IMG/VR virus record: IMGVR_UViG_3300045019_000151
Span: 1-45,818 of that record
From: a virus
DNA length: 45,818 nucleotides
Reading direction: 5' to 3' (one strand)
This document shows, one piece after another, positions 1 through 45,818 of this stretch (positions are counted from its first letter, which is position 1; each line of letters starts with the position of its first letter). The translations under genes and the position numbers were made by a program. The notes below the pieces were generated by a model that saw nothing but the letters and a program-made list of their open reading frames with translations, made no database searches and was not told the origin of the DNA.

Positions 1-378
1 TCAGACTTTAAACTCTTGGCTGACATCAGGGTAAAGCAAGGTCCATTTACCCTCGATGAGCCGCATTTTGCTTCTTCTGCGTACCTGCTCCTCGTATGGG
101 TCAATCAGGTACTTGAACTCTGGAATGACAAAGTCCGGATGATGACGCTGGTACTCGACCTGGCCGGCAGTCGGCTTATCGGCTTCCCAGTCGATCATCA
201 TCAGGCGCCGCCGCTTGACGACAGCGAGATTTACAATTTCCAAGCTTGCTGGATCATGGCGCCAGTATGTCATGAGATAAGTATCTTCGGCCTCGTCCAG
301 CGGCATCTTATACGTCGCTTTCTTCCAACGCCCGTTGACCAGATACTCAATTCCATAGACCTCAACCGTCTCAGACAT
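1..378 (-). CDS. Unknown 125-aa protein beside a LexA box
   Basis: I do not recognise this family. The protein is small and charged, starting MSETVEVYGIEYLV and ending QEFKV, with a basic patch VVKRRRLMM near residues 52-61 and no signal peptide or membrane segment. A longer reading frame starts at 450, but I chose the ATG at 378 because the upstream start would place the LexA box inside the coding region. The box (396-415) lies 18 bp before this ATG, so the gene is very probably switched on by DNA damage (inference). It is divergent from the plus-strand unit at 453-1366. The stop codon is the first three bases of the window, so the gene is complete, but its downstream neighbours are not visible. 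Confidence 0.7.
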   Translation of the reverse strand: MSETVEVYGIEYLVNGRWKKATYKMPLDEAEDTYLMTYWRHDPASLEIVNLAVVKRRRLMMIDWEADKPTAGQVEYQRHHPDFVIPEFKYLIDPYEEQVRRRSKMRLIEGKWTLLYPDVSQEFKV

Positions 379-395
379 GTTTTTTCTATAATTTG

Positions 396-415
396 TACTG
401 TATATTTGCACAGTA
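396..415. promoter_or_regulatory. LexA (SOS) operator
   Basis: The sequence tactgtatatttgcacagta has the CTGT-N8-ACAG core with TA on both outer sides, as in the gammaproteobacterial/betaproteobacterial LexA consensus. It sits between two divergent genes (378 minus, 453 plus) and could control both. Seen directly; LexA binding is inferred from the consensus. Confidence 0.85.
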
Positions 416-452
416 TCAGAAAGAAACAAAATCGTGAAGATGGCAATCAAAA

Positions 453-773
453 ATGAAATGTCGAGTCGTCAAATTGCGAGCGAACGGGATAGCGGTCCCA
501 AAGTACAACTTGCCGCGAGAGCCGCGGAGCGTTGGCGAACTCGAGATCATCGATACGCGAGAACAGGCATTCAATCGAATCGTGAAGCTGGCACGGCTGA
601 CGACGCGCTATGGGGACAAAGAATTCATCAGCCAGCTCTATGAGCCGCACGTCCTTTGGATGGCGGGCGATCGGTTCACGTTGACCGGATTCGAGCGGGT
701 GAAAAAGGGCGAGCAGGAAATTGATTACGCGCAGTCTTGGCTGTGCGAGGTGGATAAAGGGGAGGGGCAGTGA
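453..773 (+). CDS. Unknown 106-aa protein, probable SOS-controlled operon leader gene
   Basis: First gene of a compact plus-strand unit whose members overlap by 1 to 4 bases. The protein begins MKCRVVKLRANG and contains a helical, charged middle (EQAFNRIVKLARLTTRYGDKEF) and a WMAGDRFTLTGFERV segment. There is no recognisable domain, signal peptide or membrane helix. The start is ATG 453, with a weak GAAG at 436-439. The LexA box ends 37 bp upstream, so SOS induction is likely (inference). The next gene starts in the TGATG overlap at 771-775, which implies translational coupling. Function unknown. Confidence 0.65.
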   Translation: MKCRVVKLRANGIAVPKYNLPREPRSVGELEIIDTREQAFNRIVKLARLTTRYGDKEFISQLYEPHVLWMAGDRFTLTGFERVKKGEQEIDYAQSWLCEVDKGEGQ

Positions 774-898
774 TGGAAGCGTTAGAGTGGGCGGACATAA
801 TCGCATTGGGATCTGGTTGTCTCACGCTGGTTGGCGGGCTGGCGTTGCTGCTCATCCGCCCTTGGAAAGTGCGAAACCGGGGAAAGGGAGAAGGGTAA
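773..898 (+). CDS. Small single-helix membrane protein (41 aa)
   Basis: A 41-residue reading frame, starting in the TGATG overlap with the preceding gene and ending in a TAATG overlap with the next. Residues 8-29 (DIIALGSGCLTLVGGLALLL) form one clear hydrophobic helix, followed by a positively charged tail (RPWKVRNRGKGEG), which predicts an inner-membrane protein with a cytoplasmic C-terminus. AGGGGAGGGG at 758-767 is a good ribosome site for this ATG. Small membrane proteins in SOS-controlled phage units can be holin-like or stress-toxin-like, but nothing specific can be assigned. Confidence 0.55.
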   Translation: MEALEWADIIALGSGCLTLVGGLALLLIRPWKVRNRGKGEG

Positions 899-1086
899 TG
901 AAAGAACGAAGCGCTCTTGAGCGGCTGGCGCATGGCGAGCTGTGCTATGTGATCAATGGGGAAGTGGTACGCGAAGCGGAATGGAACGAGATCGACGGTC
1001 ACTTCTATTTCATGGACGATGGCTGGCCGCCGTCATGCTCCGCAGATGAAGCCGAAGAGTGGATGCCGGCGGGGGTGGCGTTTTGA
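898..1086 (+). CDS. Unknown 62-aa acidic protein
   Basis: Starts in the TAATG overlap at 896-900 behind a strong GGAAAGGGAGAAGGG ribosome site. The protein (MKERSALERLAHGELC...PAGVAF) is acidic and aromatic-rich (EWNEIDGHFYFMDDGWPP), resembling the small soluble early proteins of phages. No domain recognised. Third member of the overlapping unit downstream of the LexA box, so likely co-expressed with it. Confidence 0.6.
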   Translation: MKERSALERLAHGELCYVINGEVVREAEWNEIDGHFYFMDDGWPPSCSADEAEEWMPAGVAF

Positions 1087-1154
1087 ATTACCGGGATATT
1101 GCGCTGGCGTGCTGTGACACCATGAAGGGGAAGAAGATTGCCCGGGCGGTATGA
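1083..1154 (+). CDS. Possible 23-aa peptide, TTG start
   Basis: A 23-codon frame beginning at TTG 1083, overlapping the TGA of the previous gene, and ending at TGA 1152-1154, overlapping the ATG of the next. It encodes MNYRDIALACCDTMKGKKIARAV. The overlaps at both ends fit the coupling pattern of this unit, but the frame is very short and the start is non-ATG, so it may simply be a coupling device. Confidence 0.25.
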   Translation: MNYRDIALACCDTMKGKKIARAV

Positions 1155-1366
1155 AGAATTTTCGGGCGATGGCCACACCGCGGACTGTGCTGCACTTGGT
1201 CGGTATAGTCCGCGCAGCCACGCCGGCCGATGAAGTCGAAGAATTGCGAACGCTACTTGGTGCTCTGGCGGATTACATGGAGCGGGTGCCCGATCCGGAG
1301 GGCAGGATGTCCGATCAGGACCGGGAGACGATGGTTATGAACACAAGGCTAGCATTATTTATTTAG
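1151..1366 (+). CDS. Unknown 71-aa protein ending the SOS unit
   Basis: Last gene of the overlapping plus-strand unit, with its ATG inside an ATGA overlap at 1151. Residues 26-45 (ADEVEELRTLLGALADYMER) look helical; the rest is featureless. Base composition falls sharply at about 1350 and the C-terminus (NTRLALFI) is read from AT-rich DNA that continues into the neighbouring HNH cargo gene, so the original C-terminus may have been replaced when that cargo entered. Convergent with the HNH gene; only 41 bp separate the two stops and I see no strong terminator there. Confidence 0.55.
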   Translation: MKNFRAMATPRTVLHLVGIVRAATPADEVEELRTLLGALADYMERVPDPEGRMSDQDRETMVMNTRLALFI

Positions 1367-1407
1367 AATGAACACGAATTATTTTTTCACGGCACATGTC
1401 ATGCAGA

Positions 1408-2388
1408 TCAATTTTTATTATTTTGCAGCGTTGCAAGGATAGATTGCTCAAACTCTTTAGCATCAAAAGAAAATTTATGTGTCTTGTTATTTAAGGTTCG
1501 GCTGACTTGAAAATTCATTACGTGCATCCGACCAGAACCAACACCAAGCGAAATTCCTGTTCCTTCAATTAGAATTCCTTTCCCTCCGATCATTGCGATT
1601 CCTCCGGATAGCGATGGAGGATTGTTCGTACGTGAATCTACGTGTATGCCAACAGCTGCGCCGACGCATCGGAACTGCGACAACTTAATGCTGTAAAGTC
1701 CATTTTTATGAAGTTGCTCGACCCGAAGCCCCTCGTTATCAAAAATCAACCTGCAGTTGTCTTTATATAACTTCAATCTGCGAATATTGATTTGGCTCGG
1801 TGGATGAATTTCAAATTCCAACGAAACCGAGCGAGACGCTTTCATTATTGTTACGACTGGGCCAACAACATTTGCATCCCAAACGCTGATCGGGGTCTCC
1901 CATACATTCTTCACAATCCTGGCACTTTCTATTCCCTCTTCATCGTAAAAGGTGCCGGAAATTGTTGGGAATTTTGAAGTCTCTGTAGGCGGGTCAATTT
2001 TAAGAAGAGTTTCGCCATTGATCTCAATAAGACTTTTCGCGGATTCAAAAACACATGTTCCCATAACAACCGTCAATGATGGGCTTGTGAGATCAAGTTC
2101 GTCGTTTGGCCTATCCGCCTGATTATTGTTCTGAATTTCCTTGTAGGCTCTTTTTACCGTTTCTTTGGAAATTCTATTTCTCGTTACTTTGGAATGACAG
2201 GTCCCACAAAGCAAACATATATTCTCAGGGTTATGCTCTTTGGCTTCAGAAAATTCTGGATCTATGTGTTCGTACTCGCAAATTGCAAGACGACATAAAA
2301 CGCATCCGAATTTTGACCGACGTCGAATTTCAAGACTGGTTGCCTCATTGATATATCGGGAAAGTCCGAACTTGTTTTTCTTGGTCAT
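1408..2388 (-). CDS. HNH endonuclease with a beta-rich C-terminal domain (cargo gene)
   Basis: A 326-residue protein. The N-terminus is a zinc-stabilised HNH nuclease: C29-x2-C32, catalytic-type E40-H41, N56 and C61-x2-C64-H65 within CLLCGTCHSK. Residues about 95-326 form a separate domain rich in alternating hydrophobic and glycine residues (for example GGIAMIGGKGILIEGTGISL), with no family I can name. The gene is far more AT-rich than the phage genes on both sides and lies just downstream of the endolysin, a common place for late-acquired cargo. A DNA-degrading defence or exclusion role is inferred from the architecture (HNH plus sensor-like domain) and location, not shown. It is probably expressed on its own, since 56 bp separate it from the endolysin gene. 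Confidence 0.75.
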   Translation of the reverse strand: MTKKNKFGLSRYINEATSLEIRRRSKFGCVLCRLAICEYEHIDPEFSEAKEHNPENICLLCGTCHSKVTRNRISKETVKRAYKEIQNNNQADRPNDELDLTSPSLTVVMGTCVFESAKSLIEINGETLLKIDPPTETSKFPTISGTFYDEEGIESARIVKNVWETPISVWDANVVGPVVTIMKASRSVSLEFEIHPPSQINIRRLKLYKDNCRLIFDNEGLRVEQLHKNGLYSIKLSQFRCVGAAVGIHVDSRTNNPPSLSGGIAMIGGKGILIEGTGISLGVGSGRMHVMNFQVSRTLNNKTHKFSFDAKEFEQSILATLQNNKN

Positions 2389-2444
2389 ATAGCTTTATGC
2401 AAAAATAGAATCCGCCGAAGGAATAATGACAGCGAACGTTAATC

Positions 2445-2912
2445 TTACTTGAAAACAAGCACACACTCCGCCTCGCGCCGCAGCACCAACCCCTTGAGCA
2501 CTTTGCCGCCACCACGTACCCACTTCCGAAACTCCACCACGGCCGCCTGCCAGTCACCGGCATTGACTCGCTTCCGTAGCGTCGAAGCGCCGAGATTGCC
2601 GGCGCCAAGGTTGAACGCAAAGTCGATCAGCGCGGCCAGCCGCTCCGGTGTATTCACGTTCGGGCAGAGCTTCAGCACCGCAGGCAGGTATACATACCGC
2701 ACCAGGTGCAGCAGCATGACCTCCGCCGTCTCGCGCGTGATCGCAGGATCGGTCAGCCGGACCGGTCGGCCGTCGAGGTAATAGGTGCTTCCGTAGCCGA
2801 TCGTCGGGACGCCTGCCGGGCAGAGGTATGGCAGCAGGTAAAGTCCCTCGAACCGGCGGCAGAGCGCCGCCGTTACCTTGACGGCCAATTCGTAGAATTC
2901 GGCCTTGGTCAT
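2445..2912 (-). CDS. Phage endolysin, T4-type lysozyme (GH24)
   Basis: A 155-residue muramidase that cleaves the MurNAc-GlcNAc bond of peptidoglycan at lysis. The GH24 signature is clear: FEGLYLLPYLCPAGVPTIGY, residues 21-40. E22 aligns with T4 lysozyme E11, and T37 with T26. The position of T4 D20 is C31, a substitution known in this family and compatible with activity (the engineered T4 D20C is active). There is no N-terminal signal or SAR helix, so the enzyme should depend on a holin. The start codon overlaps the stop of the upstream membrane protein by 4 bp. Confidence 0.92.
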   Translation of the reverse strand: MTKAEFYELAVKVTAALCRRFEGLYLLPYLCPAGVPTIGYGSTYYLDGRPVRLTDPAITRETAEVMLLHLVRYVYLPAVLKLCPNVNTPERLAALIDFAFNLGAGNLGASTLRKRVNAGDWQAAVVEFRKWVRGGGKVLKGLVLRREAECVLVFK

Positions 2913-3379
2913 TTGCCCCTCTTGAAAAGAGTCCGGTCCGCAACGAAGATGCCCAGCGCCGCGCCGACCAGCGACCAGCCTTGCTCGTCGAGCGTCCAGT
3001 TATGTCGGTAAAGGTGCAAGGTCCAGAGCAGCATGCAAAGCGTTGCCAGCATAGGCCGGATGATGCCGTTCCAAAGGTCCACCCAGTAGATGCCGGTTGC
3101 CTTACCCGTCAGCTCGACGACCCGCCCGAAGATATCGGCGTCCAGCTTGCCGACGTCCACCTCTCCCTGGACGCGGATAGTCTGCACGCCGAGCTCGTGC
3201 TGCAGCCGGATGGATTCCTGCATGCGTGCGTGCTGCGCGGCGTCGATCTCTGCCTGCAGACGCAAGCGCTCGATCTCATGCTTGTGGTCCTGCCTGGACG
3301 TGATCCATGCACTGATCTCGCCCCAGAGCATGCGGAAGACTGAGCCCCCAAAGAAGGAAATGAGTGCCGCCAGCATCAT
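2909..3379 (-). CDS. Lysis-cassette membrane protein with coiled coil
   Basis: A 156-residue protein: a short hydrophobic N-terminus (MMLAALISFFGGSVFRMLW), then a charged coiled coil (about residues 28-75, rich in HEIERLRLQAEIDAAQ-type heptads), then two hydrophobic segments (about 105-122 and 134-150) before a basic C-terminus. It sits directly before the endolysin, overlapping it by 4 bp, and overlaps the upstream small membrane protein by 4 bp. By position it belongs to the holin/spanin part of the cassette, but it matches neither a standard Rz/Rz1 pair nor a lambda S holin, so its exact role is open. Confidence 0.7.
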   Translation of the reverse strand: MMLAALISFFGGSVFRMLWGEISAWITSRQDHKHEIERLRLQAEIDAAQHARMQESIRLQHELGVQTIRVQGEVDVGKLDADIFGRVVELTGKATGIYWVDLWNGIIRPMLATLCMLLWTLHLYRHNWTLDEQGWSLVGAALGIFVADRTLFKRGK

Positions 3380-3660
3380 TGGCCTCCCTTGCGTTCCGCC
3401 GCATGGCGTTCCAGCTGGCCAAGCCTGGACTCAACAGTGGATAGCCGGACCTCATGGTTCTGCAGCTGCGCGAGCCCGCCGATCTGGCGATCCCACATCG
3501 TAGCGACACGTTCGTTCGTCGCCTTGGATTCGGCGATCAGCGCGTCCAGCTTTTGAAACGTGACGCCGGCGGTGAAGACGGCACCGAGCAGCAGCGTTAC
3601 CAAGCCCCATACGGGGATTGCGATCGGCACGTTCAACGTCCCTTTGAATTTTTCCGGCAT
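3376..3660 (-). CDS. Small one-helix membrane protein, holin candidate
   Basis: A 94-residue protein with one strong membrane helix at residues 12-33 (IAIPVWGLVTLLLGAVFTAG) followed by a long cytoplasmic or periplasmic coiled coil ending in QLERHAAERKGGQ. Single-helix proteins of this size in lysis cassettes act as pinholins, anti-holins or holin partners; the sequence does not decide which. First gene after the hairpin terminator at 3678-3699, and translationally coupled to the next gene by a 4-bp overlap. Confidence 0.65.
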   Translation of the reverse strand: MPEKFKGTLNVPIAIPVWGLVTLLLGAVFTAGVTFQKLDALIAESKATNERVATMWDRQIGGLAQLQNHEVRLSTVESRLGQLERHAAERKGGQ

Positions 3661-3677
3661 GTTAGCCCCTTGAAAGT

Positions 3678-3699
3678 AAAAAGGCCGCTCGAGGCGGCC
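3678..3699 (-). terminator. Rho-independent terminator inside the late operon
   Basis: On the minus strand GGCCGC and GCGGCC flank a 5-nt loop and are followed by five T residues. It lies between the DUF5658 gene and the lysis genes, so lysis expression would need read-through (antitermination) or another promoter. Confidence 0.75.
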
Positions 3700-3721
3700 A
3701 GGTGGTGGTTATTGTTTTCAG

Positions 3722-4009
3722 TTAATTGCGGAGAATACGCCAGTGATTCAGCAGCACCAGCGCATATCCTGCAATCAGGATCCACAGCGCAGTGCGCAGC
3801 GCTTCGGACTCGTCGAGGAAATGCCAGAGCAGCACCATTGCCAGCACCTTCCAAACAACCAAGGTGCGCATCAGGCCGTAGCGCTCCATCAGCCAGTTCA
3901 GAACCGGATTCAGCTCCCGGCCGCCGCCCGCGATGATGCGCTGCGTAGTCCAGACGTCCAGCAGCTGCTGCGCGACCAGGAAGGCGAACAGGATCAGATT
4001 GCTAACCAT
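3722..4009 (-). CDS. DUF5658-like integral membrane protein
   Basis: A 95-residue hydrophobic protein with three or four predicted helices. The N-terminal pattern LLDVWTTQRIIAGGGRELNP (residues 16-35), with D-x2-T near the membrane face and G-x2-ELNP, is characteristic of the DUF5658 family. In phages such proteins occur beside lysis genes, and a holin-like role is possible but unproven. It overlaps the preceding hypothetical gene by 16 bp and is followed by a terminator hairpin. Confidence 0.7.
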   Translation of the reverse strand: MVSNLILFAFLVAQQLLDVWTTQRIIAGGGRELNPVLNWLMERYGLMRTLVVWKVLAMVLLWHFLDESEALRTALWILIAGYALVLLNHWRILRN

Positions 4010-4314
4010 ACGACCTCCCGTTTCGTCGGCATCGGAATCAGCGGCAGGATCTCGCGCTGCTCGTCGGTCAGCGGGCCGTAAAGGTTCGCGTGATAGCCAT
4101 CGATCGGCGCTGTGACCTCGACCGTCTCTCCGTCCACAGTCACGATTTCGCCAGTCGAGCGACAGATCGTGCCAATGACGCAGAGCGAGTAACCCGCCAT
4201 GATGACGCGCTGCGTCTGTCCTTCCGGATCAAGCTCTTCGCGGACGATGCCGGCGGCGATCAGTGCAGCCCACAGAGCCGCCGCTGACTCGGCTTTTAGA
4301 ATGTGATCGTTCAT
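3994..4314 (-). CDS. Unknown 106-aa protein after the tail spike
   Basis: Begins MNDHILKAESAAALWAALIAAG and ends PMPTKREVVWLAI. An N-terminal helix is followed by short beta strands (GETVEVTAPIDGYHANLYGP). The start overlaps the stop of the spike gene by 4 bp, so it is probably translated with it. Small proteins in this place are often spike- or tail-associated accessories, but no family is recognised here. Confidence 0.65.
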   Translation of the reverse strand: MNDHILKAESAAALWAALIAAGIVREELDPEGQTQRVIMAGYSLCVIGTICRSTGEIVTVDGETVEVTAPIDGYHANLYGPLTDEQREILPLIPMPTKREVVWLAI

Positions 4315-5618
4315 AGTGCGGTCCTCGCATTGAGTTCTGCCAGCGTGATCTGGCGGCGGAAGTAGCGGAAGCGTTCAATCCACATGTTCATTGGGCCAAA
4401 TACGATTTGTGAAATCGCACTCGGAATGTCCGCATTTGTATCAGTGCCCAGTGTCGATCCATTAAATGAACCCTGCACATTGTCTCGCTTATAGCTCAGG
4501 CCATATTTGAATAAACTTCCCGCCGTGAACGGAACGAAGGGCATACTGACCTGCGATACTCCTCCGACGCTAACTACAGACTGAGTTACAAATCCGGATG
4601 TGGCAAACATCCCGATTCGGTTGTTGTTCGTACCGTCATTCAACTGAACTATTGCGCTGCTCGAAGCTCGATTACCCAAAGGTATCGCGTCAATTATTAG
4701 TGTGCCTTCATTCGGGTTGTAGACATTACCGACTAATGCTGCGAAGAGTGATTCAGCAGATCGAGATGTCGCACTGCCGCTGGAATGGATTGGCGATGTA
4801 GCAAATGGCGACAGTTCATCAACTGGCTTACCAATGCGGAAAGTGATGTCAATTGGATCGACTGTGTTAATTGCACCCCACATTACGCCCGGCCTCCAAT
4901 ATGCCGCTGTTGCATTCGAAATTGCCCGCGTCAGTGAGCGGCGCTTCCACGTTCCAATGTCAGCCGGCGTAGCTTGAGTGATCAATCCGAGCTGCGTGAA
5001 TGCACTGTCATACTCAGATCCGCCGAGATGGAAAGTGGTGAGATTATTTGTACTTCCGCCGATCAGTTGCAACCAAGCCGAGGTTGTTCGGGTATCCCCA
5101 GCAATCGCTGAAATCCCACTCGCGCCTTCGAAGTAAATTGCATTGCGCCCGGTCGATGTAGGGATACCATAAAGACGGTAGTCGGAATATTCGACTCCTT
5201 TGTACACCCCAGAACCGAGCACATCCAAGGTTAGAGCTGAATTTTTAGCCACTACCCAGTTAGTTGGCGGCAATCCATTAACTAGGCTGTTTCCGCTTCC
5301 AGGCGTAGAAGCCGGGACCAAGCCCTGCATGTTGTTGACCTTGACCCCGTTAATGCGAGAGTCGCCTTCATACAGAAGACCTCGACAGGCAAGCGTGTCC
5401 GGGTCGTAGTCGATGCGGCCAACATTACTTCCGAGTGGCTCAAGATTACCGGCGGAATTGAAACGCATCGCGCCACTTGTCCGCGTTAGTGTCAGTGGCA
5501 CACTTCCTCGCGTTGGGGCCATTGATGCAGCGTCTTTGAAAAGATATTCCAGGTCAGCGCCATTGCTGGCCGCCACCGCTTGCGCCTGAAACAGGATGTT
5601 ATTTCCGATACCGAGCAT
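4311..5618 (-). CDS. Receptor-binding tail spike/fibre with LamG-like domain
   Basis: A 435-residue protein. Its N-terminal segment RIDYDPDTLACRGLLYEG (residues 68-85) is the hallmark of the phage head-spike/tail-fibre domain that precedes a carbohydrate-binding part. The C-terminal half (about 280-435) alternates short strands with polar loops and ends IERFRYFRRQITLAELNART, the typical end of a LamG/concanavalin-like jelly roll. It therefore probably contacts a surface polysaccharide. Base composition is lower in GC than the structural genes around it, as expected for a host-range gene that is swapped between phages. It is preceded by a terminator hairpin (5629-5653). Confidence 0.75.
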   Translation of the reverse strand: MLGIGNNILFQAQAVAASNGADLEYLFKDAASMAPTRGSVPLTLTRTSGAMRFNSAGNLEPLGSNVGRIDYDPDTLACRGLLYEGDSRINGVKVNNMQGLVPASTPGSGNSLVNGLPPTNWVVAKNSALTLDVLGSGVYKGVEYSDYRLYGIPTSTGRNAIYFEGASGISAIAGDTRTTSAWLQLIGGSTNNLTTFHLGGSEYDSAFTQLGLITQATPADIGTWKRRSLTRAISNATAAYWRPGVMWGAINTVDPIDITFRIGKPVDELSPFATSPIHSSGSATSRSAESLFAALVGNVYNPNEGTLIIDAIPLGNRASSSAIVQLNDGTNNNRIGMFATSGFVTQSVVSVGGVSQVSMPFVPFTAGSLFKYGLSYKRDNVQGSFNGSTLGTDTNADIPSAISQIVFGPMNMWIERFRYFRRQITLAELNARTAL

Positions 5619-5628
5619 TGGTCACCTC

Positions 5629-5653
5629 AAAAAAAATCCCGCACTTGGCGGGA
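5629..5653 (-). terminator. Rho-independent terminator before the spike gene
   Basis: On the minus strand TCCCGC and GCGGGA flank a 5-nt loop and are followed by eight T residues. It lies between the fibre-assembly-like gene and the spike gene. Confidence 0.8.
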
Positions 5654-5677
5654 CTGGTGGATGAAAGAGAGATCGCG

Positions 5678-6091
5678 TCATAGTGTGGCCGCTTGGATGA
5701 ACAGGTCGTCGAGCTGCGCCTCGGTCAGTCCAAGCAACGGTGCGAGCGCGGCAACCAGCTGGCTATTGCGCTCGACCGTGGCCGCGTATTCCCATTCGAT
5801 GCGCGCTGCCTCGGTCATACCGGCGACTGCCTGATCGACCGTCGATAACATACCAGCACCGAGCAGCGCGAGCCGGGCCTGCCGCATCGTGACCTGCGCA
5901 GGCACGACGGGCGCTGGTTCTGTCGACGGTGCGAGCTCTACGCCGGTCCGGTCCGCATTTGCCTGGTACGCCGTCCATGCAAGCCGCACTTCGTCGGAGA
6001 CTTCGATGAAGCACTCGGCGTGCTGCTCCTGCAGGTCTTGCACGAACGCGCCGGTCAGGTTTCCGGCTTCGTCATACGTCACATAGATCAT
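5678..6091 (-). CDS. Tail-fibre-assembly-like protein
   Basis: A 137-residue protein. The first part (MIYVTYDEAGNLTGAFV) is a beta-rich module typical of fibre-associated proteins. After a proline-rich linker (APSTEPAPVVPAQ), the C-terminus VTMRQARLALLGAGMLSTVD with a downstream helical region resembles the tail fibre assembly/DUF4376-type domain that helps fibres fold. An ATG 12 bp upstream exists, but its first codons contain the ribosome site GGAGGG, so I place the start at 6091. It overlaps the fibre gene by 4 bp. Confidence 0.7.
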   Translation of the reverse strand: MIYVTYDEAGNLTGAFVQDLQEQHAECFIEVSDEVRLAWTAYQANADRTGVELAPSTEPAPVVPAQVTMRQARLALLGAGMLSTVDQAVAGMTEAARIEWEYAATVERNSQLVAALAPLLGLTEAQLDDLFIQAATL

Positions 6092-7299
6092 GAAACCCTC
6101 CAAAATTGCGCTTCGGCATAGACCTCGGCGGTACCGCTACTGGCTGCAAATCCGAGCCCCGATGAATGAACGCCCGACGTGTAATGGCGCACCGCAAAGA
6201 CCTTTTGCGCAGCGATCGTGAATCGTCCCGATACCACTGATTCGGCGGTGACCGACATGGTATTTCCAGCAAGACTAGACGATCCAACCTGCTGCGTTGT
6301 GGTATCTGTGACGTTGTAGAGCGAGGCTTTGTGCCCGCCGACGCTGTAGGCCGGCACCCGGATGCGGAAGTCATAAGTACCGGCTGGAAGCGTAATCTGG
6401 TCTGACGCCAGCGCCGCGCCGGTAATTGAGTTTGAAACGACAGTGTTCAGCGTCCGCGTCTGCTCGCCGGCCACCGATGCACCGCCGAAGGTGCCAGATG
6501 CTTTTTCATCTCTGACGTGCAGATACTGCTGCGGTCGTTCCTGCGCGATCGCACGCAGCGCGGTACCGTCGCTGTAAATGAGTCCCTTCCATCCCGGAAG
6601 GATCGTCAGGGTCGCCACTCCGTTGATCGTTTCCGCGCCATTCGGATCGAGCGTGATGACGCCCGTGCCTTCATTGCTGAGATAGTGATACCAGCCGTTT
6701 GCCAGCGCTGCCGCCGCGTCATAGCCGAGCGTGAATGTGCCGGTCGCAATGACCATCTGACCGAGATAGGCCTTGTACATCGTATCGGCCGCTGACTTCG
6801 TGACGACAGAGTTCGCCGGCGGCGTCAGCGGTACCGCAGACAGCGCTAGCGACCAGGCCGCGAAGGTGCCAGCGCCCGATACAAACTGCGCCTTGAGCAC
6901 TAGCGCGCCGGTCGCGCTGTTATAGCTGACGATGTCGCCGATGACGTAATTGTCGGGCGCAGCGGTGGCCACTGCTTTGAGTGTCATGCCAGCGATAAGA
7001 GACTTGCCGGTCTCGATTGTGAACGACAGGTTGGACGGGATCGCACCGACGCCCGGGATCGCGACGCTGGTCGTCGAATTCGCCGACGTGCCAGGCGCTG
7101 CCAGTGCGGTCGCTGCGTAGCTGGCCGCTGAATCCCGATAGCCTATTGTGCTGGCCGCGACCGCAACGATATCGATCGCGAGGTTGGCAATTGCTTTCAG
7201 ATAGCCATACCCGTTGAACCGATACCCGTCGGCGACCGTCACCGCCGGGTCACTTGTATAGGTGTGCCCGTTGATCGTAAATGTGAATGTACTTGCCAT
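6088..7299 (-). CDS. Tail fibre protein
   Basis: A 403-residue, alanine-, serine- and threonine-rich protein with no charge clusters. The N-terminal half (ANLAIDIVAVAASTIGYRDS and onward) is a repetitive, likely trimeric shaft. The C-terminal third (SSITGAALASDQITLPAGTY is its beginning) resembles the C1q/TNF-like or tail-fibre tip fold with regular strands, ending AEVYAEAQFWRVS. It is coupled to the following fibre-assembly gene and preceded by tail-tip genes, which fits a distal fibre. Confidence 0.75.
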   Translation of the reverse strand: MASTFTFTINGHTYTSDPAVTVADGYRFNGYGYLKAIANLAIDIVAVAASTIGYRDSAASYAATALAAPGTSANSTTSVAIPGVGAIPSNLSFTIETGKSLIAGMTLKAVATAAPDNYVIGDIVSYNSATGALVLKAQFVSGAGTFAAWSLALSAVPLTPPANSVVTKSAADTMYKAYLGQMVIATGTFTLGYDAAAALANGWYHYLSNEGTGVITLDPNGAETINGVATLTILPGWKGLIYSDGTALRAIAQERPQQYLHVRDEKASGTFGGASVAGEQTRTLNTVVSNSITGAALASDQITLPAGTYDFRIRVPAYSVGGHKASLYNVTDTTTQQVGSSSLAGNTMSVTAESVVSGRFTIAAQKVFAVRHYTSGVHSSGLGFAASSGTAEVYAEAQFWRVS

Positions 7300-7307
7300 G
7301 ACGCTCC

Positions 7308-8177
7308 CTAAAAGGCCTGTGAGATTTCGATTTCCAGCTTGTTGACGTCGTGATATGCCAGCGCGGGGTCGCCGACTCGCTCGATCAGTGCCATGAATGA
7401 CTGTTTGTAGAGCGTCACCGCCGGCGCGTCAGAGTCGAAAATGAAAAAGATCGGCTTGGTGACGCCGTACTCCCGCACCAGCTCATAGAACTGTCCGTAG
7501 AGCTCATCGCCGCTTAGCCAGTCGAGCTGCATGCGGGTGTACAGATACTTCCGCTGCTTGTCCGCAAACTGGGGTCCACCGCGCAGCCTGGTCTTCGTCG
7601 ACGGATCGCGCGGGAATGGCGGAGTGCAGCCATAGCTGACGTTATAGGCCGGTGTGATCGACGGGGATGCCACGATCTGGCCGACGTCGACATAGCCATC
7701 CGGATTGCCGCTGAAATCGAAGCTGACTTCCAGATAGCGTCCGATGACCGGCTCCGGCGCGATGTATATCCACGGCGGCATGCGGCCGGCTGCCTGCTCA
7801 GGCGTCAACCTGCCGTCGGACCATTCGACTCGCCCCCATTCCAGCGCGCCCCACGGATAAACTTCTTGGAAGAACTTGATCGCGCCAGTGTCGAGCAGGA
7901 TGTCGGTCATCCCAGCATCGGTTGCCAGCCGCATACGCGCGGTGTCGCCGGGCTTCGCGTTATGGAACGGGATTGCCAGAATGCGCATGTCCCGCTCGGT
8001 ACCGAGATCGATCACGAACTTGGTGCTGGTCGGATCGACGCCAGGGTAGCGTGCCATTTCGCTCAAGACCTCGCCCTGCAGTAGATTCAGGTCCAGCCAT
8101 CCGGCACCGGTGACCGCCGGCGTGACCGTCACGGTCGGAAGCGTCCAGTTCGGATAGCAAAATTTCACGTTCGCCAT
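7308..8177 (-). CDS. Tail-tip protein
   Basis: A 289-residue protein in the position of the distal tail/tail-tip proteins, between the putative hub and the fibre. It is beta-rich with conserved-looking aromatic motifs (FIIDLG-type strand, VYPWGALEWGRVEWSDG, TKTRLRGGPQFADKQRKYLY). A C-terminal stretch describes an alpha/beta ending (SFMALIERVGDP). No transmembrane segment. The assignment rests on gene order and composition rather than a named domain. Confidence 0.65.
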   Translation of the reverse strand: MANVKFCYPNWTLPTVTVTPAVTGAGWLDLNLLQGEVLSEMARYPGVDPTSTKFVIDLGTERDMRILAIPFHNAKPGDTARMRLATDAGMTDILLDTGAIKFFQEVYPWGALEWGRVEWSDGRLTPEQAAGRMPPWIYIAPEPVIGRYLEVSFDFSGNPDGYVDVGQIVASPSITPAYNVSYGCTPPFPRDPSTKTRLRGGPQFADKQRKYLYTRMQLDWLSGDELYGQFYELVREYGVTKPIFFIFDSDAPAVTLYKQSFMALIERVGDPALAYHDVNKLEIEISQAF

Positions 8178-8178
8178 T

Positions 8179-9780
8179 TCATCCCCAGCATGTAATTTCT
8201 GTTTTGCCGGCCGCGCGATCGACCATGATTCCGGCCACTCGCATCAACCGGCCGTTGTCGTATTTCCAGCGTGGCAACTTGACGCGAACCACCGCGCCGA
8301 CACGGATCAGATCGATCTGCGCCGGCGAGAGCCATTGCGTGACCGGCGCCATATGCCGAGCCACTTTGTAAAGCGCGAGCTGGCCGTCGGCAAACGCTTG
8401 CGCCGCGACTTGGTCGGCGATGAGTGATGTCAGTTTCAGCTCCACCGCGTTTCGGTGCGCGGTCTTGACCGTCAGGTCTTCCGCCGGCGCGGCGCGATAT
8501 TCGTCCGCGAGCCAGGCGCGCGCCGCCAGCCCAGCGCGGCCGCCCGGCGCCCTGACAGGATCTGTGCCGCTGGTCTTGTCGCCGCCGAGCGCGGAATCCG
8601 GCTGAACGGTCCAATTTCGTCCGTATTGCAGCGTCACGCGGTACGCCGGCGCCACGTCGCCACTTCCAACCGGGTCGGAGATGTCCATCGACTCCATGCG
8701 CAGTGCGTTCAACTCTGCCACCGGCATGCCGCTCGGCGCGGACCACTGCACCAGGCGATGCACGCCGGACGGGTCGCCATACCAGGCCGCCGCCGCGCTG
8801 CTGGCCACCTCGGTCAGCGCCGCATCGGCCTGCGCCTCGTCGAACAGTGCAAACTCGATCTCCGCCGGCAGCGCCGCGTCCAGCGCCGCCACGTCCGCCG
8901 CCGATATCGACCCGCTCAAGACGCCGGTGAACAGCAGCAGCCGGCGCCAGACCTGCGCATGGGTCCGGTCAGCCGACGTGCCGTAAGCCGCATCGCACGT
9001 CAGCGCGCCGACTGGCGGGACGGTCAGCCGGAAATAGCATCCATCCGCTACCGTCGAGAAAACCCGGTATTGGCCGGATGCGGGCGCATTCGCAAGCATG
9101 TCGGCCATGGATGAATACGCTGCGCCGGCCGTGATTGGAACGCCGCGATCGCGCACCGCTGAGACCGCAACCGCCCCGGTGCCCGACGGTATCGATACAT
9201 GGAAGATCAGCTTCGACGTGTTGACCAGCACTGGCGACATGTTCGACGCCAGAGCCAGCACCAAAGGCTTCACCCGGCCCTTGATGTCCTCTACGCCCTC
9301 GACGCCGTTCGGCAGCACGTTATTCCCAGCATAGCGCGCCGTCTGCAGCGGCTTTGCCAGGGACGCGGCGAGATCCGCCGGCCGGAATGTAATGCGCCCC
9401 CAGTCGAACGAAGGCTGGCCGTCGCAAGTGCCGTTGATGACCGTGACGAACCCGCCCGGGTAAGCCGCGCCGCGCTCGCCGATCCGCTGGATGATGCTGC
9501 GGCCGTCGAATGCCCAATTGATCAGCTCGGCACCCAGCGCGCCGGAAGAGTCATCGATGACGATCTCCCCCGGCGTGATATGCCCGTACTGCCCCGGCCG
9601 CGTGAACGCATCTACCCGCGACCAGCCCGGATCCACCAGCAGCGGCCGGTAAAGCGCGCTGGCCGGCGTCTCAGTCGGACGCAGCCGGTACGCAAGCCCA
9701 TCACATACCCGCAGCGTCTTTTCCTGCCCGGTCACCTTGTCGTAACCGGTGATTTCCACCAGAACAATTTGCTCTGTCAT
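8179..9780 (-). CDS. Tail protein, probable tail-tip/hub component
   Basis: A 533-residue protein coded directly after the tape measure, overlapping it by 4 bp; this is the usual position of distal tail and hub proteins. It begins MTEQIVLVEITGYDKVTGQE and has a strand-rich N-terminal half (GHITPGEIVIDDSSGALGAE), then a long alpha/beta central region (FTGVLSGSISAADVAALDAA). The C-terminus (MAPVTQWLSPAQIDLIRVGA, then MRVAGIMVDRAAGKTEITCW) looks like the beta-barrel end of such hub proteins. The precise role cannot be fixed from sequence alone. Confidence 0.7.
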   Translation of the reverse strand: MTEQIVLVEITGYDKVTGQEKTLRVCDGLAYRLRPTETPASALYRPLLVDPGWSRVDAFTRPGQYGHITPGEIVIDDSSGALGAELINWAFDGRSIIQRIGERGAAYPGGFVTVINGTCDGQPSFDWGRITFRPADLAASLAKPLQTARYAGNNVLPNGVEGVEDIKGRVKPLVLALASNMSPVLVNTSKLIFHVSIPSGTGAVAVSAVRDRGVPITAGAAYSSMADMLANAPASGQYRVFSTVADGCYFRLTVPPVGALTCDAAYGTSADRTHAQVWRRLLLFTGVLSGSISAADVAALDAALPAEIEFALFDEAQADAALTEVASSAAAAWYGDPSGVHRLVQWSAPSGMPVAELNALRMESMDISDPVGSGDVAPAYRVTLQYGRNWTVQPDSALGGDKTSGTDPVRAPGGRAGLAARAWLADEYRAAPAEDLTVKTAHRNAVELKLTSLIADQVAAQAFADGQLALYKVARHMAPVTQWLSPAQIDLIRVGAVVRVKLPRWKYDNGRLMRVAGIMVDRAAGKTEITCWG

Positions 9781-12700
9781 GCAGTCACCGCCTTTGAAAT
9801 TGCATGGGTTAAATGCTGCTTCAGGCTGCGCATGTCATCGCTCGACACCTGCTTGCCGTCCCTGACCTCGGCAATCAGGGTTTCGAGCAGCGCATTTTGC
9901 TCCCGCACTGCTTGTGTATTCGCCTTGATTTCCTCAGCGGTGCGTTCTTTTCCAGCATCCTCGGCACGCGCCTGGGCGGCGGTCTTGACACGCTCATCCT
10001 TGTGCAAAATTGCCTTGTAGCCGTCGAATGGCACACGATCCAATCCGTCCGCATGCGAACCATCGACACCCATGGCGGCATAGATCATCTGCGCGGCGCG
10101 CGCCCCGAATGCATAGCTGCCTTCCAGCCGCTGCTGCGCTTCGAAGATCGCGCCATCCAGGCGACCGAGAACCATGTTGAAATCCGCCACATAGTTCTCG
10201 CCGCTGCCGTAATAAGCCCGGGAGGCTTCGAGGAAAGCCCGGGCGGCGCCCTGCACGTCGTCACCGCTCGCATTGATCAGCGCGGACTGGGCCCGGACAT
10301 ACTGCTGTTCCGGAGACAGCGCAGATAGCTGCTTGTCGAGCAACAGCGATGCCTTGAAGTCATTGATCGAATCAATGAACGTCCGCGTCGATTCCTCCGC
10401 TTGCTGCATTGCGTTGGTCAGCGCTGTACCGAAATCCGCCCAGACCCGATTCTGCTCATCGACGATCGACGCCGTCTCGGATGCGCGCTGTACGGACTTC
10501 GATTCGACCTGCGCCATGAATGCGTTATGGTCGGCCAGCGCCTGGGATGCGACTTCCGCCGCCGAAGCTTCGTCCTGCAATGCATAGATGCGCTGCTGAA
10601 GCGGCCGAAGCGATTCGTCCATGCCGTTAAGCTCGATCTGCCGGCGCGCGGCCAAGGCACCAGCAGCATCGCCTTGCAGCTCCATGATTACGATTTCAAG
10701 GTCGCTGCGCTGGCTGGCGATCTGAATCGCCTTTTCTGCCGCTTTCTGCGCCGCCAGCTCCGTGAAATTCGCCACCTGCAGGAACGCCGGCGCGATGTTC
10801 ATGAGCTGCGCATACAGCATTGCACCCGACTCAGTGCTGAGGTCGAGACCTTGTACCAGCGCCTTAAACTCGTCTTTTGTATCAACGCCAGCATGGCCAA
10901 GGTCAGCCATCACGCGCTCGACCTCCGCGATCGCCGGCGCCATCTGCTCCGCTTCGGTCAGGAAGTTTTGCGTGAAGAACGCCGTTTTCGACTGCAGGGC
11001 ATCGATGCCGCCGGCCAGGCTGATAAGCCGCTCCCGCGCCTCGTACGAAGCCACGCCGACCGCACCGAATGCCGTGGCCGTGTCCTGCCCAAGCATCCGC
11101 GCGATCTCGTTCGTGCTGGCAAACGTCATCGCCAGGCGATTGAATGCCGCTGTGAACGACTCACCCTCGCGCCGCGAGTTGTTGAACGTGTCCATCGTGA
11201 CGGACCCGCCACCGAACAAATCGCCGAACAATTTATTGTTGTTCGCCGCGTCGTCGGCCAGCTGCTTGCGCACGTTGAAGATGCCAGCCACCTCGACCGC
11301 CATCTGATCCGCCGTCCCTTTGAATCCGGCCACGAAGTTATGCATGACTGGGTCAATTGCATCGATCGCGTCGGTGACGCGCGCGAGAAAGACCGTTGTC
11401 AGCCCGGCAGATGGATCATTACCTTCGGCGCCAGTCTCGGCGGTGTGCTGCCGACCGGTGACGTAGTTTTTCACCTTCTCGATTTCCAGCGTGGACAGGC
11501 TTTCCGCAATCGCGTTATCCATGCTTTCGATGGATTTCACAAATGCCTCCACAACTGGCTGGCGCGGATCCATCCAGAATGTTTCCCGAACGCCGAAACT
11601 GCCAAAGGCCGAATTGGCAGTCGGACCGATATATGCGTCGTCTTTGCCTTCGTTGCCGCGGCGGTTGATGCTGATGTTTCCCGCCTGGTTATTCGACGCA
11701 AACTGCAGCGTCGTATGTTCCTCGGGACCGTCTTGCATACCGCCGAGGATGGCCAGTCCAGCAATCGCCGCCCAGCCCCATGGACCGAGCGCGCCAAGGG
11801 CGGCCGTTGCGCCAGAGCCGGCGCCCGCCAGCGTGTCCGCTGTGGCTGCACCGGTGATCGCACCGCCGGCGGCGACGGTTCCGGCACCAGCGGCCAAGCC
11901 ACCCAGTGCGCCATATTTTTGCCCCACGTTGTAAGCCGTCAGGCCACCAACCGCGACCGGGATATATCCCCCGAGAGCAGGCGCGCTGCCGTTCGCTGCC
12001 ATTGCCGCCTGAGTGGATGCCTCATAGGCGGCGCCAGCAGAGCCGATGCCTTCATATGCGGCAATGCCGGCCTCGTATAGGTTCGAGCCATAGTTGCCAT
12101 AACCAAGCATCTGGCCGGTCTCGGCAATCCGGCTCATGTAACTCGATGCATTGAACATGTTATAGGCGGTGTTCGCCGTGCCTGCCATGTTCAACATGCT
12201 GCCAGCACTCGATTGTCCTGTGACGGCGCCCGTGATCTGGCCGGCGATCGGTGCGAGAATGCCCTGGATGGTCGGGCGCAGAATCATGGTCTTGAACAGA
12301 TTCTCGACTGTGTCCGCAAAATTCCTGGCGAACCCTTTGCCATCCTCAAAACCACGCATCAGGGAGTCGGTCAGCGCCCGATTAATCTCGTCGCTATCCT
12401 TCCTCCACTGCTCCAGGAATGCCTTTGTCTCAATACCAGCGCGCGCCTCCGCCGCTGCTGCATTAGCTTTTGCAATGAGCATTTCCTGCTGCGCCGACGA
12501 TAAACCACTTTCCTGAATCTTCAGAATCTCACGTCGCAGCGCCAATTCAACCTGATACTGCCCCAGAGCGACATTGCGTGCATATTCCGTCTGGCCAAGC
12601 AGGCTTACTTCGTATTCCGTCAGGGCGTTTGATTCTTTGATCCCCTTCGCGTATTCATTGACGCCACTCAGCGCACCGTTCCACGCGCTCAGCCTGTCGG

Positions 12701-14084
12701 CGACATCCTTTGCGTAGTCAGAGGCAAGCTCCTCCTGGGCTTTGATCAGATCCTCGATTGCCGTCTTTTCAGCATCGATCCCTTTCTTGACTGCGGGCTG
12801 TTTTGCCAGCAGATCGGCTTGCGCTTTGACCAGATCATCGGTAGAGAGCTTGCCAGAGGCATAGATGCGGCTAAGTCGATTCCATTCCTCAGCGAAGGAA
12901 CCAGAAAGCCCTGCAATTTCAGCGAGCATTTTTGCCTGCTCTTCCAGCTCCTTCTGCGCCGCTTCTGCTGCCTTCTTCGCAGCATCGGCAGCGGCCTTTG
13001 CGGCTTTTTCGCCATCGACGAAAGCCCGAACTCGCGCAGCGTTGGCGGCTGCCGCCTTGGCCGCCTGGCGCGCAATCTCTGGATCCACTTCGGGCTTTGG
13101 TTCGGCTGCCTTTTGACCAGCCTCCATGATCCGCTTTTCCCAGGCGTCAAACTCCTTGCGCGCAGTCTCGGCGTCCTTTTTCATCATCTGGCCGATCTCT
13201 GCAAAGCCTTTGAAATCAGCGCGTGCCAGCGCCGAAATTTGCGCAGCGATACCACCGATTTCCGTACCCACTCCTTTCAGCACATAACTGACGTTGCCAC
13301 CGATAACAATAAGCGCTCGCAATGTCTCCGTAAGCGGATTGAACGATGAGGTCAGCCCCTCAGTCTTATTTGCGGATTCCAGCATTTCCGCAGTAAGTGC
13401 GTTGAGCAAGGGAAGCAAATCGCCCGAAACGCGCGTGGTCAGTCCTCCAAGAATGGCGCGCATTTCATCGACACGGTCATTAAATTCACCAGACTTTTCA
13501 ACCATCTCGTCCGTGACGCCAGACAGCTGCTTGCCGCGTTCGATCATCTCGCCGATTTTCTCCCCACCTTCAGAGAGCAGCGGGGCTAACGACTCCCACG
13601 ATTTGCCGAGCGCCTCCGCGCCGAAGGCTGCACGAAGCTGAGGATCTTGGATCTGCGCAAAGACATCGGACAATTGCTTGAACGCTTCAAGGGGCTCGGA
13701 AGCAGTCACGCCAATCTTTGCAAACTTTTCGGCGTTCTGTCCCATCTCCACAGCCAGTTTATTGACCGCCTTGGCAGCGGTATCAAGATCTGTCCCGGAA
13801 AGTTGTGCCGCCCATTTCAGACCGGAGAGGGTTTCGACCGCAAGGTTTGCCGTTTTACTCAAATCGGCCAAGCCATCAGCGGCATCAATGGAGCTGCGGA
13901 TAAGTCCTGCAAACATGCCAGCGGTGGCAATTCCGCCAAGCATGCCCAGCGCGGCCTTTGTCGCCTCAACACTTTTGTCGATCGCCGCCATCGCGCCGCC
14001 GACAACAGCCTTGGCGTCATCCATGTCCTTTTTCAAACGAGCGATATCCGCCATCAACTGAATTTCAAGTTCACCGGCAATCAT
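9777..14084 (-). CDS. Tail length tape measure protein
   Basis: At 1435 residues this is the longest phage gene, lying between the tail assembly chaperones and the tail-tip genes as is standard. Long helical, alanine- and lysine-rich stretches (about residues 340-420) are typical of tape measures. A glycine/alanine-rich hydrophobic stretch (about 660-800; for example LGGLAAGAGTVAAGGAITGA) is the probable membrane-inserting part during DNA entry. The N-terminus MIAGELEIQLMADIARLKKD and the ADGLADLSKTANLAVETLSG segment match the usual start. Roughly 1.5 angstrom per residue predicts a tail of about 200 nm (rule of thumb). It starts in an ATGA overlap with the GT reading frame. Confidence 0.92.
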   Translation of the reverse strand: MIAGELEIQLMADIARLKKDMDDAKAVVGGAMAAIDKSVEATKAALGMLGGIATAGMFAGLIRSSIDAADGLADLSKTANLAVETLSGLKWAAQLSGTDLDTAAKAVNKLAVEMGQNAEKFAKIGVTASEPLEAFKQLSDVFAQIQDPQLRAAFGAEALGKSWESLAPLLSEGGEKIGEMIERGKQLSGVTDEMVEKSGEFNDRVDEMRAILGGLTTRVSGDLLPLLNALTAEMLESANKTEGLTSSFNPLTETLRALIVIGGNVSYVLKGVGTEIGGIAAQISALARADFKGFAEIGQMMKKDAETARKEFDAWEKRIMEAGQKAAEPKPEVDPEIARQAAKAAAANAARVRAFVDGEKAAKAAADAAKKAAEAAQKELEEQAKMLAEIAGLSGSFAEEWNRLSRIYASGKLSTDDLVKAQADLLAKQPAVKKGIDAEKTAIEDLIKAQEELASDYAKDVADRLSAWNGALSGVNEYAKGIKESNALTEYEVSLLGQTEYARNVALGQYQVELALRREILKIQESGLSSAQQEMLIAKANAAAAEARAGIETKAFLEQWRKDSDEINRALTDSLMRGFEDGKGFARNFADTVENLFKTMILRPTIQGILAPIAGQITGAVTGQSSAGSMLNMAGTANTAYNMFNASSYMSRIAETGQMLGYGNYGSNLYEAGIAAYEGIGSAGAAYEASTQAAMAANGSAPALGGYIPVAVGGLTAYNVGQKYGALGGLAAGAGTVAAGGAITGAATADTLAGAGSGATAALGALGPWGWAAIAGLAILGGMQDGPEEHTTLQFASNNQAGNISINRRGNEGKDDAYIGPTANSAFGSFGVRETFWMDPRQPVVEAFVKSIESMDNAIAESLSTLEIEKVKNYVTGRQHTAETGAEGNDPSAGLTTVFLARVTDAIDAIDPVMHNFVAGFKGTADQMAVEVAGIFNVRKQLADDAANNNKLFGDLFGGGSVTMDTFNNSRREGESFTAAFNRLAMTFASTNEIARMLGQDTATAFGAVGVASYEARERLISLAGGIDALQSKTAFFTQNFLTEAEQMAPAIAEVERVMADLGHAGVDTKDEFKALVQGLDLSTESGAMLYAQLMNIAPAFLQVANFTELAAQKAAEKAIQIASQRSDLEIVIMELQGDAAGALAARRQIELNGMDESLRPLQQRIYALQDEASAAEVASQALADHNAFMAQVESKSVQRASETASIVDEQNRVWADFGTALTNAMQQAEESTRTFIDSINDFKASLLLDKQLSALSPEQQYVRAQSALINASGDDVQGAARAFLEASRAYYGSGENYVADFNMVLGRLDGAIFEAQQRLEGSYAFGARAAQMIYAAMGVDGSHADGLDRVPFDGYKAILHKDERVKTAAQARAEDAGKERTAEEIKANTQAVREQNALLETLIAEVRDGKQVSSDDMRSLKQHLTHAISKAVTA

Positions 14085-14434
14085 TGTTTTTCCTTATGCA
14101 TGACGTCCACTTCAATGCGGTCGAACATCGCGATCATTTCCAGCTCCCACGGCGTCAGGCGCGCCCCATGATTGAACTGCCAAGCCTGAATCTCTTGCTG
14201 GCTGATCTGGCCGGGGCCATTGATCCCGGGCTGGCGCGCCAGGCTCTGAAAAATTGTCCAGAGCTCCTTTCCTTGTTTCGGCCATTCGAAGGTCAGGCGC
14301 GGGTCCACGCGGCCGGTGCTTTGCGCCAGTCGTTGGAGGTGAGTCCGCAGACTGGCGCCATCGCCTTGCCGTGCCCGCAGGGAAAGCTCGATGCGCGCGG
14401 CCTCCGCTATGCTTTCGCGGAGGCCGCGATAAAA
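14081..14434 (-). CDS. Tail assembly chaperone T extension, read by -1 frameshift
   Basis: An open frame without its own ribosome site that overlaps the end of the upstream chaperone gene in the -1 frame and runs to the start of the tape measure. Shifting at the T5 run (14431-14435) joins 141 residues of the G-like protein to 116 residues of this frame, giving a fusion of about 257 residues. The T part contains RGLRESIAEAARIELSLRAR and LTPWELEMIAMFDRIEVDVM. In lambda the G and GT proteins coat the tape measure during tail assembly; the same arrangement is inferred here. Confidence 0.8.
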   Translation of the reverse strand, partial: FYRGLRESIAEAARIELSLRARQGDGASLRTHLQRLAQSTGRVDPRLTFEWPKQGKELWTIFQSLARQPGINGPGQISQQEIQAWQFNHGARLTPWELEMIAMFDRIEVDVMHKEKQ

Positions 14435-14437
14435 AGC
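14396..14437 (-). other. Programmed -1 ribosomal frameshift signal
   Basis: On the minus strand, GCTTTTTAT (0-frame codons CTT TTT ATC) is followed at once by a perfect 12-bp stem: CGCGGCCTCCGC (14428-14417) pairs with GCGGAGGCCGCG (14407-14396) around a 9-nt loop. The TAG stop of the 0 frame spans the loop edge (14409-14407). Slippage of the Phe tRNA by one base on the T run gives the -1 frame TAT CGC. Seen directly; frameshifting is inferred from the location in the chaperone genes. Confidence 0.85.
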
Positions 14438-14853
14438 TCGTTCTTGTTGATGGCTTCCAGCGCCTGAGCACGGACCCAACGCTTTTTCGGGTCGGTGTAC
14501 AGCTTGCGCGCCGCCGCAGGCGAGAATTCGAGCGGTTTGCCGCCCTGAGTTAGGTTCCAGCCCAGTGTCGCGGCGACCAGATAATCGGTCTGATCCTCGA
14601 TATCCTCAACCGGATCTCTGGTCGGCATCTTGCCGGTGGCGTTGAACTCGGCACGGAGCCGGCGAGTGCGGGCAAGATCAAGATTTTTACGTGCCGGATG
14701 TTCCGCGCTGGCCAGCGTGATGGTCGAAGTCGTTTTTGCCTTGGTCTTGGGATGCAGCAATACCAATTCGGCGGTTGCCAAGTCCTCGAAATCGTCGAGG
14801 TCCAGGGATTCGATCAGCGCACCCATCAGCGGGGGCATTTCAGCAGTGTTCAT
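14407..14853 (-). CDS. Tail assembly chaperone (G-like)
   Basis: A 148-residue protein located between the tail tube and tape measure genes, the standard place for lambda G-type chaperones. It begins MNTAEMPPLMGALIESLDLD; the start at 14853 has AAGGAA seven bases upstream. An in-frame upstream extension to 14928 is less likely because it lacks a ribosome site. A conserved-looking basic/acidic region (ADLVLLHPKTKAKTT-like, residues about 24-40) and a C-terminal KKRWVRAQALEAINKNELF precede the frameshift site. It is expected to be made in excess over the GT fusion. Confidence 0.8.
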   Translation of the reverse strand: MNTAEMPPLMGALIESLDLDDFEDLATAELVLLHPKTKAKTTSTITLASAEHPARKNLDLARTRRLRAEFNATGKMPTRDPVEDIEDQTDYLVAATLGWNLTQGGKPLEFSPAAARKLYTDPKKRWVRAQALEAINKNELFIAASAKA

Positions 14854-14948
14854 ATACTTTCCTTCGCGGTGGAGATAAAAATTGCCCGTGCGCGCCGCCG
14901 CTCCCCGCGAAAGGGAAGACGGCGACACGTCGGTGCCTGGTTGCAGAA

Positions 14949-16160
14949 TTACGCCTGCGAGTCTTGAATCTGGATGGTGGTCTTTTCGGTCGCGGTGCCA
15001 GCGCCGCCAGCCGAGTTCAGCAAGGCCTGAAACTGGAACGTCTGCACGATGCCGGTCTCGCCATCGCTCTTGTCCGCGGTGCCCAGCTTGATGCGCGGCA
15101 GGCCGATGGCGACAAAATCAGCGGCGGCGGTGTTATCTGCGGTAAAGACGGCATACAGGTCGATCTCTGATTCGTTGATAAACGCATCACGCAGTGCCAC
15201 GCTATCAAAGTAAGCAGTGAATTGACCGGTTACCACGACACGACCGGGAAACTGTTGCGCAATGGTGTTCGAACCGACGGTCGGATCTCCGGTCTGCGGC
15301 GAGGCAATCTGCAGGCTCAACCCGGTCAGGCTGACGATCGTCGAGCCGTTCATCCGCGCCACGCCATTAACAGCAGCCAGCGCACCGGTCGCAGTCAATG
15401 CCGTCGGGTTGGTGAAGTACTGTGCTGATGCCGTTTCGAGATCTTTGCCGGTGAAGCTGGTATTGATCGTTGCCAGACCGGTAGGCGGCAGCTCGATCGC
15501 AATGTTTGTCGGCTTGCAGCCTGTAAAGACCTCCGACTGACCATTCGCCGGGAAGAAATGCTCGATCGAGAACGATTTGTCAGTGTGGCCAGTTTGTGGG
15601 ACGAACGTCTTTTTCCCGGCAACGGTCACGCTCGACGATGCAATCGGACCTTCCGCAGTCATTCCGCTGGCATTCAGGACCATCACAGTCGCAACGGTAG
15701 CCGTCAGAGCCACGACCATCAGGTTTTTCGCGCTGTTATTGGCATTCATGCCAGCAGCAGCCAAGCGGATCACATCGCCGATCTTAACGCCATCGGTCAG
15801 GAAGCTGCCGGCAGCGCGGGTGACCGTGTAAGTCGGGCCGGTGCCAGCAATCGTCAAGCTTGCGCCGGTGATCGGTGTCACCGCGGCGAAGTCACGCTTG
15901 AGCGCGGCGGCGATGAAATCCGCATAGGTTTTTGCGGACAGCTCCCCATTGATCGCGCCATTCACGCGGCGCACGCCATGGCGGAAATCCTGCAGCTGCA
16001 GGTCAGGGCGGACCTCATTCGACTGATAGGTGTCCTTTCTCAAGTCGAGCGTGCTCGTGACGCGACGCAGCGCCTGGGCAGCGGCAGCTGCTGGCTTTGT
16101 ACCATAGCCGGTCTCCACCTTATAGGACACCTGCTTAAATAGGCCATTTTCGGTAGGCAT
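14949..16160 (-). CDS. Major tail tube protein
   Basis: A 403-residue protein preceding the tail chaperones. The N-terminus MPTENGLFKQVSYKVETGYG and VTSTLDLRKDTYQSNEVRPD (residues 34-53) are typical of the TTP family that begins with a strand pairing to the next ring, and the body is beta-rich with serine/threonine/glycine loops. Its order (head completion, tail terminator, tube, chaperones, tape measure) is the canonical siphovirus order. About 400 residues is longer than the lambda tube protein (246), suggesting an extra decorating domain at residues about 100-200. Confidence 0.85.
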   Translation of the reverse strand: MPTENGLFKQVSYKVETGYGTKPAAAAAQALRRVTSTLDLRKDTYQSNEVRPDLQLQDFRHGVRRVNGAINGELSAKTYADFIAAALKRDFAAVTPITGASLTIAGTGPTYTVTRAAGSFLTDGVKIGDVIRLAAAGMNANNSAKNLMVVALTATVATVMVLNASGMTAEGPIASSSVTVAGKKTFVPQTGHTDKSFSIEHFFPANGQSEVFTGCKPTNIAIELPPTGLATINTSFTGKDLETASAQYFTNPTALTATGALAAVNGVARMNGSTIVSLTGLSLQIASPQTGDPTVGSNTIAQQFPGRVVVTGQFTAYFDSVALRDAFINESEIDLYAVFTADNTAAADFVAIGLPRIKLGTADKSDGETGIVQTFQFQALLNSAGGAGTATEKTTIQIQDSQA

Positions 16161-16177
16161 AATTACCTTTCATGAAA

Positions 16178-16214
16178 TAAAAAACCCGCCAGCAAAGTGC
16201 GAGGCGGGCGGGTT
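16178..16214 (-). terminator. Rho-independent terminator upstream of the tail tube gene
   Basis: On the minus strand AACCCGCC and GGCGGGTT flank a long internal loop (with a second possible CCGCCTCGC pairing) and are followed by T residues. It lies between the tail-completion and tail-tube genes, suggesting the tube gene is transcribed partly from its own start or through antitermination. Confidence 0.65.
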
Positions 16215-16231
16215 GAAAAACTGGTGAAGGC

Positions 16232-16642
16232 TCAGGTGTTCGGCTCGTAATACAGCACCTTGAAATCGATCGTTTTCATGTGCAGACCAAGATCGGTGTC
16301 CTCCATGTCAGGACCGACAATGTCGCGTGAGATCTTGGCCACGGACACGCCGGCAACCATGCCGCGTTGGTAGTTGCAAGCTCGTCGCACAACATCAAGC
16401 AGCGCTTCCTTGCTTGGATAATCTTTGGCCAGCACCGTTACCTGAATGCGGCCCGTCACCAACGTGGAACTCGCTTGCGCATTGTTAACCGTGGAGTGCT
16501 CAATGCGGCTGATCTCGGTGATGCCAAGCGCAGGCAATGCGGCCTTTTGCGGCACCGTGCCGGCATGGACACGATTTGCAACAAGGCTGATCACGATTGG
16601 ATTAGCGACAAGCACGGCGCGGATAATAGCGACTCCGTTCAT
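16232..16642 (-). CDS. Tail completion protein, DUF3168-like
   Basis: A 136-residue protein. VAIIRAVLVANPIVISLVAN at the N-terminus and the alternating strands (GRIQVTVLAKDYPSKEALLD, ISRDIVGPDMEDTDLGLHMK, ending FKVLYYEP) match the DUF3168/tail terminator family, which caps the tail at the head-proximal end. It is located between the HK97-gp10-like gene (4-bp overlap) and the tube gene, as expected. Confidence 0.8.
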   Translation of the reverse strand: MNGVAIIRAVLVANPIVISLVANRVHAGTVPQKAALPALGITEISRIEHSTVNNAQASSTLVTGRIQVTVLAKDYPSKEALLDVVRRACNYQRGMVAGVSVAKISRDIVGPDMEDTDLGLHMKTIDFKVLYYEPNT

Positions 16643-17202
16643 TCTTCATCCTCGACTTCGATATCGGAAGCGTTCAGCCCTTCCTTCGTCAATCTCTTTT
16701 TAATCTGCGCGCCGACCGCCACAATGGCCGCCCCCGCCTTACCGTCTAAAGCTGGACGCATAAACGGGCGAGGCGCTGCGCCTGGATGCTCGACCGATCG
16801 CGCAAAGATGCCGCCGAAAGAAAGGAATTTCTTGCCGCCTTTCTTTGTGGGCTTGATGGAGTGCGCTGCCGTGCCGAACTCCACCATATGGGCATAAAAA
16901 ACATCGGCGCCACGCTTGGACTTCCTTTTCTTCCCGCCAGCCTTAACGCTTGCAGTTACCTTGCCTTTTTTCAGGCCGGTGCTGACGCGAATGCTGTCGC
17001 GCAGTGCGCCTTCATACCCGCCATACAGCCGCTTATTTTCACTATTCGGCGGTGCGACAGGAGCTTGCGCTTTTGCCTCATCAGCGATGAGTTTCGCACC
17101 TTGTCTCAGTGCAGAGCGCATCACGTTTGCCTCAAGCTTCGCTGGAAGCTGGTCGAGGAATCGCTGTAATTCGGCGCCGCCCTTAATGGTGAAGTTGGAC
17201 AC
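16639..17202 (-). CDS. HK97 gp10-like head-tail/tail completion protein
   Basis: 187 residues. The GTG at 17202 is chosen because GGAGGAATACA immediately upstream is a strong ribosome site; the longer frame to 17289 has none and would overlap the previous gene further. The basic, lysine-rich middle (GLKKGKVTASVKAGGKKRKS) with VFYAHMVEFGTAAHSIKPTK and APRPFMRPALDGK is diagnostic of the HK97-gp10 family. The first 20 bp overlap the preceding head-closure gene. Confidence 0.9.
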   Translation of the reverse strand: MSNFTIKGGAELQRFLDQLPAKLEANVMRSALRQGAKLIADEAKAQAPVAPPNSENKRLYGGYEGALRDSIRVSTGLKKGKVTASVKAGGKKRKSKRGADVFYAHMVEFGTAAHSIKPTKKGGKKFLSFGGIFARSVEHPGAAPRPFMRPALDGKAGAAIVAVGAQIKKRLTKEGLNASDIEVEDEE

Positions 17203-17539
17203 TGTATTCCTCCACAACCAGTTCGATTCCTTCGCGACGCCCCAATTCAGCAGGCCCGGAAACGATTTGCGTAATGCGATCAATTTCACCGTGGATAACG
17301 ACCCGCATATCCGAGGTGATGCCGGCCAGATAGCGCATGCGGATCCGCGCCGGTCTGTTCGCCACTTTCATGCCTTGCTTGACCGCTTCCGATTTACTCG
17401 GCAAAACGTCCTGCACATTCGCAGGTACGCGGGCGGCAAACGGTATCCAGATCTTCTTTTCCGTTCCATAGACCTCATCCTGCTCCACGCTTTGGACTTC
17501 AAAGGTGATCTGACGATCAAGGATTTCGCGACGCATCAA
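17183..17539 (-). CDS. Head closure / head-tail joining protein
   Basis: 118 residues. Begins MMRREILDRQITFEVQSVEQ, with a characteristic beta-barrel pattern (ARIRMRYLAGITSDMRVVIH, residues about 63-82) of the phage head-tail joining family (SPP1 gp16-like). It closes the connector after DNA packaging and accepts the tail. It is in the standard order and overlaps both neighbours. Confidence 0.85.
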   Translation of the reverse strand: MMRREILDRQITFEVQSVEQDEVYGTEKKIWIPFAARVPANVQDVLPSKSEAVKQGMKVANRPARIRMRYLAGITSDMRVVIHGEIDRITQIVSGPAELGRREGIELVVEEYSVQLHH

Positions 17540-17814
17540 TACACCCGATAAGGATTGAGCAATACCTTGAACGCCGCACTATGAACCTTTTCCGGGTCGT
17601 CATGCAGCGCCCGTAATTCCAAGAGAATGGCGGCATTCACGTCTTCCGGCACATCCTCGAGCTGTCCCGCGTCGTTCGTCCATGGAATCGGTCGGCAGAT
17701 ATAGTTTGCCGCCGATGCTATTGCCGCATTCAGCAAGATGGTCAGATTCGCGTCATCATCATCGCCATAAATGCGCAGATCCGCCTTCGCTTCGGGAAGA
17801 GTGATTACCGCCAT
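17536..17814 (-). CDS. Head-tail connector (gp6-like)
   Basis: 92 residues. MAVITLPEAKADLRIYGDDD with LLNAAIASAANYICRPIP and AAILLELRALHDDPEKV matches the helical gp6/gp15-type adaptor that forms a ring beneath the portal. It overlaps the next gene by 4 bp. Family identity is strong by length, helices and gene order. Confidence 0.88.
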   Translation of the reverse strand: MAVITLPEAKADLRIYGDDDDANLTILLNAAIASAANYICRPIPWTNDAGQLEDVPEDVNAAILLELRALHDDPEKVHSAAFKVLLNPYRVY

Positions 17815-17816
17815 AG

Positions 17817-18155
17817 TTATTTCGCCTTGCGGGAAGGTTTCGCGGCCGCTTCAACTGCTGGTTGCGTAGTGGCGGCTGCATGCTCGGATGCGGGCGAACT
17901 TTCCGGGGCACGTGCAGCAACAGCGTCATGCTTCTGTTCGCCGCCGGCATTGGATGTGTCGGATGCGCCTGCACCGTCCTGCCCGACCTTGCCGTCTTCG
18001 TTCGGTTCGACGGGTTGAACATACTTCGCCGCGGCACAGTCTTCCACCAGGTGCTTTGCATAAGCAGCATCGGTACGCAGAATATCGCCGGTCTTCAGCG
18101 AGCCATAGCGATGCGTCACCACCAGCCCGAGAATTTCAACTTGTACTAAATCCAT
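17817..18155 (-). CDS. Unknown head-region protein with low-complexity tail
   Basis: 112 residues. The first 45 residues (MDLVQVEILGLVVTHRYGSL) form a small beta module of the kind often found just after the capsid gene in HK97-type phages. The rest is a disordered alanine-, glutamate- and serine-rich tail (QKHDAVAARAPESSPASEHA) ending in PSRKAK. Possibly a minor head or decoration-linked protein; function is not known. Start ATG 18155 with a GGAGAAATC site upstream. Confidence 0.6.
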   Translation of the reverse strand: MDLVQVEILGLVVTHRYGSLKTGDILRTDAAYAKHLVEDCAAAKYVQPVEPNEDGKVGQDGAGASDTSNAGGEQKHDAVAARAPESSPASEHAAATTQPAVEAAAKPSRKAK

Positions 18156-18170
18156 GATTTCTCCGTTTGA

Positions 18171-18199
18171 TTGGGGCCGGACTCTTCATCCGGCCCAAT
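18171..18199 (-). other. Hairpin between capsid and next gene
   Basis: ATTGGGCCGGA and TCCGGCCCCAAT pair (one bulged base) around a 7-nt loop on the minus strand. There is no T run, so this is probably an mRNA stability or attenuation structure rather than a full terminator. Confidence 0.45.
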
Positions 18200-18202
18200 G
18201 GG

Positions 18203-19369
18203 TTACGCCGGGGTCAGGTCGCCGTAGCGGGCGGCGGCTGGCTTCTCGACAGTCAGCGCCAGGCGGCGCATCGCGCGTACGCTCACCAAGTTGAGCTGGA
18301 AATTGTTTTCATCCTGATCCGACAGGTCGAGCGTGACACCTTCGCGGTTATGCAGCGTCGCAGCCTGCGACAGCGAACCAACCCAGACCATATCGGTCGT
18401 CATCGCATTGCTTGCCACGGCCGGCAGGCCGAACAGGGTCGGCGGCACCGACGAACCCGGATCACCCAAGATGTAGCGACCCTGCGAGTCTTTCGCCAGG
18501 CGCATGGTCCACCAGTCCGCAGTGTTCAGGATAATCACGTCGGCCGGATAGTCCGCCAGCGCGCAGTCGCCGATCATCTTGCCGATCAGGTCGAAACGAT
18601 TCGTCGGCGACAGGCCCAGTGCGGTCAGCGAGGCAGCGGTATAGCCGTGCGCAGTGAAGTTGCCAGATTTGGTCAGTCCGCTCAGATTCGGCGTCGTGCC
18701 ATTACCAGCGACCAGCTGATTCTCGACACGCATATTTACACCGTAGATCATGCGACGGTTGATGTATGCAGCCAGGGCGGCGTTATCCATTGCCAGCTGA
18801 CGGGTAATTTTGAGGAAGTGCGCGACGTTCTGCACCGGCATCGTTTCAGCAGTGAATGTGATGCTGGACTGCGCAATCTGCGCGCCTTCCGCCGCTTCCG
18901 CCGCGGAATTGGTGAAGACGTTTTCACGAACCCAGTCGATTGCGTTCGAGCTGGTCGGAATCGAAACCAGCAGATCTTCGATCGTGAAGACGCGGAATGC
19001 ACCTTCCACGATACCCGGGCGGCGCTCGCTGAAGGTGTTGCCGATCGCGTTCGTCACGGTGTTTTTCACTTCCATGCCGAAGGAACCGCGGCTTGTCTTG
19101 CGCTGGAAGTCGGCATAGCCCGCGGCTTTGACGAACTGCTGGCCGATGGTCTCGGCAGGCTTGTTCTGGTCATCGGTGGCCGTGCCTTTCTGCTCGAGCT
19201 GCAGCAGGCGATCAGCCAAAACACGCTGCTCAACGCCGAGGTTATCGATAGCGGTCTTCGTATCAGCGGAAACCTTGCCCAGATTAGCCATCTCGGCATC
19301 AGCCTTTTCGGACATGGTTTTCAGTTTGGTCTCGATCGAGTCGAGTGCTTTGGTAAGGACGTCGGACAT
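18203..19369 (-). CDS. Major capsid protein, HK97 fold
   Basis: 388 residues from the ATG at 19369, which has AAAGG in front; a frame extension upstream lacks a site. Residues about 1-95 are a coiled-coil scaffolding (delta) domain (ALDSIETKLKTMSEKADAEM and VSADTKTAIDNLGVEQRVLA) that the adjacent protease should remove. The rest has HK97 major capsid signatures: VPIPTSSNAIDWVREN-like N-arm region, VAHFLKITRQLAMDNAALAA and a C-terminal LVSVRAMRRLALTVEKPAAA. It follows protease and portal in the usual order. Confidence 0.93.
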   Translation of the reverse strand: MSDVLTKALDSIETKLKTMSEKADAEMANLGKVSADTKTAIDNLGVEQRVLADRLLQLEQKGTATDDQNKPAETIGQQFVKAAGYADFQRKTSRGSFGMEVKNTVTNAIGNTFSERRPGIVEGAFRVFTIEDLLVSIPTSSNAIDWVRENVFTNSAAEAAEGAQIAQSSITFTAETMPVQNVAHFLKITRQLAMDNAALAAYINRRMIYGVNMRVENQLVAGNGTTPNLSGLTKSGNFTAHGYTAASLTALGLSPTNRFDLIGKMIGDCALADYPADVIILNTADWWTMRLAKDSQGRYILGDPGSSVPPTLFGLPAVASNAMTTDMVWVGSLSQAATLHNREGVTLDLSDQDENNFQLNLVSVRAMRRLALTVEKPAAARYGDLTPA

Positions 19370-19385
19370 ATAAACCTTTCGGAAA

Positions 19386-19411
19386 ATAAAAAAGGCCACC
19401 CTTAGGTGACC
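19386..19411 (-). terminator. Terminator between protease and capsid genes
   Basis: On the minus strand GGTCACC pairs with GGTGGCC (one mismatch) around a 4-nt loop, followed by six T residues. It sits 16 bp upstream of the capsid start. It could set the ratio of capsid to protease expression together with antitermination. Confidence 0.55.
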
Positions 19412-19431
19412 CGATCTTGCGGAATGCGCGC

Positions 19432-20139
19432 CTATACGCCGATTTGCAGGATGCGGTCGATCCGCGCCTGAAAGTCGGCTGCCGTTTTCGTATCCATCTG
19501 CTCGCCTGCATCCCGCGAGTTGAACAGGGTTTTTACGCGGGCGGTCAGCGCCTGCGCCGCCCCTTTGCTGAAACCGCTTGCATCCCGCAAGAAGTATTCA
19601 AGGTCTCGAATGGTGGAAATCTCGGCAATTGCTGCCTCGATCCCCTCAGATTTCACGTTATCGATCCGCGCCGCGGAATCGGCCGGCATGGCCACCACGC
19701 TGATTTCCAGCAGGCGGGACCACTTCCGGATGACCCGGCCGTTGTCCGTTTCGTCGTAGTCGCCTTTCTTGACGAAGCCGCCGATGCTGAGACCGTCCAC
19801 GGTCCCATGCAGCATTGCGGCGCGCACGTCGGCGGACACGCTCATGTTCGGCGTCAGTTCGCCGGTGACCAGCAAGCCGTGATCGTCTTCCTTGATCAGT
19901 TCGAATTTACCGATCGGGAGCAATCCGGATCCGCTGGCAGAAAAGCCGGACCAGCTGTGCTCCAAATACATTTTTGGCTTACCGTGCGTCCGAAGCGTCG
20001 ATTCGAACGCGCCTTTGACGATCGTGTCGCCGTAGCTGTCGACGCCACCGAAGACCGAGGCATAGCCGGTAAATTTGCCCGTGTCGCCTTCCATTTTCAA
20101 ATCGACTTCACTGAGCGATAGGTTCTTTCGTAGCAGCAT
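19432..20139 (-). CDS. HK97-type prohead maturation protease
   Basis: 235 residues, serine protease of the U35/HK97 prohead family. The catalytic pair is visible: H61 in MYLEHSW and S118 in DGLSIGGF, with the beta-rich start EVDLKMEGDTGKFTGYASVF and the EISVVAMPA strand. It cleaves the scaffold domain from the capsid protein during prohead maturation. Its C-terminal region (about 165-235) is helical and may mediate binding to the prohead interior. It overlaps the portal gene by 32 bp. Confidence 0.92.
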   Translation of the reverse strand: MLLRKNLSLSEVDLKMEGDTGKFTGYASVFGGVDSYGDTIVKGAFESTLRTHGKPKMYLEHSWSGFSASGSGLLPIGKFELIKEDDHGLLVTGELTPNMSVSADVRAAMLHGTVDGLSIGGFVKKGDYDETDNGRVIRKWSRLLEISVVAMPADSAARIDNVKSEGIEAAIAEISTIRDLEYFLRDASGFSKGAAQALTARVKTLFNSRDAGEQMDTKTAADFQARIDRILQIGV

Positions 20140-21355
20140 CGCTACCTCCGTTTTTCACTGTTCCAAGGAGCCGCAGCGGCACCAAATTTGATTGCGCCGT
20201 CAATTCGCCGGCATCGGCGCGCGGCGGCAGGTTTTCCAGCTGTCGAACCTCGTTTCGGTCCATGATCCCGTTCTGCACATACTTGGCATGCAGCTCGGCG
20301 CGGTCCTTCGGGTTGCCACGCAAGAGCGCGTCCAGGGCGAATTCAACGCTCATCGTCGCGCGCTGGCGGGCCGTCATGACACGTTTGCGCACCGCCTGTT
20401 CGATCGAGACCAGCATCGGGCGGATGGTCAGCTTGTAGAACCCGTCGACGATCTGCTCGATGCCGCTACCCCACGTCGTGACGTTGGAATGGTGCACCAG
20501 CACCGGCGGCGTGTCGTACCAGCGGCACAGCTCTTCGACGTTGAATTTCCGGGTTTCCAGCAATTGCTGATCCTCGGGCGACATGCTGAGCTGCTGATAC
20601 CGCATGTCGGCTTCCAGCACGTAAAGGCGCGACGTATTCCCGATCGACATTTCCGCAAAACGCTCCTGCACCTTCTTGCGTTGCTCATCTTTCAGCACTT
20701 TGTCGACCATCAGCACGCCGGTGGGTTTGCCGCCATTGCCGAACACGCGGCTCGCTGCGGTCTGTGCTTTCGCCGCCTCATCGGTGGTCGCCCGCATGAA
20801 TTCCAGCTTTTTCAGCCCAACGGTGCCATTCCCGAGATTCTTCAGGTGCAGCACGTTTTCCTCAGCCAGAATCGCCAGATCGTTTTCAAGCCGATATGCA
20901 TAGGTCATCGAGCCATCTGCCAATACATAGGGTTCGACCTGGTCCGCCGGCATGGGCCAAAGCGCGATCGCCTCGCCCTGGGCGTCGCGATCGATCCGGG
21001 CGTAGGCATTGCCGCGCAGGTCGTGATTCATCATCATCGCCCGCCAGAACTCGAACGGCGTCATGCGGCTATTGGGCGAATCGTGCAGCAGCTGGTAAAG
21101 ACGCGTCTTGCGTGCCAGCTCTTTCTGACCGTTCGGCAGCTGCTGGTAGGCGAAGAACGGCAGGCTGGCGACCGTAGCCGCGCGGCGTTCGATGCACGCC
21201 CATACAGTGCTGATTTGCAGCGCGCCGTCGACACCGACATTTGCGGTATCGGCGACCAGCGCCACGCCCGGCACTGGATTCTGCTGCCCGGTGCTTTCGC
21301 CCATGGCACCGCCTCGGCCAAAGCGACCGAAAAAGGAATTGAAGAAATTCGCCAT
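20108..21355 (-). CDS. Portal protein, HK97 type
   Basis: 415 residues. The N-terminus MANFFNSFFGRFGRG and the core signatures PFEFWRAMMMNHDLRGNAYA, NGGKPTGVLMVDKVLKDEQR and MSPEDQQLLETRKFNVEELC, then RWYDTPPVLVHH, are typical of the phage portal (HK97 family). It forms the dodecameric ring for DNA packaging at the capsid vertex. It lies 3 bp from the large terminase stop and overlaps the protease gene. Confidence 0.93.
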   Translation of the reverse strand: MANFFNSFFGRFGRGGAMGESTGQQNPVPGVALVADTANVGVDGALQISTVWACIERRAATVASLPFFAYQQLPNGQKELARKTRLYQLLHDSPNSRMTPFEFWRAMMMNHDLRGNAYARIDRDAQGEAIALWPMPADQVEPYVLADGSMTYAYRLENDLAILAEENVLHLKNLGNGTVGLKKLEFMRATTDEAAKAQTAASRVFGNGGKPTGVLMVDKVLKDEQRKKVQERFAEMSIGNTSRLYVLEADMRYQQLSMSPEDQQLLETRKFNVEELCRWYDTPPVLVHHSNVTTWGSGIEQIVDGFYKLTIRPMLVSIEQAVRKRVMTARQRATMSVEFALDALLRGNPKDRAELHAKYVQNGIMDRNEVRQLENLPPRADAGELTAQSNLVPLRLLGTVKNGGSDAATKEPIAQ

Positions 21356-21358
21356 GGG

Positions 21359-23110
21359 TCAGGAAATAATAGGGTTGTCGAAAAAATCGTCGAGGTCATC
21401 TTCCTCGACGGTATTGACCAGGCCGGCAGCCATGACCGCCGCGACAATCAAGTCGATCCGGCCGGTCGCGGCTTCCTTGTCCAGCTTCCGGTTACCGGCC
21501 TGATCCTCGTCAGTCACGGCGTTACCGGCGCACATGGTCAGCACCTTGTGGCCGTTGTGCACGATCTCTTCATTGAGCAGCATAGTTTCAAACTGCTCAA
21601 TGGCCGGGCTCATATCCTGATAGCCCTGGCCGAACGCCACCATTTCCGGCAAGGTAATACCTTCGTCGGCCGCCATCTGCATCAAATCTTCAATGCGCCA
21701 TCGGTCGTAAGCAACCTTGATGACTTCGAAGAAATCACACATTGCCGACAGCTTTTGAAGAATGATCCGCTTGCTGATCGCCCGGCCCGGCGTGGTGTCC
21801 AAGTATCCTTGCGCCTTCCATTCAAGATAAGGCACGTTGTCCTTCTCAGCCTTCTTGTCGAGGTCGATGTCGGGCAGCCAAGCGTACGGGACCAGCTTCC
21901 AAGGTTCTCCTTCCTCGACCGGCTCGACGAGGAAGACCAGCCCAGTCAAGTCAGTGGTGCTCGACAAGTCCAGTCCGCCGATCACGCGTCGGCCGCGCAG
22001 GCTTTCAACGTCATAGGCAAGCTCGGCGCCTTTCCATGTTTCATGGCTGATCCAAGGCGATTCAGCGCCAACCCACTGGCAAAAGCACAGGCGGCGCACC
22101 TTCGATTCCTTCGACGGCATACCCTTCGCCTCGGTGACCTGCTCGCGCAAATACTTCATGCCTGGCAGATCTGCGTCTTGCAGACTGGGGTTCGCTTTCG
22201 GCCAGCACGATTCATCCTTGAACGGATCGTCGCCTTCGTCCAGCGCGCAAACGTAGGGAAAGAAAGAATCGTTCTCGATTTCCTGCGCCGCGACCTTGGC
22301 GCCATATTCGTGATAAGCCCAGCAGGGACCGCGCTTGTCGGCGCCACTGTTCGTAATCATGAAGATTACGGCTTGCCGTCGGCTTTTCGTGCCGGCGCGG
22401 ATCATCTCGACCACGTCGTTTTTCTTATGCTCGTGCAGTTCGTCGATCAGGCCGATATGCGGGCGGGGTCCAGACTGTCCGTCATCGCTGCTGATCGGGC
22501 GGAAAAACGATCCGGTTTGCAGGTAAGCGAGATTCCAGACCTTGTCCCCGGTACCGCTTTTCTGGATGCGCTGCCCAAGCGCCGGCGACTGGTCGACCAT
22601 GGCAACGGCATCCCGGAACAAGATCATTGCCTGGTCTTTCTTCGTCGCCGCGGCATAGACCTCGGCGCGCGCCTCGCCGTCGGCGGTCAGACCGTACAGC
22701 CCGACGCCGGCCGCCAGTGGGCTCTTGCCGCTACCCTTGCCGGTCTCGACATAAACGACGCGAAAGCGCCGAAAGCCATCGGCGCCATACCACCCGAAGA
22801 TGCTACCGACGACGAATTTCTGCCAGGGGAGGAGCAGGAATGGCTTACCCTCGAAGTCGCCGCCGTTCAACTTCAATACGCTTTCGTAATACCGGATGGC
22901 CTTCAGCGCCTTTTCTAGATTCCAGACCAGCCCACGGGCGCCGCCGCGCTTCAGGTCATCCAGATGGCGGGCGCATTGTGCACGCACATGCGGACCGGCT
23001 ATCCGGCGCCCGTCGACCACCGACTGCGCGTATTCCGTGACTGGATCCTGTGATGGCGGGTTACCCGAAGAACTCGCCGAGGGGGTCTTTCTCTTTTTCG
23101 TTGTCGCCAT
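21359..23110 (-). CDS. Terminase large subunit
   Basis: 583 residues. Walker A is at about residues 122-130 (ETGKGSGKS), Walker B at about 219-224 (IGLIDE), and the C-terminal nuclease begins with IGGLDLSSTTDLTGL (catalytic D381). The protein packages DNA into the prohead with the portal and cuts concatemers. Terminase_1 family, paired with a P27-type small subunit; with the HNH gene upstream this suggests cos-type packaging. Overlaps the small subunit gene by 50 bp. Confidence 0.95.
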   Translation of the reverse strand: MATTKKRKTPSASSSGNPPSQDPVTEYAQSVVDGRRIAGPHVRAQCARHLDDLKRGGARGLVWNLEKALKAIRYYESVLKLNGGDFEGKPFLLLPWQKFVVGSIFGWYGADGFRRFRVVYVETGKGSGKSPLAAGVGLYGLTADGEARAEVYAAATKKDQAMILFRDAVAMVDQSPALGQRIQKSGTGDKVWNLAYLQTGSFFRPISSDDGQSGPRPHIGLIDELHEHKKNDVVEMIRAGTKSRRQAVIFMITNSGADKRGPCWAYHEYGAKVAAQEIENDSFFPYVCALDEGDDPFKDESCWPKANPSLQDADLPGMKYLREQVTEAKGMPSKESKVRRLCFCQWVGAESPWISHETWKGAELAYDVESLRGRRVIGGLDLSSTTDLTGLVFLVEPVEEGEPWKLVPYAWLPDIDLDKKAEKDNVPYLEWKAQGYLDTTPGRAISKRIILQKLSAMCDFFEVIKVAYDRWRIEDLMQMAADEGITLPEMVAFGQGYQDMSPAIEQFETMLLNEEIVHNGHKVLTMCAGNAVTDEDQAGNRKLDKEAATGRIDLIVAAVMAAGLVNTVEEDDLDDFFDNPIIS

Positions 23111-23531
23111 CTACCTGAACCTTTGATCTTGCCGCCGGCGTCAGACCAAACTCCACCAGGTAGCTTTTGAACTGGGCGTCTGCGGCCCGGAGTTGCGCCA
23201 CGGCGGGATTGCCCTTCACGAGAATTTCACCGGTTTGCGTCATGACCTTGTAAGTCCGGCCATCACGACGGATCAGCTTTTGGCATTCGAGGATGTCGGT
23301 ATAGCAGTCGCACAGCCGCTCCAGCGCCATGCCATCCGCCTCGGTCAGCACACCCATGCGATCTAGCAGGACCGTCAGCCGGCCCCAAGCGACCTTGGCC
23401 GAGTCCGGCAGATGTTCAGGGCAGGACGGGATTTCCCGTTTTGGCTTCGGCTCTTTCTTGTTGATCGCGCGCTTGCCGGGGTTGCCCGTGACCAGTTTCA
23501 GGGTCGTCGGTTTTGGTCGGCGGCCTGCCAT
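23061..23531 (-). CDS. Terminase small subunit, P27 family
   Basis: 156 residues. MAGRRPKPTTLKLVTGNPGK at the start, IPSCPEHLPDSAKVAWGRLT and YKVMTQTGEILVKGNPAV are the signature of the P27 small terminase family, which recognises the packaging start site. Located just upstream of the large subunit; the 148-bp gap before the gene is a candidate cos region. Confidence 0.93.
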   Translation of the reverse strand: MAGRRPKPTTLKLVTGNPGKRAINKKEPKPKREIPSCPEHLPDSAKVAWGRLTVLLDRMGVLTEADGMALERLCDCYTDILECQKLIRRDGRTYKVMTQTGEILVKGNPAVAQLRAADAQFKSYLVEFGLTPAARSKVQVDGDNEKEKDPLGEFFG

Positions 23532-23679
23532 TTTCGGCTCCCAAAAAATTCCCCCATTTCGCGGGTGTGCGTAAAAAGGGGGCGCTCGGTTTACAAACCC
23601 AAAAGTTTTCGACTTTCGACCCGCCCCTGCCTATTTTTTAGGCAGTTGTCAAAAAACCACAAAAAGCGGGAAGGCAGGC
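23532..23679. other. Non-coding region, candidate cos site
   Basis: A 148-bp gap between the HNH nuclease and the small terminase gene. It contains a perfect inverted repeat CTGCCTA-N5-TAGGCAG (23627-23645) and several runs of C, G and A. In HK97-like phages with this gene pair (HNH then terminases) cos lies here; the exact nick sites cannot be read from sequence alone. Confidence 0.4.
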
Positions 23680-23970
23680 TCAACGGTCAGTCGGCCAGCC
23701 GTCGGCGCCGTAGGACCGCTTCGGCTTGTACCGATGGCCGCGTTCGCGCTTCGATTTCTCGGTATGGCACGGCGTGCACAGTCCTTGCCGGTTCGTACCG
23801 TTGTCCTCGTCGAAGTCCTTGCCGCCTTGATGCAGTGGGATGATGTGATCCAGCTCGGTCGCCTCAGTCGTCTTGCCCTTGGCTTTGCACATCACACAGA
23901 GCGGATGCAGATCGAACCACTTCCGACGGATGTTTTGCAGCGTCGTGCCCGTGATTCGCTTTGAACCCAT
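23680..23970 (-). CDS. HNH endonuclease, packaging-associated
   Basis: 96 residues with the full HNH signature: C25-x2-C28 (LCVMCKAKG), ELDHIIPLHQGG (the DH pair), N near position 59 and LCTPCHTEK. It is the type found beside terminase genes of HK97-like phages, where it helps the terminase make cos cuts (established for several such phages). It starts at 23970 behind GGAAGG. The position next to the candidate cos site supports this role. Confidence 0.9.
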   Translation of the reverse strand: MGSKRITGTTLQNIRRKWFDLHPLCVMCKAKGKTTEATELDHIIPLHQGGKDFDEDNGTNRQGLCTPCHTEKSKRERGHRYKPKRSYGADGWPTDR

Positions 23971-24058
23971 GGCTTGCCTTCCTATGCGCCTCGATGTCGC
24001 GCTCGAGCTGCAACAGGCGGGCGCCTTGATCCTGGACCTGCTCGACGAGCCGTTTCAT
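23864..24058 (-). CDS. Possible 64-aa coiled-coil protein overlapping the HNH gene
   Basis: The first 28 residues (MKRLVEQVQDQGARLLQLER and onward) form a credible coiled coil and are coded outside the HNH gene. The last 36 codons overlap the HNH start in another frame, so this part has no independent support. It begins 5 bp after the preceding stop codon, which suggests coupled translation. No strong ribosome site. Reported as possible only. Confidence 0.35.
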   Translation of the reverse strand: MKRLVEQVQDQGARLLQLERDIEAHRKASHGFKANHGHDAAKHPSEVVRSASALCDVQSQGQDD

Positions 24059-24063
24059 GACGG

Positions 24064-24330
24064 TCAGAACATCGCATGCACAGTCGCAGTCGTGCCCGTC
24101 GCCAGCACCTTCTTGATGCGGTACGGGTAGAGCGCACCAGCGACTAGGTACAGAGTCACGGCAGCGGTATCGCCTTGAAGGATAACCACCGCATTACCGG
24201 ACACCGAGCAATGCAGCGCGCGCGTGACCTCGGCCAGCTCGTTTGTATCGTCTGGCGTCACGGCGACAGCTCGGGCAAGCGGGGATGCCAAGCTCGCGGA
24301 AGAGGACGAAAAGGAATCGAATGCAGGCAT
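24064..24330 (-). CDS. Spike base-like protein (RCAP_Rcc01079 family)
   Basis: 88 residues. MPAFDSFSSSSASLASPLAR, then VTPDDTNELAEVTRALHCSV, ALYPYRIKKVLATGTTATV and the short end HAMF follow the pattern of the small beta-rich spike base family seen at the head or tail tip of phages and gene transfer agents. Here it is next to the packaging genes rather than the tail. Ends 5 bp before the coiled-coil frame. Confidence 0.7.
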   Translation of the reverse strand: MPAFDSFSSSSASLASPLARAVAVTPDDTNELAEVTRALHCSVSGNAVVILQGDTAAVTLYLVAGALYPYRIKKVLATGTTATVHAMF

Positions 24331-24340
24331 GGGAACCCCG

Positions 24341-24376
24341 GAAAAAGAAAAACCCGCCGATCGTGAGAAGGGCGGG
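24341..24376 (-). terminator. Terminator before the spike-base gene
   Basis: On the minus strand CCCGCC and GGCGGG flank a 12-nt loop and are followed by T5-C-T5. It separates the small gene at 24420-24617 from the late genes, and is a natural site for Q-type antitermination. Confidence 0.75.
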
Positions 24377-24419
24377 CAAAATCCAACTTGAGGTTGGAGG
24401 AGACATTCTGTGAAAGCGG

Positions 24420-24617
24420 CTACTTGATGATGCCGCGGTGATGGAGATCGGCTAAGCAGTTTGACATCGCATCCCAGATCGTGGCTGGCTGTCTCGATTC
24501 AGCTGCGTAAATCCCAGTGCGGCGAATGATGAACCGCTCAGGCTCAACCGGCGAAGCTGACTGCTGACCGTAACCAAGCTCACGACGGATTGCGATATTG
24601 GATTTCATTTCCTGCAT
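24420..24617 (-). CDS. Unknown 65-aa protein
   Basis: Begins MQEMKSNIAIRRELGYGQQS and contains FIIRRTGIYAAESRQPATIW and a final helix LADLHHRGIIK. A good ribosome site (GGAGACGAC) precedes the ATG. Two terminator hairpins flank it, so it may be expressed as a separate short transcript. No recognisable family. Confidence 0.6.
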   Translation of the reverse strand: MQEMKSNIAIRRELGYGQQSASPVEPERFIIRRTGIYAAESRQPATIWDAMSNCLADLHHRGIIK

Positions 24618-24634
24618 TTTGTCGTCTCCAATGC

Positions 24635-24670
24635 AAAAAGCCCCGCTGGATTAGCGAGGCTTTGATTTTC
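24635..24670. terminator. Bidirectional terminator
   Basis: AAGCCCCGCT and AGCGAGGCTT pair with one mismatch around GGATT, flanked by A5 on one side and TTGATTTT on the other. It ends the early leftward operon after the Q-like gene and before the small gene at 24420. Confidence 0.65.
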
Positions 24671-24702
24671 TTCGTCCGCGCGTAACCCTGCCTGGGGCAG
24701 AG

Positions 24703-25281
24703 TCACTCGTCATTATTGGACGGAAATAAGTTGTAGGGAGGAATTCTATTCCGTTCTTTCCGTGAGTCAAGAACTTTCTTCAACGCATCTTCAGCGTCTT
24801 GCAATTCGTCGCTTAGAAACCTCGCCGGCCATAGCCTGATTCGCAAGCGACGGCAAATGATCGCAGGCGGCTTGTTCTCGACGTAATGCCAAAGGAGCAG
24901 GTTCTTGATCCTGAATGGCTGGATGCGCCATGCATCATTCACGGCCAGCGCATCTTCAACATCGATGAGTGGCTGCTCAGGCCCGCTGCTCACAAGGCCA
25001 AGGGCAGCCTTTCGAAGACGATCGCAGATGGCGCCAGTCATGCAGTCAGCGCCGCCATAGTTGCCGCCACGTGACCAGCGCGCCCAGTTGTCCAGGCGCT
25101 GGCGGATGGACGATTCAGCGACAGCGCTGGTCTGCCTGCGTTGATCCGCTTGGCGCCGAGCTGCTGCCGCCTCCTGCTTGACCTCGACGTATTCATCGAT
25201 GGGCGCCGCCGGCCGGGCAGGGGAGGTCCGTCGCCAGCCCAGCGACAGGGTTTCCTTCCGAGGCTTTGCCTTGTCGAGCAC
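24703..25281 (-). CDS. Probable late antiterminator (Q-like)
   Basis: 192 residues. Position is decisive: it is the last gene of the early leftward operon, immediately before the terminator that precedes the late genes. The C-terminal half (FRIKNLLLWHYVENKPPAII followed by CRRLRIRLWPARFLSDEL) resembles the sigma-region-4-like helix-turn-helix of Q-type antitermination proteins, and the middle RQRLDNWARWSRGGNYGG is like the N-terminal region of phage Q/RinA-type regulators. It should let RNA polymerase read through the terminators in the late operon. Assigned by pattern and place, not by a full match. Confidence 0.6.
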   Translation of the reverse strand: MLDKAKPRKETLSLGWRRTSPARPAAPIDEYVEVKQEAAAARRQADQRRQTSAVAESSIRQRLDNWARWSRGGNYGGADCMTGAICDRLRKAALGLVSSGPEQPLIDVEDALAVNDAWRIQPFRIKNLLLWHYVENKPPAIICRRLRIRLWPARFLSDELQDAEDALKKVLDSRKERNRIPPYNLFPSNNDE

Positions 25282-25814
25282 TAAGCCGCCTCCTGGAAGA
25301 GATCGGGACCGGCAGCTTTGCGCTTCTTCGCCTTCGGCTTTTCCGGCATGACCAGCGTGCCAGCTTCGGACGAAATGGCATAGGCCAGGATTGCCAGCGC
25401 ATCGGCGTGGTTGTCGTCAACGGGGTTGAAGCCTTTGGCCCGGGCGGTCGCGATCATGGCGTCCTTCTTCGCATTACCCATGCCTGTCCAATGCCGCTTG
25501 ATCGTGCCTACATTCACCGGCCTGCAAAGTATGCGGTTCGCTGCGCACCAGGCTTCGACATGCGCGAGGAATCCGCCGTACGCATGCGATGCATCGAGAC
25601 TGCTGTGGTGCTTCACGTCCTCGTAGTACACGGCATGGATCTCATCGACAGAACGCCGGGTATCGCTCAACCACTGGCGGAAGGCAAGCCAGCGCTGTCC
25701 GTAGCCGCCGCATGCCTTCGGCGAGAACGATTCGCTGCCGCCTCGGATCGTGCCGTCGCGCGTGCCAAGTGCCCATCCGGTGGTGGTGCCAAGGTCAAGG
25801 GCCAAGATGTTCAT
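25281..25814 (-). CDS. RuvC-like Holliday junction resolvase
   Basis: 177 residues with the RNase H-like fold motifs of RuvC-type resolvases: LALDLGTTTGWALG (D7), the acidic E of VYYEDVKHHSS (about E65), and the C-terminal acidic pair in NPVDDNHADALAI. IKRHWTGMGNAKKDAMI is the conserved basic/helical segment. It resolves branched DNA before packaging. One-base overlap (25814) with the next gene; it overlaps the Q-like gene start by 1 bp. Confidence 0.88.
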   Translation of the reverse strand: MNILALDLGTTTGWALGTRDGTIRGGSESFSPKACGGYGQRWLAFRQWLSDTRRSVDEIHAVYYEDVKHHSSLDASHAYGGFLAHVEAWCAANRILCRPVNVGTIKRHWTGMGNAKKDAMIATARAKGFNPVDDNHADALAILAYAISSEAGTLVMPEKPKAKKRKAAGPDLFQEAA

Positions 25815-26005
25815 CAGTGCACCGCCTTCCGGTCGAACGCGTCAACGTCAAAGAACTGCACGAACGTGACATGGACTGGTTTGCCGGCGCGCTCGACCAT
25901 GATGGCGCGTACCGCATCGAGCACTAGGCGCAAAGCCAGTTCGTCGCTGGCGTTATCGAAGTGCTTTGCCGCTTCCAGCAAGCGGCGGCTGTTGATCGTG
26001 CTCAT
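25814..26005 (-). CDS. Unknown 63-aa early protein
   Basis: A helical protein starting MSTINSRRLLEAAKHFDNAS, ending VQFFDVDAFDRKAVH. The start at 26005 is supported by GGAGACTCTGCA; a longer frame is possible but lacks a site. Located in the early operon between RuvC and another unknown gene. No family recognised. Confidence 0.65.
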   Translation of the reverse strand: MSTINSRRLLEAAKHFDNASDELALRLVLDAVRAIMVERAGKPVHVTFVQFFDVDAFDRKAVH

Positions 26006-26439
26006 TGCAGAGTCTCCGGGAGATGGTTGTTGATCTTTGCCCACGAATCCGGGGCTAGGGTTTGCTGTTTCGGTGGCGCTGGATCGCGGACAGCACAGGC
26101 CTGCTCGATTTCCTTCTCAAGCCGGAACAGCCAGTTCGCGACCAGCTCGCCCTGCTTGTGCGCGAGATCCTCGCGGCTGTTCGACCGGATGACGTGCTGC
26201 GCCAGTCGATATCCGTCCGGCCACTGGTCGGTGCCATAGGTCGCCCGCACTCCGCGGATGGCGCTTACCAGCCAGTTGAGTCGGTTGAGCTCGTTCGTGA
26301 CCTGCTGCCACTGGCTGGCTTCCTTCCCGAAGTGAAACCAGCAAATCCAGTCGCCGCCACTGGTGCTGTGGGACATGGTGCCGAGCATCGGGCAACCGAA
26401 CGCGGCACAGTCGCAGGATTTGCGGTTGACGTCGTTCAT
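26002..26439 (-). CDS. Unknown 145-aa early protein
   Basis: Begins MNDVNRKSCDCAAFGCPMLG; the C9-D-C11 and C16 cysteines near the start suggest a small zinc- or metal-binding site (inference). The middle is helical and rich in tryptophan (GGDWICWFHFGKEASQWQQV, then WPDGYRLAQHVIRSNSRED). Both ends overlap neighbours by 4 bp. Common type of phage early protein without a known function. Confidence 0.65.
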   Translation of the reverse strand: MNDVNRKSCDCAAFGCPMLGTMSHSTSGGDWICWFHFGKEASQWQQVTNELNRLNWLVSAIRGVRATYGTDQWPDGYRLAQHVIRSNSREDLAHKQGELVANWLFRLEKEIEQACAVRDPAPPKQQTLAPDSWAKINNHLPETLQ

Positions 26440-27470
26440 GCGGCTTTACCTCCCTGGCGCTTTTGCAGCTCAGCCTCGATGCGATCGGCATAGTCGCGGT
26501 AGCTCTCGCCCGTGCGCGCCATCATGCCGAGGCTGCGGCCCATCTTGTCGATGCCGGATTCGGATCTTTTCCATGCCCAGTTATCGGCCTTGGGCTTCGG
26601 CTCCGGCGGATTGATCTCACGCTCAACGATGTTCTCCAGGTAGCGGACCGGGATGCGTTCGTTCGGCTTCGCGCGCTTTGCCTTCTCGACGGCGAGCTCC
26701 AGCACTTCGTCGGTCACCTTTGGGTTGTTCGCCCAGGTCAGGCACACAAGGGGGTTCTGCGATGTGGCATCGATTCCCTTCGCTCGCAGGAGGATTGCGA
26801 TCTGAACGCTTCTCGCAGGGGGCTGATCGTCGCCGATTTCGTTGACGCCAACTACGGTTGAAGCACGAGATGGTGTTTCAGGTTTTGTAGTTAACTGTCT
26901 ACTGTCCACTGTCCCTATCCACTGTCCACTGTCTACTGTCAGAGCGTTTTCCGCCGGATTTCCAACGTCTGTCCTTTGGACATTTGGGTTTTGTCCGTCG
27001 GACAAATCGTCTTTGTCCTCAGGACATTCGTCAGGTTTTCGTCCTGCGTCCGCCAGCTTTTTGGCTTCGCGCTCCTGTGCTTTCCGCAGCCTTTCCGCCT
27101 CTTTCTTTTCGCGATACTTCACTCGTCCTTGCCAAGCCTCATTTGCTTTTTCGGACACGACAGGGTGATACAGCCGACCGTCTTGACACTTGACCCAGCC
27201 ACGCAGGGCGCCTGGTCGGACTTTTTTCCATTCCTTCACCACGCGGCCAAAGCCTGCGTACTGGGAAAGGACAATGTCATCATCGGGCAGGCTGCCGGCC
27301 GGTACTTGATGCCATGAGGCGCACCAGAGAAGAACCGCACATCTGAATTCGTCACCAGATGAAACTGCTGCAATATCGCTGTCACGAAGGCGCACGACAT
27401 CAAGCGGCATAAAAGGGAAATCCCGCAGATCACAATCGGCCGGTGTTAGGGGTTCAGGAAGATCAGGCAC
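26436..27470 (-). CDS. Replication initiator, DUF1376 family
   Basis: 344 residues. Residues about 16-110 (DFPFMPLDVVRLRDSDIAAV, VLLWCASWHQVPAGSLPDDD, GRVVKEWKKVRPGALRGWVK) form a DUF1376 domain, common in phage replication initiators. A long charged linker (AEERLRKAQEREAKKLADAG-like) precedes a C-terminal helical domain (EVLELAVEKAKRAKPNERIP, WAWKRSESGIDKMGRSLG). The gene contains internal origin-like repeats (26894-27026), as in lambda O. No helicase or DnaC-like partner is visible beside it. Confidence 0.75.
   Translation of the reverse strand: MPDLPEPLTPADCDLRDFPFMPLDVVRLRDSDIAAVSSGDEFRCAVLLWCASWHQVPAGSLPDDDIVLSQYAGFGRVVKEWKKVRPGALRGWVKCQDGRLYHPVVSEKANEAWQGRVKYREKKEAERLRKAQEREAKKLADAGRKPDECPEDKDDLSDGQNPNVQRTDVGNPAENALTVDSGQWIGTVDSRQLTTKPETPSRASTVVGVNEIGDDQPPARSVQIAILLRAKGIDATSQNPLVCLTWANNPKVTDEVLELAVEKAKRAKPNERIPVRYLENIVEREINPPEPKPKADNWAWKRSESGIDKMGRSLGMMARTGESYRDYADRIEAELQKRQGGKAA
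26894..26940. repeat. Heptad direct repeats inside the replication gene
   Basis: ACTGT occurs at 26894, 26901, 26908, then 26921, 26928 and 26935: two blocks of three at exact 7-bp steps separated by 13 bp. They form the left half of a probable origin of replication, next to the palindromes at 26948-27026. Confidence 0.75.
26948..27026. repeat. Four palindromic iterons, probable origin of replication
   Basis: Palindromes TGTCC-TTT-GGACA (centre 26976), TTGTCC-GTC-GGACAA (centre 26998) and TGTCC-TCA-GGACA (centre 27020), plus a shorter TCC-GCC-GGA at centre 26954. All centres are exactly 22 bp apart, that is two helical turns, which puts them on one DNA face, as in lambda-type iterons read by an O-like initiator. 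Confidence 0.75.
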
Positions 27471-27477
27471 GGTGCAC

Positions 27478-27672
27478 TCACCTTGATGTTATGCCAGCTT
27501 GGCTTTGAGTCCATTCAGCGAGCGTTTTCCAATCGATACGGCGCTCGATTGCCTTTTGCCATGCGGCTGCAGCGTCGGTATGGGGTGGATAGGGGCAATC
27601 GGTCTCGCCGCGCTGAATGGCGTAGAAGGCGCGACGCTCAAGCTCCCAACGTGAAATGATTGGTTCGCTCAT
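27478..27672 (-). CDS. Unknown 64-aa early protein
   Basis: Begins MSEPIISRWELERRAFYAIQ and contains DCPYPPHTDAAAAWQKAIER; mostly helical. Four-base overlap with the YdaT-like gene and 7 bp from the DUF1376 gene, so it is co-translated. No recognisable family. Confidence 0.6.
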   Translation of the reverse strand: MSEPIISRWELERRAFYAIQRGETDCPYPPHTDAAAAWQKAIERRIDWKTLAEWTQSQAGITSR

Positions 27673-28250
27673 ACCTTCGCCTTCGCACCCATGACAACCA
27701 TTTCTGATTCGATTGCGACGCGCGCGGCAACCTGAGCCTCGATTGCCTCGGAGATCTCCTTATGTGCGCGCTGCAGTTTGCCCAGGTCGGCGCCGTCCAT
27801 TAGCTCGGTGATCGCCTGGTTTTTCTCCGACTCTTCCTTGAGCATGGCGCGCAAATGGCTGGGCACGTTTAGCCGGCCGGACTTCTCGGTTTCGAGCGAC
27901 CGGAGGCCAAGGCCGAAGCTGGCAAGGTGATCGTTCAGGCAGGCGTTCCGAATATCAGCCGGCATGGCGTGCAGCAGATATTCGATAAAATTCGGCGGGA
28001 TCAGGTTGTTATCTTTGGTCTCGTCGTCCAGCCAGCGCATGACCTTGTCAGCATTGGCTTTCGCGCGCTTAAAGGTGTCGCGTGTCGGCGGGTCGAACTC
28101 GATGCCGATCGCCGCCGGCCCACCGCGACTTTCGAAATCCTCGACGATGCACTGGACGACGGTTTCCCGGCTCCAGTTATTCCGTTTGCGCCACTCTCCA
28201 ACTCCCTCGCGAAGGATGGCTATTAGGGTCTTTTGCGATTCGTGTCGCAT
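27669..28250 (-). CDS. YdaT-like (CII-type) transcription regulator
   Basis: 193 residues. The start MRHESQKTLIAILREGVGEW with WSRETVVQCIVEDFESRGG and the later ANADKVMRWLDDETKDNNLI then FIEYLLHAMPADIRNACLND follow the YdaT pattern, a phage protein that acts as a functional CII equivalent, binding promoter DNA to favour lysogeny. Together with the YdaS-like Cro two genes away this forms the YdaS/YdaT pair. A C-terminal coiled coil (about 150-180) may mediate multimerisation. Confidence 0.65.
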   Translation of the reverse strand: MRHESQKTLIAILREGVGEWRKRNNWSRETVVQCIVEDFESRGGPAAIGIEFDPPTRDTFKRAKANADKVMRWLDDETKDNNLIPPNFIEYLLHAMPADIRNACLNDHLASFGLGLRSLETEKSGRLNVPSHLRAMLKEESEKNQAITELMDGADLGKLQRAHKEISEAIEAQVAARVAIESEMVVMGAKAKV

Positions 28251-28323
28251 GATTTATTGCCTCTGTTCAAATAATCTTGCTGCATCAACTACAGCGGGGG
28301 GAAGGGATGGAAAGCGTAGGCGG

Positions 28324-28761
28324 TTATAAAGGGGGTGGCGCTGCAGGGTCCGACGAAGTCGTCTCGATCATGCCGAGAACCTCGAACCCCGGCAGCATGC
28401 CGATCGCCGCGACTGCCGCGCGAGCTCGGATTGCTGCAGCCGTCACAGCGTCGAGCGCAGCGACCGCGCGTTCAGCCGGTGGAATGACCGAGCCGGCCAG
28501 CACGCCGACGAGTTCAGAAATGGGCGCATCGAGGCGCGGCAGATCTTCGGCCGGCGCGGCGGGTTCGTCAGGCGGGGCAGTTTTCACGAACTCGCCGTAC
28601 AAATTGACGTGCGCGGCTTCGCCCGGGAACGGGCTGAATGTCATCACGGTGCGCCGGACCGGGCAGGGCTCGACCAGGATCGGGGCGAACCGACCGCCCG
28701 GCGCTTTCCACCAATACCAGCCAGGCTCGGTGACCTGGTCGGCGTTGAGTAGGGCGGTCAT
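28324..28761 (-). CDS. Unknown early protein between Cro and YdaT-like
   Basis: 145 residues. MTALLNADQVTEPGWYWWKA, then GGRFAPILVEPCPVRRTVMT and GEFVKTAPPDEPAAP resemble the early small phage proteins with an N-terminal W-Y-W-containing beta module, followed by an alanine-rich helical part. Its start overlaps the Cro gene stop by 4 bp, which supports this strand over the antisense plus-strand frame at 28277-28861. The stretch from 28251 to 28323 holds no gene. Confidence 0.6.
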   Translation of the reverse strand: MTALLNADQVTEPGWYWWKAPGGRFAPILVEPCPVRRTVMTFSPFPGEAAHVNLYGEFVKTAPPDEPAAPAEDLPRLDAPISELVGVLAGSVIPPAERAVAALDAVTAAAIRARAAVAAIGMLPGFEVLGMIETTSSDPAAPPPL

Positions 28762-28997
28762 GGCGATACCTGCTGATCGTTTCCGGAAGCGGTCGGCGAC
28801 GACGAACCCAATGCTGCAGCAATCTCGGCCTCTTCAAAAACGTCAGGGCGTGCAAGCTTAAGAAACTTTAGCTGCGCTCTGGGAATTCCAGTTTTTCGCC
28901 AATCCGAGACTGATGGCGGCTTAACGTCGCATAGGCGGGCAGTCTCGGATGTGCCCCCAAGCCGGTCGATGATGGTGTTCGCGAGTAGAGTATCCAT
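28758..28997 (-). CDS. YdaS-like Cro-type repressor
   Basis: 79 residues. MDTLLANTIIDRLGGTSETA, then VKPPSVSDWRKTGIPRAQLK is the YdaS-type helix-turn-helix that acts as Cro. It is divergent from the CI-like repressor, which defines the genetic switch. A longer start at 29015 overlaps the operator; I chose 28997. The predicted promoter P_R (29005-29033) would place its RNA start at or next to this ATG, so the message may be leaderless, as is known for lambda cI from P_RM. Confidence 0.75.
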   Translation of the reverse strand: MDTLLANTIIDRLGGTSETARLCDVKPPSVSDWRKTGIPRAQLKFLKLARPDVFEEAEIAAALGSSSPTASGNDQQVSP

Positions 28998-29004
28998 GCG
29001 CCTC

Positions 29005-29033
29005 ATTTTAGGCATGCCTAACTATTCACGCAA
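29005..29033 (-). promoter_or_regulatory. Leftward early promoter P_R with operator
   Basis: On the minus strand: TTGCGT (29028-29033), 17-bp spacer, TAAAAT (29005-29010). The operator TTAGGCATGCCTAA (29008-29021) covers the spacer and part of the -10. It drives Cro, YdaT-like, replication and later genes. Confidence 0.75.
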
Positions 29034-29079
29034 GATAATTTTAGGCTTAACTAAACAGAAAACATTTAGGATTGCCTAA
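29008..29079. promoter_or_regulatory. Three switch operators between Cro and CI
   Basis: Three 14-bp sites match TTAGGNNNNNCTAA: TTAGGCATGCCTAA (29008-29021, perfect palindrome), TTAGGCTTAACTAA (29041-29054) and TTAGGATTGCCTAA (29066-29079). The third ends on the A of the CI start codon, so the repressor may control its own translation and transcription. Centre spacings are 33 and 25 bp. Confidence 0.8.
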
Positions 29080-29783
29080 TGTCTAACTGGAAAAAAAGAT
29101 TAAAACAGGCGCGCGAAGCGAAGGGGTTAAGCAAAACCGCCTTCGCTAAAGCCATTCCCGTTTCCAATCCAACAGTTACTGACTGGGAGAAAAGCGTCGA
29201 AGACGGAGGGATCCATGAAATCACTGGGCCTAAACTCATTAAGGTATGTGAAGTTCTGGGGATCAGTGCTCAGTGGCTGCTACATGGAACCAGCCAAGGA
29301 CGAGATACTTCTCTCCCAAGCAGGCAAACCATTGACGTGAACGTGGAGCCAGGGCCCGACCTTAGAAGAGAAAGAATGTATCCGGTGATATCTTGGGTTC
29401 AAGCAGGGAAGTGGACTGAGCTTTGCGAAAACTTTGAGCCGGCCGAATCGACTGAGTGGCGGTACTGCCACAAAGACTTGGGGAAGTGTGGGTATGTGCT
29501 GCGAGTTAAGGGCCATTCCATGACCGCGCCGCAAGGGCAGCCATATAGTTTCCCAGAGGGGATGCTGCTTTTCGTAAATCCTGATCAAGAGGCGCTACCC
29601 GGCAAGTTCGTCATCGTCCGCAGAGACGCTACCAACGAAGCGACCTTTAAAAAATTCGTGCTTGTAGATGGAGATCCTTATCTTGAGGCGCTCAACCCAA
29701 CTTGGCCGAACGTTTACATGAAATTTGAGCGGACAGACAAGATTTGCGGCGTTGTCATGCATGCCGGTTTTGACATGCCATGA
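29079..29783 (+). CDS. cI: Self-cleaving phage repressor (CI-like, S24 peptidase)
   Basis: 234 residues. N-terminal helix-turn-helix at about 13-40 (GLSKTAFAKAIPVSNPTVTD), then a linker, then an S24 LexA-type protease: cleavage site A109-G110 in SWVQAGKW, catalytic S147 in KGHSMTA, K191 in TFKKFVLVDG. RecA activation after DNA damage should trigger self-cleavage and induction. It keeps the two lytic promoters silent through the palindromic operators at 29008-29079 and 30472-30519. The ribosome site is weak and overlaps the third operator. Confidence 0.92.
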   Translation: MSNWKKRLKQAREAKGLSKTAFAKAIPVSNPTVTDWEKSVEDGGIHEITGPKLIKVCEVLGISAQWLLHGTSQGRDTSLPSRQTIDVNVEPGPDLRRERMYPVISWVQAGKWTELCENFEPAESTEWRYCHKDLGKCGYVLRVKGHSMTAPQGQPYSFPEGMLLFVNPDQEALPGKFVIVRRDATNEATFKKFVLVDGDPYLEALNPTWPNVYMKFERTDKICGVVMHAGFDMP

Positions 29784-29818
29784 GGATGGCTTTTTCAAAA
29801 TACAAAGAATTGGCTGAA

Positions 29819-29847
29819 TTGTAAACTTCCTGCATAGAGCTTAGAAT
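29819..29847 (+). promoter_or_regulatory. Candidate promoter for the membrane cargo gene
   Basis: TTGTAA (29819-29824) and TAGAAT (29842-29847) with a 17-bp spacer. There is no repressor operator here, so this gene could be expressed in the lysogen. Confidence 0.5.
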
Positions 29848-29908
29848 GGATAAGAAAAATCACGTCCCCCCTCGTCCAGCCCCTGCACCTCCGCCACCCA
29901 GACCGTAG

Positions 29909-30373
29909 ATGAAACCGACACGCTTCGATAGCCTCTTTGCCGCTTACTACGGTCGCCGCTTCTCAATGGTGGAAGCGAGGTTATGGGGTCGAATATCTTT
30001 TTTATTTTCTTTTGTTGAAGCTGTAACTGGAACAGTCGCGTTCTCAGCATGGCTATCAAAGAGCCCCGACCTCGCATCAACCATGGGCTTAGTCATCGCA
30101 ATATCGGTGACAGCAAATCAAGCGATCAAGCCAAAGGAGAAATCCATGGCCCAAGAATTCATGAAGCAAAAATTCGGTGCGATTATTGAGGATGAGTCAA
30201 AACTGTCCGATGACGAACTTGCGTCACGAGTTGCGGCGCTTCAAAACGAGCCCGGATCTGAGATCGAGGCACTTCGCGATCCAGTCTATGTACAAACAGC
30301 ACAAGAATTAGGGTGTAGCCACGCACCCATCCCGCTTACCTTTTGGCAGAAATTCATCAACGCGATAGCCTAA
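29909..30373 (+). CDS. Two-helix membrane cargo protein next to the repressor
   Basis: 154 residues. Two hydrophobic helices at about 27-48 (RISFLFSFVEAVTGTVAFSA) and 56-74 (STMGLVIAISVTANQAI), then a helical, charged cytoplasmic part with ESKLSDDELASRVAALQNE. No strong family match; overall it looks like SLATT-type or superinfection-exclusion morons of prophages. There is no ribosome site before ATG 29909. Instead a proline-rich in-frame stretch (from ATG 29846) ends with TAG directly before it, so coupling or read-through is likely. Followed by a good terminator. Confidence 0.55.
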   Translation: MKPTRFDSLFAAYYGRRFSMVEARLWGRISFLFSFVEAVTGTVAFSAWLSKSPDLASTMGLVIAISVTANQAIKPKEKSMAQEFMKQKFGAIIEDESKLSDDELASRVAALQNEPGSEIEALRDPVYVQTAQELGCSHAPIPLTFWQKFINAIA

Positions 30374-30419
30374 GCCAAAACGAAGCATCCCGAATCCTCG
30401 CCCCCCCGCTCTCTCTTCT

Positions 30420-30441
30420 GCCCCGCACGTCGGGGCTTTTT
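30420..30441 (+). terminator. Rho-independent terminator after the repressor unit
   Basis: GCCCCG and CGGGGC flank a 5-nt loop followed by TTTTT on the plus strand. It ends the lysogenic unit and insulates the early rightward promoter just after it. Confidence 0.85.
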
Positions 30442-30471
30442 ATCGTTCACACCTCAATCGATCTCCCATAT

Positions 30472-30522
30472 TTAGGTTTGCCTAAAATATTCCTTGACGT
30501 CTTAATTAGGCATGCCTAATAT
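30472..30522 (+). promoter_or_regulatory. Rightward early promoter with two operators
   Basis: TTGACG (30494-30499), 17-bp spacer, TAATAT (30517-30522). The operator TTAGGCATGCCTAA (30506-30519) covers the spacer and -10, at the same position as in P_R; another operator, TTAGGTTTGCCTAA (30472-30485), lies 8 bp before the -35. It drives the recombination-integration operon. Confidence 0.85.
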
Positions 30523-30568
30523 AAGCGGCATGTAGGCACCAAATGTGAACCGACCACCGGGAGATTCC

Positions 30569-30859
30569 ATGCAGCAAACCATCCAGATCAAAGGCACCAT
30601 CTGCGTCAGCAGCCAGCACGGCCAATTCATGTTTTTCCATGGCGATGTCGACGGCGGCGATTACGGCTACATCCCAGTCTGCAAGCACACCATCGAGCTG
30701 CCGATGCCTGCCGACTTCCATCCTGCTGTCGCCGAGGCGGCCGCGCTCGAGCGGAAGCTGAAGGCCGTCGAGAGAGAGCACGCCCACCAAGTGCGCACCA
30801 TCAAGGACCGTATCGCCAGCCTGCGCTGCATCGAGAACTCGCCGACAGAAACGGCATGA
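30569..30859 (+). CDS. Unknown early protein, first gene of the rightward operon
   Basis: 96 residues. MQQTIQIKGTICVSSQHGQF and DYGYIPVCKHTIELPMPADF form a beta-rich N-terminus; residues about 50-80 (EAAALERKLKAVEREHAHQV) are coiled coil. Start ATG 30569 is supported by GGGAGATTCC; a GTG 24 bp upstream is not. Just behind the repressed promoter, so expressed at once on induction. No known family. Confidence 0.65.
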   Translation: MQQTIQIKGTICVSSQHGQFMFFHGDVDGGDYGYIPVCKHTIELPMPADFHPAVAEAAALERKLKAVEREHAHQVRTIKDRIASLRCIENSPTETA

Positions 30860-31047
30860 GCCGTATCGACTCCGCCGCTGAGCTTCACAGCGACCGCCTC
30901 TGGGACGAAATCTGCCGCGAAGAGGAAGAGGCGCGCGCCGCGGAAGAGATGGGCATGACCGTGCAGCAGCTGCGCGACCACATCGAGCGTGAGCGCGGCG
31001 AAACGGCGATCGACGCCTTCGAATGCGACCGAATTTTTCAGGACTGA
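30856..31047 (+). CDS. Unknown 63-aa early protein
   Basis: Acidic, helical protein (MSRIDSAAELHSDRLWDEIC, EEEEARAAEEMGMTVQQLRD) that starts in an ATGAG overlap with the preceding gene. It could be a small inhibitor or coat protein, but nothing supports a specific role. Confidence 0.6.
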   Translation: MSRIDSAAELHSDRLWDEICREEEEARAAEEMGMTVQQLRDHIERERGETAIDAFECDRIFQD

Positions 31048-31049
31048 CT

Positions 31050-31181
31050 ATGAAATTCATCATCAAGATCAAGACCTCGACCGGCGTCTATTCCCGCGTG
31101 GTCATTGGCAGCCGCGACATGCTGATGGATGCGGCATACGACGACGGCGCCATGGGCGTCACTCTGCTCACGCTGCCATGA
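31050..31181 (+). CDS. Unknown 43-aa early protein
   Basis: 43 residues, MKFIIKIKTSTGVYSRVVIG and DAAYDDGAMGVTLLTLP, beta-rich. It starts 2 bp after the preceding stop and its stop overlaps the next start by 4 bp. Conserved-looking small early phage protein; function unknown. Confidence 0.5.
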   Translation: MKFIIKIKTSTGVYSRVVIGSRDMLMDAAYDDGAMGVTLLTLP

Positions 31182-31267
31182 AAGTCTTTTATTTCTACTG
31201 CTTTTATCGCTCAAGTAGCTACGGCCGCCGCGAGTCCCTTCAACGCTCTTGGAGAAATCGTAAATGA
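31178..31267 (+). CDS. Unknown 29-aa peptide coupled to recT
   Basis: A 29-codon frame MKVFYFYCFYRSSSYGRRES, then LQRSWRNRK. ATGA overlaps on both sides (31178-31181 and 31264-31267) link it to the flanking genes. The basic, aromatic peptide might be real or act only for translational coupling into recT, which has GGAG ten bases before its start. Confidence 0.4.
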   Translation: MKVFYFYCFYRSSSYGRRESLQRSWRNRK

Positions 31268-32355
31268 ATAGTTTGGTTACTCAAGGGATCGCGCACCCTC
31301 CCGGTGGGATGCACGATTCCAGCGCCACCGCCTTGGTTCTAGATACTGGCAGCATGGACAGCATGATGCGCCTCGCCGAGATCATGGCAAAAGGCCGTTG
31401 GACCATGCCGAAGGAGTACAACGATTCTCCGGGCGACTGCCTTGCAGTCATCATGCAATCGATGCAATGGAAGATGAATCCATACGCGGTCGCGCAAAAG
31501 ACGCATTTCGTCGGCGGAAAGATTGGCTATGAAGCGCAGCTTATCAACGCGGTCATCACTTCGATGGCGCCGACGAAAGACCGACTTCACTACGAATGGC
31601 TGGGTGACTGGGAGAAGATCCTCGGCAAGTTCAAGGAACTCGAAAGCAAATCCAAAAAGGATGATTTCGGGCGTGCGGTGAAATACCGCGTGCCGGACTG
31701 GGATCTGAACGACGAAGCAGGCCTCGGCATCAGGGTGTGGGCCACATTGAAAGGCGAAGATGAACCGCGCGAACTGGTTTTGCTCATGGCCCAAGCAAGA
31801 ACCCGTAACTCTACGCTATGGGCTGATGATCCTCGGCAGCAGCTTGCATACCTCGCAACGAAGCGATGGGCTCGCCTTTACACCCCGGACATAATCTTAG
31901 GCGTTTACAGCCCCGATGAATTGGAAGAACCTCCGCCGCCCGCCAGCAAGCATATGGGCGACGCGCAGGTCATTCATACCGACAAGCCAGAGCTCCCCTC
32001 ATATTCCGAGGAACAGTTCGCCAAGAACCTGCCGGCCTGGAAGGAATTGATCGCCAGCGGCAAAAAGACGCCCGATCGAATCATCGCTACGGTGCAGAGC
32101 AAAGCCTTACTAAGCGACAGCCAGAAAGACCAGATTCGCGCGCTTGCCGCTGCGACTGTCATTGATGCTGCTACCGGTGAAGTCCACCAGCCTGTTCATG
32201 ACATCCACCCGCTGGAATCGCAGATGAACGGCGCTGAGGATGAAGACACCCTGTGCCTGCTGGCCGACCAGATTCGCAGCATCGATAACGAAGCAACCGC
32301 GCAGCACCTGCGCGGAATCTACCAGGCCAACCTCGATCGACTGAACAGGAGATAA
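31264..32355 (+). CDS. RecT-family single-strand annealing protein
   Basis: 363 residues. Residues about 30-130 carry the RecT-type core (MKMN-like KMNPYAVAQKTHFVGGKIGY and YEAQLINAVI, followed by HYEWLGDWEKILGKF), and YLATKRWARLYTPDIILGVY is the conserved C-terminal part of the core. The tail (about 230-363) is charged and less conserved. It anneals complementary strands with the neighbouring exonuclease. This pair supports recombination-dependent replication and repair of the phage genome. Confidence 0.85.
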   Translation: MNSLVTQGIAHPPGGMHDSSATALVLDTGSMDSMMRLAEIMAKGRWTMPKEYNDSPGDCLAVIMQSMQWKMNPYAVAQKTHFVGGKIGYEAQLINAVITSMAPTKDRLHYEWLGDWEKILGKFKELESKSKKDDFGRAVKYRVPDWDLNDEAGLGIRVWATLKGEDEPRELVLLMAQARTRNSTLWADDPRQQLAYLATKRWARLYTPDIILGVYSPDELEEPPPPASKHMGDAQVIHTDKPELPSYSEEQFAKNLPAWKELIASGKKTPDRIIATVQSKALLSDSQKDQIRALAAATVIDAATGEVHQPVHDIHPLESQMNGAEDEDTLCLLADQIRSIDNEATAQHLRGIYQANLDRLNRR

Positions 32356-32358
32356 CAC

Positions 32359-34041
32359 GTGCAGACTCACGATCTCGTTCAAGGCTCCCCGGAGTGGGAT
32401 ACCTTCCGACTCAATCACTTCGGCGCCAGCGAAGCCGCGGCGATGCTCGGCATCTCCACCAGGGTGAAGCGCTCGGAGCTGCTCCACATGAAGCACACCG
32501 GGAACGCAAAAGAATTCAGCGACTGGGTGCAGAAAAACATCCTCGATTACGGTCACGAAGTCGAAGCGCTGGCGCGGCCGCTGGTCGAGCAGATGATCGG
32601 CGAGGATCTCTATCCGGTCACGTGCTCGAACGGCGGGCGACTCTCCGCATCCTGCGACGGCCTGACCATGGGCGAAGACATCGCGTTCGAGCACAAGCAA
32701 TGGAATGCCGAGCTCGCCGCATCCGTCGCCTCCGGAATTCTCCCGGAAGAGTACATGCCGCAGTGCCAGCAGATCCTGCTGGTCACCGGTGCCAGGAGGC
32801 TGATTTTCGTCGTATCGGATGGCACCAGATCGAATATGGCGTTCCTGTGGGTGACGCCCGATCTCGGCTGGCACGAGCGCCTGGCCGCAGGGTGGGCGCA
32901 GTTCCAGAAGGATCTGGAATCCTACGTGCCGCCGGACGTGCCAGTCGAAGCGGTTGGCCGCACGCCGGAAACTCTGCCGGCGCTGCGCATCGAGGTCACT
33001 GGCATGGTCACGGCCAGCAATCTCACGCAGTTCAAAGAGCATGCCCTTGCGGTCTTCGGCGGGATCAACCGGACACTGAAAACCGACCAGGACTTTGCCG
33101 ACGCGGAGAAGACTGTGAAATGGTGCGGCGACATCGAGGAGCGTCTCAAGGCGGCGAAAGCGCATGCCTTGAGCCAGACCGAAACCATCGACGCGCTGTT
33201 CCGTGCGATCGATGACATCACGGACGTAGCGCGCAGCACGCGGCTGGAGCTGGATAAGCTGGTGAAGGCTCGCAAAGAGCAGGTCCGGAGCGAAATCCTG
33301 AAAGAGGGCGTCGATGCGCTGCACGCGCACATTGCAAGCCTGAATGAGCGCATCGGCAGGCCCTACATGCCGTTGATACCTGCGGATTTTGTCTCCGCAA
33401 TGCGGGGCAAGAAAACCGTCGCCAGTCTGCGCGATGCCGTCGCCACCACCCTGGCAAACGCGAAGATCGAGGCGAATGCGCTTGCGGATCGGATCGACGT
33501 CAATCTGAAAGCGCTAATTGAGCAGAGCGAAGGCTATTCGTTCCTGTTTCCGGACATTCCGCAGCTGGTGCGCAAGGCGCCGGAAGATTGCCGGGCAGTG
33601 GTTACCGCGCGAATCAGCGAGCACAAGGTGGCCGAGCAGCGCCGGCTGGATGCCGAGCGGGACCGCATTGCCGAAGAGGAGCGCCAGAAAGCCGAAGCCC
33701 GGATTCGTGCTGAGCAGCAGGCCGCCGCCACAACACAAGTCGTTCAGCAGAAGGAAGTCACCATTCCATTTTCGCCGGTAAACATGCCGCTGCATGCCGC
33801 CGCACAAGTCAGTCATGCGCCAGCGCAGGCGCGTACGCCGACCCTTCGCCTGGGCCAGATCAGCGAGCGCCTCGGCTTCGTGGTTACGGCGGATTTTCTC
33901 GGCACCCTGGGCTTTCCGCCGGCGGCCACTGACAAGAGCGCAAAGCTTTTCCATGAAGCCGATTTCCCACGCATCTGTAACGCGATCGCGCAGCACGCTC
34001 TCGCAGTTGGCCGCCGCGTTGCGGAGCTGGAGCCAGCGTAA
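32359..34041 (+). CDS. YqaJ-type exonuclease fused to DUF1351-like coiled coil
   Basis: 560 residues. The N-terminal 190 residues have the YqaJ/lambda-exonuclease nuclease motifs: GHEVEA (E67), CD100 in SASCDGLTM, E111-H-K113 in FEHKQWNAE. Residues about 205-310 (TASNLTQFKEHALAVFGGIN, ETIDALFRAIDDITDVARST) match the DUF1351-like coiled coil that is usually a separate protein beside RecT/YqaJ genes. The last 80 residues (RLGQISERLGFVVTADFLGT, FPRICNAIAQHALAVGRRVA) form another helical domain. It makes 3' overhangs for RecT. The fusion of all three parts is unusual in length. Confidence 0.8.
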   Translation: MQTHDLVQGSPEWDTFRLNHFGASEAAAMLGISTRVKRSELLHMKHTGNAKEFSDWVQKNILDYGHEVEALARPLVEQMIGEDLYPVTCSNGGRLSASCDGLTMGEDIAFEHKQWNAELAASVASGILPEEYMPQCQQILLVTGARRLIFVVSDGTRSNMAFLWVTPDLGWHERLAAGWAQFQKDLESYVPPDVPVEAVGRTPETLPALRIEVTGMVTASNLTQFKEHALAVFGGINRTLKTDQDFADAEKTVKWCGDIEERLKAAKAHALSQTETIDALFRAIDDITDVARSTRLELDKLVKARKEQVRSEILKEGVDALHAHIASLNERIGRPYMPLIPADFVSAMRGKKTVASLRDAVATTLANAKIEANALADRIDVNLKALIEQSEGYSFLFPDIPQLVRKAPEDCRAVVTARISEHKVAEQRRLDAERDRIAEEERQKAEARIRAEQQAAATTQVVQQKEVTIPFSPVNMPLHAAAQVSHAPAQARTPTLRLGQISERLGFVVTADFLGTLGFPPAATDKSAKLFHEADFPRICNAIAQHALAVGRRVAELEPA

Positions 34042-34097
34042 GCCTGGCAATTCCCATTCGATGTAATTCCGTCCAACCCCTACCGTCCGGAGTAACG

Positions 34098-34625
34098 ATG
34101 TTTGAACTGCCCAAGCAAAAAGTAAAACTGGCGTCAGTGAATCCGCGCGCCGAGATTCACGGCGAAGAGAAGAAGCCCGCCTTCGATCTGAAATTCGAAG
34201 CGTCCTGCGCGAATGACGTGCTGATCTATTTCCATGCCGAGCTGCGCAACATGCTGTTCAAGAAAAACGATTCGCCCGACTTGGTTGATCAGGCTGAGAC
34301 CGAGGAGGAAAAGGAAGCGCTGACCGTGCTGCGCTTCTCGAAGCTCGGCGCGCTGAAATGGGATTGGGAAGGCGTCGGCTATACCGTCACCGTTGATTAC
34401 GGCTTGGGCGGTCCGAGCGACATCAAGCTCGGCGATTGCAAGATTGACGGCTTCAGATTCTCGCCGCAGAACGGCGGCAGCGTGCTGGTGGTGTTCCGCG
34501 TGATCTGCCATCCGGAGCGCGATGATGTCGGCCGGCTGTGCGAGCTGATTCAGCGTGAGATCGAAATCACCGTTACGCCGCCTGAACCGACCAACGTCGG
34601 CGAGCTATTCAAGGACGCCGCTTAG
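34098..34625 (+). CDS. Unknown protein downstream of the RecT/exonuclease pair
   Basis: 175 residues, MFELPKQKVKLASVNPRAEI and FEASCANDVLIYFHAELRNM, beta-rich, with an acidic helix in the middle (DQAETEEEKEALTV). Ends FKDAA. This gene is often found next to RecT/YqaJ pairs; an SSB-like or recombination-helper role is a possibility only. GGAG precedes the ATG. Its stop overlaps the tail end of the reversed small gene by 4 bp. Confidence 0.6.
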   Translation: MFELPKQKVKLASVNPRAEIHGEEKKPAFDLKFEASCANDVLIYFHAELRNMLFKKNDSPDLVDQAETEEEKEALTVLRFSKLGALKWDWEGVGYTVTVDYGLGGPSDIKLGDCKIDGFRFSPQNGGSVLVVFRVICHPERDDVGRLCELIQREIEITVTPPEPTNVGELFKDAA

Positions 34626-34816
34626 GTATTGGGCTCTTCCGGCGAAGTCGGACTAGGACTGTCATCGGGCCGCTCTTCCGCATCTGGAAAGTGCTTTCCG
34701 AACAGTGAAACGTCGTTCTTCGGATCCTCGGCCCAGGCTATTGCTTCCGCAAGCCTGGTGCCGCTTGAAAACATATAGAACTTGCCGCCAATTCGGCCCG
34801 TGAAATGTTGAGACAT
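34622..34816 (-). CDS. Unknown 64-aa protein on the opposite strand
   Basis: Begins MSQHFTGRIGGKFYMFSSGT, then helix LAEAIAWAEDPKND, and ends in a proline/serine-rich tail. GGAAGGAACGTC before the ATG is a good ribosome site, which supports this strand. It is one of three minus-strand genes in the rightward operon. Function unknown. Confidence 0.55.
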   Translation of the reverse strand: MSQHFTGRIGGKFYMFSSGTRLAEAIAWAEDPKNDVSLFGKHFPDAEERPDDSPSPTSPEEPNT

Positions 34817-34908
34817 GACGTTCCTTCCCAAAAATAGAACGCTACGCCCGATTTACGTCGCTGTCCTTACAAAAACGCAGCCACTCCACAATTTAAGGAA
34901 GCACTTTG

Positions 34909-35352
34909 ATGCCAATCAAGCCTGAAAACAAGCATCGGTACCCGCCGAACTGGAAAGCGATTCGCGAGCAGGTTCTTGTTCGCGCCTGCCAGCGTTGCGA
35001 GTTCTGCGCCGCCCCGCAATACGGTGTCGGTCAGTGGATCGATGATCGTTTCCTTCTCGCGGCCGGCAGTGCTTTTTACGACCAGATGCAATACGCCTTG
35101 GTGCACTCCACGGCTCGTGAGGCGGCAGATCACTTGAACGAGACTGAACAGCCGACACCGGCTTACATCGTGATCGTGTTGACCATCGCGCACCTGGATC
35201 ACACTCCGGAGAACTGCGATCTGGAGAACCTACGCGCACTCTGCCAGCACTGCCATTTGCGGTATGACGCGCAGCATCATGCGAAGAATGCCCGAGCTAC
35301 GCGGCGGGCGAGGTTGGCTGTTGGTGAACTGTTTGATGGAGATGAGACGTGA
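34909..35352 (+). CDS. HNH endonuclease
   Basis: 148 residues. HNH features: C-x2-C at RCEFC (about 31-35), the central LDHTPENCDLENLRALC segment and CQHCHLRYDAQHH; catalytic DH is LDH (about 98-100). AAGGAAG before the ATG. Similar HNH proteins in phage recombination operons may help DNA processing or be homing-type; it has only weak similarity to the packaging-associated HNH at 23680. Confidence 0.8.
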   Translation: MPIKPENKHRYPPNWKAIREQVLVRACQRCEFCAAPQYGVGQWIDDRFLLAAGSAFYDQMQYALVHSTAREAADHLNETEQPTPAYIVIVLTIAHLDHTPENCDLENLRALCQHCHLRYDAQHHAKNARATRRARLAVGELFDGDET

Positions 35353-35366
35353 TGGCCGTCGAAGGT

Positions 35367-35984
35367 TTAATGCCTACCTATTCCAACCATACATTTAATT
35401 CTTGCAGCAGTGAGAACGCCAGACACATAGGTCAGCTCGTTTCGTGCGTCATTCCAGATGTCCTTTCTCTCACTGGGAAGAATTGGACGCCTGTGATAGG
35501 CAAACACGATTCTCGAGAATTTCTCCTTCTGCATTTCAATTTTCTTTGCAGCAATTGCCAAATGAGCAGAGTCATTCTCAAGCAAGGCGATCAAAGTTCG
35601 CATTTCATCTGGTTTCCAAAGGACCAATTCGTCCAATCTCTCACCAAATGCGGAGGTGATCTCTCTGAAATTTTCAGACGGTGCTTCTCCATCGAGATCT
35701 CGAACAACGCTCTTGATACAGGATTCGGCATCTATAAGTCTTGGCAACAACGCGGCGGCGGATATCCTGGCAAGCTGCATTTCTTCGCGATGGCGACGGC
35801 GTGTCTCTGCAGTAGCCAAAATGACTGTGCCGATCAGCGTTCCTACCGTGCCAATCGCGCCGACCCAAGTACCCCAGTCCGAGGCATCCATTTTAATTCG
35901 GCTATTGATCAGAACGCATATCAAGATCGTCGCAACAAGCATGAAGCAACCGGCGACGATCCTTTCCAAGATTGTGAATTTCAA
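35367..35984 (-). CDS. Membrane cargo protein (moron) in opposite orientation
   Basis: 205 residues, TTG start at 35984 behind GGGAGAAAA. Two membrane helices, about 5-28 (ILERIVAGCFMLVATILICV) and 36-58 (WGTWVGAIGTVGTLIGTVIL), then a 145-residue cytoplasmic helical domain. AT-rich, unlike neighbouring genes, and antisense to the operon. This architecture (two helices and a cytoplasmic sensor-like domain) is common among superinfection-exclusion and abortive-infection proteins, but no family was recognised, so the function is inferred only loosely. Confidence 0.65.
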   Translation of the reverse strand: MKFTILERIVAGCFMLVATILICVLINSRIKMDASDWGTWVGAIGTVGTLIGTVILATAETRRRHREEMQLARISAAALLPRLIDAESCIKSVVRDLDGEAPSENFREITSAFGERLDELVLWKPDEMRTLIALLENDSAHLAIAAKKIEMQKEKFSRIVFAYHRRPILPSERKDIWNDARNELTYVSGVLTAARIKCMVGIGRH

Positions 35985-36016
35985 ATTTTCTCCCTGTTTT
36001 TTGGAGAAATCGTAGC

Positions 36017-36121
36017 ATGAACCTGCAATTGGACATCTTTGCCGACGGCGCCTTGGATTATGTAGATGTTTTCGGAATTTGGATTACAAATAGAGTCGCT
36101 TGGGCCGAAACCATCCAATCC
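36017..36121 (+). pseudogene. 5' fragment of a resident gene (MNLQLDIFADGA...)
   Basis: The ATG at 36017 has a good site (GGAGAAATCGTAGC). Its first 12 codons (MNLQLDIFADGA) resemble the start of the PAPS-reductase-like gene at 36939 (MNHQLDIFAAGA). After this the frame runs into the antisense of the cargo gene at 36122 and has no coding look. Best read as a stub of a gene whose remainder was displaced by the cargo insertion. The frame stays open further, but I do not regard that part as real. Confidence 0.45.
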
Positions 36122-36556
36122 TTAATATGCTTTCGCCAATCCAATCACTATGACAACGGCTGCTACCAGAAAACAAAGCAGACTCATTGTAAGTGCGAAG
36201 AGCATGTTCACAATAGCGTATTTTCTGGATGGGTGTCTTATGACGTTCGCCATGATGCCGCGGGCGTGGACCATGAACACGGCCCAAGATGTGACTGCCC
36301 CGAGAAGGAAAATCGAAAGCGCTACAAGAGAATATGTTTTGAACTGGGTGAACTCGCCTTTTCCTATCAAGGCCTGGATGAATGCAAGCATCGCCGCGAC
36401 ACCCCCGCTATTCAGCACTCCTACTCCTTTGGCGCATTCAAGAAGAGAAGCATGCACCTTCTCCTCCTTCTTAATCATGGATTCAAGATATGTCTTCTGC
36501 TCTTCAGGAGGCAAACTAAGGTACTCGTTTTCGGCGTCTTTTATATCGAATTTCAT
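36122..36556 (-). CDS. Three-helix membrane cargo protein in opposite orientation
   Basis: 144 residues, ATG 36556 behind GGGGAGAAAGT. The N-terminal 40 residues are helical and charged (MKFDIKDAENEYLSLPPEEQ); membrane helices lie at about 44-64, 74-96 and 112-140 (last: LFALTMSLLCFLVAAVVIVI). AT-rich, antisense to the operon. Its leader and first residues (MKFDI) resemble those of the gene at 35984 (MKFTI), so both cargo genes may derive from a common module. Function not known; exclusion or membrane-defence is a guess from architecture. Confidence 0.65.
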   Translation of the reverse strand: MKFDIKDAENEYLSLPPEEQKTYLESMIKKEEKVHASLLECAKGVGVLNSGGVAAMLAFIQALIGKGEFTQFKTYSLVALSIFLLGAVTSWAVFMVHARGIMANVIRHPSRKYAIVNMLFALTMSLLCFLVAAVVIVIGLAKAY

Positions 36557-36585
36557 ACTTTCTCCCCTATAAGAGAAATCCTAGC

Positions 36586-36942
36586 ATGAAGGCCGAGCTC
36601 ACTACAGGCGAGATCGTGACGCTCGCAAAGGAATGCGACTGCCCGCACCACAACGAACCGCACTGGGTCCACGTTGATGCGACTTGGCGCAAGCGTAACG
36701 ACGAGACGCTGCGGGCCACACCATTTGCGCGCCGGTATTTCGCGATGGGCGTGCATCACAAGGAGGAGCAGATCCGAATCGCGCGGAAGCAGTTTGAAAT
36801 GAAGCACCGCGGCATTGTGCGGTTAATCCGGGAGCCGTCGGATGAAATGACGCCGGAACAGCAGGCGAGGGTAGAGCAGGACTTCGCGCACCTGGTGCAC
36901 TCAACGAGTGCGGAAAAAATGGACATGGGAGAGAGGGCATGA
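36586..36942 (+). CDS. Unknown 118-aa protein
   Basis: MKAELTTGEIVTLAKECDCP, HHNEPHWVHVDATWRKRNDE: cysteines and histidines (C18, C20 region, H22, H23) could bind metal. The C-terminal half is charged and helical (RIREPSDEMTPEQQARVEQD). Starts 43 bp into the operon after the cargo gene with AGAGAAATCC as its site; overlaps the PAPS-reductase-like gene by 4 bp. No known family. Confidence 0.6.
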   Translation: MKAELTTGEIVTLAKECDCPHHNEPHWVHVDATWRKRNDETLRATPFARRYFAMGVHHKEEQIRIARKQFEMKHRGIVRLIREPSDEMTPEQQARVEQDFAHLVHSTSAEKMDMGERA

Positions 36943-38159
36943 ACCATCAACTCGATATTTTCGCCGCCGGCGCCCGTCGTATGCAGATGACCGAGTCGAT
37001 AGAGCTTACGGTCCAGTCACTGCAGGCATACGGGGAAAGCCACGATCACTGGGGCATTGCATGGTCGGGAGGAAAAGACAGCAGCGCGACACTAACGCTG
37101 ATTATGCACCTGCTCGACACAGGGAAGGTCAAACGGCCGAAGACGCTTACCGTTTTCTATGCCGACACTCGGCAGGAGTTGTTGCCGCTAGCCGCTGCAG
37201 CGCGCCGGATTATGGACGAACTCGAGGAGCGCGGCATTCATGTTGAGATCGTTACGGCGCCGATGGACAAGCGTTTCATGGTTTATATCCTTGGCCGCGG
37301 GGTTCCTCCGCCAAATAACAACACGCTCCGGTGGTGCACCAGGCAGATCAAGATCGATCCAATGGAACAGGCGCTGCGGGATCGCCTCGATCAGCTCGAA
37401 GGCAACATCCTGATGATCACTGGCGTCCGCCAGGGTGAGAGCGCGATCAGAGACCGTCGCATCGAAATGAGCTGCGGGAAGGATGGTGCTGAGTGTGGCC
37501 AAGGCTGGTATCAGCAGATCCTGCCAAACGCAAAAGGCCTGCGCGGCCGGCTTGCCACCCTGGCGCCGCTCCTGCACTGGCGGGTGTGCCACGTCTGGGA
37601 ATGGCTCAAGCATTGGGCGCCGGCGGCGGAATTTGGTGACTGGAGCACCGCGACGATCGCGGACGCCTACGGCGGCGACGAGGCGGAAGAGATCAACGCC
37701 CGGACCGGCTGCACCGGCTGCCCGCTGGCACAGGAAGATACCGCGCTCGATACGATCCTGCTGAATCCGCATTGGTCATACCTGCGCCCGCTGAAAGGGA
37801 TAAAGCCGCTATGGCGCGAGCTCCGTGAGCCACAGCATCGACTCCGGAAAGCCGGCTTGGAAATCCTGAAGGATGGTAGCTACGCGAAGAACCCGCAACG
37901 TATGGGACCGCTCACGTTCGATGCCCGTTTGATGGGACTCGAACGCATCCTCGGAATCCAGGCAGAAGTCAACGCTGCGGCTCGCGCCGCTGGCCGGCCA
38001 CAGGTCGACCTTATCAATGGAGAAGAGGAAGCGCGCATCCGTGAATTGATCTGCCTGGAGACGTGGCCCCAAGGCTGGGACGGCGACGAGCCGATCGCTG
38101 ACACGGTGATGGATATTGTTTATCAAAATGGCGCAGTTCAGCCGCGCTTGTTCGCATAG
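36939..38159 (+). CDS. PAPS-reductase/DndC-like ATP pyrophosphatase family protein
   Basis: 406 residues. SGGKDSS (43-49) is the ATP-PPase P-loop, RWCT (131-134) and TGVRQGES (161-168) are the following family motifs. Cysteines C133, C179, C186, C258, C261 (RTGCTGC) could hold a 4Fe-4S cluster, as in DndC. DndC acts in DNA phosphorothioation; no other dnd genes are visible in the window, so this is a stand-alone phage member of the family, whose substrate is unknown. N-terminal MNHQLDIFA contains QLDIF, close to the beta-clamp motif QL(S/D)LF. Confidence 0.8.
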   Translation: MNHQLDIFAAGARRMQMTESIELTVQSLQAYGESHDHWGIAWSGGKDSSATLTLIMHLLDTGKVKRPKTLTVFYADTRQELLPLAAAARRIMDELEERGIHVEIVTAPMDKRFMVYILGRGVPPPNNNTLRWCTRQIKIDPMEQALRDRLDQLEGNILMITGVRQGESAIRDRRIEMSCGKDGAECGQGWYQQILPNAKGLRGRLATLAPLLHWRVCHVWEWLKHWAPAAEFGDWSTATIADAYGGDEAEEINARTGCTGCPLAQEDTALDTILLNPHWSYLRPLKGIKPLWRELREPQHRLRKAGLEILKDGSYAKNPQRMGPLTFDARLMGLERILGIQAEVNAAARAAGRPQVDLINGEEEARIRELICLETWPQGWDGDEPIADTVMDIVYQNGAVQPRLFA

Positions 38160-38192
38160 GTGAGTATTTACGGGAACATGGAGATAAAGAGC

Positions 38193-38372
38193 ATGAGCAC
38201 GCAACCTAAGCTGGTCCCTATTAAACAGTGGGCGAGATCGATCTTCGGCGAGAATGCCCCGCATCAAAATACGCTGCAGCGCTGGGCAAATAATGGGAAC
38301 ATTTCACCTAGAGCGACTAAGGTCGGAAAGAATTGGTTCGTTAAACCTGACGCAGAATATAAGGTCCGCTGA
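38193..38372 (+). CDS. xis: Excisionase-like protein
   Basis: 59 residues. PIKQWARSIFGENAPHQNTL, then QRWANNGNISPRATKVGKNW and FVKPDAEYKVR is the winged-helix pattern of phage excisionases. GGAGATAAAGAGC precedes the chosen ATG 38193; longer frames from 38160 or 38178 are possible. Directly before the integrase, so expressed with it from the rightward promoter. Confidence 0.85.
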   Translation: MSTQPKLVPIKQWARSIFGENAPHQNTLQRWANNGNISPRATKVGKNWFVKPDAEYKVR

Positions 38373-39483
38373 TGAATGCACGGCGCCGTAATCCAAAGAA
38401 GAAAAACTGGCCCGAAAATCTTACTGCAAAGATGATGGGTATTTCTGGTACCGGAATCCTATCACCGGAAAAACAAAGGGTCTTGGCCGAAACAGGGCTG
38501 AAGCATTCGATGCGGCAGACGCGGCGAATGCCGTCGTTGCATCGATCCGTGCCACGCAAAAGGCAGCTAACCTGGTCGAATGGGTGAGGGGTCAAGTCGG
38601 CAAAAAGCTGAGCGAATGGACCGCAGAGTATTTTGAGATCTTCCTCAAAGAACGAAACCCTGCAAAGAATTCGATCATTCAGATGAAATCGAATATCCGT
38701 TTCATCAAAGCCTCCGCCTTCGCAGAGAAGCAGATCGATGAGATTTCCACACTCGATGTTTCCAATTTCTTAAAGGAGACCGAGAAGAATCGTGGCCCCG
38801 GAGCTGCGGCGCAAACCAGGGGAACACTTCAGGATATTTTTCGGGAAGCGGAGGTGTCCGGCTTGATAGGGGCTGGTAAGAATCCAGTCACAGTTACACG
38901 CGCAGCAAAGCAGATTGTCAAACGCGATCGCCTGTCACTTGAGCAGTTCTTGGCTATTCGCGAGCATGCTAGTACATGGCTGGTGAATGCCATGAACCTC
39001 GCCTTACTTACTGGGCAGCGAAGGGAGGATATCGCAAAGGCGATGTTCGCCGATGTCAAAGACAGCTTTCTCTACGTTCAGCAGACCAAGACGGGTGCTA
39101 AGCTGCGCTTGCAGACATCCTTGCGTTTGAACGCGGTCGGGCTCTCGCTCGACGACGTGATAAAGCAATGTCGGGACAAAGTTGTGAGCAAGTACCTCAT
39201 TCATCGCACCACCTCAACGCTTAAAGCAAGAGCCGGATCTCCAATACCGCTCTATAAAATTTCGGATGACTTCGCGGCCGCACGCGAAAAGGCAGGCGTT
39301 AAACCTCAAGAAGGTAAAACACCACCATCCTTTCATGAGATTCGATCGCTTGCAGAGCGGCTTTATGACAAGGAATGCGGGCCTGGTTTCACTCAAAAGC
39401 TCCTTGGTCACAAGAGTGCATCTATGACTGCGGTCTATCACGATTCTCGAGGTTCTGAATGGACAGATGTTGCGGCTAATTAG
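38372..39483 (+). pseudogene. int: Tyrosine integrase split by a frameshift
   Basis: The N-terminal arm-binding domain starts at ATG 38372 (MNARRRNPKKKNWPENL) and is in a different frame from the rest. If one T were added in the CTTACT run at about 38420-38423, the frame would read ENLYCKDDGYFWYRNP..., joining smoothly to the catalytic part, which is open to the TAG at 39483. That part has R146, H251-x2-R254, H276 and Y285 (counted from 38584), the full tyrosine recombinase catalytic set. The catalytic fragment may still be made from GTG 38584. Could be a real mutation, a sequencing error or a programmed shift; integration host and att-binding domain would be lost if real. Confidence 0.8.
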
Positions 39484-39551
39484 ATGAATTTTGGACGATT
39501 TTAGACGCACCTTTATAAATCAAAGACTTACACGATCCCTATATCCATGGC
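39484..39551. other. Right prophage-host junction (attR region)
   Basis: Directly after the integrase stop. The in-frame TAA at 39516-39518 is the last phage-side stop; from about 39545 the sequence reads as adhesin coding DNA (IHGRYVGLNGEIDASG). The crossover core cannot be defined without attL. No tRNA or tmRNA end is present here. Confidence 0.65.
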
Positions 39552-42500
39552 CGGTATGTTGGGCTCAACGGAGAGATCGATGCCAGCGGCGCGACAGGCG
39601 GTACGATCGCTGTGACAGCGCATAACGCAGACTTGTGGGGCAAGGTCGATGCGCAGGGCAAAAGCGGCACGGGCGGTCAGGTCAGCATCGACGCGGCAGG
39701 CAGCGTGATGCAGACGCGGGCCAGCGTAATGAGCGCGAATGGCGAAACGGATGGCGGAGGCATCACGCTTCATGCGGCGCAGTCAGGTGAAGGCAGTGTG
39801 ATTCTGTCCGGTCGCTGGATAGCCGACGGCAAAACCGGCGCGGGCGGCAAAGTGGATGTCACTGGCCGCAATATCAGCCTGCTGGCGGCGCAGGTGAAAG
39901 CCGATGGCAGTGCCGGCGGCGGACGGATCCGTATCGGTGGCGAATATCAGGGCAAACAGCAGGAACTGCCAAACGCTACGATGACGACGATAAATGCGTC
40001 AACGCTGATCTCGGCACGCGCGACAGGGCGCGGCGATGGCGGTGAGGTAGTGGTATGGAGCGACGAGAAGACGCTTTATAGCGGCAGAATCGATGCGCGC
40101 GGCGGCGAGCAGGGCGGTGACGGCGGCCGGGTGGAAGTATCCGGTAAACAGTTGGGCTTCGGGGGGAATGTCGATGCTGGCGCTGTCGATGGCCAGCCAG
40201 GTCGTTTGCTGCTGGACCCGAAAAACATTGTGGTCGATGAAAACGCGGGAAACAGCATCGGACTGTCCACGTTATCCATCCTCAACCCGAATGAAATCGC
40301 TGGCGGGAAGTTTGTAGAAAAATCTGCTATGGCAACCGTTTTAAGCAATAGCAATATCGTTGTACGAAATCCCAATGATAGTTTCGTCGCTGCGAAGGCA
40401 GGAGTGGTTTATCTGGTAGACGGCACTGACGGGGGGATAATTTCCACTTTGCGCGGGAGTAATGCATCGGACGAAGTAGGTAGCAGAGATACTCTCGTTC
40501 TCGCAAATGGCAATTATGTGATCGTAAGTTATTACGGCGGCAAAGGCGCAGTGACATGGGGTAGTTCGAGCAGCGGAATCAACGGAGTTGCGACTAGCGA
40601 AAATAGTCTGATAGGTAGCGTCAGCGCAGACCACGTAGGCACTGGCGGTGTATATCCTTTAATCACAGGGCATTATGTAGTGAGTAGCCCTACTTGGACA
40701 AACGGCACAGCGGTGAATGCTGGTGCGGTGACTTGGGGGAACGGCAACATCGGAACAACTGGCCTAGTCGGTTCGCACAACAGCCTAGTTGGCACGACAG
40801 GCGGAGACAATGTGAGCGGAGAGAGCTTCGACGAATTCAATACGTATTATCCCGGGGTCATAGCTTTGTCCAATGGGAATTATGTCGTGCGAAGCTCAAA
40901 TTGGCGAAATAATGGGATTCAATATGCCGGGGCCGTAACCTGGCGCAGTGGCACAGACAGCAACGGCGCCATCGTCGGTAGTCATAATAGCCTGGTTGGC
41001 AGCACGACGGGCGATATGGTTGGCTCAAAAGGCGTCATCGCTTTACCAATTAGCTCCAATTATGTCGTGATAAGTCCGCAATGGAACAATAACGGATTAG
41101 CTTTAGCTGGAGCAGTTACATGGGGCAGCGCCACATCCGGCGTCAGCGGAAGCATCACCAGCGACAATAGTTTAGTCGGCAGCACAGCGAATGACAGTAT
41201 CGGGGCAAAGGGCGTAACCGTCCTGACAAATGGCAATTATGTTGTGTCGAGCCCTAGTTGGCAAATTGGTAGCGACGTTGCTGTCGGCGCGGCAACCTGG
41301 GCAAATGGCGCAGTCGGTGTGCATGGCAATGTAAACAGCAGTAACAGTCTAGTTGGCAGCCATGCCTATGACAATGTAGGCTCAGTTGTGTTACCCCTTG
41401 CCTCGACCAACGGTCATTATGTTGTTCTAAGTCCTAACTGGCGAAGCGGGACAATCGCGAATGCAGGCGCAGCAACGTGGGGAAACGGGGATACCGGAAT
41501 AGCCGGGAAAATCGATGCCGGCAATAGTCTGATAGGCGACAAAGCAGACGACAAAGTGGGGTACCGTGGGACCGCGCTGAAAAACGGTAACTATGTAGTA
41601 CAAAGCCCCTGGTGGGGCTATAACGGCAAACCTTCTGTCGGCGCGGTTACCTTAGGTAATGGATCCACTGGAGCAGTCGGAGCAGTGAGCCCGAATAATA
41701 GTTTGATTGGTAGTTCGGCAGGCGACCAGGTTGGCTTCGAAATCTTCCCGCTCGCTAAAGGCAACTACGTTGTGCGGACTGCGTTTTGGAAAAACAATGG
41801 CCTGAGCAATGCTGGCGCTGTGACATGGAGCAGCGATACCGTAGGAAAAGTCGGCGAAGTCAGTAGCGTTAACAGCTTGATTGGTAGTTCAGTTGACGAC
41901 TTTGTCGGTATGTCTAGAATCAGCGGCAATATCGCTCCCGGTGTCGTCGCGTTGGCGAACGGGAATTATGTCGTCGTCAGTTCGAATTGGGATAATGGCG
42001 CTGTAACAGATGCGGGCGCCGTGACGTGGGGTAGTGGAACTGCGGGCATTGCGGGGATCATCCATGCAGGGAATAGCCTTGTGGGCAGCACGAGTGGGGA
42101 TAAAGTCGGGTTTGGTGGAGTCACCGCTTTGGCAAACGGCAATTATGTCGTGAACAGCTATCTTTGGAATGATGGCAACGTGGCATCCGTAGGCGCTGTT
42201 ACTTGGGGGCCCGGTTCGGCAGGAATAGTGGGAGTCATCAGCAGCAGCAATAGCTTGGTAGGTAGCCATGCAGGCGATAAGGTCGGAAATTTATTCTCGA
42301 TTTCTTCCACTACCACGCCTGGCGTTTTCGTATCGGCCACTGGGGATTACCTGGTAAGAACCCATGACTGGGATAATGGTCTTTCGGCAGATGTGGGCGC
42401 GGTGACCTGGGGTAGTGGGACAGCCGGCATGAAAGGCGTTGTCAGCACCAGCAATAGTCTGGTGGGCAGTTCTGCCGGCGACCAGCTTGGTTCTGGAGGA

Positions 42501-45500
42501 ATGCTGGCTCTACCTAACGGTAAATTCGCAATATTCAGCCCGAGCTGGGATAATCCATCTACGGCTGCAGTGGATGTAGGCAAGATCGATATCGCAACAC
42601 CGATCCCTTCATCACCGCCCGGAAATATCAGTGAAGCAATGTATGCCAATGGTGCAGCCACCGATCTCAGTTTGACAACTGCTGCACTTACCAATGTGCT
42701 TAATACCGGTACAGCTCTCACGCTGCAAGCCAATAACGATATCACCATCAACAGCGCCATCGCGGCCAGCAATCCCGGCGGGAACGGCGGCGCGCTGACA
42801 TTGCAGGCCGGGCGCAGCATCCTCGTCAACGCTTCCATCAATACCGGAAACGGCGATCTGCATCTCATCGCGAACGACAAGCTTGCGCATGGCGTCGTCG
42901 ATGCGCATCGCGATGCCGGTGCGGCTGTCATTACCATGGCAAACGGTACGCAGCTTAATGCCGGCAGCGGCAATGTGCTTGTCGAACTGCGTGATGGCGC
43001 GGGCAAGACAAACACTGACAGCGGCAATATCGGTCTGCGGCAAGTCAGTGGGAATACCATCTCGGTATTGAACCAGGGACCGACGCCCGGATCGGGCGTA
43101 GTGCTCGATGGCGTATTGAGCGCCAGCGCAGGCACGGGCACGGCCATTGATATCGCCGGCAAGACCTTCGTCAATCATGCAGGTTCAACCGCTCTGCAAA
43201 CAAGCGGCGGACGTTACCTGGTGTGGTCGGCCGATCCGGCGAACGATGACCGTGGCGGAGTGACAGGCGCATTCAAGCAGTACAACGCTGCCTACGGCGC
43301 TACGCCACTTGGCACGGGGAGCGGCTTTCTCTATACACTGGCGCCGGTCGTAACGGCCAGCCTTACCGGCACGGCCAGCAAGCAATACGACGGCGCAACG
43401 GCCATCAGCCTCGCTGGCAGAAATTTTGCTGTGGCGGGCACAGTCGATGGCGATACCGTCGAACTGAGCAGCAGCGGCGCCACGCTTGATAGCAAGCAGG
43501 TCGGCTCCGGCAAAACGGTCAGCGCACCGGGCCTGCAGATTGCCAGCGAGACAAATGGTGGCACGACATCCGTCTACGGTTATACGTTGAACACGACAAG
43601 CGCCAGCGGCAATATCGGCGAAGTCACACCGGCGATGGTGACAGCCACCGTCAATGCCGGCGACAAGGTGTATGACGGCAAGGCAGCGGTCACCTTAAGC
43701 TATGGCGGTTTGTCGAATGTGGTCGCTGGCGAGACTGTCACAGCTGGCGGTGCGGCCGGCAGCTTCAGCGACAAGCACGCTGGCACTGGCAAGACGGTGA
43801 ACTACAGCGGTCTCACACTGAGCGGGGCGGATGCGGGTAATTATCAGCTGGCATCGACGTCGGGCACGACGACCGCCAGTATCAGCAAGGCCAGCGTCAG
43901 CGTCAGCGGCATCACGGCCGACAGCAAAACATATGACGGCACGGCGATCGCCACACTGGCCGGCGGTAGCCTTACCGGTGTCATTGGCGCAGATGCCGTC
44001 ACGCTGATGACCGGTGCTGGCAGTTTTGACAGCAAGCATGCCGGTATGGGTAAAACCGTGACGTACAATAATCTGAGTCTGAGTGGCGCAGATGCCGGGA
44101 ATTATGCATTGGCTTCGACAAGCGGCACGGCGACTGCCGATATCAGCAAGAAGCAGGTCACGGCGATGAACATTGCTGCCAGCAGCAAGCCCTATGACGG
44201 CACGACGGCGGCCATCCTGACGGCGGACCTGAGCGGCGCGATTGCCAACGACGCGGTGACGCTCGCCAGTGGCGCCGCCAGTTTCAACGACAAGCAGGTC
44301 GGCACGGGAAAGACAGTAACTTATGGTGGGCTGAGCTTGTCCGGCGCGGATGCAGCGAATTACGAGCTCGCGTCTGCATCAGGCACGACTACTGCTGACA
44401 TTACCAAGGCAGTGCTTACCCCAGTTGTCGGCGGGGTCGATAAAACCTATGACGGCACAAATGCAGCCAGCCTGACCTATGGCAGCCTTGCCGTGTACAG
44501 TGGCGATGTCGTGACAGTCGATGGCGGCAGCGGTGCATTCAGCGACAAGCACGCTGGCACCGGCAAGACCGTGAACTACAGCGGTCTGATGTTGAGCGGT
44601 GCGGATGCGGGTAACTATCAGCTTGCATCGACGTCGGGCACGACGACTGCCAGCATCAGCAAGGCCAGCGTCAGCGTTAGCACCATCACGGCCAACAGCA
44701 AGACTTATGACGGCACAACCGCTGCAACCTCGACGGGCGGCAGTCTCACGGGCGCCATCAACGGCGATGCAGTCACCCTCGTACCCGGCTCTGGCGCGTT
44801 CGACAGCAAGCATGCCGGCACCGGCAAGACCGTAACCTTCAACAGTTTGAGTTTGTCCGGCGCAGACGCCGGAAATTATGCGCTGGTATCTTCCGTGGGC
44901 ACGGCCAGTGCTGACATCGCCCGTCTCAATGTGACAGCCAGCGGTGTTACAGCCAGCAGTAAGACGTATGACGGTACCACGGGCGCCAGCGTGACAGGCA
45001 CCATCAGTGGCGCTATTGCGGGCGACGCAGTCTCGCTGACGAGCGGCACGGCCAGCTTTAGCGACAAGAACGTCGGTAGCGGAAAGACAGTGACGTACAG
45101 CGGGCTCAGTTTGTCCGGTGCGGATGCGGCCAATTACAATCTCGCTTCTGCGTCGGGTACGACGACGGCCGACATTACGAAGGCGGCGCTCACGCCGACT
45201 GTCAATGCGAATGACAAGGTCTATGATGCCACGACTGCCGCCACGCTCACTTATGGCAGCCTTGCGGTGTTTGGCAGCGATGCCGTCACGGTCGGAGGTG
45301 GCACGGGCACGTTTAGCGACAAGCAAGCCGGCACGAACAAGACCGTGACCTACAGCGGCTTGAATCTGAGTGGCACAGACGCTGGCAACTATCAGCTGGC
45401 ATCGACGTCAGGTATGACGACCGCCAGCATCGGCAAGGCCAACATCAGCGTGAGCAGCATGACGGCCAACAGCAAGGTCTATGACGGCACGACGGTTGCA

Positions 45501-45818
45501 ACATCAACCGGTGGCAATCTCGCCGGCATCATCAGCGGCGATACCGTGACGCTCGTACCAGGCGCAGGCAGCTTTGACAGCAAGCATGCGGGAAGCGGCA
45601 AGACAGTCACTTTCAACAATCTGACGCTGTCCGGCGCCGATGCCGGCAACTATGCGCTGACTTCCCAGACCGGCACAGCAACTGCCGACATTACCCGACT
45701 CGGCGTGACCGTCAGCGGCATCACGGCCAAGAACAAGGTGTATGACGGTACGGCAAGCGCCAGCATCAGTGGCGAGGTCAATGGCGTGCTGACTGGCGAT
45801 ACCGTAACGCTGGCGACC
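39519..45818 (+). CDS. Filamentous haemagglutinin-type adhesin, 3' part, interrupted by the prophage
   Basis: One continuous open frame from the junction to the window end (about 2100 residues), with no stop seen. Residues after the junction read IHGRYVGLNGEIDASGATGG, the middle of a haemagglutinin/TPS-type beta-helix (GGKVDVTGRNISLLAAQVKA and VVVWSDEKTLYSGRIDARGG are typical). Then come about 12 repeats of the DUF5649 type (40494-42581), then a spacer with the recurrent GRYLVWSADPANDDRGGV element (about 43205), then YDG/MBG-type repeats from about 43348 to the end. The N-terminal secretion domain is missing; it should lie left of the prophage. First in-frame ATG is 39708. Exported by two-partner secretion in related proteins; adhesin role is inferred. 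Confidence 0.85.
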   Translation, partial: MKDLHDPYIHGRYVGLNGEIDASGATGGTIAVTAHNADLWGKVDAQGKSGTGGQVSIDAAGSVMQTRASVMSANGETDGGGITLHAAQSGEGSVILSGRWIADGKTGAGGKVDVTGRNISLLAAQVKADGSAGGGRIRIGGEYQGKQQELPNATMTTINASTLISARATGRGDGGEVVVWSDEKTLYSGRIDARGGEQGGDGGRVEVSGKQLGFGGNVDAGAVDGQPGRLLLDPKNIVVDENAGNSIGLSTLSILNPNEIAGGKFVEKSAMATVLSNSNIVVRNPNDSFVAAKAGVVYLVDGTDGGIISTLRGSNASDEVGSRDTLVLANGNYVIVSYYGGKGAVTWGSSSSGINGVATSENSLIGSVSADHVGTGGVYPLITGHYVVSSPTWTNGTAVNAGAVTWGNGNIGTTGLVGSHNSLVGTTGGDNVSGESFDEFNTYYPGVIALSNGNYVVRSSNWRNNGIQYAGAVTWRSGTDSNGAIVGSHNSLVGSTTGDMVGSKGVIALPISSNYVVISPQWNNNGLALAGAVTWGSATSGVSGSITSDNSLVGSTANDSIGAKGVTVLTNGNYVVSSPSWQIGSDVAVGAATWANGAVGVHGNVNSSNSLVGSHAYDNVGSVVLPLASTNGHYVVLSPNWRSGTIANAGAATWGNGDTGIAGKIDAGNSLIGDKADDKVGYRGTALKNGNYVVQSPWWGYNGKPSVGAVTLGNGSTGAVGAVSPNNSLIGSSAGDQVGFEIFPLAKGNYVVRTAFWKNNGLSNAGAVTWSSDTVGKVGEVSSVNSLIGSSVDDFVGMSRISGNIAPGVVALANGNYVVVSSNWDNGAVTDAGAVTWGSGTAGIAGIIHAGNSLVGSTSGDKVGFGGVTALANGNYVVNSYLWNDGNVASVGAVTWGPGSAGIVGVISSSNSLVGSHAGDKVGNLFSISSTTTPGVFVSATGDYLVRTHDWDNGLSADVGAVTWGSGTAGMKGVVSTSNSLVGSSAGDQLGSGGMLALPNGKFAIFSPSWDNPSTAAVDVGKIDIATPIPSSPPGNISEAMYANGAATDLSLTTAALTNVLNTGTALTLQANNDITINSAIAASNPGGNGGALTLQAGRSILVNASINTGNGDLHLIANDKLAHGVVDAHRDAGAAVITMANGTQLNAGSGNVLVELRDGAGKTNTDSGNIGLRQVSGNTISVLNQGPTPGSGVVLDGVLSASAGTGTAIDIAGKTFVNHAGSTALQTSGGRYLVWSADPANDDRGGVTGAFKQYNAAYGATPLGTGSGFLYTLAPVVTASLTGTASKQYDGATAISLAGRNFAVAGTVDGDTVELSSSGATLDSKQVGSGKTVSAPGLQIASETNGGTTSVYGYTLNTTSASGNIGEVTPAMVTATVNAGDKVYDGKAAVTLSYGGLSNVVAGETVTAGGAAGSFSDKHAGTGKTVNYSGLTLSGADAGNYQLASTSGTTTASISKASVSVSGITADSKTYDGTAIATLAGGSLTGVIGADAVTLMTGAGSFDSKHAGMGKTVTYNNLSLSGADAGNYALASTSGTATADISKKQVTAMNIAASSKPYDGTTAAILTADLSGAIANDAVTLASGAASFNDKQVGTGKTVTYGGLSLSGADAANYELASASGTTTADITKAVLTPVVGGVDKTYDGTNAASLTYGSLAVYSGDVVTVDGGSGAFSDKHAGTGKTVNYSGLMLSGADAGNYQLASTSGTTTASISKASVSVSTITANSKTYDGTTAATSTGGSLTGAINGDAVTLVPGSGAFDSKHAGTGKTVTFNSLSLSGADAGNYALVSSVGTASADIARLNVTASGVTASSKTYDGTTGASVTGTISGAIAGDAVSLTSGTASFSDKNVGSGKTVTYSGLSLSGADAANYNLASASGTTTADITKAALTPTVNANDKVYDATTAATLTYGSLAVFGSDAVTVGGGTGTFSDKQAGTNKTVTYSGLNLSGTDAGNYQLASTSGMTTASIGKANISVSSMTANSKVYDGTTVATSTGGNLAGIISGDTVTLVPGAGSFDSKHAGSGKTVTFNNLTLSGADAGNYALTSQTGTATADITRLGVTVSGITAKNKVYDGTASASISGEVNGVLTGDTVTLAT
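40494..42581 (+). repeat. Eleven full and one partial DUF5649-type repeats
   Basis: Each unit is about 60 residues, with the pattern LANGNYVV-S--W, GAVTWG-G and NSLVGS--GD-VG. Copies vary by inserts (for example after units 2, 8, 10). They match the repeat of unknown function DUF5649 seen in filamentous haemagglutinin-like proteins. Confidence 0.75.
43348..45818 (+). repeat. YDG/MBG-type domain array (nine full, one partial)
   Basis: Modules contain K-x-YDGT and SGADAGNYxL. TAT (or TAC) of YDG is at 43386, 43671, 43932, 44193, 44448, 44706, 44967, 45222, 45480, 45741. From 43671 the array is built of three-module units (A, B, C) repeated with 774-777 bp periods. It continues beyond the window. 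Confidence 0.9.

Follow-up and report, generated by a model that had tools for sequence, protein, structure and literature searches.

Reversed genes in the recombination operon of a temperate phage: probable lysogeny cassettes with a two-way boundary sequence

How can genes that read against the early recombination operon of a phage be placed, expressed and exchanged there? This question is raised by the window analysed here, the whole stretch of 45,818 nt of the virus record IMGVR_UViG_3300045019_000151. Accessory genes termed morons have reportedly been described from the lambdoid phages HK97 and HK022 by Juhala and Hendrix. The definition of a moron used here is found in the available text of two papers (PMC4378225, PMC5567305). 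The acquisition of morons has been called mysterious, and a survey of Mu-like phages sought a common sequence at variable genes and, in the available part of the report, found none (PMC4378225). The common sequence found in this study is simple to mutate and could explain both the expression and the exchange of morons, thus offering a testable answer to how the dormant viruses of Burkholderia-like hosts swap spare genes.

The ORFs at 34622, 35367 and 36122 are real and run opposite to the operon (Table 1), as the first-pass annotation had stated. Its description of the last two as AT-rich agrees with GC contents of 47.7% (35367) and 46.9% (36122) versus 57.7-62.0% in the neighbouring HNH, 36586, PAPS reductase and YqaJ genes, so that the base composition of both larger reversed genes is unlike that of their neighbours, as expected for morons; the GC content of 34622 is 53.8%. 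In both larger genes GGGAGAAA precedes the start, and leader and first codons form a 19-nt direct repeat of 89% identity (35976-35994 and 36548-36566), which bears out the reported similarity of leaders and N-termini, apart from the start codon of 35367, which is TTG. The reversed genes were also correctly said to end near stubs of resident genes. The stop codon of 35367 (35367-35369) falls within the MAVEG stub, and the stub MNLQLDIFADGA, judged by its sequence, is a remnant of the start of the PAPS reductase gene. The same layout of stub and cassette as at 36017 is seen in L097, L109, L166, L170, L222 and other loci. A single island of all three reversed genes, as first proposed, was rejected, and only its two larger members hold together: 34622 lacks the joint described below, has no relatives among the viral contigs searched, and probably arose by another type of insertion or is an orphan.

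Table 1. Features of the reversed genes and of the surrounding operon in the window.
Feature	Position	Strand	Remarks
RecT-family annealing recombinase	31264..32355	+	candidate agent of cassette exchange
YqaJ / RecE-like exonuclease	32359..34041	+	
Third reversed ORF	34622..34816	-	ATG start, 64 aa, without joint; longer TTG start at 34831
HNH endonuclease-like gene	34906..35352	+	left of cassette 1
Stub MAVEG(L)	35352..35369	+	start codon overlaps HNH stop; left end of cassette 1
Reversed cassette gene 1	35367..35984	-	TTG start, 205 aa, starts MKF(T/D)I; family R1 (most frequent reversed family)
Joint 1, GAGAAATCGTAGCATGA	36004..36020	both	forward: RBS region/start codon; reverse: putative extended -10 at 36009-36017, TGCTACGAT on minus strand
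PAPS reductase start stub MNLQLDIFADGA	36017..36052	+	36015-36052 is a 79% copy of 36937-36974
Reversed cassette gene 2	36122..36556	-	ATG start, 144 aa, starts MKF(T/D)I; family R15
Joint 2, GAGAAATCCTAGCATGA	36573..36589	both	forward: RBS region/start codon; reverse: putative extended -10 at 36578-36586, TGCTAGGAT on minus strand
Operon gene behind joint 2	36586..36942	+	118 aa, no family
PAPS reductase / DndC-like operon gene	36939..38159	+	406 aa

A joint of about 17 bp, GAGAAATC(G/C)TAGCATGA, links each of the two larger reversed genes to the operon gene that follows, and its two copies form an 18-nt repeat of 94% identity (36004-36021 and 36573-36590). In operon direction the joint seems to provide the operon gene with its ribosome site and start codon; on the reverse strand it reads as a putative extended -10 promoter (TGnTAnGAT) of the reversed gene. 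The free positions of the joint follow a -10 box, with A(-8) in 27 of 30 sites, and its variable letters are the less conserved letters of such a box. A -35 box was not recognised in the column profile of the joint. The promoter consensus scan, which required a -35 box, placed no promoter at either joint, and its four hits were not above shuffled sequences (2.5, sd 1.7). The conserved extended -10 motif makes expression of the reversed genes on their own in the lysogen likely. Among open-licence PMC papers no prior description of this joint was found. The reused bidirectional joint, which is the main point of the present analysis, was also missing from the first-pass annotation.

Recurrence of the joint was studied in the window and 87 related viral loci (L002-L088); a reversed ORF was counted if it comprised at least 60 aa, had a Shine-Dalgarno sequence and started 24-55 nt upstream. 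Such an ORF accompanied 33 of the 55 ANNNTANCATG sites versus 27 of 546 motifs altered at a -10 position. Where the C pairing with G(-14) was changed, no reversed ORF was seen (0/36), and changing the base of T(-7) left three in 66. At all 20 AATCNTAKCATGA sites of these loci a reversed ORF begins 17-38 nt upstream. The joint recurs much more often than chance would allow. In a total of 146 joints the distance from start to start was 28-38 nt in 137. Spurious antisense ORFs were rejected as an explanation, as the reversed families recur and both the Shine-Dalgarno sequence and the start lie at a fixed distance. Some of the 146 joints surely are chance occurrences, e.g. that at a terminase-like ORF in L135, and of the 26 sites obtained by the family search three had no qualifying reversed ORF.

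The PAPS reductase gene, the only match of a megablast search against phages, allows the same comparison at one position. The joint is present at 11 of 79 such loci, ten of them with a reversed ORF (the exception is L069), while among the 68 loci without the joint a reversed ORF occurs once (L037). Both joint and reversed ORF are missing from 58 of the 79 loci, where a forward stop codon is located upstream, near the gene start. Hence, the reversed genes are not conserved in place and, as morons do, lie between genes that are direct neighbours in a relative. These data also bear on the simplest reading of the motif, namely a strong ribosome binding and start signal of the forward genes beside which reversed ORFs are incidental. 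The motif does hold an A/G-rich Shine-Dalgarno sequence and ATGA, but it is found mostly with reversed genes, the opposite of what this reading predicts, and variants that change -10 letters lose the reversed ORF. On the -10 variants and the PAPS reductase loci this explanation was rejected; we give it almost no credence.

Partners on the two sides of the joint vary widely. The 146 joints combine 76 reversed with 70 forward families, R1 standing next to 18 forward families and F1 next to 12 reversed ones, and the same forward gene is met with different reversed genes across phages and vice versa. Together with the presence of the joint at only 11 of 79 PAPS reductase loci, ten of them with a reversed ORF, this upholds the earlier suggestion of an exchange hot spot, even if re-assortment is not fully free, as 49 combinations were observed versus 56.5 in permutations. 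Where two loci share the forward gene (54 pairs), identity falls from 0.77-0.85 to 0.25-0.30 upstream of -16; where they share the reversed gene (nine pairs), it drops from 0.82-0.90 to 0.23-0.34 downstream of +15. Both sets thus display a short shared border sequence with non-homologous modules beyond it, and cassette identity switches at the joint or within the first codons of the forward gene. Inside the joint, related pairs are no more alike than unrelated ones (0.67 vs 0.65), and for this reason the breakpoint cannot be placed within it. Exchange of cassettes is well supported by these observations.

An alternative is that unrelated morons evolved the same compact extended -10 element independently, its TG coming free from C+ATG, so that the joint would be neither inherited nor have a role in exchange. 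Convergence of this kind would fit the conserved positions, which are those of an extended -10 box, as well as the equal identity of the joint in related and unrelated cassettes. However, G at -9, which is not a letter of the sigma-70 consensus, persists in 20 of 30 sites that were retrieved independently of the motif, in pairs sharing a reversed gene the joint and the first codons of the forward gene travel with it (L116/L012, L222/L233), and the motif is concentrated in one bacterial family. We regard convergence as rather unlikely, although it is the strongest of the competing explanations.

The wide re-pairing also weighs on the idea of paired functions, with the reversed gene guarding the lysogen and the forward gene next to it acting as the matching antidote in the lytic cycle. 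The model for such pairs is Pseudomonas phage JBD26, in which the minus strand encodes Tab, provided with a promoter of its own, and the plus strand encodes anti-Tab (PMC10884400). As here, a minus-strand prophage gene with its own promoter (a predicted one in our case) lies within a plus-strand lytic operon; in JBD26, unlike here, this is the late operon and the available text presents a fixed pair at a single locus with no shared joint described. Apart from the many partners of R1 and F1, the forward genes include methyltransferases, NinG and PAPS reductase, the last mostly without a reversed neighbour. With R1 beside 18 forward clusters, constant pairing is not observed, and fixed defence/antidote pairs were rejected as quite improbable.

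We consider it probable that the larger reversed genes are exchangeable lysogeny morons joined to the operon through a bifunctional boundary sequence. Layout, recurrence, re-assortment and breakpoints were observed, while promoter activity, timing and recombinase are inferred. Cassettes would be inserted at the start codons of genes of the early recombination operon, the joint at the cassette end supplying ribosome binding site and ATG to the following operon gene. On its other strand the joint would form the extended -10 promoter, with its TG provided by the C+ATG at the start codon of the operon gene, and transcripts of the cassette gene from this promoter would have a 5' leader of some 20 nt. 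In the lysogen, silencing of the operon by an S24-type repressor would allow the reversed promoters to fire, and upon induction the operon would read through them. Because every cassette is proposed to carry the same joint, crossovers located in the joint, or in the first forward codons, could re-assort cassettes and operon genes, probably helped by the RecT/YqaJ annealing system of the phage itself, and repeated insertion would leave short start-codon stubs behind.

It is very improbable that the joint is instead a dedicated site of a site-specific recombinase or another DNA-binding protein. A short sequence shared at one cassette end would suit such a site, but the left end usually consists of a stop/start overlap only, without a second copy of the joint, the variable letters coincide with the less conserved -10 letters, and among the window proteins scanned there was no dedicated recombinase besides RecT/YqaJ and the phage integrase.

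Several known systems share parts of this arrangement. Gene borders in the nin region of lambdoid phages carry short conserved sequences that are said to guide module exchange (Clark and others). The likeness lies in the early-operon gene borders, with NinG among the forward genes here, whereas the present boundary also resembles a divergent promoter and its modules have opposite orientation. Integron gene cassettes are interchangeable and have one end sequence in common, as do the cassettes described here, for which, in contrast, no linked cassette integrase was found and each of which seems to have its own promoter. Lambdoid morons, as far as described in the available sources, are likewise single accessory genes between phage genes, of different GC content, with a probable promoter of their own (a predicted one here) and variable among relatives. 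They differ in that the present cassettes are reversed, their putative -10 element is fused to the translation start signals (ribosome binding site and start codon) of the operon gene that follows, and one joint is reused over dozens of families with no terminator seen. In Pseudomonas phage Fc02 an exclusion gene expressed in the lysogen runs against a lytic operon (PMC9936078), an orientation shared by the reversed genes here, for which expression in the lysogen is likely; in the available account these are overlapping genes at the repressor, whereas our cassettes lie at gene starts.

The products of the reversed genes are nearly all without a known family, and neither Pfam, PHROG nor PADLOC gave a match for the 35367 and 36122 proteins. 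The former has two N-terminal hydrophobic helices followed by a helical bundle. Its predicted structure is confident (pLDDT 88.6), with no fold match in BFVD or PDB at E<=0.001, and its sequence profile gave only weak matches to PDB entries, SH3 domain-binding protein 5 and others (best E 0.0095). The 36122 protein, with hydrophobic helices and an LNxGG motif, has a poorly predicted structure (mean pLDDT 63.5); a direct search of viral contigs found no relatives, and its family R15 includes a Pandoraea prophage protein (L217). Membrane proteins, proposed earlier for this cargo, are not the rule, as a simple hydropathy cut-off finds a membrane segment in 13 of 76 reversed families (37 of 146 sites). 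Nor did the proposed defence or exclusion function find backing in PADLOC, with one weak match (E 0.0075) among 75 proteins. Protection against other phages by cassette proteins is plausible. The joint may serve as a search handle for reversed prophage genes that are likely active in the lysogen and are candidate exclusion or host-fitness factors.

The reversed transcripts might also act mainly as antisense RNA that dampens leaky or incoming lytic transcription of the operon. A precedent is the antisense RNA STnc6030 of prophage BTP1, which mediates superinfection exclusion (PMC7067206). In a simple scan no minus-strand terminator-like site was found directly downstream of 35367 or 36122, which suits this function and, other than expected for morons, leaves both genes without a terminator of their own. 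The reversed ORFs, however, are open, have Shine-Dalgarno sequences at a fixed distance and form protein families that recur across phages; a mainly antisense function appears improbable.

More tentatively, and with less confidence than in the exchangeable morons themselves, the temperate phages of Burkholderiales may run a counterpart of the integron that needs no integrase. Annealing recombination at the self-propagating joint and start codon could then splice any reversed lysogeny gene ahead of any early operon gene, each splice yielding a divergent promoter, a ribosome site and a lysogeny/lysis switch, and dozens of lysogeny proteins would be carried in this way. The taxonomic distribution of the joint speaks for the exchangeable morons. 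A genome scan returned 34 contig stretches, 30 of which we take to be from Burkholderiales; as CTCC (the reverse Shine-Dalgarno) was required in it, the reversed Shine-Dalgarno content of these stretches is not evidence. Among 369 genomes of the class the motif was present in 1, which was the seed; among Burkholderiaceae it was present in 38 of 398 genomes, in a scan that did not require CTCC and shared some genomes with the scan that returned the 34 stretches.

The plus-strand operon of the 45.8-kb virus record is interrupted by three ORFs in opposite direction, as the first-pass annotation had claimed and ORF mapping bears out (table). The GC contents of the two larger ones, cassettes 1 and 2, are 47.7% and 46.9% versus 57.7-62.0% in their neighbours. 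Each of the two begins next to the start of a plus-strand gene that points away from it, and both divergent junctions have GAGAAATC(G/C)TAGCATGA in common, hereafter called the joint. The A/G-rich part and the ATG of the joint are used on the plus strand by the operon gene. The minus strand reads TCATGCTA(C/G)GATTTCTC, in which TGnTAnGAT matches the consensus of an extended -10 box; a short distance further on come the Shine-Dalgarno sequence (SD; GGGAGAAA) and start of the reversed gene. A column profile of 30 joint sites from the similarity-fetched loci described below has A(-8) of this box, a letter that the selection of sites did not require, in 27 and G(-9) in 20, and no -35 box is recognisable; a consensus promoter scan of the window gave no match at the joints. 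Leader and MKF codons are also common to both cassette genes (19 nt, 89%), although these fall into different families, which suggests that the reverse leader, too, is exchanged between cassettes.

Features of the operon and its reversed ORFs in the window
Feature	Position	Strand
S24-type repressor	29079	+
Small gene near repressor	29909-30373	
RecT	31264	+
YqaJ/RecE-like exonuclease	32359	+
Reversed ORF	34622-34816	-
Terminator-like hairpin	34837-34849	-
HNH gene	34906	+
Reversed ORF, cassette 1	35367-35984	-
Leader/MKF repeat, cassette 1	35976-35994	
Joint of cassette 1	36004-36020	
Reversed ORF, cassette 2	36122-36556	-
Leader/MKF repeat, cassette 2	36548-36566	
Joint of cassette 2	36573-36589	
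PAPS reductase/DndC-like gene	36939-38159	+
Excisionase	38160	+
Integrase	38584	+

Recurrence of the joint was examined in 87 viral loci fetched by protein similarity and not by the motif (80 with the PAPS reductase, four with the cassette 1 protein and three with the 34098 protein). Together with the window they contain 20 occurrences of AATCNTAKCATGA, including both window sites that had suggested the motif, and a reversed ORF starts 17-38 nt upstream of all 20. For the looser ANNNTANCATG, 33 of 55 occurrences in the same set have a reversed ORF of at least 60 aa with an SD. Ten control forms with letters changed at -12/-11, -14 or -7 gave 27/546 (singly 5/92, 7/193, 4/67, 8/92, 0/16, 0/6, 0/14, 1/23, 1/30 and 1/13), numerators but not denominators being de-duplicated. 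When close divergent ORF pairs were listed from these loci without using the motif, TA(G/T/C)CATG again stood at many operon-gene starts, and pairs lacking it were listed too.

A motif scan of viral contigs yielded at least 120 stretches, and 66 of 122 sites combine a reversed ORF of at least 60 aa with a forward ORF of at least 45 aa. Many of the remaining sites look like chance matches, as expected because the pattern is very short and the collection very large. With an added reverse SD, 34 stretches were found in a genome collection of 84,980 species, 30 of them in Paraburkholderia, Cupriavidus, Pandoraea, Burkholderia, Caballeronia, Trinickia, Massilia, Noviherbaspirillum or another member of the Burkholderiaceae and four in other bacteria. 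When the SD was not required, the motif occurred at 46 sites in 38 of 398 Burkholderiaceae genomes (backward-read control pattern: one site) and in one of 369 genomes of the class, namely the seed genome. A qualifying reversed ORF lies at 23 of 26 de-duplicated sites from the family search, and at 33 of 36 after adding ten sites from a further set.

The proteins at the 146 de-duplicated joints form 76 clusters on the reversed side and 70 on the forward side. The most frequent reversed family, that of cassette 1 (22 sites), adjoins 18 forward clusters; conversely, two forward clusters of 15 and 12 sites adjoin 12 and 11 reversed clusters, respectively, and that of the PAPS reductase (10 sites) adjoins eight. 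Clusters with at least two members on both sides give 49 combinations at 63 sites, against a mean of 56.5 and a minimum of 50 for random pairing, so the pairing is loose but not random. In 54 pairs with the same forward but different reversed genes, identity is 0.77-0.85 from the ATG on and 0.25-0.30 upstream of -16. In nine pairs with the same reversed but different forward genes, it is 0.82-0.90 across the reversed gene, 0.73 at -25 to -16, 0.90 at -16 to 0, 0.66 in the first 15 nt of the forward gene and 0.23-0.34 thereafter. Loci L116 and L012 are near-identical as far as the ATG and unrelated past it. Identity therefore switches either within the joint or within the opening codons of the forward gene. 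Of the 80 PAPS reductase loci, one was too short to compare; the joint is present in 11 of the other 79, ten of these with a reversed ORF, and one of the 68 without it has a reversed ORF (L037). Exceptions noted are L037, L069, L253, L256 and L260. Breakpoints might be placed by the joint itself or by selection for function; identity within -16 to 0 is 0.67 in same-forward pairs versus 0.65 in unrelated pairs.

In 19 pairs of neighbouring joints, no more than 400 nt separate the ATG of one joint from the end of the reversed gene that comes next, and several retain, as a scar, the opening codons of a known forward gene. Examples are MIPDLSRTDRQHR ahead of a second, full MIPDLSRTDRQH gene in locus L097, MTKERP in Cupriavidus loci and MTAVISPCGTYRYRLTHPAES in locus L170. 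The start-codon stubs noticed earlier in the window fit this pattern of scars left ahead of cassettes: cassette 2 and then the full PAPS reductase MNHQLDIFAAGA come after stub MNLQLDIFADGA (36017). On the left side of the cassettes, the reversed ORF frequently has its stop codon within a few nt past the stop of the preceding operon gene. Such a stop was found at 110 of 146 joints and is of RTGA type in 82 (TTGA counted too), compared with 2247 of 5167 in long ORFs generally, an excess that is consistent with, and weak evidence for, insertion at start/stop overlaps.

The reversed proteins are mostly without known identity. Seventeen Pfam families matched one or two members each among 75 scanned (DUF1488, DUF6680, DUF6566 with one match, TonB_C and others), and PADLOC gave one weak match to this set. 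A terminase-like match among them shows that chance accounts for some of the 146 sites. By a simple cut-off, only 13 of 76 reversed clusters (37 of 146 sites) have a membrane segment. The structure model of the cassette 1 protein, of good confidence, shows two N-terminal hydrophobic helices and a helical bundle, and a fold search with it found no match. Many reversed proteins of about 67-110 aa (L170, L173, L218, L240 and other loci) have the pattern Y.GY near the start and EA...A near the end, and look distantly related despite their separate clusters. Among the 33 forward genes scanned are those for PAPS reductase, NinG, methyltransferases acting on cytosine and on adenine, a RecA-dependent nuclease, DUF5131 and DUF1643, which are early, nin-like accessory genes.

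This layout would give each cassette an operon-independent promoter and leave the operon start intact, which would suit the needs of a lysogeny gene placed harmlessly in a lytic operon. Since phage annealing recombinases accept diverged homology, according to two reports (PMC2327257, PMC3945230), RecT/YqaJ of the phage is a natural candidate agent of cassette exchange. For the cassettes, expression in the lysogen, use of the promoter and dependence on the recombinase are inferred. The arrangement is best classed as a variant of the morons using a bifunctional boundary sequence; because a scan found no terminator, a moron feature, directly after either reversed gene, we claim that the cassettes work like a moron and not strict membership. 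About 500 nt past the cassette 1 stop lies a terminator-like hairpin, and antisense transcripts of cassette 1 might extend across the HNH gene as far as this point. The PAPS reductase matches DndC (DNA phosphorothioation) models in PADLOC (E 1.7e-32) and is widespread among viral contigs (317 stretches). A possible further lysogeny gene is the small one close to the repressor, which matches PHROG 6315 and, weakly, a 2TM effector in PADLOC (E 2.3e-4).

Follow-up and report, generated by a model that had tools for sequence, protein, structure and literature searches.

The window analyzed here is an entire virus record of 45,818 bases. It holds a siphovirus-type prophage followed on its right by the 3' part of a gene for a giant adhesin, with a lambda-type integrase gene, its attachment-site elements and a predicted core at the border between the two (Table 1). 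The right end of the window falls inside the open adhesin frame, and the left end coincides exactly with the stop codon of a gene on the minus strand. To judge from these ends, the left side of the record appears to have been cut back to the border of a gene, as happens in provirus records, which would place attL outside. The 5' half of the adhesin gene is not visible because the record is trimmed in this way. No second copy of the junction sequence and no tRNA were found within the window, and the statement of the first-pass annotation that no tRNA lies at the junction holds.

Table 1. Features of the prophage, its right attachment site and the adjoining adhesin gene.
Feature	Position	Strand	Basis or remark
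Prophage, siphovirus-type	1..39537		Matches to terminase, tail, endolysin, repressor and RecT; minus-strand structural genes
Excisionase (Xis), directly before int	38193..38372	+	Pfam Exc PF07825, E=5e-6
Lambda-type tyrosine recombinase (Int)	38372..39483	+	Phage_integrase PF00589, E=1.5e-18
Two tandem arm-type Int sites, TTTTGGACG and TTTTAGACG (P' arm)	39489..39507	+	Repeat and position after int
IHF consensus WATCAANNNNTTR (AATCAAAGACTTA), H' site	39518..39530	+	Perfect consensus match
Predicted attachment core/crossover zone, CCTATATCCATGGCCGGT	39538..39555	+	Analogy with attP/attR of relatives
3' part of giant TPS-secreted (FHA/EtpA/HMW1-like) adhesin gene	39540..45818	+	Without start and TPS domain; runs off window end

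The integrase is approximately 40–44% identical to the integrases of LESphi3 and lambda relatives and 54% identical to that of L100, and the excisionase is 49% identical to the one adjoining the integrase in L017. All catalytic residues of a heterobivalent tyrosine recombinase (R, K, H-x-x-R, H and Y) are conserved (alignment A1), so the catalytic part is intact. When intact relatives were used as tblastn queries, the integrase matched as two pieces in two frames, which places a one-base frameshift near 38420–38425, at about codon 18, and bears out the integrase defect that had been proposed earlier. The N-terminal arm-binding domain is present out of frame, and the remaining frame of 299 residues lacks it. 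Judged by the sequence, in which the other main phage genes look intact, this would be a new mutation or else an error of sequencing. A genuine frameshift would make excision dependent on another integrase, whereas with a sequencing error the phage may be active.

The integrase reading frame stops at 39483 and is followed within a few bases by the two arm-type sites. The pattern TTTT[GA]GACG occurs only in these two copies in the whole window on both strands, and relatives carry tandem repeats of a similar kind behind int. An IHF consensus was present in 9 of the 58 distinct int-downstream flanks, compared with 0.19 expected from shuffles. In the Pseudomonas relatives, the IHF site sits at the same place relative to the core, and the order of int, arm-type repeats and IHF consensus recurs in relatives.

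To locate the core we compared the attP of LPPA33 (L096) with the prophage junctions of L155 and L138, which lie in the same ArsC-like gene. The attP and the two attR sequences share TACGGCATCAA[AG]GCCTG, with minor variation, and then diverge; this shared core comes a short way after the TTAC in the IHF site. By analogy, the core of our prophage is predicted at about 39538–39555, and homology to adhesins begins at 39540–39555, which is the predicted core position. The first residues of the open frame (IKDLHDP), like the TAA that precedes them, thus most likely represent phage attachment-site DNA, with the host part starting near 39538–39555. A crossover at ATAAATC (39515–39521) was considered and rejected. 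It would put an in-frame TAA inside attB, and the attP/attR pairs show an overlap between these bases and the IHF site. As read from its sequence, the junction is laid out like an int-proximal lambda attachment site, with arm sites, an IHF site and the expected core position.

The last stop in the adhesin frame is a TAA at 39516–39518, and from 39519 onward no stop interrupts the frame before the window ends, a run of 6,300 bases (2,100 codons). The chance of such a run in base-shuffled DNA of that composition is approximately 1.6e-36. This agrees with the earlier description of more than 6 kb without a stop, and no decay is visible. The event had also been called recent; the absence of stops was confirmed, whereas recency itself is read from that absence. 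The fragment contains 11 stretches matching DUF5650 (E=1.5e-203) and 10 matching YDG (E=1.9e-161). Its first 236 adhesin residues match the two-partner-secretion adhesin EtpA by sequence (2e-22). We undertook AlphaFold modeling of the adhesin part from three sequences, and the model (mean pLDDT 86, pTM 0.87) had EtpA and the HMW1 secretion domain as its best solved relatives. It matched no viral protein in a viral fold library at E below 0.001. The fragment thus has the beta-helical body of a TpsA protein, like that of EtpA, HMW1 and FHA.

The TPS domain (PF05860) and a signal peptide are absent to the right of the junction. This is as expected for a split gene, and the part in the window is a fragment of a TpsA-type gene rather than a complete one. 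Two relatives illustrate what is missing. In L004, encoded on a plasmid of Comamonas antarctica, the TPS domain spans residues 76–299 and the matching part starts at about residue 342, while in the contig L002 the domain spans residues 20–264 and the matching part starts at about residue 290. Homologues therefore carry approximately 290–340 additional N-terminal residues, including the TPS export domain, that the window fragment lacks, and the claim that the frame enters mid-protein is correct. A transporter gene of the ShlB/FhaC type (TpsB) lies just upstream of the adhesin relative in L004. Rescue of the fragment by an internal start was rejected: the in-frame start codons from 39612 on fall within coding sequence rich in glycine, and a hydrophobic signal for export was not seen.

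Integrase, arm-type repeats, IHF site and the onset of adhesin homology at the core together support the proposal of a prophage–host junction inside a giant adhesin gene, and very probably a lambda-type prophage has integrated inside a host tpsA-type gene. The temperate phage would have entered by site-specific recombination at an attB-like sequence within the coding region, some 300–350 codons from the gene start. The right junction, with P' arm, IHF site and core, would leave the 3' 6+ kb in frame but deprived of start, signal peptide and TPS domain, and the 5' piece encoding the TPS domain would be expected further left than the record reaches. The body of 6+ kb should not be exportable because these three elements are missing, and the lysogen would be without full-length adhesin for as long as the phage stays. 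The phage would not rebuild the gene either, because an in-frame TAA stands where a new start would be. The first-pass annotation had held that the insertion switches off adhesion. The lack of the export region right of the phage agrees with that, and we infer the loss of adhesion from it. A scan of genome contigs with the first 243 adhesin residues returned only two distant relatives (36–43%) and no empty site. Scans of viral contigs with the adhesin, the integrase, the left-end protein and the exact att sequence did not confirm a left flank or an empty site. Searches of viral contigs with an adhesin profile (A2) and a TPS-domain profile (A4), which depend on short conserved patterns, confirmed no other adhesin junction, and this is a weak negative.

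Promoterless silent 3' cassettes occur in tps loci. The phage might accordingly have landed inside an adhesin fragment that had been silent beforehand, or at its edge, in which case the insertion broke nothing, and the 5' half of the gene is indeed not visible in the record. We consider this unlikely. The 2,100 stop-free codons suggest a recently intact gene, and the relatives in L002 and L004 each have a TPS domain at the start.

An assembly chimera would explain the join between phage and adhesin differently, and the source is a virus record. However, the join falls at the predicted core, behind the arm and IHF sites, where a random join is not expected, and this makes a chimera very improbable. 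We give equally little credence to active lysogeny, in which regulated excision of the phage would turn the adhesin on. Such phage regulatory switches are known, among them phiSa3 in hlb and skin in sigK (PMC6597384, PMC5025042), and an xis gene is present here. Those elements are like ours in that a prophage interrupts a host gene and removes its product; they switch by excision, whereas the integrase here appears broken, being read as frameshifted and thus without the arm-binding domain, and no relative shows the same adhesin site. Restoration of the gene by precise excision, as had been suggested, is therefore unsupported. It is just as doubtful that the adhesin gene is the regular attachment site of this integrase, with the prophage as an on/off switch of host adhesion and with possible secretion of the left fragment, as a short protein bearing the TPS domain, while the phage is in place. 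That the adhesin belongs to the phage as a giant moron is scarcely credible even though it lies in a virus record, since it has no start, is found beyond the attachment core on the host side, resembles nothing in the viral contigs or the viral fold library, and is not carried whole by a related free phage. Integration inside the adhesin gene is far likelier than a chimera or an adhesin carried by the phage.

Integration into coding sequence had been called unusual for such integrases. Prophages with related integrases refute this: some lie in an ArsC-like gene and others interrupt hybrid sensor kinases. In L129, L135 and L136 the prophage ends within a receiver domain, at profile position 47–49 of 111, with an Hpt domain after it, and L133 enters a hybrid sensor kinase before a HisKA-HATPase-receiver-Hpt arrangement. 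Three prophages at the same receiver-domain position point to a recurrent target in a regulatory gene. In the Pseudomonas-type prophages L120, L138, L155 and L163, the junction lies behind int at the start of the ArsC-like gene, and the phage side carries an ATG and first codons in frame with that gene. On this sequence arrangement, the phage appears to rebuild the 5' end of the ArsC-like gene and could control its expression. This integrase clade, with its Pseudomonas and environmental members, thus repeatedly uses coding sequence, and host-gene loss or rebuilding may for this reason be a usual part of its lysogeny.

The insertion is a new instance of a well-known kind of event, a prophage inside a gene, with a new target gene. 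Lambdoid prophages lie inside wrbA, yehV and sbcB of E. coli O157 (PMC8309913), where lambda-type integration likewise interrupts a coding region; here the target differs, being a giant TPS adhesin, and only the right half of the gene is seen. The Pseudomonas prophages (LESphi3 and LPPA33, together with L120, L138, L155 and L163) are similar in their integrases (42–49% identical) and in the layout of int, arm repeats, IHF site and core. Their core lies near the start of the ArsC-like gene, and in several of them the phage gives an in-frame start, whereas here there is an in-frame TAA. The fragment shares with EtpA, HMW1 and FHA the beta-helix sequence and fold found behind the TPS domain; it differs in the DUF5650 and YDG repeats that come after and in missing the N-terminal TPS domain on this side of the phage. 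A literature search of partial coverage turned up no description of a prophage within a TPS adhesin gene. The insertion adds a giant, export-dependent adhesin to the genes interrupted by lambda-type prophages, and a single event of this kind could deprive a lysogen of a surface adhesin.

Two further genes were seen in the prophage. A palindrome resembling a LexA box (CTGTATATTTGCACAG, 398–413) lies just upstream of the leftmost gene (4–378, minus strand), whose product had no relatives among the phage records and viral contigs searched; from this arrangement, it is probably an SOS-controlled accessory gene at the end away from int. A PAPS-reductase/DndC-like gene (phrog_12882) at 36939–38159 adjoins xis-int. 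It has 317 relatives among viral contigs, with identities of up to 87%, and the phages carrying them mostly have different integrases.
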